Below are positions 1-31,550 of a stretch of DNA of 31,550 nucleotides, piece by piece (the stretch's first letter is position 1; the number at the start of each line of letters is the position of its first letter). Below the pieces are notes generated by a model. It saw only the letters and a program-made list of their open reading frames with translations, searched no databases and was not told where the DNA came from. The translations under genes were made by a program, and so were the position numbers. Source of the stretch: a virus; the IMG/VR virus record IMGVR_UViG_3300032116_000875, positions 1 through 31,550 of that record; one strand, given 5' to 3'.

Positions 1-320
1 ACCTCAGTGAATACACAGAAGAATGCCACAGATTTTGTGATTAGTAACTCAACAGATATAAAGTGAGCAATGATATCACCAGCAATGTACTTCTCTATCA
101 TATAGAAAAATAAAATCGCCCCTGAATATAGGAACGACTTTTGTATAGTAGCTATAAGTTTTTTACTTTGGAATGATATCCAACCATTTTTCTTAACAGA
201 TCTCCAGATGCCGAAACAAGCGTCAACAAAGATAGCCATCAACGATACCAAGATCAAAGGTACTGCTGGTGTAATCACCGTAAATAATGCAGACAAAATA
301 ATTAATGTGTTAGTTTTCAT
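1..320 (-). CDS. holin-like phage membrane protein (partial, C-terminus off the window)
   Basis: The reading frame runs from an ATG at 320 leftward off the window edge, giving 106 visible codons. The protein starts MKTNTLIILSALFTVITPAV and continues with a second hydrophobic stretch that reads LILVSLMAIFVDACFGIWR. A charged loop (KKNGWISFQSKK) and further hydrophobic segments follow. An early transmembrane helix carrying a D-x-x-x-G step is typical of Bacteroidota and Firmicutes phage holins of the toxin-secretion/lysis type. Its ATG overlaps the stop of the spanin-like gene (ATGA), so the two are probably translationally coupled. A holin would make the inner-membrane lesion that starts lysis. 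The endolysin is not visible and may lie beyond the left edge. The family assignment comes from topology and position, not from a database hit. Confidence 0.6.
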   Translation of the reverse strand, partial: MKTNTLIILSALFTVITPAVPLILVSLMAIFVDACFGIWRSVKKNGWISFQSKKLIATIQKSFLYSGAILFFYMIEKYIAGDIIAHFISVELLITKSVAFFCVFTE

Positions 321-742
321 ACTAGCTTTCTGTATAGTTTATATGAAGTATATACTATAGCAAAGATAATTAAAATAGCCAACATGTTATTAGCCAGCTT
401 CTTCCACCAAGGATACTTCTCATAGTACTTGATAGGAATTTTTCTGTCAATAATCTTAGTGACATATACAGGATCACACTTACCTTGGATATACACCTTC
501 TTTTCTTTTGGTACATACCATGCTTTTACCGTCACTCTCTCCTTGGTTAGAGTTATGGTGTCAGTAAGCTCCTTAATTGTAACCACAGTATCTGTATGCA
601 CTTCGGGTACATATAACGTAATAGTGTCATGTACAATAACAGTATCAGAGGTCAATAGATAAGGATACTTTTCTACAAGCCTAGTAAATCTTTTAACAGG
701 GCTACAGCTTGCCAATAACAATAAAAATAGTAGTGCTCTCAT
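317..742 (-). CDS. putative unimolecular spanin (u-spanin) lipoprotein
   Basis: A 141-aa protein with a lipoprotein signal at its N-terminus (MRALLFLLLLASC, lipobox L-A-S-C with the acylated Cys at residue 13). The middle region, residues 20-110, is rich in Thr/Val and beta-like. A single transmembrane helix lies at about residues 116-136, followed by a short basic tail ending in YRKLV. An outer-membrane lipid anchor plus a C-terminal inner-membrane helix in one chain is the architecture of u-spanins such as phage T1 gp11, which fuse the two membranes at the last step of lysis. The gene sits between the last tail gene (2-bp gap) and the holin-like gene (ATGA overlap), where a spanin is expected. 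No sequence family was recognised, so the call rests on topology and neighbourhood. Confidence 0.6.
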   Translation of the reverse strand: MRALLFLLLLASCSPVKRFTRLVEKYPYLLTSDTVIVHDTITLYVPEVHTDTVVTIKELTDTITLTKERVTVKAWYVPKEKKVYIQGKCDPVYVTKIIDRKIPIKYYEKYPWWKKLANNMLAILIIFAIVYTSYKLYRKLV

Positions 743-744
743 AT

Positions 745-3549
745 TTACCAGAATAATAATGTTCTCCAGAATAATGTACCATTACTTTGTGGAATATATA
801 AAAACTTTAAGCCATCTCTAGATTTTATTAATTCCATACGGTTTCCTACATAAGCTGTAGAGTTTACTCCTGGTATTCTACTACCCAAATTAGCTACTCT
901 TTTAACTACATCTAACATATACAAAGAACCAGAGTTTGAAAACTGAATATAAATATTATTCTCTCCATCATAAGCATATGATGTGTTAGTAGTAAAAGTA
1001 TCTACTAATAATCCAGGGACCATGAAGCCATAATCAAAAGTTTGATTGTTGATATTATACCTTTGTACAAAAGCTGTTGCTCCACCTGTAGTAGTCCATA
1101 TGTAGTTATCATTGCCATTACCGTATGTCCATTTTAATCCGCAACCAGCTCCTCTAGCAGGTATACCAAGTAAGACATAGTTTGTAGTGTTGTCAATTGC
1201 TGTTGTGGCAGCAAATGTTAAAGTGTTGTTAGTATTAGCCGTAATAGCAACTTCAACACCTTGGTTTGCACCACCTATAAATCTTACACGTTTACCCACC
1301 CATTGGTTAGTAATCCAGTTCTTAGCTGTATCTACAAGAGTAGTAGTTGATCCTGAAGTAGCTGTACCATATGAATCCATGATTTCATAACGAGTAGTTG
1401 TATCTGGAGTAAAGGCAGCAGTAGCAAAAACAAGTGTATTGTTATTGTTTGCTGTAATTATTAACTCAGCACCTAAGCCTGTACCAGCTACTATTCTTAC
1501 AACATGACCTACCCAAGTACCGCGTATCCAATTTTTAGTGCTATCTACAAGAGTTGTTGTGCTTCCACTTGATGCATAACCAAAAGGATATTGATCTTTT
1601 GGCTGAAATTTAGTATCTCTACCAAAACTAGCAGGGTTAAGAATAATGTATCTAGTTGCCCCTGTTGTTGGAGTAAATGCCGTAGCAGCAGGAATAGTAA
1701 TAGTGTTAGCAGTATTAGAAGTAATTCTTCTAATCTGTGATGTTGGAGTAATAGACCCTCCTGCAACTAACATAATAAATTTACCTGCATGTTCATTTAC
1801 ATCCCATGTTTCATTTGCATCTACAAGTAAACTGGTTGTTGTTGTACTAGTTGCAGCTAAGTTAGCAGTAGCAGTTATTTCAATATCAAAAGTGGTTTGT
1901 CCCCAAATACCTAATATATTATACCCTGTGTTCCAAGCAGCTTCTGTAGCACCTGAAATTCTAACAAACTCACCATGTTTAAACAAATGGCTTAAAGTAG
2001 TAGTTACAGTACCAATAGTTCCAAGTGTTAGTACGTTGATTGTACATGCTGTGCCTGTACCACCTGTAGTAGCTTTAATACCTGTTGTATAACCTGTACC
2101 ACAACGCCTTAATTTTACAGCTATGACAGCACCTAATGGATCTGTTGCAGTAACATAACATTGAGCATTAGTACCCGTAGAAATAGTAAGTACATCACCG
2201 ACAATATAACCTGATCCACCAGCACCTACAGCAATACTAGTTACACCTGTGGTAGCTCTAGTTGCAGTAGCAATACCAAATCCTACATCACCATCTTTTT
2301 TAACTATTGTGTTGCCAAGCACCCCATAATCAAAATAAGGTCCAGTAATCCACATATCTGCTTCCATGTGATAAGCCAAAGTAGCAGAGTTGGCTGTACC
2401 AATAAAGTAGATTAGGTTATCATCTGGATAAATTTCATATTGAGATGTAGCATCTGGAGTAACTGTCCATTTTGAATCTACTTCAAAGTAATCACCTTTA
2501 TTAGCTACAATTCTTCTATCTTGTCCAGCACCTGTACCACCAATAATTCTAATAGAATAATTTCGGTATCTATCAGCAGGCCAAGATTGAGATGAGTCTG
2601 TTATTGTTCTAGTAGTACCTGCGGTGGCAGTACCAGTAACCAAAGGTCCTGTTAAATCACTTGTTGATTCAATTTGAATCTCAGTACCCAATGCCCCACC
2701 AAACATACCTGTATTCATGGTTTTCTGATACCATGTGTTAGTCAACACATCATACATTTGAAATGTATAAAATGGAGATCCAGAAGAACTTGATAATAAC
2801 CATACTACACCCGTTTTTACCATAAACCTACTGTAGGCACTAGGTGTTACATTGTATGCAGTATCTACTTCAATAATTTGTGATGCAATTTCATATGTTG
2901 CAGCTGTAGTAGGTGTTAATCTCCATCCTTGGTTATCCCAAGGCTCATATTGTTGAAGGTTTACATCTACAAAAAACAATGTGGTTTCATTGTTAGCAAG
3001 TATAGTTCTTTGTTCTATCTGGTTGTTACCTGTTAATACTCGGCATGTGTAACCCAACCATTGATTAATTTCCCATTTTTTAGTAGTGTCTACTATTTGA
3101 GTAGCATTTGCAGAAGTTAAATAACCACCATCATGACTTACAGCATCTGAAGAAGAAATGATTTTTCTAACCTCCTGTGCACCTGGGCCAAACATTATTC
3201 TCATCTCAATACCTTCTAAAGCAGTTCCGCCTGCTAAGTAAGGTATTCTAAATTGAGTTGGTCCTAATGTTTCAAGTATACGTCCTCTGTTACCTAAAAC
3301 TTCTTGACACTGCATTGTATTTACAGTTACTGGAGTGTAATAAGTTGGAGCCAACAAAGTAGCCCAAACATTAGTCCAAGTATCATATCTGTAAAATACA
3401 GAAGTTAGACTGTAATAAATATATCTACCATCACCACTTTGTGCGGAAGTCATAGCAGATGCTGCATTGTTTATTGTCTGTGGAAGAGTTGTCATCCACT
3501 CCCATACAGGTAGATCTAGTGTAGTCTTTAAATTATTTGTTACTGGCAT
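745..3549 (-). CDS. large repeat-built tail-fibre-like virion protein
   Basis: A 934-aa protein rich in Thr, Ser, Gly and Asn with almost no charged clusters, as in phage fibres. The first 120 residues have propeller-like aromatic strands (YIYYSLTSVFYRYD). Five degenerate modules of 65-80 residues then share the pattern TLVDsTKNW..WVG..VRI..G.G.......ITAN..NTL.F......T.YEI. They lie near residues 144-222, 306-373, 571-640, 657-723 and 726-795; the last two are the most alike. Between modules 2 and 3 lies a GSGY-VGDVLTIS type glycine-rich insert (about 423-506) and an Ig-like strand segment. The C-terminus again looks propeller-like. It is the longest gene of the structural operon and lies directly before the lysis genes. 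Receptor binding or a tail appendage role is inferred. Confidence 0.6.
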   Translation of the reverse strand: MPVTNNLKTTLDLPVWEWMTTLPQTINNAASAMTSAQSGDGRYIYYSLTSVFYRYDTWTNVWATLLAPTYYTPVTVNTMQCQEVLGNRGRILETLGPTQFRIPYLAGGTALEGIEMRIMFGPGAQEVRKIISSSDAVSHDGGYLTSANATQIVDTTKKWEINQWLGYTCRVLTGNNQIEQRTILANNETTLFFVDVNLQQYEPWDNQGWRLTPTTAATYEIASQIIEVDTAYNVTPSAYSRFMVKTGVVWLLSSSSGSPFYTFQMYDVLTNTWYQKTMNTGMFGGALGTEIQIESTSDLTGPLVTGTATAGTTRTITDSSQSWPADRYRNYSIRIIGGTGAGQDRRIVANKGDYFEVDSKWTVTPDATSQYEIYPDDNLIYFIGTANSATLAYHMEADMWITGPYFDYGVLGNTIVKKDGDVGFGIATATRATTGVTSIAVGAGGSGYIVGDVLTISTGTNAQCYVTATDPLGAVIAVKLRRCGTGYTTGIKATTGGTGTACTINVLTLGTIGTVTTTLSHLFKHGEFVRISGATEAAWNTGYNILGIWGQTTFDIEITATANLAATSTTTTSLLVDANETWDVNEHAGKFIMLVAGGSITPTSQIRRITSNTANTITIPAATAFTPTTGATRYIILNPASFGRDTKFQPKDQYPFGYASSGSTTTLVDSTKNWIRGTWVGHVVRIVAGTGLGAELIITANNNNTLVFATAAFTPDTTTRYEIMDSYGTATSGSTTTLVDTAKNWITNQWVGKRVRFIGGANQGVEVAITANTNNTLTFAATTAIDNTTNYVLLGIPARGAGCGLKWTYGNGNDNYIWTTTGGATAFVQRYNINNQTFDYGFMVPGLLVDTFTTNTSYAYDGENNIYIQFSNSGSLYMLDVVKRVANLGSRIPGVNSTAYVGNRMELIKSRDGLKFLYIPQSNGTLFWRTLLFW

Positions 3550-3551
3550 GA

Positions 3552-3851
3552 TTAAGAAATAATAATGTTTGATCTAATACCTGTATTGTATGCAGTTCTT
3601 GCCCAATCAGTAATTTGCTGAATTGATGATATACCTCCATAAGCATTAACAGAGCTTACTTGGTTAATGCTTGGAGAAGTGTCAGCGGCAGATAAGTTAA
3701 TCCTTAGATAGCCGTTACCATCTCTTGCTCCTAAGGACTGTGCCATATACAATAATCTGCGCAGTAATACTACAGATTCATCCTCAGCAGGATTAATTAA
3801 CTGCCCATTTTCATCTAAGAGACCTACCTCTTTTACATCAATATAACTCAT
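3552..3851 (-). CDS. small virion-associated protein, unknown
   Basis: A 99-aa protein beginning MSYIDVKEVGLLDENGQL. I chose the ATG at 3851 because it overlaps the stop of the upstream gene as ATGA. A longer version would need a TTG codon at 3863 inside that gene. The N-terminal half is acidic (NPAEDESVVLLRRLLYMAQ) and likely helical. The second half is Ser/Asn-rich with the sequence VNAYGGISSIQQITDWAR. It sits between two tail-type genes with gaps of 2 bp or overlaps, so it is part of the virion operon. A short helical protein here could be a tail-fibre connector, but nothing in the sequence proves that. Confidence 0.65.
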   Translation of the reverse strand: MSYIDVKEVGLLDENGQLINPAEDESVVLLRRLLYMAQSLGARDGNGYLRINLSAADTSPSINQVSSVNAYGGISSIQQITDWARTAYNTGIRSNIIIS

Positions 3852-4702
3852 ACTATATACCAATTAGTTGCTGTGTGTACAATATCTAATGACGTATAGG
3901 CATTCTTAATGTTTATCTCAGCCTGATCGTCAATAGGTTCAGATATCAAAGGTACGATTTTTACGGTACTTTCGCCTATGTTCTTTATGTTATATCCAGA
4001 TGGATTGGCAGAAGCAATGGCAGGAAGATTGATAACGCAAGGCGTTAACATGTCAACATATATGTAATAATCAGTCGCTGAAGGGGTATATGGACTAGCA
4101 GTAACTAATACAGTACTACCCCCACCGCTTGGGACATTTTTCCAAAGTTGAGATGCGGAATTATAAACTATAGTGTCACCATTTGAAGGTGAAATAATCT
4201 GAACATCATGAATCTCGTCAAGCTCATACCCGTTCTGTATCTTTACCTCAACAACACCTTGATTGACATGCTGTCTTACAACAATACCAACATAAACTAA
4301 GTGAGCAGGAGCAAGTTGTTTTGTAGATGTCCACGTCCCTGCAACGGTACTGCTTAAGTATAGTTGTGTTCCGGGCGCATATGCAGATGTATTTAACCCT
4401 TCAAGGGAACCAATGACAACAACATATCCGTTCTTATTGTTAGCAATATCTGCCTGCAATACGCCATATGTCTGAGCTGATGTGGCATCAGAAGTAGCAA
4501 GGGCCTTTGTTACCGTTGGCTTATTTCCTGATCCACCATTGATGTACACAACAGTGCCCTTAGTTAAAGTAGCACCTGTTTGATTTCGTACTAACGAAAC
4601 AAGCTTTATAGCAGACGATAATGTCTTTGGCCTACCGTCGGGCCCTGCGACAGTGATGCTGTCATAACCAAACATGTTGCCATTGGCATCAATTACTTGC
4701 AT
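3848..4702 (-). CDS. beta-rich virion protein, tail/fibre-like
   Basis: A 284-aa protein. Residues 35-155 hold a beta-domain common in phage tail and decoration proteins, with the markers VRNQTGATLTKGTVVYINGG, ATSDATSAQTYGVL and APGTQLYLSS. A linker (GYELDEIHDVQI) leads to a SPSNGDTIVYNSASQLWKNV segment, which is the short repeat typically found in phage fibre proteins just before the tip. The last 80 residues form a separate domain containing YYIYVDMLTPCVINLP. The gene overlaps its upstream neighbour by 10 bp and its downstream neighbour by 4 bp. The role is inferred to be a structural tail or fibre component. Which part of the particle it belongs to cannot be told. Confidence 0.6.
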   Translation of the reverse strand: MQVIDANGNMFGYDSITVAGPDGRPKTLSSAIKLVSLVRNQTGATLTKGTVVYINGGSGNKPTVTKALATSDATSAQTYGVLQADIANNKNGYVVVIGSLEGLNTSAYAPGTQLYLSSTVAGTWTSTKQLAPAHLVYVGIVVRQHVNQGVVEVKIQNGYELDEIHDVQIISPSNGDTIVYNSASQLWKNVPSGGGSTVLVTASPYTPSATDYYIYVDMLTPCVINLPAIASANPSGYNIKNIGESTVKIVPLISEPIDDQAEINIKNAYTSLDIVHTATNWYIV

Positions 4703-5025
4703 CTTACCACATTGATATTTGGAGAGTCGACACCCCTAACAATAAATGAAGTGCCAGCAATATCAGATATAACTTTAATGTAATCGTTCTCATCTAAGTG
4801 ATAACCATACTCATCAGTGAATATGTCACCCTCATCTAGTGATACGGTGTATATCGTAACAGTTGTAGCAGTTGCCGCAACATACTTCTGAACGGTCAAA
4901 ACAGCAGCAGCAAGATTGCTAAAGCGCATAGACTGAACCTCTGATATATTATTATCAGGAGCTGTATGGACGATTGTTCCCGATACAGCAACTATAGTAC
5001 CCTCGTTGCTGAATTTACCAGTCAT
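4693..5025 (-). CDS. small beta-sandwich virion protein
   Basis: A 110-aa protein beginning MTGKFSNEGTIVAVSGTIVH. The pattern of alternating hydrophobic residues (MRFSNLAAAVLTVQKYV, TVTIYTVSLDEGD, ENDYIKVISDIAG) resembles a group of small phage virion proteins that pair an 'extra-terms' beta-strand unit with a C-terminal strand such as SFIVRGVD. Its ATG overlaps the stop of the 52-aa gene by one base (TAATG), which indicates coupled translation. The acidic insert DEGDIFTDEYGYHLDEND is unusual in an otherwise neutral beta protein. It is probably a minor head or tail protein; the function is otherwise unknown. Confidence 0.6.
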   Translation of the reverse strand: MTGKFSNEGTIVAVSGTIVHTAPDNNISEVQSMRFSNLAAAVLTVQKYVAATATTVTIYTVSLDEGDIFTDEYGYHLDENDYIKVISDIAGTSFIVRGVDSPNINVVRCK

Positions 5026-5183
5026 TACTGCTGTCCTTTAAGTGCCTGTATTTCTTCGTAAATAGCAAGCAATTGAGCTTCTTTATCTGCAATGACTTGA
5101 TTAACGTCAACATCAGGGATTTCAATCTCTCTTACCTCAACTAATCCATTTTGATCGTAAATTTCTTCTCTAATAGTTGCCAT
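5025..5183 (-). CDS. 52-aa virion-operon protein with C-terminal helix
   Basis: A short ORF starting at ATG 5183 and ending with TAA at 5025-5027, whose last base is the first base of the next ATG. The protein begins MATIREEIYDQNGLVEVREI and ends in a predicted amphipathic helix (DKEAQLLAIYEEIQALKG). It fills exactly the gap between its neighbours (3 bp upstream, 1-bp overlap downstream), which supports coding despite its length. I recall similar short proteins with an N-terminal 'E-I-x-D-x-N-G-x-V' strand and a C-terminal helix from phage tail modules, but have no firm family for it. Confidence 0.6.
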   Translation of the reverse strand: MATIREEIYDQNGLVEVREIEIPDVDVNQVIADKEAQLLAIYEEIQALKGQQ

Positions 5184-5186
5184 AAC

Positions 5187-5858
5187 TTAACTTATATACA
5201 TGTATATTAATGGGGTTGACGTCACATAATTTGGCGACACTGTAGCTGAATTTGGAACTGTATATGAACCTGGGAAATATGAAAATCCAATCACATTATT
5301 AGAACTTCCAATACCACTAGACCAGAAAGCTGGGATTGATCCCACTGGTGCTCCAGTTGTATTAATAGTGTTTATATTAGCAATAACACCTATAGCGTAC
5401 ATTTGACTAGTTTCATTAAAACTAATAGTACCAGAAGTTGTCCATGTTTTCAAACCTGTTGTACTACAATCAAGATCAGGACTAGCTCCCATTAATTCTA
5501 TTGTATTACCACCTTGAAAATATTTATAAACAACAATCTTCATAAGACTTGAAGCTACTGCTCCAGTTACGTTTACAGAAAACGACTGTGGAGATACTGG
5601 TTGAGCAAAAGTAGTGAACAAGCAAGTTAAGGCATTCGTTCCAGGAAATGCATTTGAACTTGTACTTCCAATTATAGGAACATGTGGATAATAAACACCT
5701 AACTTAAGTGGAAAGTCTAAATGTTGACCAACTATGTTTGTCTTTAATTCATTACCATTCATCGAGTAACTACCCAGACCACCATCTGAAACCTCCATAA
5801 GAGCTTTATCAAATACACCTACATCGTAACTAGGTAAGTCTTCTATTTTATATCCCAT
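5187..5858 (-). CDS. beta-rich virion protein, possible carbohydrate-binding or receptor-type domain
   Basis: A 223-aa protein with the N-terminus MGYKIEDLPSYDVGVFDKAL. From about residue 50 it is a jelly-roll-like domain: strands with the pattern MKIVVYKYFQGGNTIELMG, then STTGLKTWTTSGTISF and SQMYAIGVIANIN. The succession 'description of an object, tag, STTG-K-W, YAIGV' is seen in many phage fibre and baseplate proteins with lectin-like folds. The C-terminal 50 residues are Ser/Thr/Tyr/Pro-rich and end PLIYMYIS. The gene is 2 bp downstream of the 45-aa ORF. A receptor-binding or tail-tip role is plausible. The assignment is by sequence character only. Confidence 0.55.
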   Translation of the reverse strand: MGYKIEDLPSYDVGVFDKALMEVSDGGLGSYSMNGNELKTNIVGQHLDFPLKLGVYYPHVPIIGSTSSNAFPGTNALTCLFTTFAQPVSPQSFSVNVTGAVASSLMKIVVYKYFQGGNTIELMGASPDLDCSTTGLKTWTTSGTISFNETSQMYAIGVIANINTINTTGAPVGSIPAFWSSGIGSSNNVIGFSYFPGSYTVPNSATVSPNYVTSTPLIYMYIS

Positions 5859-5860
5859 GT

Positions 5861-5998
5861 CTAATCTATTATTCGTTCAACATTATCATCAGTAACACGA
5901 TCAACACCATCATCAGCAAGCCTAGCAAATGGACTAATAGCCGATGCTATGATCTTACCAGTAATCTCAATCGCTATGCTTATCGCTGTTCCTATCAT
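5861..5998 (-). CDS. 45-aa ORF in the virion operon
   Basis: ATG at 5998 to TAG at 5861-5863. The start is one base after the stop of the 155-aa gene and the stop is two bases before the next ATG, so the ORF fills the gap exactly. The peptide starts with a hydrophobic amphipathic stretch (MIGTAISIAIEITGKIIASA) and ends acidic (DDGVDRVTDDNVERIID). The hydrophobic part could be a weak membrane segment or a buried helix. The function is unknown. Support is positional, because the operon leaves no other reading for this gap. Confidence 0.5.
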   Translation of the reverse strand: MIGTAISIAIEITGKIIASAISPFARLADDGVDRVTDDNVERIID

Positions 5999-5999
5999 C

Positions 6000-6467
6000 T
6001 TACCAAAGTGCTACAATTTTAGTAGCTGTTGTGTCAGCAAAAACCTGCTTTACCTGTACAGGGAAAAATCCAGCAGGAACACCAGAGAATGTAATGTCAT
6101 CTCCACCTGCTGTCAACACATGTAAATTACCAGAACTGCCTATATATAGAACACATCCTTCTTGATTTACATTTGAGTATATAGCGTACTCATCACCAAT
6201 TGTAATAGGATATAAATCTACAGAAAGTCCTAGTTGTGTCGCACTAACAGATGTTACATAAGCAGCATCACTATTCGTATTTTTATATACAATGTCGCCA
6301 ATTTTAACTCCTAGTGTAATAAAGTCTTTTGTTGCATCTTTGAGCATGTTAGTTCCAGTACCACTATTAGTTCCAGAAACAGCTAATGTATTTGGATTTG
6401 GAATGATAACAGTGTCACTAACTGCAACTAATAATGCTCTACTTGTCTGTAATTTTTGATATGCCAT
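6000..6467 (-). CDS. small beta-rich virion protein (spike or decoration type)
   Basis: A 155-aa protein. Residues 30-90 hold the pattern MLKDATKDFITLGVKIGDIVYKNTNSDAAYVTSVSATQLGLSVDLYPITIGDEYAIYS, a module found in many phage structural proteins and related to the modules in the 934-aa protein (LVD.TKNW...G..V). The C-terminal part, residues 103-155, reads GCVLYIGSSGNLHVLTAGGD, FSGVPAGFFPVQVKQVFA and TKIVALW. I recognise this as a recurrent ending of small phage virion proteins. It is therefore likely a capsid- or tail-associated component. It lies between the basic proteins and the tail block of the operon. Confidence 0.6.
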   Translation of the reverse strand: MAYQKLQTSRALLVAVSDTVIIPNPNTLAVSGTNSGTGTNMLKDATKDFITLGVKIGDIVYKNTNSDAAYVTSVSATQLGLSVDLYPITIGDEYAIYSNVNQEGCVLYIGSSGNLHVLTAGGDDITFSGVPAGFFPVQVKQVFADTTATKIVALW

Positions 6468-6470
6468 GTC

Positions 6471-6731
6471 TTATTTTTTTACGCTCTTGCCGTTTGCACC
6501 GTTTCGAGCACGATTTTTACTTGGGTTTTCTTTTACAAATTTACCACTTTTTGTGGAACTCATATCGGGGCCTCCCTTGCCATAAATACCACCTTCTCTG
6601 CGAGCAGCATTATGCTCAGCACGATATTTCTTTCGCTCTGGAGTAGCGTTTAGATCACGCTGATATTCACGCCTCTTCTCCGCTGCCTTCGGGTTGGCTG
6701 CGTAGTACTTCGATGTCTTGCTTTGTCCCAT
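6471..6731 (-). CDS. small basic phage protein with SHTKSG/NRARNG-type motif
   Basis: An 86-aa, very Lys/Arg-rich protein. The N-terminus (SKTSKYYAANPKAAEKRREY) forms a charged helix. The C-terminal half has MSSTKSGKFVKENPSKNRARNG, a signature I recall from small proteins in many aquatic phages, whose function is unknown. Its first 65 bases overlap the end of the 75-aa gene in another frame. I keep the upstream ATG because the YY..NP..... region appears to be part of the conserved protein. High net positive charge suggests nucleic-acid contact, possibly inside the virion. This is an inference. Confidence 0.6.
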   Translation of the reverse strand: MGQSKTSKYYAANPKAAEKRREYQRDLNATPERKKYRAEHNAARREGGIYGKGGPDMSSTKSGKFVKENPSKNRARNGANGKSVKK

Positions 6732-6894
6732 AGAACATTTTATTTATTAATAGGTTTGGATCGTTCAACGACTCTTGTCGTTGACCACATCCGCAATCTT
6801 CAGTCACTGCTTCAACTACTGCTTTGATACCTGTTGCCTCAGTAATAGCGGCAATCGTATCACCTAGACCTTTGTGTCTTTTTAGGATGATCAT
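6667..6894 (-). CDS. small protein with KGLGDTI-ATGIK and CGCG motifs
   Basis: A 75-aa protein. The sequence GLGDTIAAITEATGIKAVVE followed by EDCGCGQRQESLND is a recognisable short motif set in Bacteroidota phages: a predicted helix, then a Cys-x-Cys step and a helix start. The CGC pair could bind a metal only as a dimer. The last 22 codons lie inside the next gene (65-bp overlap), so that stretch is read in two frames. The start at 6894 overlaps the stop of the 259-aa gene. The function is unknown. Confidence 0.6.
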   Translation of the reverse strand: MIILKRHKGLGDTIAAITEATGIKAVVEAVTEDCGCGQRQESLNDPNLLINKMFYGTKQDIEVLRSQPEGSGEEA

Positions 6895-7670
6895 TTTTTA
6901 GGAACGCTGTATAAGTTACCGTTTCTCTTTACAATCTTGTTACCCAACAATTTCTCAACCTTTTTGGTCTTAATCATTGAAGGGTGTTTAGCTCCCTTAA
7001 GAATCATACCATCATTACCGATAGATCCCCAATGCCCTGTATCGTCAGGCTGAATACCGGCCGCCTTGGCGGCCTCGTAATTGTAGCCGTATTTTTTATC
7101 AATTTTAGCAAGCTTAGATGGATTATCAGCTGCTCTGTCATACTTCTTATCCATTCGGTCGTAACGACGCTCTACAACGCGATTTAATCGCTTGTTGTTA
7201 TCAATGTTGGCAATCTTAGTGTCAACCTTTTTCTTTTGAGTGTAAAGATTACCTGCTTTCTTCTCTTCACGGTATACCTGCATAGCCTCTCGACCAGCTT
7301 GACCTTTCTTCCAAGATCCCATACCAAACTTCTCAGCACGACGCTCAGACTTGAATCCAATCAATTCGCCTCTTTTACTTGCCTCGTCGTAAGCTCCCCA
7401 TGGATCCTCACGTAAGTCAGTCCATGTCTTACCACCATTATTAGGAAATACAGTTGGATTTACGGTATATTTAAATTTACCTGATCCTCCCTCACCGCCT
7501 GCCATGACATGAGTAGATGTAGTTCCATCTGCGTTCTGCATTGGTGTTACACCCTTACGCATATCACGAGCTGCTTGAGCTCTATTTTTTGTAATTAATG
7601 GCGGTTGAGTTGTGTTGCCACTTAATCGATCAACTGCCGCATTCTTGAATGGTATCTTATTGTAATCCAT
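6891..7670 (-). CDS. basic protein with N-terminal DYNxIxFKN-DRLSG tag, possible internal virion protein
   Basis: A 259-aa protein when started at ATG 7670, which overlaps the upstream stop as TAATG. An earlier ATG at 7688 would add six residues. The N-terminus MDYNKIPFKNAAVDRLSGNT matches that of the 62-aa protein at 11995-12183, so the two share a tag. The middle (about residues 100-190) is a highly charged, Lys/Arg-rich coiled region. The C-terminus contains YNYEAAKAAGIQPDDTGHWG followed by KGAKHPSMIKT and NGNLYSVPKK. This 'A-x-x-A-G-x-x-P-D-x-T-G-H-W ... HP' ending recurs in phage virion-associated proteins. A role as an internal or ejected particle protein is inferred. Confidence 0.6.
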   Translation of the reverse strand: MDYNKIPFKNAAVDRLSGNTTQPPLITKNRAQAARDMRKGVTPMQNADGTTSTHVMAGGEGGSGKFKYTVNPTVFPNNGGKTWTDLREDPWGAYDEASKRGELIGFKSERRAEKFGMGSWKKGQAGREAMQVYREEKKAGNLYTQKKKVDTKIANIDNNKRLNRVVERRYDRMDKKYDRAADNPSKLAKIDKKYGYNYEAAKAAGIQPDDTGHWGSIGNDGMILKGAKHPSMIKTKKVEKLLGNKIVKRNGNLYSVPKK

Positions 7671-7972
7671 TATGATCCCTTTTTCCATTTAGTACTAGAT
7701 GACTGAGTCTTGCTTGGAGCCCATTTAGTTTTTGCGGCCCAATAAGCAGCGCTCATCTTACCCTTTGCAATGTTCTTCGCGTGACGACTCTCAAAAGCCT
7801 CACGCTGACCAACCGTCTGATTGGTCTTTACACCCTGCTGACCAAAACGAATGGTCTTCACCTGATCACCCTGCTTAGCAACCACAATGTGGCTCTTAGT
7901 AGCGTGGCCAGGCGTGCGTTTGGGCTTATTAAAGCCCTCAACGCCTGCCCTTTCTAGTCTAGGATCTTTCAT
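7670..7972 (-). CDS. conserved basic phage protein (RFGQQGV / ARHAKNIAKGKMSAAYWA family)
   Basis: A 100-aa basic protein. The core KSHIVVAKQGDQVKTIRFGQ followed by RHAKNIAKGKMSAAYWAAK is a motif pair I recognise from small proteins in the structural region of many aquatic tailed phages. Its biochemical function is not known. The final 15 residues are Ser/Lys-rich and probably disordered. Both ends overlap neighbours by single bases (TAATG), so it is in the middle of a tightly coupled run of basic proteins. Confidence 0.65.
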   Translation of the reverse strand: MKDPRLERAGVEGFNKPKRTPGHATKSHIVVAKQGDQVKTIRFGQQGVKTNQTVGQREAFESRHAKNIAKGKMSAAYWAAKTKWAPSKTQSSSTKWKKGS

Positions 7973-8112
7973 TACTTTTTCTTAGCCATTTTAGCCATAG
8001 CGGCTTTCATGCCATACTCTTTAATCATCTCTTTCTTGCCTTCTTTCTTTTCGTGTTTGGCCATGGCTGCTTTAGACTTATACTTTTCGCCTGTTTTCTT
8101 TTCTACTTTCAT
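7972..8112 (-). CDS. 46-aa lysine-rich protein
   Basis: ATG at 8112 overlaps the stop of the 49-aa gene (ATGA), and its TAA shares a base with the next ATG. The peptide MKVEKKTGEKYKSKAAMAKH continues with repeats of the form K-x-A-M-A-K and ends KMAKKK. Roughly 40% of residues are Lys, so it is probably a nucleic-acid-binding helix, similar in character to histone tails. No family name is known to me. The perfect fit between neighbours makes coding likely. Confidence 0.55.
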   Translation of the reverse strand: MKVEKKTGEKYKSKAAMAKHEKKEGKKEMIKEYGMKAAMAKMAKKK

Positions 8113-8258
8113 TTTTTCTTAGGTTTTTTAGCTGTTTTTGCAGCGTCTTTAAAATTTTGAGCTTTTGGTGCACCCTTCTCGCCGGGTTGGCGCATCTTCT
8201 CGCCTGATCCAGCTTTAATTCGCTCTCTCTTTGCGTGAATATTGCTATATAGTCCCAT
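8109..8258 (-). CDS. first gene of the left operon: 49-aa basic protein (GSGEKMRxPGxKGAP family)
   Basis: I take ATG 8258 as the start because MGLYSNIHAKRERIKAGSGE matches the form of this short protein in other aquatic phages, and because longer readings run through the divergent promoter and into the opposite gene. The motif KAGSGEKMRQPGEKGAPKAQ followed by a Lys-rich tail is recognisable; the function is unknown. It is the promoter-proximal gene of the leftward structural operon, with a leader of only about 10 nt from the predicted start of transcription. Confidence 0.65.
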   Translation of the reverse strand: MGLYSNIHAKRERIKAGSGEKMRQPGEKGAPKAQNFKDAAKTAKKPKKK

Positions 8259-8264
8259 AATGAA

Positions 8265-8282
8265 TATATTTGTACAAATATA
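8265..8282. promoter_or_regulatory. 18-bp palindromic divergent promoter/operator
   Basis: The sequence tatatttgtacaaatata is a perfect palindrome and contains a TATATTTG (-7, TAnnTTTG type) element on each strand. For the plus strand an ATTG at 8241-8244 sits 20 bp upstream, matching the Bacteroidota -33 element. The minus-strand -33 box is less clear. The divergent starts are at 8258 and 8283, so both mRNAs would have very short leaders. The symmetry suggests a dimeric repressor binding site, most simply for the winged-helix protein encoded at 8283. Confidence 0.6.
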
Positions 8283-8789
8283 ATGAAAAGAATAATCAAA
8301 CGCGATAAAGCATACGAACGACGTGAGTTGACGTATGACTTTCTTGGAGACTGGGCAATCGTAAGACGTTGGGCTCAAGTCAATTACAATCTCAGTAGAT
8401 CAGACCTAGAGATGATCCTGTTCCTACATAAAAAGAGATTGTTCACCAGGACAGATTTTGCCGACTACGCAAACTTCATGGATTGGGATCGCAACCGATT
8501 TGATAGGTTGCTAAGAGAGGAGTGGGTATACATATGGCGTAAACGCGGCTTTGGTGAAACCAATATGTATGAGGTATCATTTAAGGCCAAGAAGATGGTG
8601 ACGTCCATTTATAAGAAATTGACAGGCCTAGAGCCAATTCCGACATCATCTAGACGAAATAAGGCGTTCCGTAAGAACGCCCCATTCCATCAAAAAACAT
8701 TAGCAAAAGCGATCGTCGATTTTAACGACCGATTTAAAGAACAACAACAACGTCCTTCTCTTGGAGAATTACGTAACGAGTTTCGTTGA
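8283..8789 (+). CDS. winged-helix (MarR-like) regulator
   Basis: A 168-aa protein. Residues 41-80 (LEMILFLHKKRLFTRTDFAD, then WDRNRFDRLLREEWV) fit a helix-turn-helix. Residues 84-100 (IWRKRGFGETNMYEVSF) fit a beta wing with a Gly turn, followed by a long helix (KAKKMVTSIYKKL), as in MarR-type folds. The C-terminal part has RRNKAFRKNAPFHQKTLAKA and a disordered Gln-rich tail. It is the only rightward gene between the left operon and the chaperonins, and it is read from the palindromic promoter it could control. Its last 56 bp overlap groES tail to tail. The MarR resemblance is structural and family membership is not certain. Confidence 0.5.
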   Translation: MKRIIKRDKAYERRELTYDFLGDWAIVRRWAQVNYNLSRSDLEMILFLHKKRLFTRTDFADYANFMDWDRNRFDRLLREEWVYIWRKRGFGETNMYEVSFKAKKMVTSIYKKLTGLEPIPTSSRRNKAFRKNAPFHQKTLAKAIVDFNDRFKEQQQRPSLGELRNEFR

Positions 8790-8991
8790 TCAAAACGTCG
8801 TGGCTATTCACTTTGTCATACAAGATGATATCTCCATACTGAATGCCTGCCACCTGGATTCCAACGTCAAACACGGTAGCCTTATGGTAACGCATTTCGC
8901 TTGAGTCTTCTCCTGTAAGAAGAAGACCACTCTTTGTTTGCTTTTGCTCAGCAACCTTCTGGGCGAGTATATACTTATTTAGGACTTTCAT
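8734..8991 (-). CDS. groES: GroES-type co-chaperonin, short form
   Basis: An 85-aa GroES homologue (E. coli has 97). It keeps the order of the family: an N-terminal strand (KVLNKYILAQKV), a mobile loop (about residues 14-34) containing SGLLLTG where E. coli has GGIVLTG, then KATVFDVG, YGDIILYDK and a C-terminal strand (RYVILQEKDVVVVL). Between the VG and the YGD only seven residues remain, against about 16 in E. coli, so the roof beta-hairpin is missing, as in T4 Gp31. It would close the GroEL cage during folding of phage proteins. It starts within the 3' end of groEL (17-bp overlap) and overlaps the convergent regulator by 56 bp. Confidence 0.85.
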   Translation of the reverse strand: MKVLNKYILAQKVAEQKQTKSGLLLTGEDSSEMRYHKATVFDVGIQVAGIQYGDIILYDKVNSHDVLINETRYVILQEKDVVVVL

Positions 8992-10543
8992 CTGCTCTGA
9001 TATTTGTAATGATAGCGTTTGTACTTAAGATTGTCGTAGCGACCGACACAGCGTTCAATAGAGCATTCTTTGTAACCTTCGTTGGGTCAACAATACCAGC
9101 CTTGATCATGTCAGCATAGCACTCAGCCTTCACGTCGTAACCCTCATTAGGGATTGGCATGATTCCATCCATGATACTATATGCGTCCTTACCTGCGTTT
9201 GTGATGATCTGCCACATAGGTGATCTTAGGGCCTTAATCATAATATTTGATGCAGGAGTGATTTCATGACGTCCAAGCTCAGTTGCCTCGTTGAACAATG
9301 CTACACCACCACCAGGGAGAATACCTTCCTCTAGAGCGGCCTCAACAGCACAGACAGCATCGTCAATGCGGTCCTTCTTCTCCTTCTGCTCGATGTCACT
9401 CAAGGCACCGACATAGATCACAGCTACACCACCCGATAGGTTGGCAGCACGCTCCTTGCGGAAGTCAGTCTCTTCTTTACTTACGCTCTCAAAGATGGTC
9501 TCAGTGATGTCAGTAATACGCTCGTTAATAGCCTCCTGTGAACTAAAATACGGCATAAAGATGGTATTATCCTTACCAACGATCACTTTGGCACACCTGC
9601 CTAGGTGAGACACATCAATCAACGACAAGTCATCACCTGTGTCCTCACTGAAGTATGTGCCGTCCAATGCAATCGCTAGATCTTCTAACAAGTCTTTCTG
9701 ACGGTATCCAAAGCTTGGAGGAAGAATGTTGCATGCCTTTATTTTACCCTGCACTACGTTGATATTCAATGTGTTAAGTGCAGCAGGGCTCATTTCACCG
9801 ATGATAAGAAGTGGCTTATTGTTGGCCACAACATACTGCAACACCTTCTCAATGTTCAATAGGTTGCTGATCTCCTGATCTGTGATCAATACATATGGGT
9901 TCTCCAACACAGCCTCTTGACGCTTATAGTCAGTGATGAAGTGACGGCTATTCCAACCTCGATCAGCTTTAATACCCTTTATCACCTCAACATATGTGTT
10001 GTGGTCCTTGCTGTTCTCAACTGATACCATCTTAACCTCACCGAACGCGTCAGCGATCATGCCGCCAATCTCAGTGTCATTGTTTGCACTGATTGAAGCC
10101 ACATCGCGGAGCTTCTTGCCTGATAACTTCTTGGAGCGCTTGGTCAGATTAGCGACAATTTTCTCAGTAATCTGATTGATCTCACGAATTACCTCAGTGA
10201 CATTGTCTTCTGGAGATAAAACCTCCTCAGCAGCGTCAACAATAGCCTCAGCTAAAACCACACTTGTCGTGGTACCATCACCTGCAACGGTTGCTGTCTT
10301 CTCAGCAGCCTGTCGGACCATCATAACGGCCAAGTTCTCAACCGGATCAAAGAGATTGATCGACTTAGCGACCGTTACACCATCCTTTGTTACGGTGATA
10401 CCGCCCACATGGTGCTCTGATTCAATCAACACTGTGCGACCTCGCGCACCTAATGTGCTTTTTACTGCTCCAGCGATCGTTTTGATGCCTTTAATGAGCT
10501 TTTTGCGACCATCGTCGCCTAAATGAACATGTTTTACTACCAT
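8975..10543 (-). CDS. groEL: phage-encoded GroEL chaperonin
   Basis: A 522-aa group I chaperonin. Conserved landmarks are LGARGRTVLI (31-40), VTKDGVTVAK with Asp54, AGDGTTT with Asp89 (88-93), the hinge and apical residues IKADRGWNSRHF (191-202), and DDAVCAVEAALEEGILPGGG with Asp395. These cover the ATP/Mg-binding and hydrolytic Asp residues (E. coli D52, D87, D398), so the ATPase should be active. Apical residues Trp197 and Phe202 could contact substrate or GroES. The protein ends ADESPK without the Gly-Gly-Met tail of bacterial GroEL. The order groEL then groES is the reverse of the bacterial operon. It is preceded by its own TAnnTTTG element and bounded upstream by terminators. Confidence 0.95.
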   Translation of the reverse strand: MVVKHVHLGDDGRKKLIKGIKTIAGAVKSTLGARGRTVLIESEHHVGGITVTKDGVTVAKSINLFDPVENLAVMMVRQAAEKTATVAGDGTTTSVVLAEAIVDAAEEVLSPEDNVTEVIREINQITEKIVANLTKRSKKLSGKKLRDVASISANNDTEIGGMIADAFGEVKMVSVENSKDHNTYVEVIKGIKADRGWNSRHFITDYKRQEAVLENPYVLITDQEISNLLNIEKVLQYVVANNKPLLIIGEMSPAALNTLNINVVQGKIKACNILPPSFGYRQKDLLEDLAIALDGTYFSEDTGDDLSLIDVSHLGRCAKVIVGKDNTIFMPYFSSQEAINERITDITETIFESVSKEETDFRKERAANLSGGVAVIYVGALSDIEQKEKKDRIDDAVCAVEAALEEGILPGGGVALFNEATELGRHEITPASNIMIKALRSPMWQIITNAGKDAYSIMDGIMPIPNEGYDVKAECYADMIKAGIVDPTKVTKNALLNAVSVATTILSTNAIITNIRADESPK

Positions 10544-10561
10544 TTTATTCGATTTTTGTTA

Positions 10562-10569
10562 CAAATATA
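10562..10569 (-). promoter_or_regulatory. TAnnTTTG element upstream of groEL
   Basis: On the minus strand the sequence is TATATTTG, 19 bp before the groEL ATG. It directly follows the T-run of the upstream terminator. I do not see a good TTTG box 19-21 bp further upstream, so this is a one-box match. Its position right after two terminators argues that groEL-groES is an independent transcription unit. Confidence 0.5.
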
Positions 10570-10570
10570 C

Positions 10571-10593
10571 AAAAAACCCATCACTAGGATGGG
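10571..10593 (-). terminator. hairpin terminator upstream of groEL
   Basis: On the minus strand a 6-bp stem (CCCATC / GATGGG) with a 5-nt loop is followed by TTTTTT. It would stop transcription coming from the 397-aa gene before groEL. A weaker AAATC-TAGT-GATTT hairpin lies at 10625-10638. Confidence 0.6.
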
Positions 10594-10652
10594 CTTTATG
10601 CAGAATAACTAAAGTAGAAGTCACAAATCTAGTGATTTTTGCGACATATATC

Positions 10653-10680
10653 AAAAAACCACTCGATTTTGAGGGGTTTT
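10653..10680 (-). terminator. hairpin terminator after the 397-aa gene
   Basis: Immediately downstream of the TAA at 10683 on the minus strand: an 8-bp stem (AACCCCTC / GAGTGGTT, one mismatch) with a 6-nt loop and a T-run on the 3' side. The plus strand also reads a T-run after the stem, so it may work in both directions. Confidence 0.6.
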
Positions 10681-10682
10681 AA

Positions 10683-11876
10683 TTAGTACATGTTTGTGTT
10701 ATTCTTTGGCTTAGCCGAAATCGCGTTCAACTTAGCTTGCATTGTATTGCGATTGGCTGCGTTATTGGTTGATCCCTTAAACGCCTCGATGCGATTTGGA
10801 CCTTGCTTGTCCTCACCCTTCTTGTATCCAGGAGTGAAATGGCTTAAATTGCCAGCTTCAGCCTTGCGAGTGTAAGTCTGAGCCTTGCGAGCTTGACGAA
10901 TATCCATTGTAGCTTCCTTGATACCAACATTTTTGCCCTCATAAGAGCTCTTGCGGTAGTCACGACGATCTTGCTTAATCTCTTGCTTCTTGCTTTTAAT
11001 CTCAGAAGCAGACATATTGCTGAAATCTCTACCAGATACAGATGTACCTGCCTTAGCTTCAAACAAAGCTTGCTCACGCTTATAACCAAGTTTGCCCTTC
11101 TTCTCAGTGTCAGTAACACGAGCAGCACCTAATTTACCACTTGGGTTCTTAGCTCTAGTAAGATCGCTTCCAGCACCTGTCATAGCGGCACTAGTTTTGG
11201 TTTTAGTCTTGGTGCCTCTAGTAGCTGGAGCAAATGCATACTCCTCCTTTTCAGCAAGTGGCTTTACTTTTGTAGGACGTTCACTTACACGAGTCGGCTT
11301 TAATGTAGCCATCTTGGACATTGGCTGCTCTTTTGTTGGTTGGGGGCCAGGTTTTGGTCCTTCTTTAACTACACTATCAGATTTCTTTTTTTCGCGAATT
11401 ACATCAAGATCTGTAGTAGTTCCACGTCCTTGCATTTTATTTGATCCACTTAAAGGTCGTTCAGAAACATCATAACTTACTTTCATCCCTGCGCTTGGTT
11501 TTTCAAAACCTGCGCCTTTAAATGAAGATTCCATTTCTTGATATTTCTTACCACCTTTTTTAAGGTTCATGTTGACACCTGTATATGATCCTCCAACGTC
11601 CTGCATTTTAGTTAAAATTGGCTCTTCATATTCAGTGTCTGATAATTTATCAGTCTTTCCTTCTAGATAACTCTTAATCTCAGGATTTAAATTTGTGCGA
11701 CCTGCAAAATCCTTTTTAAGCTTACCTTGCTGATACATTGTTCTTACTTCAGGCCAGCTAGATACTTTTCCACCATCTACCTCCATTCCATAAACAGATG
11801 GATCAGATATTCTTGCACCTGTCTTAGGGTCTGTTGTTTTGGTAGTTAACCTACCTGTTCGCATTTTTACTGCCAT
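10683..11876 (-). CDS. large lysine-rich, mostly disordered protein
   Basis: A 397-aa protein with strong bias to Lys, Ser, Thr, Gly and Pro. Only residues 1-75 look folded (RLTTKTTDPKTGARISDPSV, YGMEVDGGKVSSWPEVRTMY). The middle is a Pro/Lys-rich linker (GPKPGPQPTKEQP) and the C-terminal third is charged and helical (EIKSKKQEIKQDRRDYRKSS). No catalytic motif is visible. The high positive charge and disorder resemble internal virion or DNA-condensing proteins. It is the last gene of a three-gene unit. Its ATG lies inside the end of the 43-aa ORF (10-bp overlap) and a terminator follows its stop. The function is not known. Confidence 0.6.
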   Translation of the reverse strand: MAVKMRTGRLTTKTTDPKTGARISDPSVYGMEVDGGKVSSWPEVRTMYQQGKLKKDFAGRTNLNPEIKSYLEGKTDKLSDTEYEEPILTKMQDVGGSYTGVNMNLKKGGKKYQEMESSFKGAGFEKPSAGMKVSYDVSERPLSGSNKMQGRGTTTDLDVIREKKKSDSVVKEGPKPGPQPTKEQPMSKMATLKPTRVSERPTKVKPLAEKEEYAFAPATRGTKTKTKTSAAMTGAGSDLTRAKNPSGKLGAARVTDTEKKGKLGYKREQALFEAKAGTSVSGRDFSNMSASEIKSKKQEIKQDRRDYRKSSYEGKNVGIKEATMDIRQARKAQTYTRKAEAGNLSHFTPGYKKGEDKQGPNRIEAFKGSTNNAANRNTMQAKLNAISAKPKNNTNMY

Positions 11877-11998
11877 TGTATAACGATTTTAAAAATTACT
11901 ATATTAAATACCAACTCATTTACTTCGTAGTCAACGTCTGCCTGAAAGTATTCCAAGCCGACCGCTAGGCCGAAAGTTGGGACGAGTATTATTGTCAT
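11867..11998 (-). CDS. 43-aa small protein with C-terminal hydrophobic strand
   Basis: ATG at 11998 overlaps the stop of the 62-aa gene (ATGA), and the TAA at 11867 overlaps the start of the 397-aa gene. The peptide reads MTIILVPTFGLAVGLEYFQA and ends in VFNIVIFKIVIQW. The 'strand - G-L-E-Y - acidic turn - hydrophobic strand ending Q/E-W' layout is a form I have seen in small proteins of Bacteroidota phages. It is too short to be a typical membrane anchor but hydrophobic at both ends. Tight coupling on both sides supports coding. Confidence 0.5.
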   Translation of the reverse strand: MTIILVPTFGLAVGLEYFQADVDYEVNELVFNIVIFKIVIQWQ

Positions 11999-12183
11999 TG
12001 ATTAGACATTTTTCTAGCTTCCTTCATTGCTGCTTTTGCGGCTGCATCAGCTCTATCTTTTGGAGTATTTCCTCTAGCGTCTCGAATCGCAGCAACAGCT
12101 TGAGCTGGGCTTTTAGTTGTACTGCCAGAAAGTCTATCAATATCTCTGTTCTTGAAAGCAATACTATTATAATCTGTTTTCAT
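11995..12183 (-). CDS. 62-aa basic protein sharing its N-terminal tag with the 259-aa protein
   Basis: The N-terminus MKTDYNSIAFKNRDIDRLSG repeats the DYN-x-I-x-FKN-x-x-x-DRLSG motif found at the start of the 259-aa protein at 6891-7670. The remainder is Ala/Lys/Arg/Asp-rich and probably helical (KDRADAAAKAAMKEARKMSN). It is the first gene of the leftward unit that ends with the 397-aa protein, and a TATATTTG element lies 15 bp upstream. The shared tag suggests a common partner or a sorting function; no enzymatic feature is visible. Confidence 0.65.
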   Translation of the reverse strand: MKTDYNSIAFKNRDIDRLSGSTTKSPAQAVAAIRDARGNTPKDRADAAAKAAMKEARKMSNQ

Positions 12184-12197
12184 AATCTTTTTTTTTA

Positions 12198-12205
12198 CAA
12201 ATATA
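12198..12205 (-). promoter_or_regulatory. TAnnTTTG promoter element for the 12183-10683 unit
   Basis: On the minus strand TATATTTG is followed after a T/A-rich 14-nt leader by the ATG at 12183. No clear TTTG box lies 19-21 bp upstream. It is the only such element between the control region and the 62-aa gene. Confidence 0.5.
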
Positions 12206-12231
12206 AGGATTATCAGATATATGGAGTATTT

Positions 12232-12420
12232 GGGTAATGGGGGGAATTTACGCGAGCCGGGCCGAAAGGAAAACCGATTGGTAAAAGGGGTGGGGGGTCT
12301 GCTTTTGGGACTTTTCGCCAGGATTTTTTGGCTTTTTGGTGGGCGCGGTCGTTATGCGATGAAACCAAGATGGGATGGGCTATAGGCCGCGCTGCCGTTT
12401 GTCATTACGTTTGCTAGGCA
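12232..12420. other. G-rich non-coding patch (plus strand)
   Basis: Plus-strand runs of 6 G at 12238-12244, then GGGG-T-GGGGGG and GGG near 12287-12310, then several GGC/GCG steps, make this stretch much richer in G+C than its surroundings. No ORF of convincing length is present on either strand. Multiple G-tracts could form a quadruplex when single-stranded. It separates the leftward units from the rightward arm. Confidence 0.5.
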
Positions 12421-12474
12421 TGTCTTATAATTTGCATTATGTTAAATAGAATACACTTTGAGACCAACCAAACG

Positions 12475-12525
12475 GCCGCTCAGTTGGCCGACCAACCGCT
12501 CGAAATGCCGCTCAATTTGCCGCAA
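12475..12525 (+). repeat. short CCGCTC direct repeats
   Basis: CCGCTC occurs three times within about 40 bp (near 12475, 12497 and 12508), with GCCGC again at about 12520 and 12579. ACCAACC also occurs twice in the same stretch. The copies are short and unevenly spaced. They could be protein-binding sites in the control region, but nothing else supports that. Confidence 0.3.
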
Positions 12526-12611
12526 AAAAAACGTGGTGATCAGGCACACGGTACGAGGAGGTTGCCCTTTCAAACCATTTGCCGCAATAAATATTTCAGC
12601 AGCACATTGAA

Positions 12612-12655
12612 AACACGTATATCGTAACTGCTTGATTTATAGCAAGTTACGTGTT
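12612..12655. other. hairpin with two competing pairings
   Basis: CGTAAC at 12623-12628 pairs with GTTACG at 12646-12651, extended inside by GCT/AGC with one bulged A. The outer octamer AACACGTA (12612-12619) is complementary to TACGTGTT (12648-12655), which uses part of the same right arm. No T-run follows. It sits about 75 bp upstream of the rightward promoter and could be an operator or an RNA switch in any transcript that crosses it. Confidence 0.4.
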
Positions 12656-12724
12656 AGACGAACGTGTCCTTATTTAGAATGATTATAAATTAGCATGAAA
12701 TGTGAAAATAATTGTAGAAAAGTA

Positions 12725-12754
12725 TTGCACATTTAAAAAGTTGCCGTATATTTG
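12725..12754 (+). promoter_or_regulatory. consensus Bacteroidota promoter for the rightward arm
   Basis: TTG at 12725-12727, a 19-bp spacer, then TATATTTG at 12747-12754. This matches the TTTG/TTG-N19-TAnnTTTG form used by the Bacteroidota primary sigma factor. Transcription would begin about 12758-12762 and enter roughly 560 nt of non-coding sequence before the first rightward start codon at 13320. Confidence 0.7.
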
Positions 12755-12757
12755 TAT

Positions 12758-13319
12758 CAAGCAAACGAGCTGACAATATCACTTCTTACTAGCAAGCCTC
12801 TAGGCGTTACGATGACGAATCAGTATACTAAAGGTGGCCCAAACGATAAAGCATAATCAAGCACCTAAATGTGTAAGCCTTGAGATTGCCGTTCAAAGGT
12901 AGGCCTGCTACACGGCTCTAAGCTAAGTTCATTGACATATTGTGACTATCTAACCTAAGTTAATCTAGGCGTGTAATGCGGTAATTTCCCTCGCTGAAAG
13001 AGGTTCGTTTCCGATGGTATATAAGGCAACCATCTAATCTAGTTAAGGCGCTTAGCGTGCATAGTCACAACCGATACTATTTGAGGCCATAAGCGGTGCT
13101 GAGGCCAATACGATAGCACAAATCTAGGACGAACCTAGGGCGCACAGTACATTACTCGGGTGGCTATGCGTCGCAACCACAAGGCAAATGGTCAAAGCTT
13201 GTAGGGAATAATAGAGGGCATGCAGTTTCACGTGGCATGCAAAGCATTAGGTGCAGTTAGAATGACTAATTAATGAGAGCGATACTCACTGCACCACAAA
13301 CCAATTAAAACAAAACAAC
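12758..13319 (+). ncRNA. candidate long structured RNA or leader
   Basis: About 560 nt downstream of a consensus promoter with no ORF of useful length on either strand. Possible stems: 12857-12883 (TCAAG/CTTGA), 12888-12916 (GCCGT/ACGGC enclosing GTAG/CTAC), a 10-bp perfect long-range pair 12940-12949 with 13061-13070 (TTGTGACTAT/ATAGTCACAA) enclosing hairpins at 12989-13003 and 13013-13034, then 13096-13119, 13124-13138, 13160-13180, 13218-13240. The last is 13250-13295, where GGTGCAG/CTGCACC closes a three-way junction with two small hairpins. It may be an independent RNA or a long 5' UTR; no terminator separates it from the first gene. It matches no RNA family I can name with confidence. 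Confidence 0.45.
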
Positions 13320-13430
13320 ATGGAAACTAGAGTAATTAGAATCGAAGGCCGCTATGAAATCATCGGCTTCTTCCAAGAAGGCGTGTTAGTTAAGACTCGC
13401 AAGTTATTAATCCCTTTTAGATATAGATAG
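13320..13430 (+). CDS. 36-aa first peptide of the rightward operon
   Basis: ATG at 13320 follows an A-rich leader (caattaaaacaaaacaac), the usual initiation context of Bacteroidota. The stop TAG ends one base before the next ATG at 13432. The peptide METRVIRIEGRYEIIGFFQE continues with GVLVKTRKLLIPFRYR: strand-turn-strand with a basic tail. It is too short to classify. Coding is supported by operon fit and initiation context. Confidence 0.5.
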   Translation: METRVIRIEGRYEIIGFFQEGVLVKTRKLLIPFRYR

Positions 13431-13431
13431 T

Positions 13432-13845
13432 ATGAAAGATTGTAAAGTAAACATCTGCGGCTGCAAAGGAGTTGAAGCCCTGGTATATGATTTTTGGAAT
13501 GGCCACGCGATGCCATACATCAAGTTCAAAGACATCCAATTGTTTGCTGATGAGTACACCAACGAGTTTGTTGAAATCACATTCAGCGATGGCGTTCTCA
13601 AGCTGTATGACATGCAAGAAAGTCACACCGAACTAATCTACCCAATAACAATTGAAGGCGAGGTAGTCTACGACCTAGGTCACATTGGCTACTGCTTCGA
13701 GATAGTCGAAGATGCCATCACTGAGTCTATCAGTTACATCGAAGACGACCAAGTTGTGGTCGCTGTTAGAAGCAACCTACCTTTCGAGGGCGCGGAATTC
13801 GATGGAGAAATGTTTGTATTATATAACCAATTTAAATTATCATGA
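13432..13845 (+). CDS. acidic protein, unknown
   Basis: A 137-aa acidic protein. The N-terminus has three close cysteines (CKVNICGCKG). Alternating hydrophobic and charged residues predict a beta-rich fold (MPYIKFKDIQLFADEYTNEF, VEITFSDGVLKLYDM, VVYDLGHIGYCFEIVEDAIT). No motif of a known enzyme is visible. The next gene's ATG overlaps its stop (ATGA). It belongs to the run of small early genes downstream of the candidate RNA. Small acidic early proteins often bind host proteins, but nothing here shows a target. Confidence 0.6.
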   Translation: MKDCKVNICGCKGVEALVYDFWNGHAMPYIKFKDIQLFADEYTNEFVEITFSDGVLKLYDMQESHTELIYPITIEGEVVYDLGHIGYCFEIVEDAITESISYIEDDQVVVAVRSNLPFEGAEFDGEMFVLYNQFKLS

Positions 13846-13964
13846 AAGTAGCAATCATCATCGCAAAGGCCATCCAAATCTGCATGGCAAGTTCAGTAGG
13901 CGTAGCAATAGCATTCGCCTTATACAAAGTAATCACAGGTCAAACAAACGGAATGTCAATATGA
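13842..13964 (+). CDS. 40-aa single-pass membrane peptide
   Basis: ATG at 13842 overlaps the previous stop, and its own TGA overlaps the next ATG at 13961. The peptide MKVAIIIAKAIQICMASSVG continues VAIAFALYKVITGQ, giving one transmembrane helix of about 25 residues with a short polar tail. Coupled overlaps on both sides support it as a real gene. The function is unknown. Confidence 0.5.
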   Translation: MKVAIIIAKAIQICMASSVGVAIAFALYKVITGQTNGMSI

Positions 13965-14113
13965 AATTCAAAATCAAGTTCGTCAATAGGTGGCTCAAGG
14001 TCACCTATGTGACAAAAGAGGTGAGCGACCAGGCTCACTTAGATAATTACATCAGCTACATGGAAGCCAAGTTCGGCTACGAGTGCGATGAGGTATGGAT
14101 AATTAAAAACTAG
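13961..14113 (+). CDS. 50-aa basic/aromatic protein
   Basis: I start this at ATG 13961, which overlaps the previous stop, rather than further upstream, because the longer frame only shadows the two preceding genes. The peptide MKFKIKFVNRWLKVTYVTKE continues to a helix (LDNYISYMEAKFG) and ends CDEVWIIKN. It has mixed strand and helix character. Its TAG stop is part of the ctagaaatcatg motif that precedes the next start. Confidence 0.5.
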   Translation: MKFKIKFVNRWLKVTYVTKEVSDQAHLDNYISYMEAKFGYECDEVWIIKN

Positions 14114-14118
14114 AAATC

Positions 14119-14307
14119 ATGATGGATAAAATGTATGTCTTATATGACAAAGCTAACGACCATGTTGTTAGATGGCCTAATGGAAAAGTTATTTTGTACT
14201 TAAGTAAAGATAAAGCAAATGAAGATTGTTACGGAAACGAATCAGTTGTTTCAGTTAATGAACTTTCAAACTCAATCAAAGAAACAATATCAAACCAATT
14301 AAAATAG
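14119..14307 (+). CDS. 62-aa small early protein
   Basis: The protein begins MMDKMYVLYDKANDHVVRWP and continues GKVILYLSKDKANED, then a helical C-terminus (LSNSIKETISNQLK). The N-terminal strand-turn-strand (YVLYDKAND.VVRW..GKVI.YLSKDKA) is a fold often seen in small phage proteins. The start is preceded by the ctagaaatc motif shared by five genes here. The stop is TAG, part of the same motif before the next gene. Confidence 0.55.
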   Translation: MMDKMYVLYDKANDHVVRWPNGKVILYLSKDKANEDCYGNESVVSVNELSNSIKETISNQLK

Positions 14308-14312
14308 AAATC

Positions 14313-14843
14313 ATGACTAACAACCAACAACAAATCATTAACAGTTTGATTGCTGAATTCAATAGAATTGAAGCAGAGCACAAACCAAAGCAAACTTTCA
14401 ACCTAATTAATGTTGATGCATTAAATGGAAAGACAGATGAAATTGCAAGATATAGAGCTGAAGAGAAAGCCAATTTAGAGTCATGGGATAAAATGGCAGA
14501 TGATGAGGCTAGACGTTTGGTAAAATTATTCCAGGGAGACTTGCCTTTTGCTTCAGTTCAAAAGTATGGTAAAGAGAATTATCACTACGACTTACCAAGT
14601 GTACTTATTAGACGTAATGAAAATACATCAACACACCATGAAAGCTGTGTGAGTGTACAAGTATTCGTTGTAAAAGTTAATGATGTAGCAGACTCATTTG
14701 GCAATAAATATGAGCGAGGTGTGCAACTTAAATACCGATACAAGCATTCTGCACCATCATTCAATTCAATAGAAGAGTTGGTGGCCGATAAATGGTTCCT
14801 TGAGGACCTAAGAGTAAAAGTAATTAGTGAATTAATTAGATAA
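14313..14843 (+). CDS. 176-aa early protein, unknown
   Basis: The N-terminus is helical and charged (QQQIINSLIAEFNRIEAEHK). The middle (NLESWDKMADDEARRLVKLF) is another helix, followed by a beta-rich C-terminal half (SCVSVQVFVVKVNDVADSFG, GVQLKYRYKHSAPSFNSIEE). A His cluster (STHHES) is present but there is no metal motif. The base composition is more A/T-rich than the genes around it. The start is preceded by the shared atagaaatc motif. I recognise no family. Confidence 0.55.
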   Translation: MTNNQQQIINSLIAEFNRIEAEHKPKQTFNLINVDALNGKTDEIARYRAEEKANLESWDKMADDEARRLVKLFQGDLPFASVQKYGKENYHYDLPSVLIRRNENTSTHHESCVSVQVFVVKVNDVADSFGNKYERGVQLKYRYKHSAPSFNSIEELVADKWFLEDLRVKVISELIR

Positions 14844-14852
14844 CTAGAAATC

Positions 14853-15089
14853 ATGGAAAGATTTGCAAGAAAATGTGATGTTACTGGACGTGGCATGAAC
14901 GAGGGCTTTTGCTTTGGCGATGGCGAGAAATATGCATGCGATTATGAAAGCGCATTACTAATCGCTAAAGAGTATGGCTATGAAAGTCTAAAAGAAGCAT
15001 ACAAGGATGAGGCATACTACTACACCGAATGGGAAGAAATTGACGACGACTGCTACTATGATCAGGACGGCAATGAGTATGAACTTTAA
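14853..15089 (+). CDS. 78-aa acidic, tyrosine-rich protein with CDVTGxGMNEGF motif
   Basis: Residues 8-22 read CDVTGRGMNEGFCFG, a short cysteine/glycine motif. The C-terminus is strongly acidic and aromatic (EAYYYTEWEEIDDDCYYDQD). I recall the combination 'C-D-V-T-G-x-G-M-x-x-G-F ... Y-T-E-W-E-x-x-D' from small proteins in Bacteroidota phages and plasmids; no function is known. The acidic tail resembles DNA-mimic or partner-binding tails. The ctagaaatc motif precedes the ATG. Confidence 0.6.
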   Translation: MERFARKCDVTGRGMNEGFCFGDGEKYACDYESALLIAKEYGYESLKEAYKDEAYYYTEWEEIDDDCYYDQDGNEYEL

Positions 15090-15101
15090 AACCTAGAAAA
15101 C

Positions 15102-15398
15102 ATGAAAGCGACTTTAGAATATTGGAATTCAGTAAGAGGAGACATTGTAACTGATGATGGATACCGCTTCTTTGGGACAAGGATAGTTATGACCAGGACG
15201 CAAGACATTGAATCAACCACCAAGGTAGGTTTGTTTGAGCAGTTCGAGAAACTCAACAACCGATTAAGATACTGCGATGGTGCGCACTACAAATTTCATG
15301 ACAAACAATTGGAACTTGAGTACGATAGATGGTTGCACTCCGACGACTACAAAGTAAAAAGCTTTAACCTTTACTACGGAAACGGAATAGTTGATTAA
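15102..15398 (+). CDS. 98-aa early protein, unknown
   Basis: The protein begins MKATLEYWNSVRGDIVTDDG and contains the pattern FFGTRIVMTRTQDIESTTKV, a helix (LFEQFEKLNNRLRY) and a basic-acidic mix near the end (YDRWLHSDDYKVKSFNLYYG). It is mixed alpha/beta with no recognised motif. The ATG follows acctagaaaac, a copy of the repeated initiation motif. The next gene follows after 15 bp that carry another copy. Confidence 0.55.
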   Translation: MKATLEYWNSVRGDIVTDDGYRFFGTRIVMTRTQDIESTTKVGLFEQFEKLNNRLRYCDGAHYKFHDKQLELEYDRWLHSDDYKVKSFNLYYGNGIVD

Positions 15399-15413
15399 TA
15401 AAACCTAGAAACC

Positions 15414-15629
15414 ATGATAAAATTTGCAGTTCACCACACGTTCGATTGTATGGATTACAACGAGCATTACTACTTCGAAACGTTCGAAGATGCACACAAG
15501 AAATTCGCTGAGATCAGGCAAGAAATCATTGACCATGAGTCAATCACTGAAATCTACACCGACGAATTCGAATCCTTCTACGTGCAAGAACCCGACCAAA
15601 CAATTAAAGTATACATTCAAGAGATATGA
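15414..15629 (+). CDS. 71-aa acidic/His-rich early protein
   Basis: The peptide MIKFAVHHTFDCMDYNEHYY is followed by a helix (FEDAHKKFAEIRQEIID) and two strands (EIYTDEFESFYVQEPDQTIK). Several His residues (HH, EH, DAH) and acidic residues are present without a classical metal site. The stop overlaps the next ATG (ATGA). It is the last gene in the run that carries the shared start motif. The function is unknown. Confidence 0.55.
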   Translation: MIKFAVHHTFDCMDYNEHYYFETFEDAHKKFAEIRQEIIDHESITEIYTDEFESFYVQEPDQTIKVYIQEI

Positions 15630-15892
15630 GAATAGAAATCACCAACAGCTACGGCTTCCATTATTGGACGCTAGTCTACCGCAACAAGCATTACTACCTA
15701 GGCCAAGATGTCAAGGTGTGTAGTCGCCTACTTCAAATGCTACCTCGTGACGTTGTCCAAGCAATTGGCACACGAGAGATTGACAAACCAACGGGCAATA
15801 AGAAGTTGGCTCAGTTCATTGTCAAGACAATAAAGGAAAGACACTTGATCAACTTTAAAGATTTACAACCATGGGACTTAGCGGTCGAATAA
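15626..15892 (+). CDS. 88-aa early protein, unknown
   Basis: The protein begins MRIEITNSYGFHYWTLVYRN, with strand pairs and then KHYYLGQDVKVCSRLLQMLP. The C-terminal half is basic and helical (NKKLAQFIVKTIKERHLINF). The fold is predicted to be alpha/beta with a basic face. The start overlaps the upstream stop by 4 bp. Its last 22 bp overlap the 51-aa ORF. No motif is recognised. Confidence 0.55.
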   Translation: MRIEITNSYGFHYWTLVYRNKHYYLGQDVKVCSRLLQMLPRDVVQAIGTREIDKPTGNKKLAQFIVKTIKERHLINFKDLQPWDLAVE

Positions 15893-16026
15893 AAGCGTGG
15901 ATAGATGACGGCAATGTCATCATCACACCGGGTGGCTATTATGCCACCCAATGCAGTCAATACACAAATCGTTTAACCCTGCGCCAATTGGTGCAATATT
16001 ACCTAAAAGAATATGGAAGCAATTAA
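15871..16026 (+). CDS. 51-aa small protein in an overlapped slot
   Basis: ATG at 15871 lies inside the end of the 88-aa gene, and the TAA at 16024-16026 lies inside the start of the 85-aa gene. The peptide MGLSGRIKAWIDDGNVIITP continues with GGYYATQCSQYTNRLTLRQL and ends in a helix (QYYLKEYGSN). A strand-strand-helix layout with a helix-turn-helix-like end is possible. Without this ORF about 120 bp would be empty in an otherwise gap-free operon. Confidence 0.45.
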   Translation: MGLSGRIKAWIDDGNVIITPGGYYATQCSQYTNRLTLRQLVQYYLKEYGSN

Positions 16027-16270
16027 GAAAACAAATGGAAAGATTTTCGGAGTAACGTTCGTTAAGAAGGACGGCTCGATTAGAAAGATGACCGCTCGCC
16101 TGGGTGTCAAGAAAGACCTCAAGGGTGTGGGCTTAAAGTTCAACCCCGAAGAGCGTGGCCTCATCGTCGTGTTCGACATGCATAAGAGGGCTTATCGCAT
16201 GATTAATTTATCCACCATCATTTCCTTTACACATGAAAAAAGAAGCAAGAGTAGCGTTCAACAAGCTTAA
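16013..16270 (+). CDS. SH3-barrel-like small basic protein (ARLGVKKxLKGxG family)
   Basis: An 85-aa protein. The sequence GKIFGVTFVKKDGSIRKMTA followed by RLGVKKDLKGVGLKF and then GLIVVFDMHKRAYRMINLST is a strand-rich module that I recognise from phage genomes. In those it is predicted to have an SH3-type beta barrel and is common in early regions. The module may bind nucleic acid; its target is unknown. The C-terminal tail overlaps the next gene by 38 bp. The start lies within the 51-aa ORF. Confidence 0.65.
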   Translation: MEAIKKTNGKIFGVTFVKKDGSIRKMTARLGVKKDLKGVGLKFNPEERGLIVVFDMHKRAYRMINLSTIISFTHEKRSKSSVQQA

Positions 16271-16484
16271 GAAGCTTGGTTGTCCAGTAAGAGAGTCACA
16301 ACCAAACTATCCTGAAAGAGGTTACTTTTGGATAAACGCTGAGTTATCGGAAGCAGAAGGATGGCTAGACTATTGGTCAGCCGACCTATTCTTCGGCAGT
16401 GACAAGCTAAACAAAATCCTAGCCGACCACGGATTATATTGGGAATGGTACAACTCGGCATACGGATGCGTCTATGACGCATAA
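16233..16484 (+). CDS. 83-aa acidic early protein, unknown
   Basis: The protein begins MKKEARVAFNKLKKLGCPVR, a basic helix, then ESQPNYPERGYFWINAELSE, a loop with aromatic residues. The acidic tryptophan-rich part follows (WLDYWSADLFFGSDKLNKIL), ending AYGCVYDA. It is the last gene before the repeat array at 16506. No motif is recognised. Its first 38 bp overlap the preceding gene. Confidence 0.55.
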   Translation: MKKEARVAFNKLKKLGCPVRESQPNYPERGYFWINAELSEAEGWLDYWSADLFFGSDKLNKILADHGLYWEWYNSAYGCVYDA

Positions 16485-16505
16485 CTGCCTGATCTTTAAG
16501 GCCTC

Positions 16506-16763
16506 ATGTCAAATCATGTTACGCCATGTTGAAATTATGTCAACTTTAAAACGCGTAACATGATGATTGTGAGAGGCTTAGCACACTTTTATGTCGAAAT
16601 GTCAACTTTTCCTCAAATATCTAGAGAAAAAAATCCTATAGTATATTATATATATAGAGAGCTTTTTTTTATTTTAATTTTCAATAGGAAAAAAATCAAC
16701 ATTTCGACATATCCCTTATTCTATAAGGAAAAAATCGACATAAAATCAACATTCAACCAACAT
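16506..16763. repeat. symmetric array of ATGTCAA-type repeats (candidate origin or operator)
   Basis: ATGT(C/T)(A/G)A-like elements occur at 16506, 16516, 16526, 16537, 16591 and 16599 in one orientation. The complementary TC(A/G)ACAT elements occur at 16696, 16704, 16735, 16746 and 16757 in the other. Outer copies are 10-11 bp apart (one helical turn) and inner copies 8 bp apart on both sides. Longer inverted repeats are superimposed: 13 bp at 16590-16602 with 16699-16711, and 11 bp at 16513-16523 with 16554-16564. The centre (16620-16690) is strongly A/T. The block fills the only gap of about 300 bp in the rightward arm after 13320. An origin of replication or a multi-site operator is inferred. 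Confidence 0.6.
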
Positions 16764-16781
16764 TAAAAACCCAAATTTGAC

Positions 16782-17348
16782 ATGAACAAAGTAATCCAAT
16801 CATTCCTTGACGGCAAGAAGTGCAAGCAAGGGAACGGCCAAACTGACGGCCAATCGCTCTACCTATTCGGCAACATGATTGCCCAACATCGCGAAGACGG
16901 CATGTATGTCAGCAACGCTGGTTGGCCAACCAGGACGACAAACAAGTGGCTAAACCAATTGCCAAACACAACGGCATACTCACACAAGAAGAAACCACAC
17001 CTAAACGGAGCTGAATGGGATGGTGAGATGACGAGAGTCCATGAGGGCACACCACCGCCAACTTATCTTGACAATGTCGGCACTGCATTTGACATGACGA
17101 TGCGATACATCCGCTTAGATGGATGGAGGGGATACCGAGAGCCAATCTACGCCATTCACTGTGAGCCTGACACGGGTGGATGGGACGACAGCCCATACCC
17201 AAACGCCCAAAAAAATCTTGAGGCAAAAATTTCTGAGCTCAAACGCAATAAAATACCACACAAAGTCGTTACACTAGAGACGTCAAATGTGTTTTGCGTC
17301 AATCACTTTATTGTAGTACCACCTAAATACTTTCCAAATGATAACTAA
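16782..17348 (+). CDS. conserved phage protein with GNxIA-SNAGWxTxTTxxxLNxLP motif
   Basis: A 188-aa protein. The N-terminal 65 residues contain LYLFGNMIAQHREDGMYVSN followed by AGWPTRTTNKWLNQLP. I recognise this as a short conserved domain in many phage proteins, with no assigned function. The middle is charged and His/Pro-rich (YSHKKKPHLNGAEWDGEMTR). The C-terminus has HCEPDTGGWDDSPYPNAQKN and a helix, ending VPPKYFPNDN. It is the first gene after the repeat array, so it is likely controlled through it. No strong TAnnTTTG promoter is visible; CAAATTTG at 16770 is one base off. Confidence 0.6.
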   Translation: MNKVIQSFLDGKKCKQGNGQTDGQSLYLFGNMIAQHREDGMYVSNAGWPTRTTNKWLNQLPNTTAYSHKKKPHLNGAEWDGEMTRVHEGTPPPTYLDNVGTAFDMTMRYIRLDGWRGYREPIYAIHCEPDTGGWDDSPYPNAQKNLEAKISELKRNKIPHKVVTLETSNVFCVNHFIVVPPKYFPNDN

Positions 17349-17535
17349 ACATGACTTAGAATACCATGGCTATGGTATTCTAGATGAATACTTCGAGGCC
17401 ATCTGTCAACACATCGAGGCCAACGAGCATTCAATCGCCCAGGAGATGAAGGCCAAGCTATCGCGCGGCCAACTGCTAGCCTTCGAGCAGTTTTTAGACG
17501 AGGCATATCACTATGAACTAATGGACGAGTTATGA
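17338..17535 (+). CDS. 65-aa acidic helical protein
   Basis: The protein begins MITKHDLEYHGYGILDEYFE and is entirely helical in character (AICQHIEANEHSIAQEMKAK, LLAFEQFLDEAYHYELMDEL). It overlaps the preceding gene by 11 bp and the next by 4 bp. Similar helix patterns, including the 'L-S-x-x-Q-x-x-x-F-x-x-x-L' step, recur in the 127-aa protein that follows. The two may be related or interact. No family was recognised. Confidence 0.55.
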   Translation: MITKHDLEYHGYGILDEYFEAICQHIEANEHSIAQEMKAKLSRGQLLAFEQFLDEAYHYELMDEL

Positions 17536-17915
17536 CAGCAGTAGAATATTTAGTAAAAAAGATGAATGAGATGGGATACGACATCCCACCATTTGTGTTA
17601 AGCAATGCATTGGAGATGGAAAGAGATGCAAAGACTCTCGCCAAGTCAAGAGGTGCGCAATCTATGGTAGAACACCCAACCGAAACCGTACTGCCTACCT
17701 TGCTAGGCCTAGAGACATGGGAGCAGTTATTCGACTACATCTATGAGAGCAAACTGAACGGCCAAAAGAAGCAGAGCAGAGAGTTATACCAATCGCTATC
17801 AACGCGACGCCAAGTTGAATTCCAAGACTACCTCGTCGAGATGTTTGATCAGGAATTCATGAGCGCTGAGATGCTAGCACAATCCCTTAAATTTTATGCA
17901 GATAAGAATAACTGA
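17532..17915 (+). CDS. 127-aa helical early protein
   Basis: The protein begins MTAVEYLVKKMNEMGYDIPP, similar in form to the start of the 72-aa protein at 21484 (AVEWLVDEHFG). This N-terminal helix followed by a short loop recurs in Bacteroidota phages. The middle has LPTLLGLETWEQLFDYIYES and the C-terminal helix has STRRQVEFQDYLVEMFDQEF. It is probably all alpha. It starts at ATGA with the previous gene. The 41-aa ORF begins inside its end. Confidence 0.55.
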   Translation: MTAVEYLVKKMNEMGYDIPPFVLSNALEMERDAKTLAKSRGAQSMVEHPTETVLPTLLGLETWEQLFDYIYESKLNGQKKQSRELYQSLSTRRQVEFQDYLVEMFDQEFMSAEMLAQSLKFYADKNN

Positions 17916-18021
17916 AAGTTGGCCAGCCGGTAGGACTATCGGCTTATCAATATCCCTGAGTTTGGATGACAGGGAGATACTCATCCATTTTTTATTACAC
18001 GGAATATCTATAAAGTTATGA
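17896..18021 (+). CDS. 41-aa small beta-type protein
   Basis: ATG at 17896 overlaps the preceding gene by 20 bp and the TGA overlaps the next ATG (ATGA). The peptide MQIRITESWPAGRTIGLSIS continues LSLDDREILIHFLLHGISIK. The strand - WP - strand - acidic turn - strand layout resembles the 43-aa peptide at 11867-11998, and both may belong to a loose group of tiny phage proteins. It fills a gap that no other frame explains. Confidence 0.45.
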   Translation: MQIRITESWPAGRTIGLSISLSLDDREILIHFLLHGISIKL

Positions 18022-18311
18022 TGAATGAAAGAATGCAGACCAAGTACATGACGGTCTTAGAGGACATGTATTTAAGCGATGGTTTCAAGTTGCAAGAGAT
18101 GCGCTCGAAGCATAGAGTAAGCCAATACCTAATCACCATCTGCGTGAAGTTGGGTTATATTGAGAAGACCAAGGGTACTCGATACCGATGGGTCAAGGGT
18201 TTACCGAGCAAGCGTCATCTAAGTCGTATCAAGCAGGAGCTTGAGTCGATGCAGAAACCAAAGAAACGCGTAGTTAAACTATTATGGGGGCTTATCACTT
18301 ATGAGGTATAG
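18018..18311 (+). CDS. small winged-helix-like DNA-binding protein
   Basis: A 97-aa basic protein. Residues 26-62 read QEMRSKHRVSQYLITICVKL, GYIEKTKGTRYRWVKG, a helix-turn-helix with a short wing containing the basic GTRYRW turn. After it comes LPSKRHLSRIKQELE, another helix. The 'W-x-x-G-x-P-S' step after the wing is common in small phage HTH proteins. It may regulate the early operon or act at the origin-like array. The target is unknown. Confidence 0.5.
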   Translation: MMNERMQTKYMTVLEDMYLSDGFKLQEMRSKHRVSQYLITICVKLGYIEKTKGTRYRWVKGLPSKRHLSRIKQELESMQKPKKRVVKLLWGLITYEV

Positions 18312-18498
18312 TAGTTATCACGTGTGCTACCACGTTAGCCCAATCTTGTGCACTGGTGTGACAGTTGAGGCTCGTAGTATTAGAGAGGCAATCACTAAAT
18401 CAAATATCAATGAAGACACCATCATCTATGTCGCCAGTCTTGAAGAAGTACATCGTGACGTTCGAGAACGGCAAGAAGCTAAAGTTAATGGCAACTAA
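18301..18498 (+). CDS. 65-aa early protein, unknown
   Basis: The protein begins MRYSSYHVCYHVSPILCTGV and contains a helix with SIREAITKSNINEDTIIYVA followed by a charged C-terminus (EEVHRDVRERQEAKVNGN). The strand - T - V-E-A - S-I-x-E-A pattern resembles small domains that fold as a beta-hairpin plus helix. It overlaps the preceding gene by 11 bp. The 58-aa ORF starts inside its 3' part in another frame. Confidence 0.45.
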   Translation: MRYSSYHVCYHVSPILCTGVTVEARSIREAITKSNINEDTIIYVASLEEVHRDVRERQEAKVNGN

Positions 18499-18604
18499 TA
18501 AGGGCAGGGCTCTTGATTTGTGTGCCATTGTAACGAGTCATCCGATCAAATCAATTGATCAGGCTGTAGTACAAATCAAAATCGAGAAACCATGTTTAAG
18601 TTAG
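18428..18604 (+). CDS. 58-aa early protein with strand-helix layout
   Basis: I start this at ATG 18428, giving MSPVLKKYIVTFENGKKLKL and then MATNKGRALDLCAIVTSHPI. The form 'Y-I-V-T-F-E-N-G-K-K-L-K' followed by a helix containing R-A-L-D is typical of a small beta-alpha-beta domain common in phages. Another ATG at 18410 would lengthen it by six residues. About 70 bp overlap the 65-aa gene, so one of the two may be shorter than drawn. Its end overlaps the 43-aa membrane peptide. Confidence 0.5.
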   Translation: MSPVLKKYIVTFENGKKLKLMATNKGRALDLCAIVTSHPIKSIDQAVVQIKIEKPCLS

Positions 18605-18723
18605 CCGCATCTTTTGTGCTGATGTATGTCTTCGGCATATCAAAATACCTAGCGATTCGGGTAATGGGAGTCGCAATGTTTTTTATCTTTTTATACTTTA
18701 CATTATGTCTATTAGAATTTTAA
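18592..18723 (+). CDS. 43-aa membrane peptide
   Basis: ATG at 18592 lies in the end of the preceding gene and the TAA at 18721 lies in the start of the next. The peptide MFKLAASFVLMYVFGISKYL continues AIRVMGVAMFFIFLYFTLCL, giving two hydrophobic helices separated by a basic turn. It is coupled on both sides to membrane-type ORFs. It may be a small early membrane protein; the function is unknown. Confidence 0.5.
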   Translation: MFKLAASFVLMYVFGISKYLAIRVMGVAMFFIFLYFTLCLLEF

Positions 18724-19169
18724 TTGCGTCAATGGTCGGGATGGCCGTTGTCACTAGAATCAAGAACGAGAACCTGCGCGCATCAATTGGTATACCGTTG
18801 GTGGCGTTTATGATGTTCACGCTACTATCTCTATCGGTCAGTGCCCAATGGGTCCCTGATCGACCGGATTACAACATAGTCTCTGAAGGCAACTTCAGCA
18901 TGATTGTGAAGGATAGAGAAGAGGCTATTGAGATTTGCAAAACAACCTTGCAAACTAATAACATTATCCTTAGAACAATTGACGTGGACAAAAAGAATTT
19001 AGCTGCGCCATTGTTCTCTAGTTTGGTGAGAGAGAGTGACCCTAATCACATTTTCTTTGCTTATGTAGCTAGAAAAAGATCAGGTGAGTACATCATTCAG
19101 TTTCACTACCTGCCAAATGAAACTGTTGCATTCAAGGAAGACTTTATTATCCTAGAATATGTAAAATAA
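18705..19169 (+). CDS. membrane-anchored protein with exported domain
   Basis: A 154-aa protein with a hydrophobic N-terminus (MSIRILIASMVGMAVVTRIK) and a second transmembrane segment (IGIPLVAFMMFTLLSLSVSA) followed at about residue 47 by Ala-Gln, which could be a signal-peptidase site. The rest (about 105 residues) is a mixed alpha/beta domain, reading VSEGNFSMIVKDREEAIEIC and later FFAYVARKRSGEYIIQFHYL. It ends at 19169, just before the promoter of the recombination module. It could act in the envelope, for example in superinfection exclusion, but this is a guess from topology. Confidence 0.5.
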   Translation: MSIRILIASMVGMAVVTRIKNENLRASIGIPLVAFMMFTLLSLSVSAQWVPDRPDYNIVSEGNFSMIVKDREEAIEICKTTLQTNNIILRTIDVDKKNLAAPLFSSLVRESDPNHIFFAYVARKRSGEYIIQFHYLPNETVAFKEDFIILEYVK

Positions 19170-19170
19170 T

Positions 19171-19202
19171 TTTGAATGTTTAATATTTTTTAACTAAATT
19201 TG
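19171..19202 (+). promoter_or_regulatory. consensus promoter of the recombination module
   Basis: TTTG at 19171-19174, a 20-bp A/T-rich spacer, then TAAATTTG at 19195-19202. This is an exact match to the Bacteroidota TTTG-N19-21-TAnnTTTG form. Transcription would start near 19207 and the preferred ATG is at 19228. Confidence 0.75.
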
Positions 19203-19227
19203 TAATCTAATGCACTGGAGAAATTTA

Positions 19228-19689
19228 ATGAAAGACAACAAGTACCTAGGGAGTTGGGACTTGGAGGTCGATGGCAAGTACGAGCCACGAATTGTTACAA
19301 TCGAAAAAATTTATCAAGACGTCATGGTCGGTGAGATGGGCAAGGAAGACAAGGTCTTCGTCAAGCTCAAGGAATTCCCTAAGTCCATGGTATGTAATCG
19401 CTCAAACTTTAGAAGACTTGAGACATTCTTCAACTCGTTTGATTTCAACGACTACCTCGGCAAGCAGATTGTCATGTCGGTAGAGAAGGTCAAGAGTCCA
19501 CAGGGTATGGTTGATGCGTTGCGTTTCAGCACGCGTCCATTACCTACGAAGGCGAAGCCAACACTTGACGACGCTCGTTTCGCTAAGGCGTTGCAGGCGT
19601 TGCAGGAAGGCAAGACAACCGTTGAGAAGTTGACTAGTGATTTTAATTTAAACCAGGCGCAACATGATCAAATTAAGGGCATCCAATAG
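19228..19689 (+). CDS. recombination-associated partner of the YqaJ-like exonuclease
   Basis: A 153-aa protein when started at ATG 19228 (MKDNKYLGSWDLEVDGKYEP); an ATG at 19210 would lie almost on the predicted transcription start. The N-terminal domain, with YLGSWDLEVDGKYEPRIVTI, VGEMGKEDKVFVKLKEFPKS and IVMSVEKVKSPQGMVDALRF, is a beta-rich unit that I recall occurring with YqaJ-type exonuclease genes in phages, like small OB-fold recombination proteins. Residues 115-153 form a helical tail (DARFAKALQALQEGKTTVEK). It directly precedes and overlaps the exonuclease gene by 26 bp. A single-strand-binding or annealing-helper role is inferred. Confidence 0.6.
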   Translation: MKDNKYLGSWDLEVDGKYEPRIVTIEKIYQDVMVGEMGKEDKVFVKLKEFPKSMVCNRSNFRRLETFFNSFDFNDYLGKQIVMSVEKVKSPQGMVDALRFSTRPLPTKAKPTLDDARFAKALQALQEGKTTVEKLTSDFNLNQAQHDQIKGIQ

Positions 19690-20449
19690 TTCAGGAATAT
19701 TTTCGGGCGCGAGCGGAGGCCTAACCCCGGTTCAGTCCGCTACTCTTGACGGCCTGTTAGCCAAGGTCAAGTTGACTGAAATCCAAGCAGCCAAGCGTGA
19801 CGAGCTGATTGCCAAGCGTGACGCTAAGCCTGATCTAAGTGATGGCGCCAAGACTATCATCGAGGACATCATCAACACTGATGCATACCAATACAAAGAT
19901 TCGTTCGGTAGCCGTGAGACTGATAAGGGGACGCGCGTTGAGGACGACTCGATTGAGCTGTACAACCGCATCTTCTTCACTGACTACAAGAAGCTAGTTG
20001 AGGGTGATGAGTTCTATGAGCTGTCATACAAGTGCTTAGGTGGTCATCCTGACATCGCTGACAAAAAGCGATTGAAGGTCATCGACATCAAGAGCCCATG
20101 GTCTAAGAAGACGTTCCCTAAGTTGGAGAGTAAGGCTCAGAAGAAAGTGAAGGAGTCTGGTTACGACTGGCAGATAAAGAGCTATCTATTTATGCTACGC
20201 AAGATGACCGGTCTTGATTGGCGTGATGGCGAGGTGGCATACATGTTAAGCGACACACCTGAGGACCTACTCAATGAATGGGACGAGCCGACATTGCACT
20301 ACATGGGTGACGTGCCTGATCAACTTCGCGCGACTATTGTAAAGGTCACACTGACTGATGACGAGATAGCTGTTATGGACGCTGCATTAGACGCCAGCAT
20401 TGAGTATGCTAAGTGGTATACTGACTATTTAAAAAACAAGAACCAATGA
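19664..20449 (+). CDS. YqaJ/lambda-exonuclease-like PD-(D/E)xK nuclease
   Basis: A 261-aa protein. The nuclease signature is seen in order: GTRVEDDSIELYNRIF (89-104, with Glu93), GGHPDIAD (Asp130), LKVIDIKSPWS (Asp141 and Lys143) and YDWQIKSYLFM (Gln170). This is the E / D / D-x-K / Q set of the YqaJ and lambda Exo family, here with Asp instead of the more usual Glu before x-K. Such enzymes chew one strand of a duplex end to give the tail used by an annealase or strand-exchange partner. It is transcribed from the promoter at 19171 with the 153-aa partner, a small membrane protein and an SSB, so the module acts in replication or recombination. Confidence 0.8.
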   Translation: MIKLRASNSSGIFSGASGGLTPVQSATLDGLLAKVKLTEIQAAKRDELIAKRDAKPDLSDGAKTIIEDIINTDAYQYKDSFGSRETDKGTRVEDDSIELYNRIFFTDYKKLVEGDEFYELSYKCLGGHPDIADKKRLKVIDIKSPWSKKTFPKLESKAQKKVKESGYDWQIKSYLFMLRKMTGLDWRDGEVAYMLSDTPEDLLNEWDEPTLHYMGDVPDQLRATIVKVTLTDDEIAVMDAALDASIEYAKWYTDYLKNKNQ

Positions 20450-20709
20450 TACGTTTGTTAACTAATGGTGGTTATGACGAGCTCGACAAGTATGTTGGCG
20501 AAGTATTCCAAAGCTATAAGAAGCAATATTTGTACTATGTTACAATAAATAAGAAGGAGTATATATTCTACCCTGACGAGGTTGAGGTAATCACTGAGCA
20601 TGTCTACTTTTTAGAGAAAGAGGCAGGTCGCGCTGAGTTAGCAAGCTTAGCTATTGTAATAGCCGTTATCGTAATATGTATTGCGGTAATTATTTCTGTA
20701 ATCTTTTAA
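20446..20709 (+). CDS. 87-aa protein with C-terminal transmembrane helix
   Basis: The N-terminal 60 residues form a small beta-rich cytoplasmic domain (LDKYVGEVFQSYKKQYLYYV, KKEYIFYPDEVEVITEHVYF). The C-terminus is a long hydrophobic helix (LASLAIVIAVIVICIAVIIS) without a charged tail. It is coupled to the exonuclease gene by an ATGA overlap. A membrane-tethered factor inside a recombination module is unexpected. It could place replication near the membrane, but no motif supports that. Confidence 0.55.
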   Translation: MIRLLTNGGYDELDKYVGEVFQSYKKQYLYYVTINKKEYIFYPDEVEVITEHVYFLEKEAGRAELASLAIVIAVIVICIAVIISVIF

Positions 20710-20718
20710 TTAATATAT

Positions 20719-21069
20719 ATGTTTAAATTCAAAGGGATTGCTTACAAGGTAGGCAATGTGGAGACCATCTCCGAAAAATTTCGTAAGCGTGAGTTCATTG
20801 TAACTGACGGTGCTGACCAGTATCCGCAGTACATTCCATTCACATTTGTTAACGACAAGTGTGACTTGTTGAACAGCATTGCTGAAGGCCAAGAGGTTGA
20901 GGTATCGTTCAGTTTGAAGGGTCGTGAGTGGACTAGTCCACAGGGTCAAGTGAAGTACTTCTCAACTATTGAGGGCTTTGCTGTTACGGCCACATCTAAC
21001 CCGGCATTCGCTCCTAACGTAGCGCCTAGCGCTCCAGGATCAGGGCACACTGACGATTTGCCATTTTAG
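20719..21069 (+). CDS. DUF3127-type single-stranded DNA-binding protein with acidic SSB tail
   Basis: A 116-aa protein matching the layout of DUF3127, an OB-fold group found mainly in Bacteroidota: GIAYKVGNVETISEKFRKRE (strand 1), YPQYIPFTFVNDKCDLLN, EGQEVEVSFSLKGREWTSPQ and KYFSTIEGFAV. A Pro/Ala/Ser-rich linker then leads to the C-terminus HTDDLPF. This acidic-hydrophobic tip has the form of the SSB tail (DDIPF in E. coli) that binds replication and repair partners. It therefore probably serves as the phage SSB. It closes the module: a hairpin terminator follows 40 bp downstream. Confidence 0.75.
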   Translation: MFKFKGIAYKVGNVETISEKFRKREFIVTDGADQYPQYIPFTFVNDKCDLLNSIAEGQEVEVSFSLKGREWTSPQGQVKYFSTIEGFAVTATSNPAFAPNVAPSAPGSGHTDDLPF

Positions 21070-21077
21070 TTCATAGC

Positions 21078-21093
21078 ACCTGCTAGGACAGGT
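21078..21093 (+). terminator. weak hairpin after the SSB gene
   Basis: ACCTG (21078-21082) pairs with CAGGT (21089-21093) around a 6-nt loop and is followed by a T/G-rich run. The stem is short; the stronger terminator lies at 21109. Confidence 0.35.
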
Positions 21094-21108
21094 TTGTTGT
21101 TTTGGTTT

Positions 21109-21137
21109 AATGGGTGTATCCTAGTGCACCCATTTTT
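21109..21137 (+). terminator. hairpin terminator of the recombination module
   Basis: An 8-bp stem (AATGGGTG / CACCCATT) with a 10-nt loop and a run of T residues (21133-21137) after it. It ends the transcript that starts at 19171. Its loop contains the reverse complement of CACTAGGAT, the same 9-mer present in the loop of the terminator before groEL. Confidence 0.7.
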
Positions 21138-21151
21138 AATCTAATTTAATT

Positions 21152-21487
21152 ATGTGGTTTAAAACGTCAACGGCTGACAAGCCTGTTAAGGACTCTATCG
21201 TTGAGTCAGTAATCAAAAAGTATAGACAGCGTTCCGAGACAGGAATCAAGAAGTATGGCTTCACTATGGACCGAAATGATTTGTCGGACGTTGATTGGCT
21301 TACGCATGCCCAGGAGGAAGCTCAAGACTTGACACTGTACCTAGAGAAGATGATTGTGAGAAAGAGAGCCGAGGGCCAATTGCTCGATCAGTACCATGCG
21401 TGGTACATGCAACAAATGAGAGACAGGGGTTCCGTTAATTTGGAACATATGGAGGCCAAAATTGCAGAACTAAAACAAGGGTTATGA
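21152..21487 (+). CDS. 111-aa helical protein with R-S-x-x-G-x-x-K-Y-G and HAQEEAQD motifs
   Basis: The N-terminal part contains IKKYRQRSETGIKKYGFTMD followed by WLTHAQEEAQDLTLYLEKMI. The two motifs together are conserved in small phage proteins I recall. The E-E-x-x-D helix resembles one metal-binding helix of all-alpha NTP pyrophosphohydrolases (MazG type), but the second E-x-x-D motif is not obvious here. The C-terminal 45 residues form a charged helix (DQYHAWYMQQMRDRGSVNLE). It follows the terminator and starts a new run of genes. A nucleotide-pool role is possible but unproven. Confidence 0.55.
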   Translation: MWFKTSTADKPVKDSIVESVIKKYRQRSETGIKKYGFTMDRNDLSDVDWLTHAQEEAQDLTLYLEKMIVRKRAEGQLLDQYHAWYMQQMRDRGSVNLEHMEAKIAELKQGL

Positions 21488-21702
21488 AAACAGCAGTAGA
21501 ATGGTTGGTAGATGAACACTTTGGAGGTATAGAAAACTGCACTCTAGACTTCAAAAATAAAATTAACCAAGCCAAAGAAATGGAGAGGGAGCAGATTGAA
21601 GATGCTTTTTACCATGGAGTTGAATTAACAAAAATCAGAGTAGAAAGTATAATTGATGAAGCTGACTTTGAATATTACTACAACGATACATTTGAACAAT
21701 GA
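21484..21702 (+). CDS. 72-aa phage protein (AVEWLVDE ... KAKEMEREQIEDAF ... YYNDTF)
   Basis: The protein starts MKTAVEWLVDEHFGGIENCT and continues with the helix QAKEMEREQIEDAFYHGVEL and the ending EADFEYYYNDTFEQ. This three-part signature is one I recognise from very many Bacteroidota phages, without a known function. Its N-terminal helix is similar to that of the 127-aa protein at 17532. The ATG overlaps the preceding stop (ATGA) and the stop overlaps the next ATG. Confidence 0.65.
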   Translation: MKTAVEWLVDEHFGGIENCTLDFKNKINQAKEMEREQIEDAFYHGVELTKIRVESIIDEADFEYYYNDTFEQ

Positions 21703-21869
21703 AACGAGAATACTATTACCGAATCCTGCACACGTTAGCAGGCATAGCTATAGGGTACTGGTTATTCTATAGCAAACCAAAAGTAGAGCACACTGTCATT
21801 GAGATACCAACTGACTTTAGTGAATGTACCACTGAAATACAAAAGAGATGTTATGATAGAAGTTATTAA
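21699..21869 (+). CDS. 56-aa single-pass membrane peptide
   Basis: ATG at 21699 overlaps the preceding stop. The peptide MKREYYYRILHTLAGIAIGY continues WLFYSKPKVEHTVIEIPTDF. One short transmembrane helix (residues 9-24) is followed by an acidic extramembrane tail with two Cys (SECTTEIQKRC). The last 17 bp overlap the DnaA-like gene. The function is unknown. Confidence 0.5.
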   Translation: MKREYYYRILHTLAGIAIGYWLFYSKPKVEHTVIEIPTDFSECTTEIQKRCYDRSY

Positions 21870-22242
21870 GGGAATAATCAAGAGAGACCATCTTGACGGA
21901 GACAGCCAGTGTAAGGCCGTTGCCGACGTTCGTAACTACCTAGCGTTTGTCATGAGACACCATTACCACATGAGTCTTAATGACATCGCAAGTGAGTTCA
22001 ATCGCAGGCACACGTCAATCATGCGCGCCATTGACACGCATATTGCAAGGACGCTTAAGGGCGATCCATACATAGAGGACAATATAATTGAATACAAAAA
22101 AGAATTAGGAGATGGTGACTTATTTTCAATCGATTACACAAACCTCCACACCTTTCCACGTGGACGTAAGCCAAGCGCTGAAGAGGATCAGGGAGGGGAA
22201 GTCGAAGGAGTTGGTAGAATCGGTCAGAGCTGCCTCGACTAA
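21853..22242 (+). CDS. DnaA-domain-IV-like DNA-binding protein
   Basis: A 129-aa protein from ATG 21853; a longer TTG start at 21799 lies inside the previous gene. Residues 20-62 read CKAVADVRNYLAFVMRHHYH then MSLNDIASEFNRRHTSIMRA. This follows the C-terminal domain of DnaA: a helix containing R-x-x-A-x-Y-L, then S-L-x-x-I-G-x-x-F, then the R-D-H-T-T-V signature (here RRHTSIM). The protein has no AAA+ part. It precedes the primase-helicase and overlaps its start by 131 bp, so its last 43 residues are read in a second frame. It may bind the replication origin or recruit the helicase. Confidence 0.55.
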   Translation: MIEVIKGIIKRDHLDGDSQCKAVADVRNYLAFVMRHHYHMSLNDIASEFNRRHTSIMRAIDTHIARTLKGDPYIEDNIIEYKKELGDGDLFSIDYTNLHTFPRGRKPSAEEDQGGEVEGVGRIGQSCLD

Positions 22243-24421
22243 GGACGAACGCAATGAGCGAAAGAAACTACTACCGGCCATTTGTTTTAGCGGTAAGTTT
22301 GAGAAGCGTGCAGACACTGCCTGCATCGAGCACAGTGGGTTTATATGCCTAGACTTCGATGGCTTTGACGATCAGCAGGCCTTAGATGACAAGCGTTTTG
22401 AGTTACAGCTAAGCCCTTATGCATATGCTATATTCACGTCACCATCAGGTGATGGGTTGAAGGTATTGGTTAAGATACCTGCTGACATTGAGAACCATAA
22501 GTACTACTTTGATGGCCTTCACTCGCTGTTCTTTTGCAAGGAGTTTGATACCACGAGTAAGAACCTCAGCCGTGTATGCTATGAGTCATATGACCCAGAC
22601 ATCTACATTAACGAGGACAGTCAGGTGTTCATTGATATGGTAAGACCATTACCGCAACAGCGTGTTGCGCAAACGACAACCATCCGAGTAGACGACACCA
22701 ATGAGATAATCAGACGACTAAGCATTTGGTGGGGCAAGAACTACGGAATGATCCCAGGACAGCGCAACAACAACCTGTATGTATTTGCTGTGGCCTTAAA
22801 GGAGTTTGGTATACCTGGAGATCAGGCGCAATATGTATTAATGAATCAGGACCCATCGGGTGAGATGCATGCTGAGATACCAACGATTGTTCGATCTGCC
22901 TACAAAGACATGTCGTCGTTTGGTACTAAGTTTTATGAGGACGTTGATAAGTTGGATGAAATCAAAAGGATTGAGAAGATGAGTACATCTCCTCAAGAAG
23001 ATGATTGTGAAGAGTTTTGGACCAAGTCGAGCAAAGGGAAGGTTGAGGCAGTCCCTCACTTATTTAGAACGTTTCTAAATAACAACGGTTTCTTTAAGTA
23101 CTATCCACCGGGCTCAAGAACGTTTGTATTTGTCAGAGTGATTGACAACTTGATCAGCGATGTCAACGAGGATATCATCAAGGACTTTGTGCTTGACTAT
23201 CTGATGGACTACGACGACTTGATGGTGTATAATTACTTCGCCATGAACACCAAGTTCTTCCAAGAGGCGTTCTTAAACTTTGTTCCAAAGATTGAGGCGA
23301 CGTTCAAAGAGGATACCAATGATTCAGCCTATCTATACTACATGAACTGCGCTGTGCATGTCACTAAGGATAAGGTTAATGTGATTGACTACAAGGATTT
23401 GGATGGCCATGTGTGGGAAATGCAGCGCATAAAGAGAAACTTCATCTACCGACCTAACGTTGAGGAATGCGAGTTCAATACATTTGTCAGCAACATCTCA
23501 GGAGATGAGTCAGATAGAATTCTATCAATGCGCTCAACACTTGGATACCTAATGCACAGCCACAAGCCAGCAAGTTATTGTCCAGCTGTTATATTAAACG
23601 ACGAGGTGATTAGTAATAATCCTGAGGGAGGTACAGGTAAGGGAATCTTTGTCAACTCGATCAACCACATGAAGAAGATGGTAAAGATTGATGGCAAGGG
23701 ATTCAGCTTCCAAAAGTCGTTCCCATACCAACGCGTTCAAGTTGATACACAGGTATTGGTGTTTGATGATGTCAGCAAGGGCTTTGCATTTGAGAATCTA
23801 TTCAGTGTCATCACTGAGGGCATAAGCTTGGAGAAGAAGAACAAGGATGAGATTCATGTTCCATTTGAGCGCTCACCTAAGATTGTTATTACGACTAACT
23901 ATGCGATTAGGGGTGCAGGCAACTCATTCGACCGACGTAAATGGGACCTAGAATTCAAGCAGTACTATACCAAGAACAAGACACCTGAGCAGGAGTTTGG
24001 TCACATGTTGTACAGCGGATGGCATGAAGAGGAGTGGATCAGGTTTGACAACTACATGATATCAAATCTTCAGTTGTACCTTAAGAAAGGTCTGATGAGC
24101 AGCGAGTTTAAGAATTTGAAGGTTCGTAAGCTTATTGCTGAGACATCGTCAGAGTTCTATGAATGGGCTACGTCTAGGGATAACATGGATACCAAGCCAA
24201 ATGCCAAGACGCTAGGCCAAGACATGCTTAATAGATTTATCGATGAGTATCCTGACTATGGAAGGTACGGAAGGTATAAGCTGTCAAACGCCAAGTTCTA
24301 CCATTGGCTTGATGCATACGGAGAGTTTGCATTTGGCATGAAACCAAGAGTCATGCGAGTCACACTTGGAAAGCAGATTCATTTTGTTGTTAAAGAATTA
24401 AAACAGTTAAAGTTATGTTAA
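22112..24421 (+). CDS. primase-helicase (BT4734-like primase + SF3 helicase)
   Basis: A 769-aa protein. The N-terminal region (about 50-180) has LLPAICFSGKF, HSGFICLDFDGF with Asp81 and Asp83, then AIFTSPSGDGLKVLVKI, which is the catalytic-like signature of BT4734-type archaeo-eukaryotic primases. A middle segment (GMIPGQRNNNLYVFAVALKE) resembles the PriCT-type linker. The C-terminal helicase has Walker A NNPEGGTGKGIF (about 500-511), Walker B VLVFDDVSKG (about 548), sensor IVITTNYAI (about 590) and an RRKWDLEF arginine patch. It would unwind DNA and prime synthesis in phage replication. The start at 22112 keeps the conserved N-terminal part (SQALKRIREGKSKELVESVR), at the cost of a 131-bp overlap. 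Confidence 0.85.
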   Translation: MVTYFQSITQTSTPFHVDVSQALKRIREGKSKELVESVRAASTKDERNERKKLLPAICFSGKFEKRADTACIEHSGFICLDFDGFDDQQALDDKRFELQLSPYAYAIFTSPSGDGLKVLVKIPADIENHKYYFDGLHSLFFCKEFDTTSKNLSRVCYESYDPDIYINEDSQVFIDMVRPLPQQRVAQTTTIRVDDTNEIIRRLSIWWGKNYGMIPGQRNNNLYVFAVALKEFGIPGDQAQYVLMNQDPSGEMHAEIPTIVRSAYKDMSSFGTKFYEDVDKLDEIKRIEKMSTSPQEDDCEEFWTKSSKGKVEAVPHLFRTFLNNNGFFKYYPPGSRTFVFVRVIDNLISDVNEDIIKDFVLDYLMDYDDLMVYNYFAMNTKFFQEAFLNFVPKIEATFKEDTNDSAYLYYMNCAVHVTKDKVNVIDYKDLDGHVWEMQRIKRNFIYRPNVEECEFNTFVSNISGDESDRILSMRSTLGYLMHSHKPASYCPAVILNDEVISNNPEGGTGKGIFVNSINHMKKMVKIDGKGFSFQKSFPYQRVQVDTQVLVFDDVSKGFAFENLFSVITEGISLEKKNKDEIHVPFERSPKIVITTNYAIRGAGNSFDRRKWDLEFKQYYTKNKTPEQEFGHMLYSGWHEEEWIRFDNYMISNLQLYLKKGLMSSEFKNLKVRKLIAETSSEFYEWATSRDNMDTKPNAKTLGQDMLNRFIDEYPDYGRYGRYKLSNAKFYHWLDAYGEFAFGMKPRVMRVTLGKQIHFVVKELKQLKLC

Positions 24422-25659
24422 AAGTAGGATCAGATTTTAGTGGAGTAGGTGCATTCAATCAAGCATTAATGAGGCTTGGTGTAGACTACAAGGAGATATT
24501 TGCATGCGACATGGACAAATATGCAAGGCAAACATTTATTCACAACTATGGTGAGCCTAGTTACTTCCCAGAGAATGTGTACGACAGAGAGATTCCATCA
24601 GAGTCTTTGGACATATATATGACATCTCCACCCTGCCAAGCATTCTCAATGGCAGGGAGGAGATTAGGAAAGGAAGATGCTAGAGGTATATTGTTTTTCA
24701 ATAGCCATGAGTTCATTCAAAAAAACAAGCCAAGGTTTTTTATTTTTGAAAATGTGAAGGGCTTGCTATCTCACGACAAGACTAATAAGAAGGACAGGAT
24801 GGGCAACACTTTTAGAGAATGGTTAGACTATCTTGGTGGCAAGTCTGTTAATGGAGTTGCAAACATGTATCCAATTGAAGACGCTGTGCCATACCACATC
24901 CATTGGAAGGTATTGAATGCCAAAAAGCACGGTGTTCCTCAGAACAGAGAGAGGGTTTTCATTATTGGCATACGAGATGATCAGGACAATACATTTGTTT
25001 GGCCAGAAGAAGAGGAACTATCTAAGCGATTAAAAGATGTTATCGAAGACAAGGTAGATGATAAATACTTTCTCAGTGAAAAAATGATAAATGGCTTTAC
25101 TAAGCACAATGAAAACCACACTGAAAAGAAGACAGGTTTTATCTTCAAGCCAAAAAGTGAGGATGATGTAGCTAATTGTTTAAGAGCTAATGCTGCTCTA
25201 GCTCCTACTGACAACACTATTGATATGGGGTCTAAGTATGCAAAAGAAATAGAGGCGTCATTAAATCAAGACGTATGCACTACAATAGACGCATCTTACT
25301 ACAAAGGTTTTGGTGTGAGACAGGGTAAGTGTAGGCAGGTTGTTTATGGAGATAGAAGACTTAATGAGACACTTGATAAACATGATTTACCTATTGGAGA
25401 ATTTAAAATATTGGATACATATAATAAGTCAATACACAACGAGTGTCCAACTTTAAAAAAGCACCATGCTGAAAATGGAGATAGAAAGCTTTGGGATGGT
25501 AAAAAAATTCGTCGCCTAACACCACGTGAATGCTTCCGCTTAATGGACTTCCCTGATACATTTACATGGCCTGTATCAGACTCTCAAGCCTATAAGCAGG
25601 CAGGTAATTCAATCGTTGTAAATGTGATATATAAAATTCTTAAAAACATGCCGTTATGA
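24415..25659 (+). CDS. DNA cytosine-5 methyltransferase
   Basis: A 414-aa enzyme with all main 5mC methyltransferase motifs in order: FSGVGAF (I, residues 8-14), SPPCQAFSMAG (IV, catalytic Cys74), FENVKG (VI, 111-116), QNRERVFIIGIR (VIII, about 177), and RLTPRECFRLMDFPD (IX) with QAGNSIVV (X) near 367-400. The region about 215-360 between VIII and IX is the target-recognition domain. No partner restriction enzyme is next to it, so it most likely protects phage DNA. It sits between primase-helicase and SF2 helicase with ATGTTAA-type coupling. The base composition is slightly more A/T than its neighbours, which could mean separate acquisition. Confidence 0.9.
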   Translation: MLKVGSDFSGVGAFNQALMRLGVDYKEIFACDMDKYARQTFIHNYGEPSYFPENVYDREIPSESLDIYMTSPPCQAFSMAGRRLGKEDARGILFFNSHEFIQKNKPRFFIFENVKGLLSHDKTNKKDRMGNTFREWLDYLGGKSVNGVANMYPIEDAVPYHIHWKVLNAKKHGVPQNRERVFIIGIRDDQDNTFVWPEEEELSKRLKDVIEDKVDDKYFLSEKMINGFTKHNENHTEKKTGFIFKPKSEDDVANCLRANAALAPTDNTIDMGSKYAKEIEASLNQDVCTTIDASYYKGFGVRQGKCRQVVYGDRRLNETLDKHDLPIGEFKILDTYNKSIHNECPTLKKHHAENGDRKLWDGKKIRRLTPRECFRLMDFPDTFTWPVSDSQAYKQAGNSIVVNVIYKILKNMPL

Positions 25660-25949
25660 ACCTAGCAAAAGTAATTTTAAAGAAGCGCTTTGAAGCAATA
25701 GTAGAGGTAGCTGAGAAACCGAGAGGAAAGAAGATAGATGCTGAGCTGTCTAGCATGCAGGTGTCATACATATCAGCATTGAGATTCATTAGCGGTGAGA
25801 ATAAAGACTTGTATTATGATCCATACCATGCCATCATGGCCTTGCGTCGTGAGTTGTCGTCGGTAAGGAATTCAGTTGAGTTAACTGAAGAGTTAACTCA
25901 AGCAATCAAAAAACTCAAAGATGAAGCAGCTAAGAAGCTATCAAATTGA
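25656..25949 (+). CDS. 97-aa helical protein, unknown
   Basis: The protein begins MNLAKVILKKRFEAIVEVAE and ends in a long charged helix (VELTEELTQAIKKLKDEAAK). The middle (AELSSMQVSYISALRFISGE) is helical too. It is all-alpha with no recognised motif. It overlaps the methyltransferase stop by 4 bp and the helicase start by 29 bp, so it is translationally coupled to both. A small accessory subunit of one of these enzymes is possible. Confidence 0.5.
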   Translation: MNLAKVILKKRFEAIVEVAEKPRGKKIDAELSSMQVSYISALRFISGENKDLYYDPYHAIMALRRELSSVRNSVELTEELTQAIKKLKDEAAKKLSN

Positions 25950-27156
25950 TATAGCTGAGAAGGCAACATACACACTACTTAAGCACAACATTGTATATCT
26001 AGCCATGGAGGTGAGAACTGGTAAGACCAGCACCTCCTTGGAGATAGCTAATAGGTTTGGCGCTAAGAGGGTGTTGTTCCTTACAAAGAAGAAAGCTATC
26101 GGATCAATACTTGATGACTACAAAGACTTTGGTCACACATACCACATTGATGTCATTAACGACGAATCAATGCATAAGCTGCCGTCTAATGATTATGACC
26201 TAGTAATACACGATGAGCACCATAGGTTTGGTGCCTTCCCTAAGCCTGGGTTGTATACTAAGATGTTTAAAAAGATGTTTGGTCATTTACCAATGATCTT
26301 CCTGTCAGGCACTCCATGCCCAGAGTCATATTCACAGATGTACCATCAGTTTTGGGTAAGCGATTATTCACCATTCCGTGAGTATAAGAACTTCTATCGA
26401 TGGGCTGATGACTACGTCACTAAGTTCGACCGGGTGATCAATGGCTTTAAGGTGACTGAGTACTCTAACGGAAGAGAAATTGACATCATGACTAAGTTGG
26501 CCTACCTAATGATTAGTCACACACAGCAGCAGTCAGGGTTTGAAACATCGATCGAGGAGGAAGTTCTTTATGTCGATATGTCTGAGAAGACAAAGATGAT
26601 TGTGAAGGTGTTAGAGCGCGACTTGGTTGTGGAGGGTCGGGAAGAAGTTATTTTGGCTGACACGCCGGTAAAGTTGATGCAGAAGGTACACCAGCTATGC
26701 AGTGGCACGGTGAAGTTTGAGAGTGGTAACAGCATGGTCATTGATACCACGAAGGCTGAGTTTATAAGGTCGCATTTTGCGACATCAAGAATTGGCATCT
26801 TCTACAAGTTTAAGGCCGAGTTGAAGGCATTGAAGCAGGTGTATGGAGACCAATTGACTGAGAGTTTGGAAGACTTTGATGCTGGCAAATGTCAGGTTAT
26901 AGCCTTACAAATAGTCTCCGGGCGTGAGGGTATATCCTTAAAAAATGCTGACTACGTGGTGTTCTACAACATTGACTTCAGCGCGACGTCGTACTGGCAA
27001 GCGCGAGATCGTATGACTACAATGGATCGGAAGTTCAATAAGGTGTATTGGATATTTAGTGTGGGCGGCATAGAGGATAAGATTTACAAAGCCGTTAAGA
27101 GTAAAAGAAATTATACGTTAAACATTTTTAAGAAAGATTATGTCACTACTAACTGA
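25921..27156 (+). CDS. SF2 (SNF2/DEAD-type) DNA helicase
   Basis: A 411-aa protein starting with the Q-motif-like LRSYQIDIAEKATY. Motif I is VRTGKTSTSL (31-40), motif II is HDEHH (97-101), motif III is LSGTP (127-131), and the second RecA-like half holds QIVSGREGISLKNADYVVF (about 330-348) followed by SYWQARDR (VI, about 357-364). This is the core of a superfamily 2 translocase, and the length is typical of the short phage form. It would remodel DNA or nucleoprotein during replication. It sits in the replication cluster between the methyltransferase and the second DnaA-like gene. Confidence 0.8.
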   Translation: MKQLRSYQIDIAEKATYTLLKHNIVYLAMEVRTGKTSTSLEIANRFGAKRVLFLTKKKAIGSILDDYKDFGHTYHIDVINDESMHKLPSNDYDLVIHDEHHRFGAFPKPGLYTKMFKKMFGHLPMIFLSGTPCPESYSQMYHQFWVSDYSPFREYKNFYRWADDYVTKFDRVINGFKVTEYSNGREIDIMTKLAYLMISHTQQQSGFETSIEEEVLYVDMSEKTKMIVKVLERDLVVEGREEVILADTPVKLMQKVHQLCSGTVKFESGNSMVIDTTKAEFIRSHFATSRIGIFYKFKAELKALKQVYGDQLTESLEDFDAGKCQVIALQIVSGREGISLKNADYVVFYNIDFSATSYWQARDRMTTMDRKFNKVYWIFSVGGIEDKIYKAVKSKRNYTLNIFKKDYVTTN

Positions 27157-27649
27157 GATTCAAATTTTAATACAAGAAGAGGAACTTGATAAACCTTGCA
27201 GGAATAGAGAAAAGTTATTCAGGAGATACTTTGTAATATGGTTTTTAAGAGAAAATAAAATACCAATCGTTAAGATCGGTAAAATGGTTAATAAACATCA
27301 TGCAACTGTATTGCATTCGCTTGAGCAACATGAGTTAATGATGAAACCAAAGACTGGCGATGAAAACTATAAGAAAATAACTGAAGATTTACGTCATAGA
27401 TTTTTAGATCGTTACTTTATGAATGAAGATAATGAAGGTGATTTGATGCAAGATGTTATGATGGCAAGTAGTTACTATGACCTTACGGTAATCAAAAAAA
27501 GAATCACAAAAGGTTATTATAATATGGAAAAAACATCTACATTTGTAGGTGACCGAGCAGCAGATACAGGCGAAGCTAATCAAGAACCTAGAGAAGGAGG
27601 GTTATTATGTGCTGAAGTTATCAGTAACAAACAAGCCGGGAATTCCTGA
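27140..27649 (+). CDS. second DnaA-domain-IV-like DNA-binding protein
   Basis: A 169-aa protein. Residues 22-66 read NREKLFRRYFVIWFLRENKI, PIVKIGKMVNKHHATVLHSL, with the I-G-x-x-x-x-K-x-H-A-T-V-L-H core that closely follows the DnaA domain IV signature (G-R-D-H-T-T-V-L-H-A). It lacks ATPase parts. The rest is charged and helical. Its last 101 bp overlap the VRR-NUC gene in another frame. It is coupled to the helicase stop (17-bp overlap). Together with the protein at 21853 it makes two separate DnaA-IV-like proteins in one replication region. Confidence 0.55.
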   Translation: MSLLTEIQILIQEEELDKPCRNREKLFRRYFVIWFLRENKIPIVKIGKMVNKHHATVLHSLEQHELMMKPKTGDENYKKITEDLRHRFLDRYFMNEDNEGDLMQDVMMASSYYDLTVIKKRITKGYYNMEKTSTFVGDRAADTGEANQEPREGGLLCAEVISNKQAGNS

Positions 27650-27806
27650 TCTTATCGCCATACCAAAGAACTCAGATGTAAAATTTATTGAAGTAAAACG
27701 TCCAGGACAAAAGCCGAGGCCTCTACAGGTTTATAGAATTAAGGAGCTGCTAAACCATGGAGTCTCGGCAACCTGGTTTAATGGTGAATACTTTGATGTT
27801 GAATAA
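27549..27806 (+). CDS. VRR-NUC nuclease with a GTG start
   Basis: An 85-aa stand-alone VRR-NUC domain: EQQIQAKLIKNLEKEGYYVL, then NKPGIPDLIAIPKNSDVKF with Gly31, Pro33 and Asp34, the catalytic E-V-K (Glu48, Lys50), and RPLQVYRIKELLNHGV with Gln60. This is the full G-x-P-D / E-x-K / Q set of the family, which cuts branched or flap DNA. The start codon is GTG at 27549, chosen because the conserved N-terminal helix begins there. It is 101 bp inside the preceding gene. It probably processes replication or recombination intermediates. Confidence 0.8.
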   Translation: MTEQQIQAKLIKNLEKEGYYVLKLSVTNKPGIPDLIAIPKNSDVKFIEVKRPGQKPRPLQVYRIKELLNHGVSATWFNGEYFDVE

Positions 27807-28002
27807 ATTTATAAGATATACCATCATTTGGATCAGTCAGAATCTAGCCATTCCGTTTTGGACGGTTGGTCATATTCACTTGATGACAACTGTCTATGAA
27901 GATATTATAGAGCTTGTCAGCTCTATAGGCATGAACATAATAGTCGCACTGGGATTCTGGTGGGACTATAATAGGTCATATAAGTCACAAAAACACGAAT
28001 AA
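27796..28002 (+). CDS. 68-aa membrane protein
   Basis: I start this at ATG 27796, inside the end of the nuclease gene, because the extra upstream residues in this frame only shadow the nuclease. The protein MLNKFIRYTIIWISQNLAIP contains a first hydrophobic helix and then IIELVSSIGMNIIVALGFWW, a second helix. It ends with a basic/polar tail (DYNRSYKSQKHE). Two membrane spans with cytoplasmic ends are predicted. The function is unknown. Confidence 0.5.
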   Translation: MLNKFIRYTIIWISQNLAIPFWTVGHIHLMTTVYEDIIELVSSIGMNIIVALGFWWDYNRSYKSQKHE

Positions 28003-28012
28003 TTGTGACTTA
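27981..28012. other. 10-bp perfect hairpin at the end of the membrane gene
   Basis: TAAGTCACAA at 27981-27990 and TTGTGACTTA at 28003-28012 are perfect inverted arms with a 12-nt loop that includes the TAA of the membrane gene. There is no T-run after it, so it is not a standard terminator. It could stabilise the mRNA or bind a regulator. The octamer AGTCACAA also occurs near 10619, 13063 and 16297. Confidence 0.45.
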
Positions 28013-28062
28013 CAAGACAAGTTAAGATAAGTGGTAAAAATTGCCACATAAACTTTATAGAA

Positions 28063-28431
28063 ATGAAATTTGAGATAGACTTTTTTGAATTATGCTTCTT
28101 AGCTGAAGCATGTGTACCACCAAGACCAATAGCAAGAGCAATGTTTTGGCAACATTTAACTGATGTGTATTGGGAGCAGATGACTAAAAATGAGAGAGAT
28201 AGGTTATTTGAATGGATTAATAAAGATGAAAGATATCAGAAGAGTGTAATAGCTGAGCCAGAAACAAAAATATTCAATGCTCGTTTTGATCCAGACAATC
28301 AATACTTAGTTCATACAACAATGAATGGCAAAGATAATATAACCCATACATTCAAATGGAATGGTCTTTATTATGCCAAAAGAAATACGTGGATTAGTCC
28401 TGAGTTCATTACTAAAGTTGAGAAGATATGA
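28063..28431 (+). CDS. conserved phage protein (FEIDFFELCFLAEACxPPRPIA family)
   Basis: A 122-aa protein starting MKFEIDFFELCFLAEACVPP followed by RPIARAMFWQHLTDVYWEQM and NERDRLFEWI. This opening is one of the most frequent small-protein signatures of Bacteroidota phages I know of, with no assigned function. The C-terminal half holds a beta-rich segment (IFNARFDPDNQYLVHTTMNG) that ends in the aromatic YYAKRNTWISPEFI. It is coupled to the next gene (ATGA). A 60-bp gap before it holds no gene. Confidence 0.65.
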   Translation: MKFEIDFFELCFLAEACVPPRPIARAMFWQHLTDVYWEQMTKNERDRLFEWINKDERYQKSVIAEPETKIFNARFDPDNQYLVHTTMNGKDNITHTFKWNGLYYAKRNTWISPEFITKVEKI

Positions 28432-28817
28432 GACAACTAGTATACAACGCAGTAACCTGTACAGAGTGTAAAGAGACATTGGTTAGCTACACCGTCCATG
28501 ACTACAAGACCTGTAGCTGTCCTAACGAGGCGATGGTAGATGGTGGTCTTAGATACGAGAGATACGGAGCAAAGGACCTTGACAAGTTGATTATCCATAA
28601 CTACTACACTGACGACCCATTTGACGTAGTTCGATGCTACGCCACACGAGGTAGCCGAGGTAAAGATGGTAAGCAACCACTCACTTGGATACCTCTAGCA
28701 AGAATGGAAGATGATCATCTAAAAGCAGTTCTTGATTATGGTGGTGCAGATTGGCATCTTGATCTGATTCGAAAAGAAATTAAATATAGAGAGAATGAAC
28801 GAAGTAATAAAGTTTAG
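28428..28817 (+). CDS. zinc-ribbon-containing phage protein (CTEC ... CSC ... VDGGLRYERYG)
   Basis: A 129-aa protein. Residues 11-31 contain C-T-E-C and C-S-C with an intervening His, then NEAMVDGGLRYERYG. The arrangement fits a small zinc-binding head. A C-terminal helical part (MEDDHLKAVLDYGGADWHLD) follows. I recall this pair 'C-x-x-C ... CxC ... V-D-G-G-x-x-Y-x-R-Y-G' from many Bacteroidota phages. The start overlaps the preceding stop by 4 bp and the end overlaps the next gene by 23 bp. The function is unknown. Confidence 0.65.
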   Translation: MRQLVYNAVTCTECKETLVSYTVHDYKTCSCPNEAMVDGGLRYERYGAKDLDKLIIHNYYTDDPFDVVRCYATRGSRGKDGKQPLTWIPLARMEDDHLKAVLDYGGADWHLDLIRKEIKYRENERSNKV

Positions 28818-29157
28818 AGAGCGCCTTAAGAAGATTGGCTACGACATCAAGCTTGCTGGTAACGTACCTTGGATATACCTTCATTCAGTTAATGGCAACA
28901 TAGTAAATAGTGTGGACTGGATAAACGCTGACCACGGGTACACAATTGCTTGGTACCCTATTAAAAATGGAGAGGAGATCAAACTCAATTGGGAAGACAT
29001 CAAGACAACCTTTATGTTGATCAGGAAATACGGCAAGCCTATACATAAGTACAACAATGGTGTTGGTGCTACACTATGTCATGACTGCGGAGTGATTATA
29101 TCTGAGGGTCTAACCAAAGATATGAAGTGCGAAAAATGTAAAATATTTTATCCATAA
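28795..29157 (+). CDS. apparent fusion of a GNxPWIYL domain and a zinc-ribbon domain
   Basis: A 120-aa protein. The N-terminal part reads FRERLKKIGYDIKLAGNVPW, IYLHSVNGNIVNSVDW and HGYTIAWYPIK, a beta-rich unit I know as a small phage protein. After about residue 78 it continues YGKPIHKYNNGVGATLCHDC then GVIISEGLTKDMKCEKCK, a separate zinc-ribbon signature with two C-x-x-C pairs. I recall each half from phage proteins, the second often as the end of an unrelated protein, so this may be a fusion. It is followed by the hairpins at 29155. Confidence 0.6.
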   Translation: MNEVIKFRERLKKIGYDIKLAGNVPWIYLHSVNGNIVNSVDWINADHGYTIAWYPIKNGEEIKLNWEDIKTTFMLIRKYGKPIHKYNNGVGATLCHDCGVIISEGLTKDMKCEKCKIFYP

Positions 29158-29197
29158 TCGGAGGAAAACCGATTAAGTATGGTGAAAAACACTTAAT
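29155..29197 (+). promoter_or_regulatory. two mutually exclusive hairpins between genes
   Basis: TAATCGG (29155-29161) pairs with CCGATTA (29169-29175) around a 7-nt loop. ATTAAGT (29172-29178) pairs with ACTTAAT (29191-29197), ending just before the ATG at 29199. The right arm of the first and left arm of the second share ATTA, so only one can form. This looks like an attenuator or translational switch. It has no T-run. Confidence 0.4.
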
Positions 29198-29198
29198 T

Positions 29199-29477
29199 AT
29201 GAACGATGAAAGACTTAAATGCTTTACCTGTAAAAAATACAAACGAATTGATAGATTCCAAGACAACCGACGAGAATATCAATTACCACACTATAAAGGA
29301 AAGGTCGCAAGCTGTAAGCAATGCACAAGAGCAAGATTGTTGCGTGAACTACGAGCAGTTAGATATGACTTTGATACAAGAAAATTTGTAATACACTATT
29401 TTAAAAATAAAAACCAAGCACTTAAATTTTGGAAAAATGAAAGCAACACTACACTTCGAACACGAGGAGCAGGATGA
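29199..29477 (+). CDS. 92-aa zinc-finger protein
   Basis: The protein begins MNDERLKCFTCKKYKRIDRF with the pair C-F-T-C, continues DNRREYQLPHYKGKVASCKQ with C-K-Q-C, and is followed by a basic helix (TRARLLRELRAVRYDFDTRK). Two C-x-x-C pairs about 28 residues apart make a treble-clef or ribbon-type zinc site, and the fold resembles the start of HNH nucleases without the H-N-H residues. The last 41 bp overlap the next gene. DNA or RNA binding is likely. No other function is known. Confidence 0.6.
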   Translation: MNDERLKCFTCKKYKRIDRFQDNRREYQLPHYKGKVASCKQCTRARLLRELRAVRYDFDTRKFVIHYFKNKNQALKFWKNESNTTLRTRGAG

Positions 29478-29670
29478 GCTCCAAGATGCGCTCAACGGTC
29501 TCAAATGGAGACTTATAGTTTGGGATCTTGACCAAGACCTACGAGGTATAGTAAAGCACGGATACATTGGCAATAGAGAGGCTACTGACGCAGAGATTGA
29601 AATGGCTGAGTACTGCCGGAAAAAACTTAGACAATTAGTTAGTGATGATGGACTAAACTTAGACTCATGA
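29437..29670 (+). CDS. 77-aa phage protein with WDLDQDLR motif
   Basis: The protein starts MKATLHFEHEEQDELQDALN, then GLKWRLIVWDLDQDLRGIVK, and ends AEYCRKKLRQLVSDDGLNLD. The W-D-L-D-Q-x-L-R step is well known to me from small proteins of tailed phages across many hosts; its function is unknown. All helical after the first strand. The start lies within the zinc-finger gene, and the stop overlaps the next ATG (ATGA). Confidence 0.65.
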   Translation: MKATLHFEHEEQDELQDALNGLKWRLIVWDLDQDLRGIVKHGYIGNREATDAEIEMAEYCRKKLRQLVSDDGLNLDS

Positions 29671-29909
29671 AGCCAGGGGTATACGCTGCCAACATAACGA
29701 TCAAGGCCATGCCATTAAAACATGGTACTAAGTTGGCTCCTGTAAATAAAGTTCTTGAGAAATGGCCTGTTGGCCTTAAGGAAGATGGGTCAGTTGTTGA
29801 CGCATACTTCATACCTAGGGTAATTAAAAGAGAGAACATTAATAAATATCGAATAAACTACCAAATAGATCCCATAGTTTTTTTATCAACATTCAATTAT
29901 ACTGTTTAA
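29667..29909 (+). CDS. 80-aa beta-type protein, unknown
   Basis: The protein begins MKPGVYAANITIKAMPLKHG and continues TKLAPVNKVLEKWPVGLKED with strands at each end (DAYFIPRVIKRENINKYRIN). It resembles small phage proteins with a K-x-G-x-x-Y-x-A-N-I-x-I start, though I cannot name them. It overlaps the previous gene by 4 bp. The 24 bp before the next start are empty. Confidence 0.5.
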   Translation: MKPGVYAANITIKAMPLKHGTKLAPVNKVLEKWPVGLKEDGSVVDAYFIPRVIKRENINKYRINYQIDPIVFLSTFNYTV

Positions 29910-29933
29910 ATTTTTCGTACATTAGCGTGCGTA

Positions 29934-30149
29934 ATGCAGAATGTCAATTATGTTAACTCAACGATGCTCGAAATCAACGAGCTGACTGACAGCATCTATG
30001 AGCAACTCATGGACGAAGACTACGACGCATTGATTCCCACAATTCAAAATCTAATCGTAGTCCTTAGGGATCTGCACAAAACCCATTACGATGAAACAGT
30101 ATATGGACAGAATCCTGGAGCTACTAGCGTCAGGAATGACAAAGGCTGA
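29934..30149 (+). CDS. 71-aa helical phage protein (MLEINELTDSIYEQLMDEDY)
   Basis: The family-like core begins at Met11 (MLEINELTDSIYEQLMDEDY) and continues DALIPTIQNLIVVLRDLHKT. It is an all-helical acidic protein of a kind common in Bacteroidota phages. The first ten residues (MQNVNYVNST) may or may not be used; an ATG at 29964 would remove them. The tail overlaps the phosphoesterase start by 59 bp. The function is unknown. Confidence 0.55.
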   Translation: MQNVNYVNSTMLEINELTDSIYEQLMDEDYDALIPTIQNLIVVLRDLHKTHYDETVYGQNPGATSVRNDKG

Positions 30150-31248
30150 TATTGGTAGACAAATAATTGCTGAAAACAATCTTAGTACTAAGGAAGAGAC
30201 AATGAGAATATATGTCTCTCGCGCTGTCACTAAGCACAATAAAGGTGTTGATGATGCATGTGATGATCTACAAGTAGCTCCGTCAAACGTCCCATATCTT
30301 TGGCTTAAGACCAAACAAGCATCCCTATTCATTAAGAACCCGGCCTATCGCGTTGATGAGATTGATTATGAGGCAGTCGTATCGAAGTTCTTGCAGGACA
30401 AGCCTGTGATTGTGAAGAAAGAATGGAAGCCTGGTAAAACGTTTGATCGTTTGGTTTGGACTGACGTTCACGTAGGCATGGATGCTAGTCGTAAGGGCTT
30501 GGCTTTATACGCAACTGACTGGAATGAAAAGGTACTACTAAGTCGTGTTCATGAAATGGCTGCGTTTGTTATAGCCAATAAAGCGTCAGATACGCTCATT
30601 TTAGACGATTTGGGAGACTTTATGGATGGTTGGGATGGTGAGACAACTAGAGGTGGACATAAGCTTCCACAGAACATGACAAACGAAGAGGCATTTGAGT
30701 CTGGGTTGAAGGCAAAGGTCACGTTAATTGACATATTGGCTCCGCACTATGACCACATAGTATGCAATAACATTTGCGAAGATAATCACTCAGGTGCCTT
30801 CGGCTATATCGTCAACTCAGCATTTAAGCACGTCATTGATCGTAAGCATAGTAATGTCACTGTACACAACCACAAAAAGTTTATAAACCACTACATAATC
30901 GGTGACCATGGGTTTATCATTAGCCACGGAAAAGACTCTCGCAACCTTAAATTCGGCTTCAAGGTCCAACTTGATCCAAGAGGTGTTGAGAAAATATCTC
31001 AGTACATTAGACACTCGCAAGAACTAAGAGCCTGTAAGTATGTTGAGTTCAGTAAAGGTGACTCACATCAGATGCTATTTGACTACTGTTCGTCCGATGA
31101 GTTTGACTACTTCAACTATCCGGCTTTTTCGGATAGTTCAGAATGGGTACAGACCAACTTTAAGAAAGGCCGATCAGGATTTGTGTTCTTCCAGATCGAC
31201 CTTGTATCCAATCGTAAGGTTGTTATGCCTTACTTCTTTAATATTTGA
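30091..31248 (+). CDS. calcineurin-like phosphoesterase with N-terminal HTH
   Basis: A 385-aa protein. Residues 1-50 (ILELLASGMTKADIGRQIIA, then TMRIYVSRAVTKHN) form a resolvase-like helix-turn-helix. The metallophosphoesterase core is seen as TDVHVGMD (Asp125, His127), LDDLGDFMDGWDGETTR (Asp176), NICEDNHSG (Asn232, His233 region), and DHGFIISHGKDSRN (His279). These match the D-x-H, G-D, N-H and H-G metal-binding steps of the family. DNA-cleaving or 3'-end-processing activity (SbcD/Mre11 type) or a phosphatase role is possible. It is the last gene of the rightward arm, and its 3' end overlaps the convergent ORF by 19 bp. Confidence 0.75.
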   Translation: MKQYMDRILELLASGMTKADIGRQIIAENNLSTKEETMRIYVSRAVTKHNKGVDDACDDLQVAPSNVPYLWLKTKQASLFIKNPAYRVDEIDYEAVVSKFLQDKPVIVKKEWKPGKTFDRLVWTDVHVGMDASRKGLALYATDWNEKVLLSRVHEMAAFVIANKASDTLILDDLGDFMDGWDGETTRGGHKLPQNMTNEEAFESGLKAKVTLIDILAPHYDHIVCNNICEDNHSGAFGYIVNSAFKHVIDRKHSNVTVHNHKKFINHYIIGDHGFIISHGKDSRNLKFGFKVQLDPRGVEKISQYIRHSQELRACKYVEFSKGDSHQMLFDYCSSDEFDYFNYPAFSDSSEWVQTNFKKGRSGFVFFQIDLVSNRKVVMPYFFNI

Positions 31249-31550
31249 TCGGCTTTTTTGCCGTCCTTAATTGCTAACAACATTTCTTCTGTTGGTCTTG
31301 GAATGTATTCCAATATTTTAGCATACTCTATTTTTTGATCCTCCGTTAATGCAGTCTTATTGTTGTCCTTTAAGGTTGTTTTAATGAAATCCATTTCGTC
31401 ATCTATAGTTGACATCTTTTTCTTCTTCTCAGCTAGCTTCTCTAGCACTGGATCAAGCTTCCCATATTTCTTTTTAATCTCAGCTGACATATCTCTAACC
31501 TTCTCTGACATTCTATTGCTTTTCTTAAGTAATGAGAATGACTTGTTGGC
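31230..31550 (-). CDS. charged coiled-coil protein, partial (open to the right edge)
   Basis: The visible frame has an internal Met at 31511, but the same frame stays open to the window edge, with 13 more codons (ANKSFSLLKKSNR). The true start is therefore probably outside the window. The visible 106 residues are Lys/Glu-rich and helical (VRDMSAEIKKKYGKLDPVLE, KLAEKKKKMSTIDDEMDFIK). This looks like the C-terminal end of a leftward gene and suggests that another minus-strand block begins past the edge. The function is unknown. No terminator with a T-run is clear; a CGGC-T6-GCCG hairpin lies near 31250. Confidence 0.5.
   Translation of the reverse strand, partial: ANKSFSLLKKSNRMSEKVRDMSAEIKKKYGKLDPVLEKLAEKKKKMSTIDDEMDFIKTTLKDNNKTALTEDQKIEYAKILEYIPRPTEEMLLAIKDGKKADQILKK

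Follow-up and report, generated by a model that had tools for sequence, protein, structure and literature searches.

Bacteriophage T4 has, to our knowledge, no GroEL of its own, and its lid protein Gp31 partners the GroEL of the host. Gp31 is without the roof loops of GroES, aids the folding of the ~56 kDa T4 capsid protein, and widens the chamber under it by ~8% (PMC6318259); a first-pass annotation of the locus described here had likewise noted the missing hairpin and the larger cage. Several phages encode a chaperonin themselves: EL gp146, OBP gp246, and AR9 gp228 are reported to work without GroES, EL gp146 is merely 22-25% identical to GroEL, and OBP gp246 and AR9 gp228 are single rings (PMC9598537, PMC5934643). 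The Cellulophaga phages phi38:1 and Calle (Callevirus, Pervagoviridae) carry both GroEL and Cpn10, in the order cpn10, small ORF, groEL and with a Cpn10 roof of 15 residues; cpn10 is listed among the Pervagoviridae core genes (PMC8776804), and GroEL has previously been reported in related environmental genomes (PMC5332604). In the Flavobacterium elemo phages (Elemovirus, 60 kb) and podovirus ctfjg026 (MW202828), groEL is followed by groES, the two genes have touching ends, and the GroES roof is 8 residues long.

The pair considered here lies in an IMG/VR virus record of 31,550 bases, the whole of which was analyzed and is referred to as the window. It shares with elemo and ctfjg026 the gene order, the roof of 8, and related portal and capsid-like proteins, but its genes overlap by 17 nt rather than touch, and the proteins are well separated in sequence (GroEL 38% and GroES 29% identical to elemo, 47.5% and 43.5% to MW202828). 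The Pervagoviridae resemble it in possessing GroEL and Cpn10 and in portal and capsid-like proteins that match between its relatives and Cellulophaga phages (capsid-like protein 40% identical to Callevirus), whereas their genes are ordered otherwise, the roof has another length, GroEL falls on another branch, and the Callevirus GroEL and Cpn10 are divergent. With Gp31 the window GroES has in common a roofless phage lid of GroES-like fold, although the two sequences are barely alignable and Gp31 works with a host barrel. Unlike EL gp146, OBP gp246, and AR9 gp228, the window GroEL belongs clearly to group I and comes with its own GroES. Elemo phages, Pervagoviridae, and T4 Gp31 had already shown that phages may encode such a pair, reverse its gene order, or make a lid that has no roof. 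What is new here, as far as alignment can tell, and had escaped the first-pass annotation, is the combination of an intact ATPase site with the loss of residues that would hold two rings together and with two polar positions in the substrate groove.

The gene pair and its surroundings

Table 1. Features of the chaperonin locus, in window coordinates
Feature	Position	Strand	Basis or remark
groEL, group I chaperonin (Cpn60), 522 aa	8975-10543	-	Pfam Cpn60_TCP1 2e-57, PHROGs, fold search
groES, co-chaperonin (Cpn10), 85 aa, roof hairpin absent	8734-8991	-	Pfam Cpn10 1.9e-10, PHROGs, fold search
groEL/groES overlap, 17 nt	8975-8991	-	Exact in nearly all close relatives
GroES shortened roof segment IQVAGIQ, residues 45-51	8839-8859	-	AlphaFold model and family comparison
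GroES mobile-loop core TKSGLLLTG, GroEL-binding tripeptide LLL	8911-8937	-	Flexible region of model; family alignment
GroEL residues 444-456 with four SR1 inter-ring positions	9176-9214	-	Alignment to E. coli GroEL
TATATTTG, Bacteroidota-type -7 promoter box, -26 of groEL start	10562-10569	-	TAnnTTTG motif count
Convergent gene, 168 aa, phrog_17028	8283-8789	+	Tail-to-tail 56-nt overlap with groES 3' end

Coordinates and Pfam matches (Table 1) agree with the initial description of a complete phage GroEL-GroES pair in which groEL lies upstream of groES and overlaps it. That description had also stressed the rarity of such pairs and their reversed order, and in both respects it needed tempering: the order is as described but had been annotated in the 60-kb Flavobacterium elemo phages and MW202828, and phage GroEL is uncommon yet well known, since GroEL-like genes occur in 257 of 50,697 named phage records, while phage pairs had been recognized before. 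GroEL matches labelled 'Acinetobacter phage MD-2021a' were rejected as phage genes because the contigs look bacterial and mislabelled; one of them (CAKLQF020000019) resembles a bacterial chromosome, with glpD, pckG, and groS-groL. Records of this kind slightly raise the number of GroEL genes counted as phage genes in such collections.

The exact 17-nt overlap recurs in nearly every near relative, with touching ends in a few. In a more distant clade (L056-L075) the genes remain on one strand but mostly lie 0.1-1.8 kb apart, with other sequence in between. Purifying selection on both genes is strong (median dN/dS 0.08 for groEL and 0.13 for groES), and the pair is real, old, and very probably functional. 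Between the same genome pairs (the window against L002 and close relatives), pS is ~0.66 in groES and ~0.39 in the adjoining groEL; the higher synonymous divergence of groES could reflect recombination, or codon bias if groEL is highly expressed.

Upstream of groEL, the motif TAnnTTTG, which we take to be the Bacteroidota -7 box, was found in 60 of 65 family regions against 4.2 expected, mostly at -24 to -28. As it sits at about -26 in so many of them, the pair is predicted to have, and probably has, its own host-type promoter. A terminator-like stem (CCCATC/GATGGG) with a T run, at 10571-10593 on the minus strand, stops a few bases short of the promoter box. The gene that converges on groES has a homolog in 78 of 79 loci tested and overlaps groES by 4-62 nt in 67; it is a conserved neighbor and possibly a regulator, its MW202828 relative being annotated as a repressor. 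Farther away, positions 695-6447, which include the gene for a 934-aa protein, have no counterpart at the nucleotide level in the nearest relative, of 64 kb, while the flanks match at 84-88%; this stretch is a variable module, probably for host recognition. The window is only a fragment and lacks the head module.

The lid and the barrel

The window GroES has the traits of the GroES/Cpn10 family, a beta-barrel fold and a flexible mobile loop with a hydrophobic tripeptide (SGLLL). As the first-pass annotation had proposed, only seven residues, IQVAGIQ, separate VG44 from Y52-G53-D54, and the roof beta-hairpin, typical of but not universal in GroES/Cpn10, was found neither in the sequence nor in the AlphaFold model (mean pLDDT 86), in which an irregular loop (44-54) joins strands 35-43 and 55-59. 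The model matches E. coli GroES (5opx_R) with Z 11.4 and rmsd 1.4 over 80 residues, and T4 Gp31 with Z 10.0 and rmsd 1.5 over 64 (2cgt_O) or Z 9.5 and rmsd 3.6 over 83 (1g31_A). With bacterial GroES scoring slightly higher, what the modeled lid appears to share with Gp31 is likeness rather than closer kinship.

Counted between two reference glycines, the roof is 8 residues in each of 59 distinct GroES from phages (57 from the IMG/VR family, with those of MW202828 and elemo), 12 in 29/29 Flavobacteriaceae, and 16-18 in 71 of 73 bacteria from many phyla. The hairpin is absent, as had been claimed, but E. coli, the sole comparator in that claim, is the wrong yardstick because the Flavobacteriaceae roof is itself already short: the phage roof is four residues shorter than that of the likely hosts, not nine. 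A sequencing-related deletion was rejected as the cause of the short roof, which is the same in 59 distinct sequences. The Gp31 roof is 10 residues by direct reading of its VG...VGD motif; an automated count of 18, in which the aligner had paired the wrong glycine, was discarded. A roof of 8 is also found in GroES of Bacteroides phage DAC16, although its GroEL groups with Bacteroidota and outside the phage clade, which suggests that roof loss occurred more than once. DAC16 carries its pair in the usual groES-groEL order, annotated merely as hypothetical proteins.

The GroEL model (pLDDT 77) has the three-domain chaperonin fold and retrieved group I chaperonins first in a fold search (Z about 40-42.5), among them E. 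coli GroEL (4ki8_A: Z 42.5, rmsd 4.4 over 510) and human Hsp60 (9shk_A: Z 42.0, rmsd 2.4 over 512). Two features first read from the single sequence hold across the family: all 66 relatives keep the ATPase residues D54, D89, and D395, which align with E. coli D52, D87, and D398, and none of the 66 has the GGM tail. The full set of ATP-binding and hydrolysis residues (D52, D87, T89-T91, D398, G415, and D495 in E. coli numbering) is found in the window GroEL, and nearly all are retained across relatives. Flavobacteriaceae GroEL, mostly 39-45% identical to that of the window, belongs to the same family with the same ATPase residues, and its GroES has the already shortened roof; in contrast to the phage pair, however, groES precedes groEL, and the double-ring contacts, the GGM tail, and a roof of 12 rather than 8 are kept.

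Contacts between the two rings of GroEL involve A109, E434, R452-E461, S463, and V464 (PMC2741606), and the variant SR1 (R452E/E461A/S463A/V464A), defined together with natural analogs in PMC12696368, splits the rings (PMC2741606, PMC12696368). In the window GroEL, W444, D453, Y455, and S456 replace R452, E461, S463, and V464, and A109 has become P. Using the published contact list without E434, which falls in a gapped stretch, and equally conserved equatorial positions as controls, the bacterial residue was kept among 21 representatives at 0.06 of inter-ring positions against 0.50 of matched positions (P=0.011; P=0.007 with K105 added), a test built on five or six positions. By residue class, retention was 0.23 against 0.68 (P=0.003), in proteins that have diverged throughout (equatorial class retention 0.69). 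The phage GroEL is, judged from its sequence, probably a single ring rather than two, but some relatives still have R or K at position 452, D is frequent at 461, and ring pairing may therefore persist in part.

The substrate groove is polar at two positions, V263 being N in 63 and L234 being E in 50 of 66 relatives, and both belong to the groove residues required for substrate binding (PMC3268035). Reduced conservation across the whole groove was rejected: as a whole the substrate-binding set showed no drop in conservation relative to matched apical positions (P=0.71), and the stress is therefore on positions 234 and 263 only. On the lid, the position of E. coli GroES I25 is L in 57 of 57 family members and mostly I in Flavobacteriaceae; L is also found there in 11 of 73 bacteria across GTDB, in 3 of 29 Flavobacteriaceae, and in Gp31, whose partner GroEL is a double ring. 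A single-ring GroEL stalls with normal GroES, weakening the interaction restores its work, and an I25L variant appears functional (PMC5575113). The altered groove and the Leu at this position, which also occurs in ordinary GroES, would fit affinity tuning for a single ring.

Spread, ancestry, and hosts

Relatives of the window GroEL occur in at least 96 IMG/VR stretches (80 kept) and close GroES in at least 30, and the phage group that carries the pair is abundant. The best-matching relative (G001, 64 kb) has a GroEL 94% identical, and apart from the stretch at 0.7-6.4 kb most of the window recurs in it. It also encodes a terminase, a portal, and a 474-aa head protein of ~51 kDa (phrog_13704), inferred from its class and its position behind the portal to be the major capsid protein. 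When IMG/VR contigs were picked by the capsid gene alone, groEL and groES were both present in 10 of 10 above 53 kb and in 1 of 6 of 41-52 kb, and the two genes were present or absent together in all 16. In this lineage of podovirus-like Bacteroidota phages, 60-68 kb in size, groEL and groES thus belong to the core genes.

The portal and head proteins of the relatives match those of MW202828, Maribacter phage Panino, Flavobacterium elemo phages, and Cellulophaga phages, and chaperonins are found in all of MW202828, Panino, elemo, and Callevirus. Genome bins of Flavobacteriaceae and Cytophagales hold two more relatives, on short contigs with the same gene neighbors. The virus infects Bacteroidota, with Flavobacteriaceae the likely hosts.

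The main survey of viral chaperonins, by Marine and colleagues in 2017, reportedly tied GroEL phylogeny to groEL/groES gene order. In a maximum-likelihood tree of 34 rows, including 20 bacterial GroELs with Bacteroidota among them, a branch supported at 100/99 sets the phage family, MW202828, and L126 off from the bacterial GroELs; the elemo GroEL forms a long separate branch adjoining this clade. A larger quick tree was also made. The comparison with Bacteroidota hosts that had been proposed as a check thus yielded a deep phage-only clade and led to rejection of a recent host copy, and because the clade stands outside the sampled bacterial GroELs, the gene is old in these phages.

Function of the pair and competing explanations

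On balance it seems probable, if by no great measure, that the pair is a phage-specific chaperonin belonging to the core of its lineage and forming a dedicated, probably single-ring cage with a larger or more open chamber that folds the capsid-like protein. During infection, the phage's own roofless lid would cap a seven-subunit GroEL barrel. Having neither roof hairpin nor C-terminal tails, and probably being a single or loosely paired ring, the cage may offer a chamber larger or more open than that of the host. Its clients would be one or a few virion proteins. The most likely is the major-capsid-like protein of ~51 kDa, which would fold poorly or too slowly with the GroEL-GroES of the host. 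L234E and V263N would narrow the range of clients and tune affinity for GroES, such that a single ring could still release its lid. The proposed client is close in size to the T4 capsid protein gp23 (~56 kDa), itself a client of the Gp31 lid. Common descent alone could also account for finding chaperonin and capsid together in one lineage. A more specific proposal is offered tentatively and stops short of being probable: the GroEL would be a naturally occurring single ring, its ring pairing lost, that still depends on GroES, with a roofless lid encoded by the phage itself and a groove tuned anew, and would serve an abundant Bacteroidota phage lineage as a core virion-assembly factor.

The chaperonin might simply add folding capacity for no special client, its changes being drift and co-drift of the pair. 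A general supplement of this sort would account for the retained ATPase site and most groove hydrophobics, and GroEL is found in many unrelated phages as well, yet a generalist should keep the substrate-binding positions at which V263N and L234E are clade-wide, and the tie to one capsid lineage and the constant retention of an own lid also speak against it; we consider it unlikely. Loss of the roof, taken separately, could be neutral or a mere shortening of the gene, a trend continued from the short Flavobacteriaceae roof with no adaptation of the cage. The gradation in roof length from other bacteria through Flavobacteriaceae to the phage family is what such a trend would leave behind, but the length is fixed while the residues vary, DAC16 suggests a repeated outcome, and T4 Gp31 is roofless too (PMC6318259), and to our minds a neutral origin is decidedly unlikely.

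Redirection of the host machine, with phage GroES mainly capping host GroEL or with subunits mixed between the two, is how Gp31 acts (PMC6318259), and the conserved mobile loop would permit it; that a GroEL with full ATPase residues is always kept alongside GroES, needlessly for a lid-only hijack, makes it very improbable here. As for the client, the first-pass annotation had suggested a cage for one large phage protein, perhaps the capsid or the 934-aa fibre. The cage for a phage client gains from the pair's presence in every capsid-picked contig above 53 kb, but the fibre had to be given up as a conserved client. The 934-aa fibre-like protein is encoded on the same fragment, ~5 kb off, but neither the two relatives examined over their whole length nor the remaining retrieved loci yielded a homolog, and at 101 kDa it is too big for a GroEL-type cage. 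We regard it as a scarcely credible client, and the conserved 51-kDa capsid-like protein as the likelier one.

Where T4 changes only the lid, and so enlarges the cage of its host, this phage lineage owns both halves, and evolution could therefore alter barrel and lid together for one client. The pair provides a natural test of the need for two GroEL rings, of the effect of roof and C-terminal tails on chamber size, and of the specialization of a chaperonin on a capsid protein, and cultured relatives, the elemo phages and Callevirus phi38:1, bring these questions within reach of experiment. If the interpretation is true, a small GroES-dependent single-ring chaperonin would also be a handy folding tool.

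Follow-up and report, generated by a model that had tools for sequence, protein, structure and literature searches.

The window analysed here, a 31.5-kb virus record, comes from an uncultured phage of Bacteroidota type. Its leftward arm carries groEL and further genes, and its rightward arm carries small genes, an exonuclease, a primase, a C5-methyltransferase and a helicase. The nearest named phages are distant, with groEL identities of 47.5% to MW202828 and 38% to the Flavobacterium elemo phages. The RNA region described below is intergenic; it separates the two divergent arms and stands in front of the rightward early genes (Table 1). An earlier note on this DNA had proposed a Bacteroidota-type promoter (TTG-N19) here, followed by a long structured RNA without a useful ORF. 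The promoter sits at the coordinates that the note gave, and 12627–13352 is free of ORFs of ≥50 amino acids (aa) on both strands. Within the body of the RNA, stop-free runs reach at most 47 codons (75 in shuffles). Also between the divergent arms, at 12424–12451 in the window, is a conserved element that is rich in AT (TATAATTTGCATTATGTTAAATAGAA) and has GGTCGG/CCGACC-rich repeats after it. The same element is seen in L039, L034, L041 and L143, and on the opposite strand in L147; it may be an origin or a leftward promoter.

Table 1. Features of the leader region and the first early gene (window coordinates)
Feature	Position	Strand	Remarks
Promoter, Bacteroidota type: TTG (12725–12727), N19, TATATTTG (12747–12754)	12725..12754	+	Layout kept in relatives
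5′ hairpin AAGC-AAACGA-GCT at predicted transcript start	12759..12772	+	Near invariant
Structured module B	12792..12908	+	CM R2, 97.6 bits in the window; 22/23 pairs changed on both sides
boxA-like element GTTCATTGACATATTG	12927..12942	+	Identical to the 16S–23S spacer motif of Sphingobacteriales; the window has no other perfect match
Optional module M, closed by the 10-bp pair 12940–12949/13061–13070	12940..13070	+	In the window, L058 and L096
Module C1, including hairpin 13218–13240; replaced by module C2 in other phages	13071..13247	+	Covarying pairs, all standard
3′ three-way junction, tRNA-like, without anticodon arm	13250..13296	+	CM R1, 89.8 bits; covariation
Early-gene leader CAAACCAATTAAAACAAAACAAC	13297..13319	+	Register as after the hammerheads of relatives, 22–24 nt
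First early gene, 36-aa microprotein METRVIRIEGRYEIIGFFQEGVLVKTRKLLIPFRYR	13320..13430	+	Near the leader in most relatives; no Pfam match

Statistics on the single sequence are weak. The earlier note had suggested folding 12758–13319 against shuffled controls; the folding energy falls within the shuffled range (z = +0.50, with 61 of 100 shuffles as good), and we dropped it as evidence for structure. The note had also rated a perfect 10-bp pair, TTGTGACTAT with ATAGTCACAA, as its strongest evidence. The pair is present as placed, but a pair of this kind arises by chance in ∼10% of shuffled sequences, and it closes an optional module. Because folding energy and the 10-bp pair are weak evidence on their own, relatives were needed. 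With groEL as bait we collected 80 IMG/VR loci, and blastn identified homologous non-coding DNA in more than 40 of them, upstream of groEL and on the other strand. A groEL-independent pattern scan for the 3′ junction added 17 loci. Together these IMG/VR phages yielded 49 distinct readable RNA bodies, with one copy of the RNA per genome. Most of the 49 keep the promoter, the 5′ hairpin and the 3′ three-way junction. Nearly all relatives with a standard 5′ hairpin have the TTG-N19-TAnnTTTG/TTTA promoter layout, and by inspection the stem of this hairpin covaries (AGC/GCT, AGGC/GCCT, GACC/GGTC and GTGAT/ATCAC).

As judged by covariation, the strong evidence is the 3′ junction and the 12792–12908 module, not the 10-bp pair. 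In the junction, 13 of 15 pairs have changed on both sides and 95% of alignment cells are paired, a result reached by 0 of 500 shuffles; the pairing collapses when the partner strand is slid. None of 500 shuffles did as well as module B (22 of 23 pairs changed on both sides). A stricter test, written for this analysis after R-scape, used an APC-corrected G-test with a null in which parsimony changes are replayed on a FastTree tree. This tree-aware test returned 11 significant pairs in five modules: three in the junction, three in module B, two each in C1 and C2, and one in a T-arm module. Of the 11, ten form standard pairs in all sequences, and the remaining one is paired in 22 of 24. Module M beats its shuffles when folded alone (z = −2.6); compared with its distant copy in L096 the outer stem is kept, nine pairs have changed on both sides and nine are broken. 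The proposal of a long structured RNA heading the rightward arm is thus borne out by homologues and covariation. We are nearly certain that 12725–13319 comprises a promoter shared with relatives and a non-coding RNA of ∼540 nt whose structure is conserved here, and transcription of this RNA from the 12725–12754 promoter is very probable.

The family appears in none of the databases that we searched. For Rfam 15 (4227 families, GOLLD, ROOL and OLE included), nothing in the window reached the gathering score and nothing in 12400–13450 matched at E values up to 5, in agreement with the earlier view that the RNA is neither GOLLD nor ROOL. Rfam matches in the leaders of relatives were at chance level. 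One of them, c-di-GMP-I-UAU, scored 22 bits against a cut-off of 65.9 with many broken pairs, and an STnc540 match was likewise judged to be chance; readings by eye as a group I intron or a tmRNA found no Rfam support. GenBank phages and plasmids, searched directly at the DNA level, returned nothing similar. A pattern scan of cellular genomes gave 71 stretches from unrelated taxa; 30 of these, mainly from Bacteroidota with a few from elsewhere, were re-scored with R1, and all stayed at or below 22 bits. Neither the junction nor module B was detected in a distant groEL clade (∼53% identity) or in the GenBank phages MW202828 and elemoC, and the leader RNA is absent from both examined stretches of the nearest named phages. 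No paper describing it was found in a literature search that left out most subscription journals and preprints. These results add a large structured RNA family with strong covariation, absent from Rfam and from GenBank phages.

The ends of the leader are conserved and its interior is variable. Module M, present in the window and L058 and diverged in L096, is cleanly absent in the other relatives, and a single site carries either module C1 or module C2. In 21 distinct relatives, the window not being among them, the junction is preceded by a T-loop hairpin of the tRNA kind (GGTTCGATTCC). L010 and L011 have identical promoters (100%) and 3′ halves that are 94% identical, and 5′ halves that are 32% identical; L017 and L019 are alike in this respect. 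To judge from such comparisons, the pattern is one of recombination of modules between phages. The leaders of L034, L037, L038 and L125 share another swapped module, in which GGTCACTCC...GAGGGTATTARTATCGG...CATAACCAAAGG is conserved.

Most members carry GTTCWTTGACAT in the middle of the leader. The earlier note had missed that this is a host rRNA boxA, which likely changes the function to be assigned to the RNA. The motif was first noticed in the 16S–23S spacers of Pedobacter and Mucilaginibacter. Its 16-mer form, GTTCWTTGACATATTG, occurs in 63 of 81 Sphingobacteriales genomes (0 for a reversed-pattern control), and all 35 of the 35 Sphingobacteriales matches that we fetched lie between 16S and 23S, 37–213 nt before 23S. 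Two other Bacteroidota orders have the 16-mer in 6 of 41 and 7 of 40 sampled genomes, many of which are perhaps metagenome assemblies without rRNA operons. The shorter GTTCWTTGA is found in 33 of the 49 distinct RNAs against 0.125 expected in shuffles. Its absence from the other 16 indicates that boxA is not essential to the leader family, and its presence does not track leader length. The exact 16-mer fits the rRNA spacers of Sphingobacteriales, which is a statement about the motif and not an identification of the phage's host. From its sequence and place we infer that the Bacteroidota spacer motif is a boxA; the Escherichia coli consensus is GYTCTTTAANA (PMC5725501). In rRNA operons boxA lies upstream of both 16S and 23S; where a 5′ UTR is long and non-coding, expression is lost in a Rho-dependent manner, and insertion of a boxA counteracts this loss (PMC4807359). 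By analogy, the phage leader resembles that situation, as it is a long non-coding 5′ UTR carrying boxA. Nus factors have also been proposed to aid rRNA folding. A folding aid of the rRNA type is a second possible use of boxA in a large structured leader. The odds that the leader boxA acts through Nus factors seem to us evenly balanced.

At its 3′ end the RNA closes with the three-way element that the earlier note had described at 13250–13295. A 7-bp stem (13250–13256/13289–13295, GGTGCAG/CTGCACC) surrounds two hairpins, hairpin 1 at 13257–13269 (loop AATGA) and hairpin 2 at 13274–13288 (loop AGCGATA), separated by the linker TTAA, and the purine A13296 follows. We compared 29 junctions, gathered with a descriptor that fixed the stems, the 7-nt loop length and a trailing RCNAAC motif and left the loop sequences free. 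The outer stem is 7 bp long in 26 of the 29. There is no gap between hairpin 2 and the 3′ strand of the outer stem, as there is none between the T-arm and the acceptor stem, and the hairpin 2 loop has 7 nt; both hold in 29/29 and both were set by the descriptor. The loop reads AG-C-R-A-N-A; its C-R-A corresponds in position to C56-R57-A58 of the T-loop, and hairpin 1 keeps a G at the fourth loop position. The resulting loop–loop pair, which in the window would join G13264 to C13280, is G-C in 28 of the 29 and A-U in one; a targeted scan for further exceptions in the junction family found none, and the A-U change rests on one sequence (L458). The pair seems to behave as the G19-C56 elbow pair of tRNA would. 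Hairpin 2 has a stem of 4 bp rather than 5, and its loop lacks the UU of the T-loop. Neither ARAGORN nor Rfam calls the junction a tRNA or tmRNA, and there is no full cloverleaf; the likeness is partial and consists of the 7-bp acceptor stem, the gapless T-like hairpin, the C-R-A loop and the elbow G-C. By this analogy the junction would be a tRNA-like fold without an anticodon arm, with the following purine as its discriminator.

The surroundings of the junction suggest that it marks a boundary. Between the RNA, whose end lies 23 nt upstream of the ATG (13320), and the first gene, the + strand has no terminator-like site. The RNA would therefore begin as the leader of the early operon and become separate only if it is cut. 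The idea of a separate RNA with its own promoter accordingly holds for the promoter, and separateness depends on cleavage. The junction ends 22–24 nt before a start codon in 41 of 51 cases, and the first gene varies between phages despite this fixed distance. The stretch that follows, TAACCAATTAAA...ATG, is a general early-gene leader in the related phages and is not specific to the junction. Hammerhead ribozymes occur in the same setting. We identified 38 distinct copies of one design (GGTTAA-CUGANGA...GAAA...H|UUAACC) in related phages, mostly intergenic and, with one exception, cutting 17–24 nt before an ATG; at least 120 IMG/VR stretches contain the design. Carriers with hammerheads between early genes, their cleavage site ∼22 nt upstream of the next start codon, are L008, L016, L025, L029, L034, L037, L039–L044, L046, L048, L049, L051, L083, L096, L100–L102, L105, L121, L122, L125, L128 and L143. 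Since the Rfam scores of the tested copies are well below the cut-off, standard annotation probably misses them. The window itself has no match to a hammerhead descriptor (CUGANGA and GAAA core with closing helix). Phage hammerheads have been proposed to cut operons into gene-sized mRNAs (Perreault et al. 2011, PMC3088659).

Several relatives end the leader differently. In L044/L045 a hammerhead at the end of module C1 stands in the place of the junction, and in L109 and L145 the junction alone lies between two genes, a place typical of hammerheads; these two arrangements tie the junction to the hammerheads. T-arm-plus-acceptor minihelices end the leader in the same register in L323, L474 and probably L320, and a long hairpin ends it in L049; all of these directly precede YTAACC...ATG. 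The hammerhead swap represents one lineage, and the minihelix swaps are single sequences. Similar tRNA-like elements, with a 7-bp acceptor and a T-arm just before ACTAACCAAAT...ATG, are found at L420:792 (+) and L441:3796 (+), in phages that came from the hammerhead scan. L474 has a second T-arm hairpin (GCGGGTTCGACTCCCGC) at 2413–2429 (−), ∼290 nt after its leader, which is perhaps another tRNA-like boundary between genes. The 3′ junction is, on balance, probably a processing site. The predicted cut falls at 13296/13297, matching the hammerhead cuts in register, and would give a new mRNA 5′ end at 13297. That host tRNA enzymes make this cut is conceivable, and we rate it at somewhat below even odds.

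Downstream of the leader, the first gene or another early one encodes a conserved basic microprotein of 35–36 aa (METRVIRIEGRYEIIGFF...KTRKLLIPFRYR). Its gene is preceded by the junction in 21 cases, by a hammerhead in 11 and by neither in 19. A role like that of antiterminator N is suggested only by the place of the gene and the basic tail of the protein, which has no Pfam match, and we set this idea aside. In L002, L003, L007, L058 and L076 other small genes directly follow the junction and the microprotein gene lies further downstream. The head of the early operon is apparently a hot spot of gene gain.

We favor, at a probability of roughly 0.5, a reading in which the RNA is a long modular 5′ leader of the rightward early operon that bears boxA and is cut at the junction. 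The nascent boxA would bind host NusB-S10 and build an rRNA-type Nus complex on RNA polymerase. This complex would let transcription cross ∼390 further untranslated nucleotides and a long early operon without Rho-dependent termination, and would also secure proper folding of the large RNA. The junction would then be cut at ∼13296/13297; the likeliest enzymes are tRNase Z or RNase P of the host, which would recognize the acceptor stem stacked on the T-arm-like hairpin. Cleavage would free the folded RNA and leave the first early mRNA with a 23-nt 5′ UTR; in one related lineage a hammerhead ribozyme takes the place of the junction. We conjecture more tentatively that the whole is a mock rRNA operon, with a host boxA, a stripped-down tRNA end for which hammerheads are the alternative, and a freed modular RNA with a role in trans; we consider this extended version rather unlikely. 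If the leader reading is right, Bacteroidota phages, whose early control is little known, use host rRNA antitermination together with processing of the tRNA type, and the way in which junction, hammerhead and tRNA-like ends substitute for one another is a natural experiment on making mRNA 5′ ends.

The size of the RNA, its intricate folding and the module swapping typified by L010/L011 would also suit a discrete ornate RNA comparable to GOLLD and ROOL, which would serve in trans as a cage, a scaffold or a decoy and for which co-transcription with the early genes is a mere production route. The swapped modules would then be working parts, such as decoys against host defences. The T-arm-like module of ∼20 relatives and the processing-site appearance of the 3′ boundary agree with such a role, which is also compatible with the boxA part of the leader explanation. 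However, the RNA always heads the same operon at a fixed distance from the start codon, in one copy per genome; GOLLD, ROOL and OLE have no Rfam match here and no particular partner is indicated. We regard a trans-acting RNA as rather improbable. The boundary itself could be cut without host enzymes if the junction were a new class of self-cleaving ribozyme: it is compact, has invariant unpaired bases, is replaced by a hammerhead in L044 and occurs alone between genes. These invariant bases suit a tRNA elbow, however, and the other replacements (tRNA-like minihelices and a plain hairpin) need host enzymes, which makes self-cleavage unlikely.

Position, structure and the short fixed distance to the start codon recall a riboswitch or protein-sensing leader acting on the first early gene at the level of translation or transcription. 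Yet modules are freely swapped while the ends stay, the first gene varies, no expression platform such as a terminator is present, and riboswitch matches are at chance level; we consider such regulation very unlikely. Least probable of all, at a few chances in a hundred at most, is that the structure works as DNA, as an origin, packaging or recombination site. Intergenic regions between divergent arms are a frequent origin location, but a conserved promoter points into this one, the consensus fold is better on the + strand in three modules, and a hammerhead, functional only as RNA, can replace the 3′ end. Predicted pairs also contain 246 G-U cells against 34 A-C cells, a comparison that is partly circular.

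The leader RNA has partial parallels in several known systems. The rRNA boxA/Nus complex (NusB, NusE/S10, NusA, NusG and SuhB) offers the same boxA sequence in a long structured untranslated RNA; here, in contrast, the RNA is a phage early leader, a third of the members lack boxA, and Nus binding is only predicted. Lambda nut and HK022 put likewise lie just downstream of an early promoter, ahead of a long early operon. Lambda nut pairs boxA with boxB and the protein N, whereas the phage leader is ∼540 nt long and modular with an rRNA-type boxA. HK022 put is a ∼70-nt two-hairpin RNA that binds the β′ zinc-binding domain (PMC9378689) and needs no dedicated protein factor; the ∼540-nt leader differs in architecture and does not qualify as a put. 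GOLLD and ROOL are similarly long, elaborate and phage-encoded with links to tRNA, and GOLLD has a variable 5′ and a conserved 3′ part, but the leader heads an early operon rather than lying in tRNA islands, contains boxA, and has a processed-looking 3′ end beside a start codon. The hammerheads of the relatives resemble the phage hammerheads described previously (PMC3088659) in being intergenic, precede start codons by ∼22 nt and can stand in for the junction; the window junction has no CUGANGA or GAAA core. A further parallel can be drawn with a eukaryotic RNA. MALAT1/mascRNA has a tRNA-like fold at the 3′ end of a long RNA that tRNA enzymes could cut; the phage junction differs in lacking an anticodon arm and in its bacterial phage setting, and its enzyme is only predicted. 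In kind the leader lies between antitermination leaders and ornate phage RNAs, and the combination of such an RNA with processing ends that can be interchanged appears new.

Follow-up and report, generated by a model that had tools for sequence, protein, structure and literature searches.

Sequence comparison points to a mirror-symmetric, helically phased iteron array as the probable replication origin of a family of tailed phages

The window analysed here, a 31,550-base IMG/VR virus record, is probably a fragment; relatives reach 57-65 kb and carry tailed-phage genes, including terminase and portal families (G028). It codes for a GroEL at 8975-10543 (PHROG 5725, E 3.2e-128) that is conserved in the relatives, and its leftward and rightward arms are separated by about 1.5 kb with few convincing ORFs (11877-13431), where the GC skew changes sign. 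The rightward arm contains a gene-free gap of 297 bp (16485-16781), which is the only one of such size in the arm, as reported at the outset, the next largest being 102 bp. A small WYL_2-domain protein (Pfam E 4.3e-9) is encoded at 16013-16270, two ORFs upstream of the repeat array that occupies the gap, and a conserved gene (16782-17348, rightward) has its start codon abutting the array in this genome, although it is not always the neighbor of the array in relatives. A primase-helicase of 769 amino acids is encoded at 22112-24421, also rightward and 5.3 kb from the array. An Rfam search of positions 15900-17300 gave no structured-RNA match at an E value of 1.

The array as a whole (16506-16783) is organized as six rightward and six leftward units of the type ATGT[CT]. 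Rightward units start at 16506, 16516, 16526, 16537, 16591, and 16599 and leftward units at 16696, 16704, 16735, 16746, 16757, and 16777, with successive spacings of 10, 10, 11, 54, and 8 bp on the left, 97 bp across the center, and 8, 31, 11, 11, and 20 bp on the right. The initial annotation recognized the six rightward units and the mirror layout but missed the sixth leftward unit (16777-16783) and ended the array 20 bp too early; its account of outer copies spaced 10-11 bp and inner pairs 8 bp apart agrees with the unit listing, in which outer copies lie one helical turn apart. The left outer units (16506-16543, rightward) are ATGTCAA at 16506, ATGTTAC at 16516, ATGTTGA at 16526, and ATGTCAA at 16537, and their spacing is shared with relatives. 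A 12-bp perfect inverted repeat (16513-16524 with 16553-16564) contains the single opposite unit of the left arm, ATGTTAC at 16555, and two 11-bp perfect inverted repeats are also present in the array. The left inner pair, ATGTCGA and ATGTCAA (16591-16605, rightward; 8 bp apart), is mirrored by ATGTTGA and ATGTCGA on the right (16696-16710, leftward; 8 bp apart), and mirrored inner pairs are likewise seen in relatives. Between the pairs lies the 90-bp center (16606-16695), the proposed unwinding element, which is 81% A+T and contains TATATATA followed by a run of eight Ts. To its right, CCCTTATTCTATAAGG (16713-16728), an imperfect palindrome read directly from the sequence and with a similar element at the same place in many relatives, is followed by the right outer units at 16735, 16746, 16757, and 16777 (16735-16783, leftward; 11, 11, and 20 bp apart).

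All 10 ATGTYRA units of the array obey the mirror rule, compared with a maximum of 5 among 20,000 local Markov sequences, for a motif that was picked after the array had been seen. ATGTYRA is only mildly enriched in the window as a whole: 41 copies occur where 28 are expected, a number that one shuffle in 100 reaches, and 10 of the 41 lie in the array. Because the units are degenerate, an exact 6-mer mirror scan of the window alone does not single out the array; its best score of 4 is not significant, being reached by 40 of 40 Markov windows. A stricter detector that looks for mirrored inner pairs around an A/T center finds the array and finds nothing in 30 shuffled loci. The question is settled by the relatives: their exact mirror arrays have 10 to 12 copies, whereas 25 shuffles gave no more than 6, and sequence comparison thus confirms that the array is real.

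There are 31 pattern matches to the 16782 gene, 28 of which encode a relative of it. Upstream DNA is present at 24 of these 28 loci, the remaining four being cut at a contig end, and the comparison between related phages that was suggested at the start reveals a mirror array in 23 of the 24; the exception is L026 (G025), with no array despite its upstream DNA. The units are ATGTCAA in class A (the window and G001 to G006), ATGTTGA in class B (G012, G017, G019, and G028), and ATGACGA in class C (13 of the 28 loci). The class C change affects all copies and leaves the layout intact, and in some lineages all units have changed together from RTGTYRA to TGACRA, again with the layout retained. The ATGACGA array of L015 (G014; about 4610-4774) is without the A/T center and one inner pair, which were either deleted naturally or lost through faulty assembly. 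In a non-systematic look, each near-full-length relative showed a single dense array, with class C units elsewhere near background. The GC skew of the window changes sign near 12 kb, tracking gene direction, and not at the array, and in relatives the sign change lies 3-5 kb from the array.

Mirror arrays are also present in more distant phages. When the primase-helicase was used for scanning, 80 loci were retained, including some already known; one degenerate scan found an array in 15 of 88 loci, and other scans added further arrays. The annotated phage collection has no close relative of the window phage at the DNA level, and its best protein relative is MW202828 (primase 48%), a complete circular podovirus that has an array of the same kind close to groEL and some 11 kb away from the primase gene. 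No array was found by an exact 6-mer mirror scan in the stretches examined of Flavobacterium elemo phages. A 43.7-kb phage record without a match to the window primase-helicase (L231, G035) has a symmetric ATGACGA array at 3206-3509, with orientations ++-++--+-- and spacings of 8, 27, 50, 8, 109, 8, 50, 27, and 8 bp, and L230 is similar. L209 (JAAGZR010000163.1) is filed in an Aliivibrio metagenome bin but carries a primase-helicase of the window type together with an array, and is probably a misplaced phage contig.

Comparison of 31 arrays, many of them from related records, gives a common blueprint in which outer units are about 10.5 bp apart, inner pairs are 8 bp apart, and the center mostly spans about 97-114 bp between inner units. 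Same-strand unit distances cluster at a 10.5-bp period (R = 0.75, versus 0.06 at 8 bp), and the arm gaps of 31, 42, and 53-54 bp differ by whole helical turns. Most centers are 75-87% A+T, and the lowest is 66% (L209). Nearest-neighbor stability over 60 bp was compared in nine records with an intact center, two of which (G008 and G010) are close relatives; the center is the least stable segment of the record in six (the window, G001, G008, G010, G013, and G016) and ranks second, third, and fourth in G022, G017, and G028, respectively. The window center is the least stable stretch of its record at both 60 bp and 100 bp, and the short iterons lie beside this A/T-rich, easily melted region.

The initial annotation proposed either a replication origin or a master operator, and the first of these is supported by a phased and conserved layout, a weak A/T center, changing neighbors, and co-variation with the primase-helicase (below); the operator is the weaker of the two. 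As a multi-dimer operator, the array would be bound by a phage regulator controlling an early operon that starts at 16782, consistent with its position directly against the 16782 start codon and in the widest gap that the early arm contains, and phased sites are used by many regulators. However, the first downstream gene is not conserved among the 31 arrays, being of the 16782 family, a putative HNH-like family, a putative RadC-like family, or others, and there is no fixed tie of the array to one regulated gene. Promoters sought with a sigma-70-like model are at chance level, and there is no terminator; the array center ranks with the least stable segments in the record, and the units co-vary with a replicative primase-helicase. 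An operator is thus an unlikely reading, although the primase-helicase may regulate itself through the array.

A protein that reads the units should change with them, and the proteins were therefore screened for co-change with unit class. Twenty families of window ORFs are concordant and 23 are discordant, with the concordant group including the primase-helicase, the 18018 protein, and several families that merely follow descent. None of the three binders originally named (18018, 21853, and 27140) follows the class switch convincingly. The 18018 protein is concordant in the screen, in that it is never nearer to the other class, but within the ATGTCAA class it has diverged to about 57%, which is as far as it differs from ATGACGA-class copies, and no copy was found in several records of class C. 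This absence and divergence make it an unlikely reader.

An origin of the DnaA type, read by the DnaA-domain-IV-like proteins (21853 or 27140) or by host DnaA, was also considered. The window has two DnaA-IV-like genes (PHROG 27829, E 4.8e-4; Bac_DnaA_C, E 2.6e-6, below the curated cut-off), the 10- to 11-bp spacing is similar to that of DnaA-box arrays, and in L197 (3400-3600) a DnaA-domain-IV-like frame, read by eye, lies directly upstream and runs into the array; initiator genes often adjoin their origins, as this frame does. However, both 21853 and 27140 are discordant in the class screen, and near-identical recognition helices are paired with both unit types. The 21853 protein is near-identical, recognition helix included, in G001 (ATGTCAA) and G022 (ATGACGA), and the helix-turn-helix of the 27140 protein barely differs between G001 (class A) and G013 (class C). 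The array contains no DnaA box (TTWTNCACA), and the window has 2 against 4.8 expected. A DnaA-type origin is accordingly improbable, although the DnaA-like proteins could act as accessory loaders. The G022 genome (L215 and L046) is a recombinant, with a G001-type 21853 protein and primase N terminus, and with the remainder of the primase and the array of class C; its DnaA-like gene (D1) and its array are at opposite contig ends.

The primase-helicase has an N-terminal BT4734-like domain (PF08800, E 6e-18) and a helicase-like DUF5906 domain (PF19263, E 1.6e-6), such that primase and helicase domains are present in one protein. Pfam gives no convincing family for its C-terminal domain, and searches of solved structures by sequence, with either the whole protein or the C-terminal domain, returned nothing convincing. 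A model of the last 140 residues (mean pLDDT 87.6) predicts a winged helix, with helices at 40-57, 73-83, and 97-112 and a beta wing at 117-128; the winged-helix region spans approximately residues 640-764 (24029-24403, rightward), and residue 749 (codon 24356-24358, rightward), which is Arg here and Lys in TGACRA lineages, falls in the wing. The full-length model, in which confidence is low in the helicase core, aligns with SaPI5 Rep (7om0_A, Z 10.1 over 298-753; 7ola_F, Z 10.6 over 298-663), residues 1-177 align with the PrimPol 6zp9 (Z 8.8), and AsfvPrimPol and pox D5/E5 are among the structures aligned. The winged helix alone has no significant Foldseek match (best E 0.12); its best Z values (6.6, 5.9, and 5.8) are to RFX and P4 origin-binding domains, a level that unrelated folds also reach, with the P4 domain 1ka8 at Z 5.8 (rmsd 3.1, 72 residues aligned; Foldseek E 3.9). 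RFX reads bases with its wing.

In a first comparison, all 78 homologues outside class C have Arg at residue 749, and those of class C have Lys; this is no test of the residue because the hypothesis was chosen after class C had been seen; the R749K change was first read as a single event and was only a lead until independent lineages turned up. A pattern scan for TCGTCATNTCGTCATAA identified further phages with ATGACGA arrays, among them G037 and G038, which have Lys at 749 and primases about 67% identical to the nearest relatives then known and far from class C, and whose relatives comprise more Lys and Arg members. The expectation, fixed before inspection, was that Lys records have TGAC units and Arg records TGT units. 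In the first round, 21 of the 43 Arg records and none of the 6 Lys records had ATGTYRA pairs, and one Lys record and no Arg record had ATGACRA pairs; closer reading revealed TGACRA-type arrays in two more Lys records (G046 and G049). No array was seen in the other three of the six Lys records in this first whole-record test (G044, G051, and G052) or in the Arg record G045, whose place in the tree is beside Lys phages. A mirrored match was found in 10 of the 21 Arg records, 9 of which are counted, the TGAT-like match of G071 having been dropped because it looks like noise.

A second round added 38 new primases, of which 33 have Arg, 4 have Lys, and 1 has a gap at this position. Mirrored TGACRA pairs are present in all four Lys records, and a mirrored TGACRA array is present in none of the 28 Arg records searched, one of which (G121) has a lone pair. 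Lone, unmirrored TGT pairs also occur in three of the four Lys records, and mirrored RTGTYRA arrays were confirmed in two of seven Arg records with a TGT pair. Many Arg records have a one-sided pair only, or none.

Among 55 genomes with both an array and a residue, partly related and so not independent, 39 are Arg/T, 15 are Lys/A, 1 is Arg/A, and none is Lys/T, such that 54 of 55 agree; 44 of the unit labels come from earlier scans, many set by hand from arrays as read, and 11 from the mirror-confirming search. This count omits 11 rows (copies of records already included, two Lys rows whose contigs lack an array, and L212, which has Ser at this position) and takes one-sided pairs only when the mirror was confirmed. 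An earlier tally scored one-sided pairs as T and omitted 19 named rows (copies, fragments, and L212), rows without Arg or Lys at 749, and sequences that were too short. On a tree of residues 1-690, from which the winged helix is excluded, there are five changes of residue, six of unit, and six of joint state, and every residue change therefore coincides with a unit change; the sixth unit change is G031, with ATGACGA-like units, Arg, a primase 39% identical, and an irregular array. When six changes were placed at random, agreement of 54 of 55 was reached in 0 of 20,000 trials (best, 52).

Of the 769 columns, 749 alone gives full separation, and four of the six best separating columns are at 743, 747, 749, and 751. 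Residue 416, outside the winged helix, is the second-best separating column in one scan and is Gln in all Lys-lineage rows. On the same scale, the 25921 and 27549 proteins score no more than 0.81 and 0.83; both were found in all four extra Lys records tested and provide the comparison there, most other families not having been found in the available DNA of those four records. Against the proposed reading, some other, unsampled protein could co-vary as well as the primase-helicase does, and Arg-to-Lys is a conservative change. Nonetheless, co-variation suggests that the iteron sequence is matched to the C-terminal domain.

Taken together, sequence comparison, structural models, and analogy make it very probable that the array is the phage replication origin and that it is bound by the phage's own primase-helicase through its C-terminal winged helix. 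More tentatively, Arg or Lys at 749 may set the fourth base (T or A) of every iteron, as a one-residue code for origin specificity with about five joint switches. The two mirror-image iteron sets would flank an easily melted A/T center, with the iterons of each arm, other than the 8-bp inner pairs, on one face of the helix. The primase-helicase would bind them through its winged helix, with wing residue 749 reading, or helping to read, the fourth base of the unit, and its monomers would be seated turn after turn along each arm. The edges of the center may be marked by the 8-bp inner pairs, and two oppositely facing assemblies (two hexamers) would melt this center, with forks starting from it in both directions. 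Counting against an origin of this kind are G031, G014, G025, the Lys records and the Arg record G045 without arrays, the many Arg records with a one-sided pair or none, the weak structural matches of the winged helix alone, the low confidence of the modelled helicase core, and the 5.3-kb distance to the gene. A partition (centromere-like) or packaging site is very improbable. ParR-type centromeres do have phased direct repeats on either side of a promoter, but no partition protein was seen among the ORFs of the arm that were scanned against Pfam and PHROGs, and neither function predicts co-variation with the primase-helicase.

The proposed origin is of a known kind, and by analogy the primase-helicase would work on the array much as SaPI Rep and P4 alpha do on their origins. 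Helicases of these types recognize short iterons and melt the adjoining A/T region. The P4 alpha origin has iterons and an A/T-rich region, and P4 alpha combines primase, helicase, and a C-terminal origin-binding winged helix in one protein, as proposed here, but the unit sequence and layout appear to differ and the similarity of 1ka8 is at the level of unrelated folds. At the origins of SV40 T antigen and papillomavirus E1, sites are paired on either side of an A/T element and the helicase forms two assemblies, but the origin-binding domain of these helicases is N-terminal, whereas a C-terminal one is implicated here. SaPI Rep and SCCmec Cch2 are similarly initiator helicases with a C-terminal DNA-binding region recognizing short iterons, and SaPI5 Rep is a primase-helicase fusion, like the proposed window initiator. 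In SaPIs, however, the origin is directly downstream of rep, whereas here the array is 5.3 kb upstream of the gene; the mirror-symmetric arms and fixed 8-bp inner pair are further differences, and the array is carried by a tailed phage of some 60-65 kb. The array is not classed as a SaPI origin in the strict sense because it is not next to the primase-helicase gene.

SaPI iterons are described as being read by the C-terminal domain of the Reps (PMC7581432), and the same source names SV40 T antigen and papillomavirus E1. Both of these are viral helicases that recognize their own origins. The PLE satellite, as described in PMC7145576, is a phage-related element that requires iteron repeats for replication, but its initiator is a RepA_N protein of another family and its semi-palindromic iterons converge on a poly-A tract. 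No description of an origin of this phage family was recognized in the open-licence literature searched, and the mirror-symmetric, turn-quantized blueprint across a phage family, with recurrent Arg/Lys and T/A switching, appears to be new.

Origins of uncultured phages are rarely located, and the pairing of initiator and origin is seldom known. Here, comparison alone locates the site, defines a fixed geometry for it, nominates an initiator, and yields a prediction about a single residue, and the blueprint provides a simple origin detector for this phage family. Since the switch has recurred in nature, it can serve as a direct test of how an initiator changes jointly with a dozen binding sites, and of whether origin mismatch isolates related phages within one cell. 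If the residue 749 code is true, close relatives would be split into replication groups, with initiators unable to fire each other's origins.
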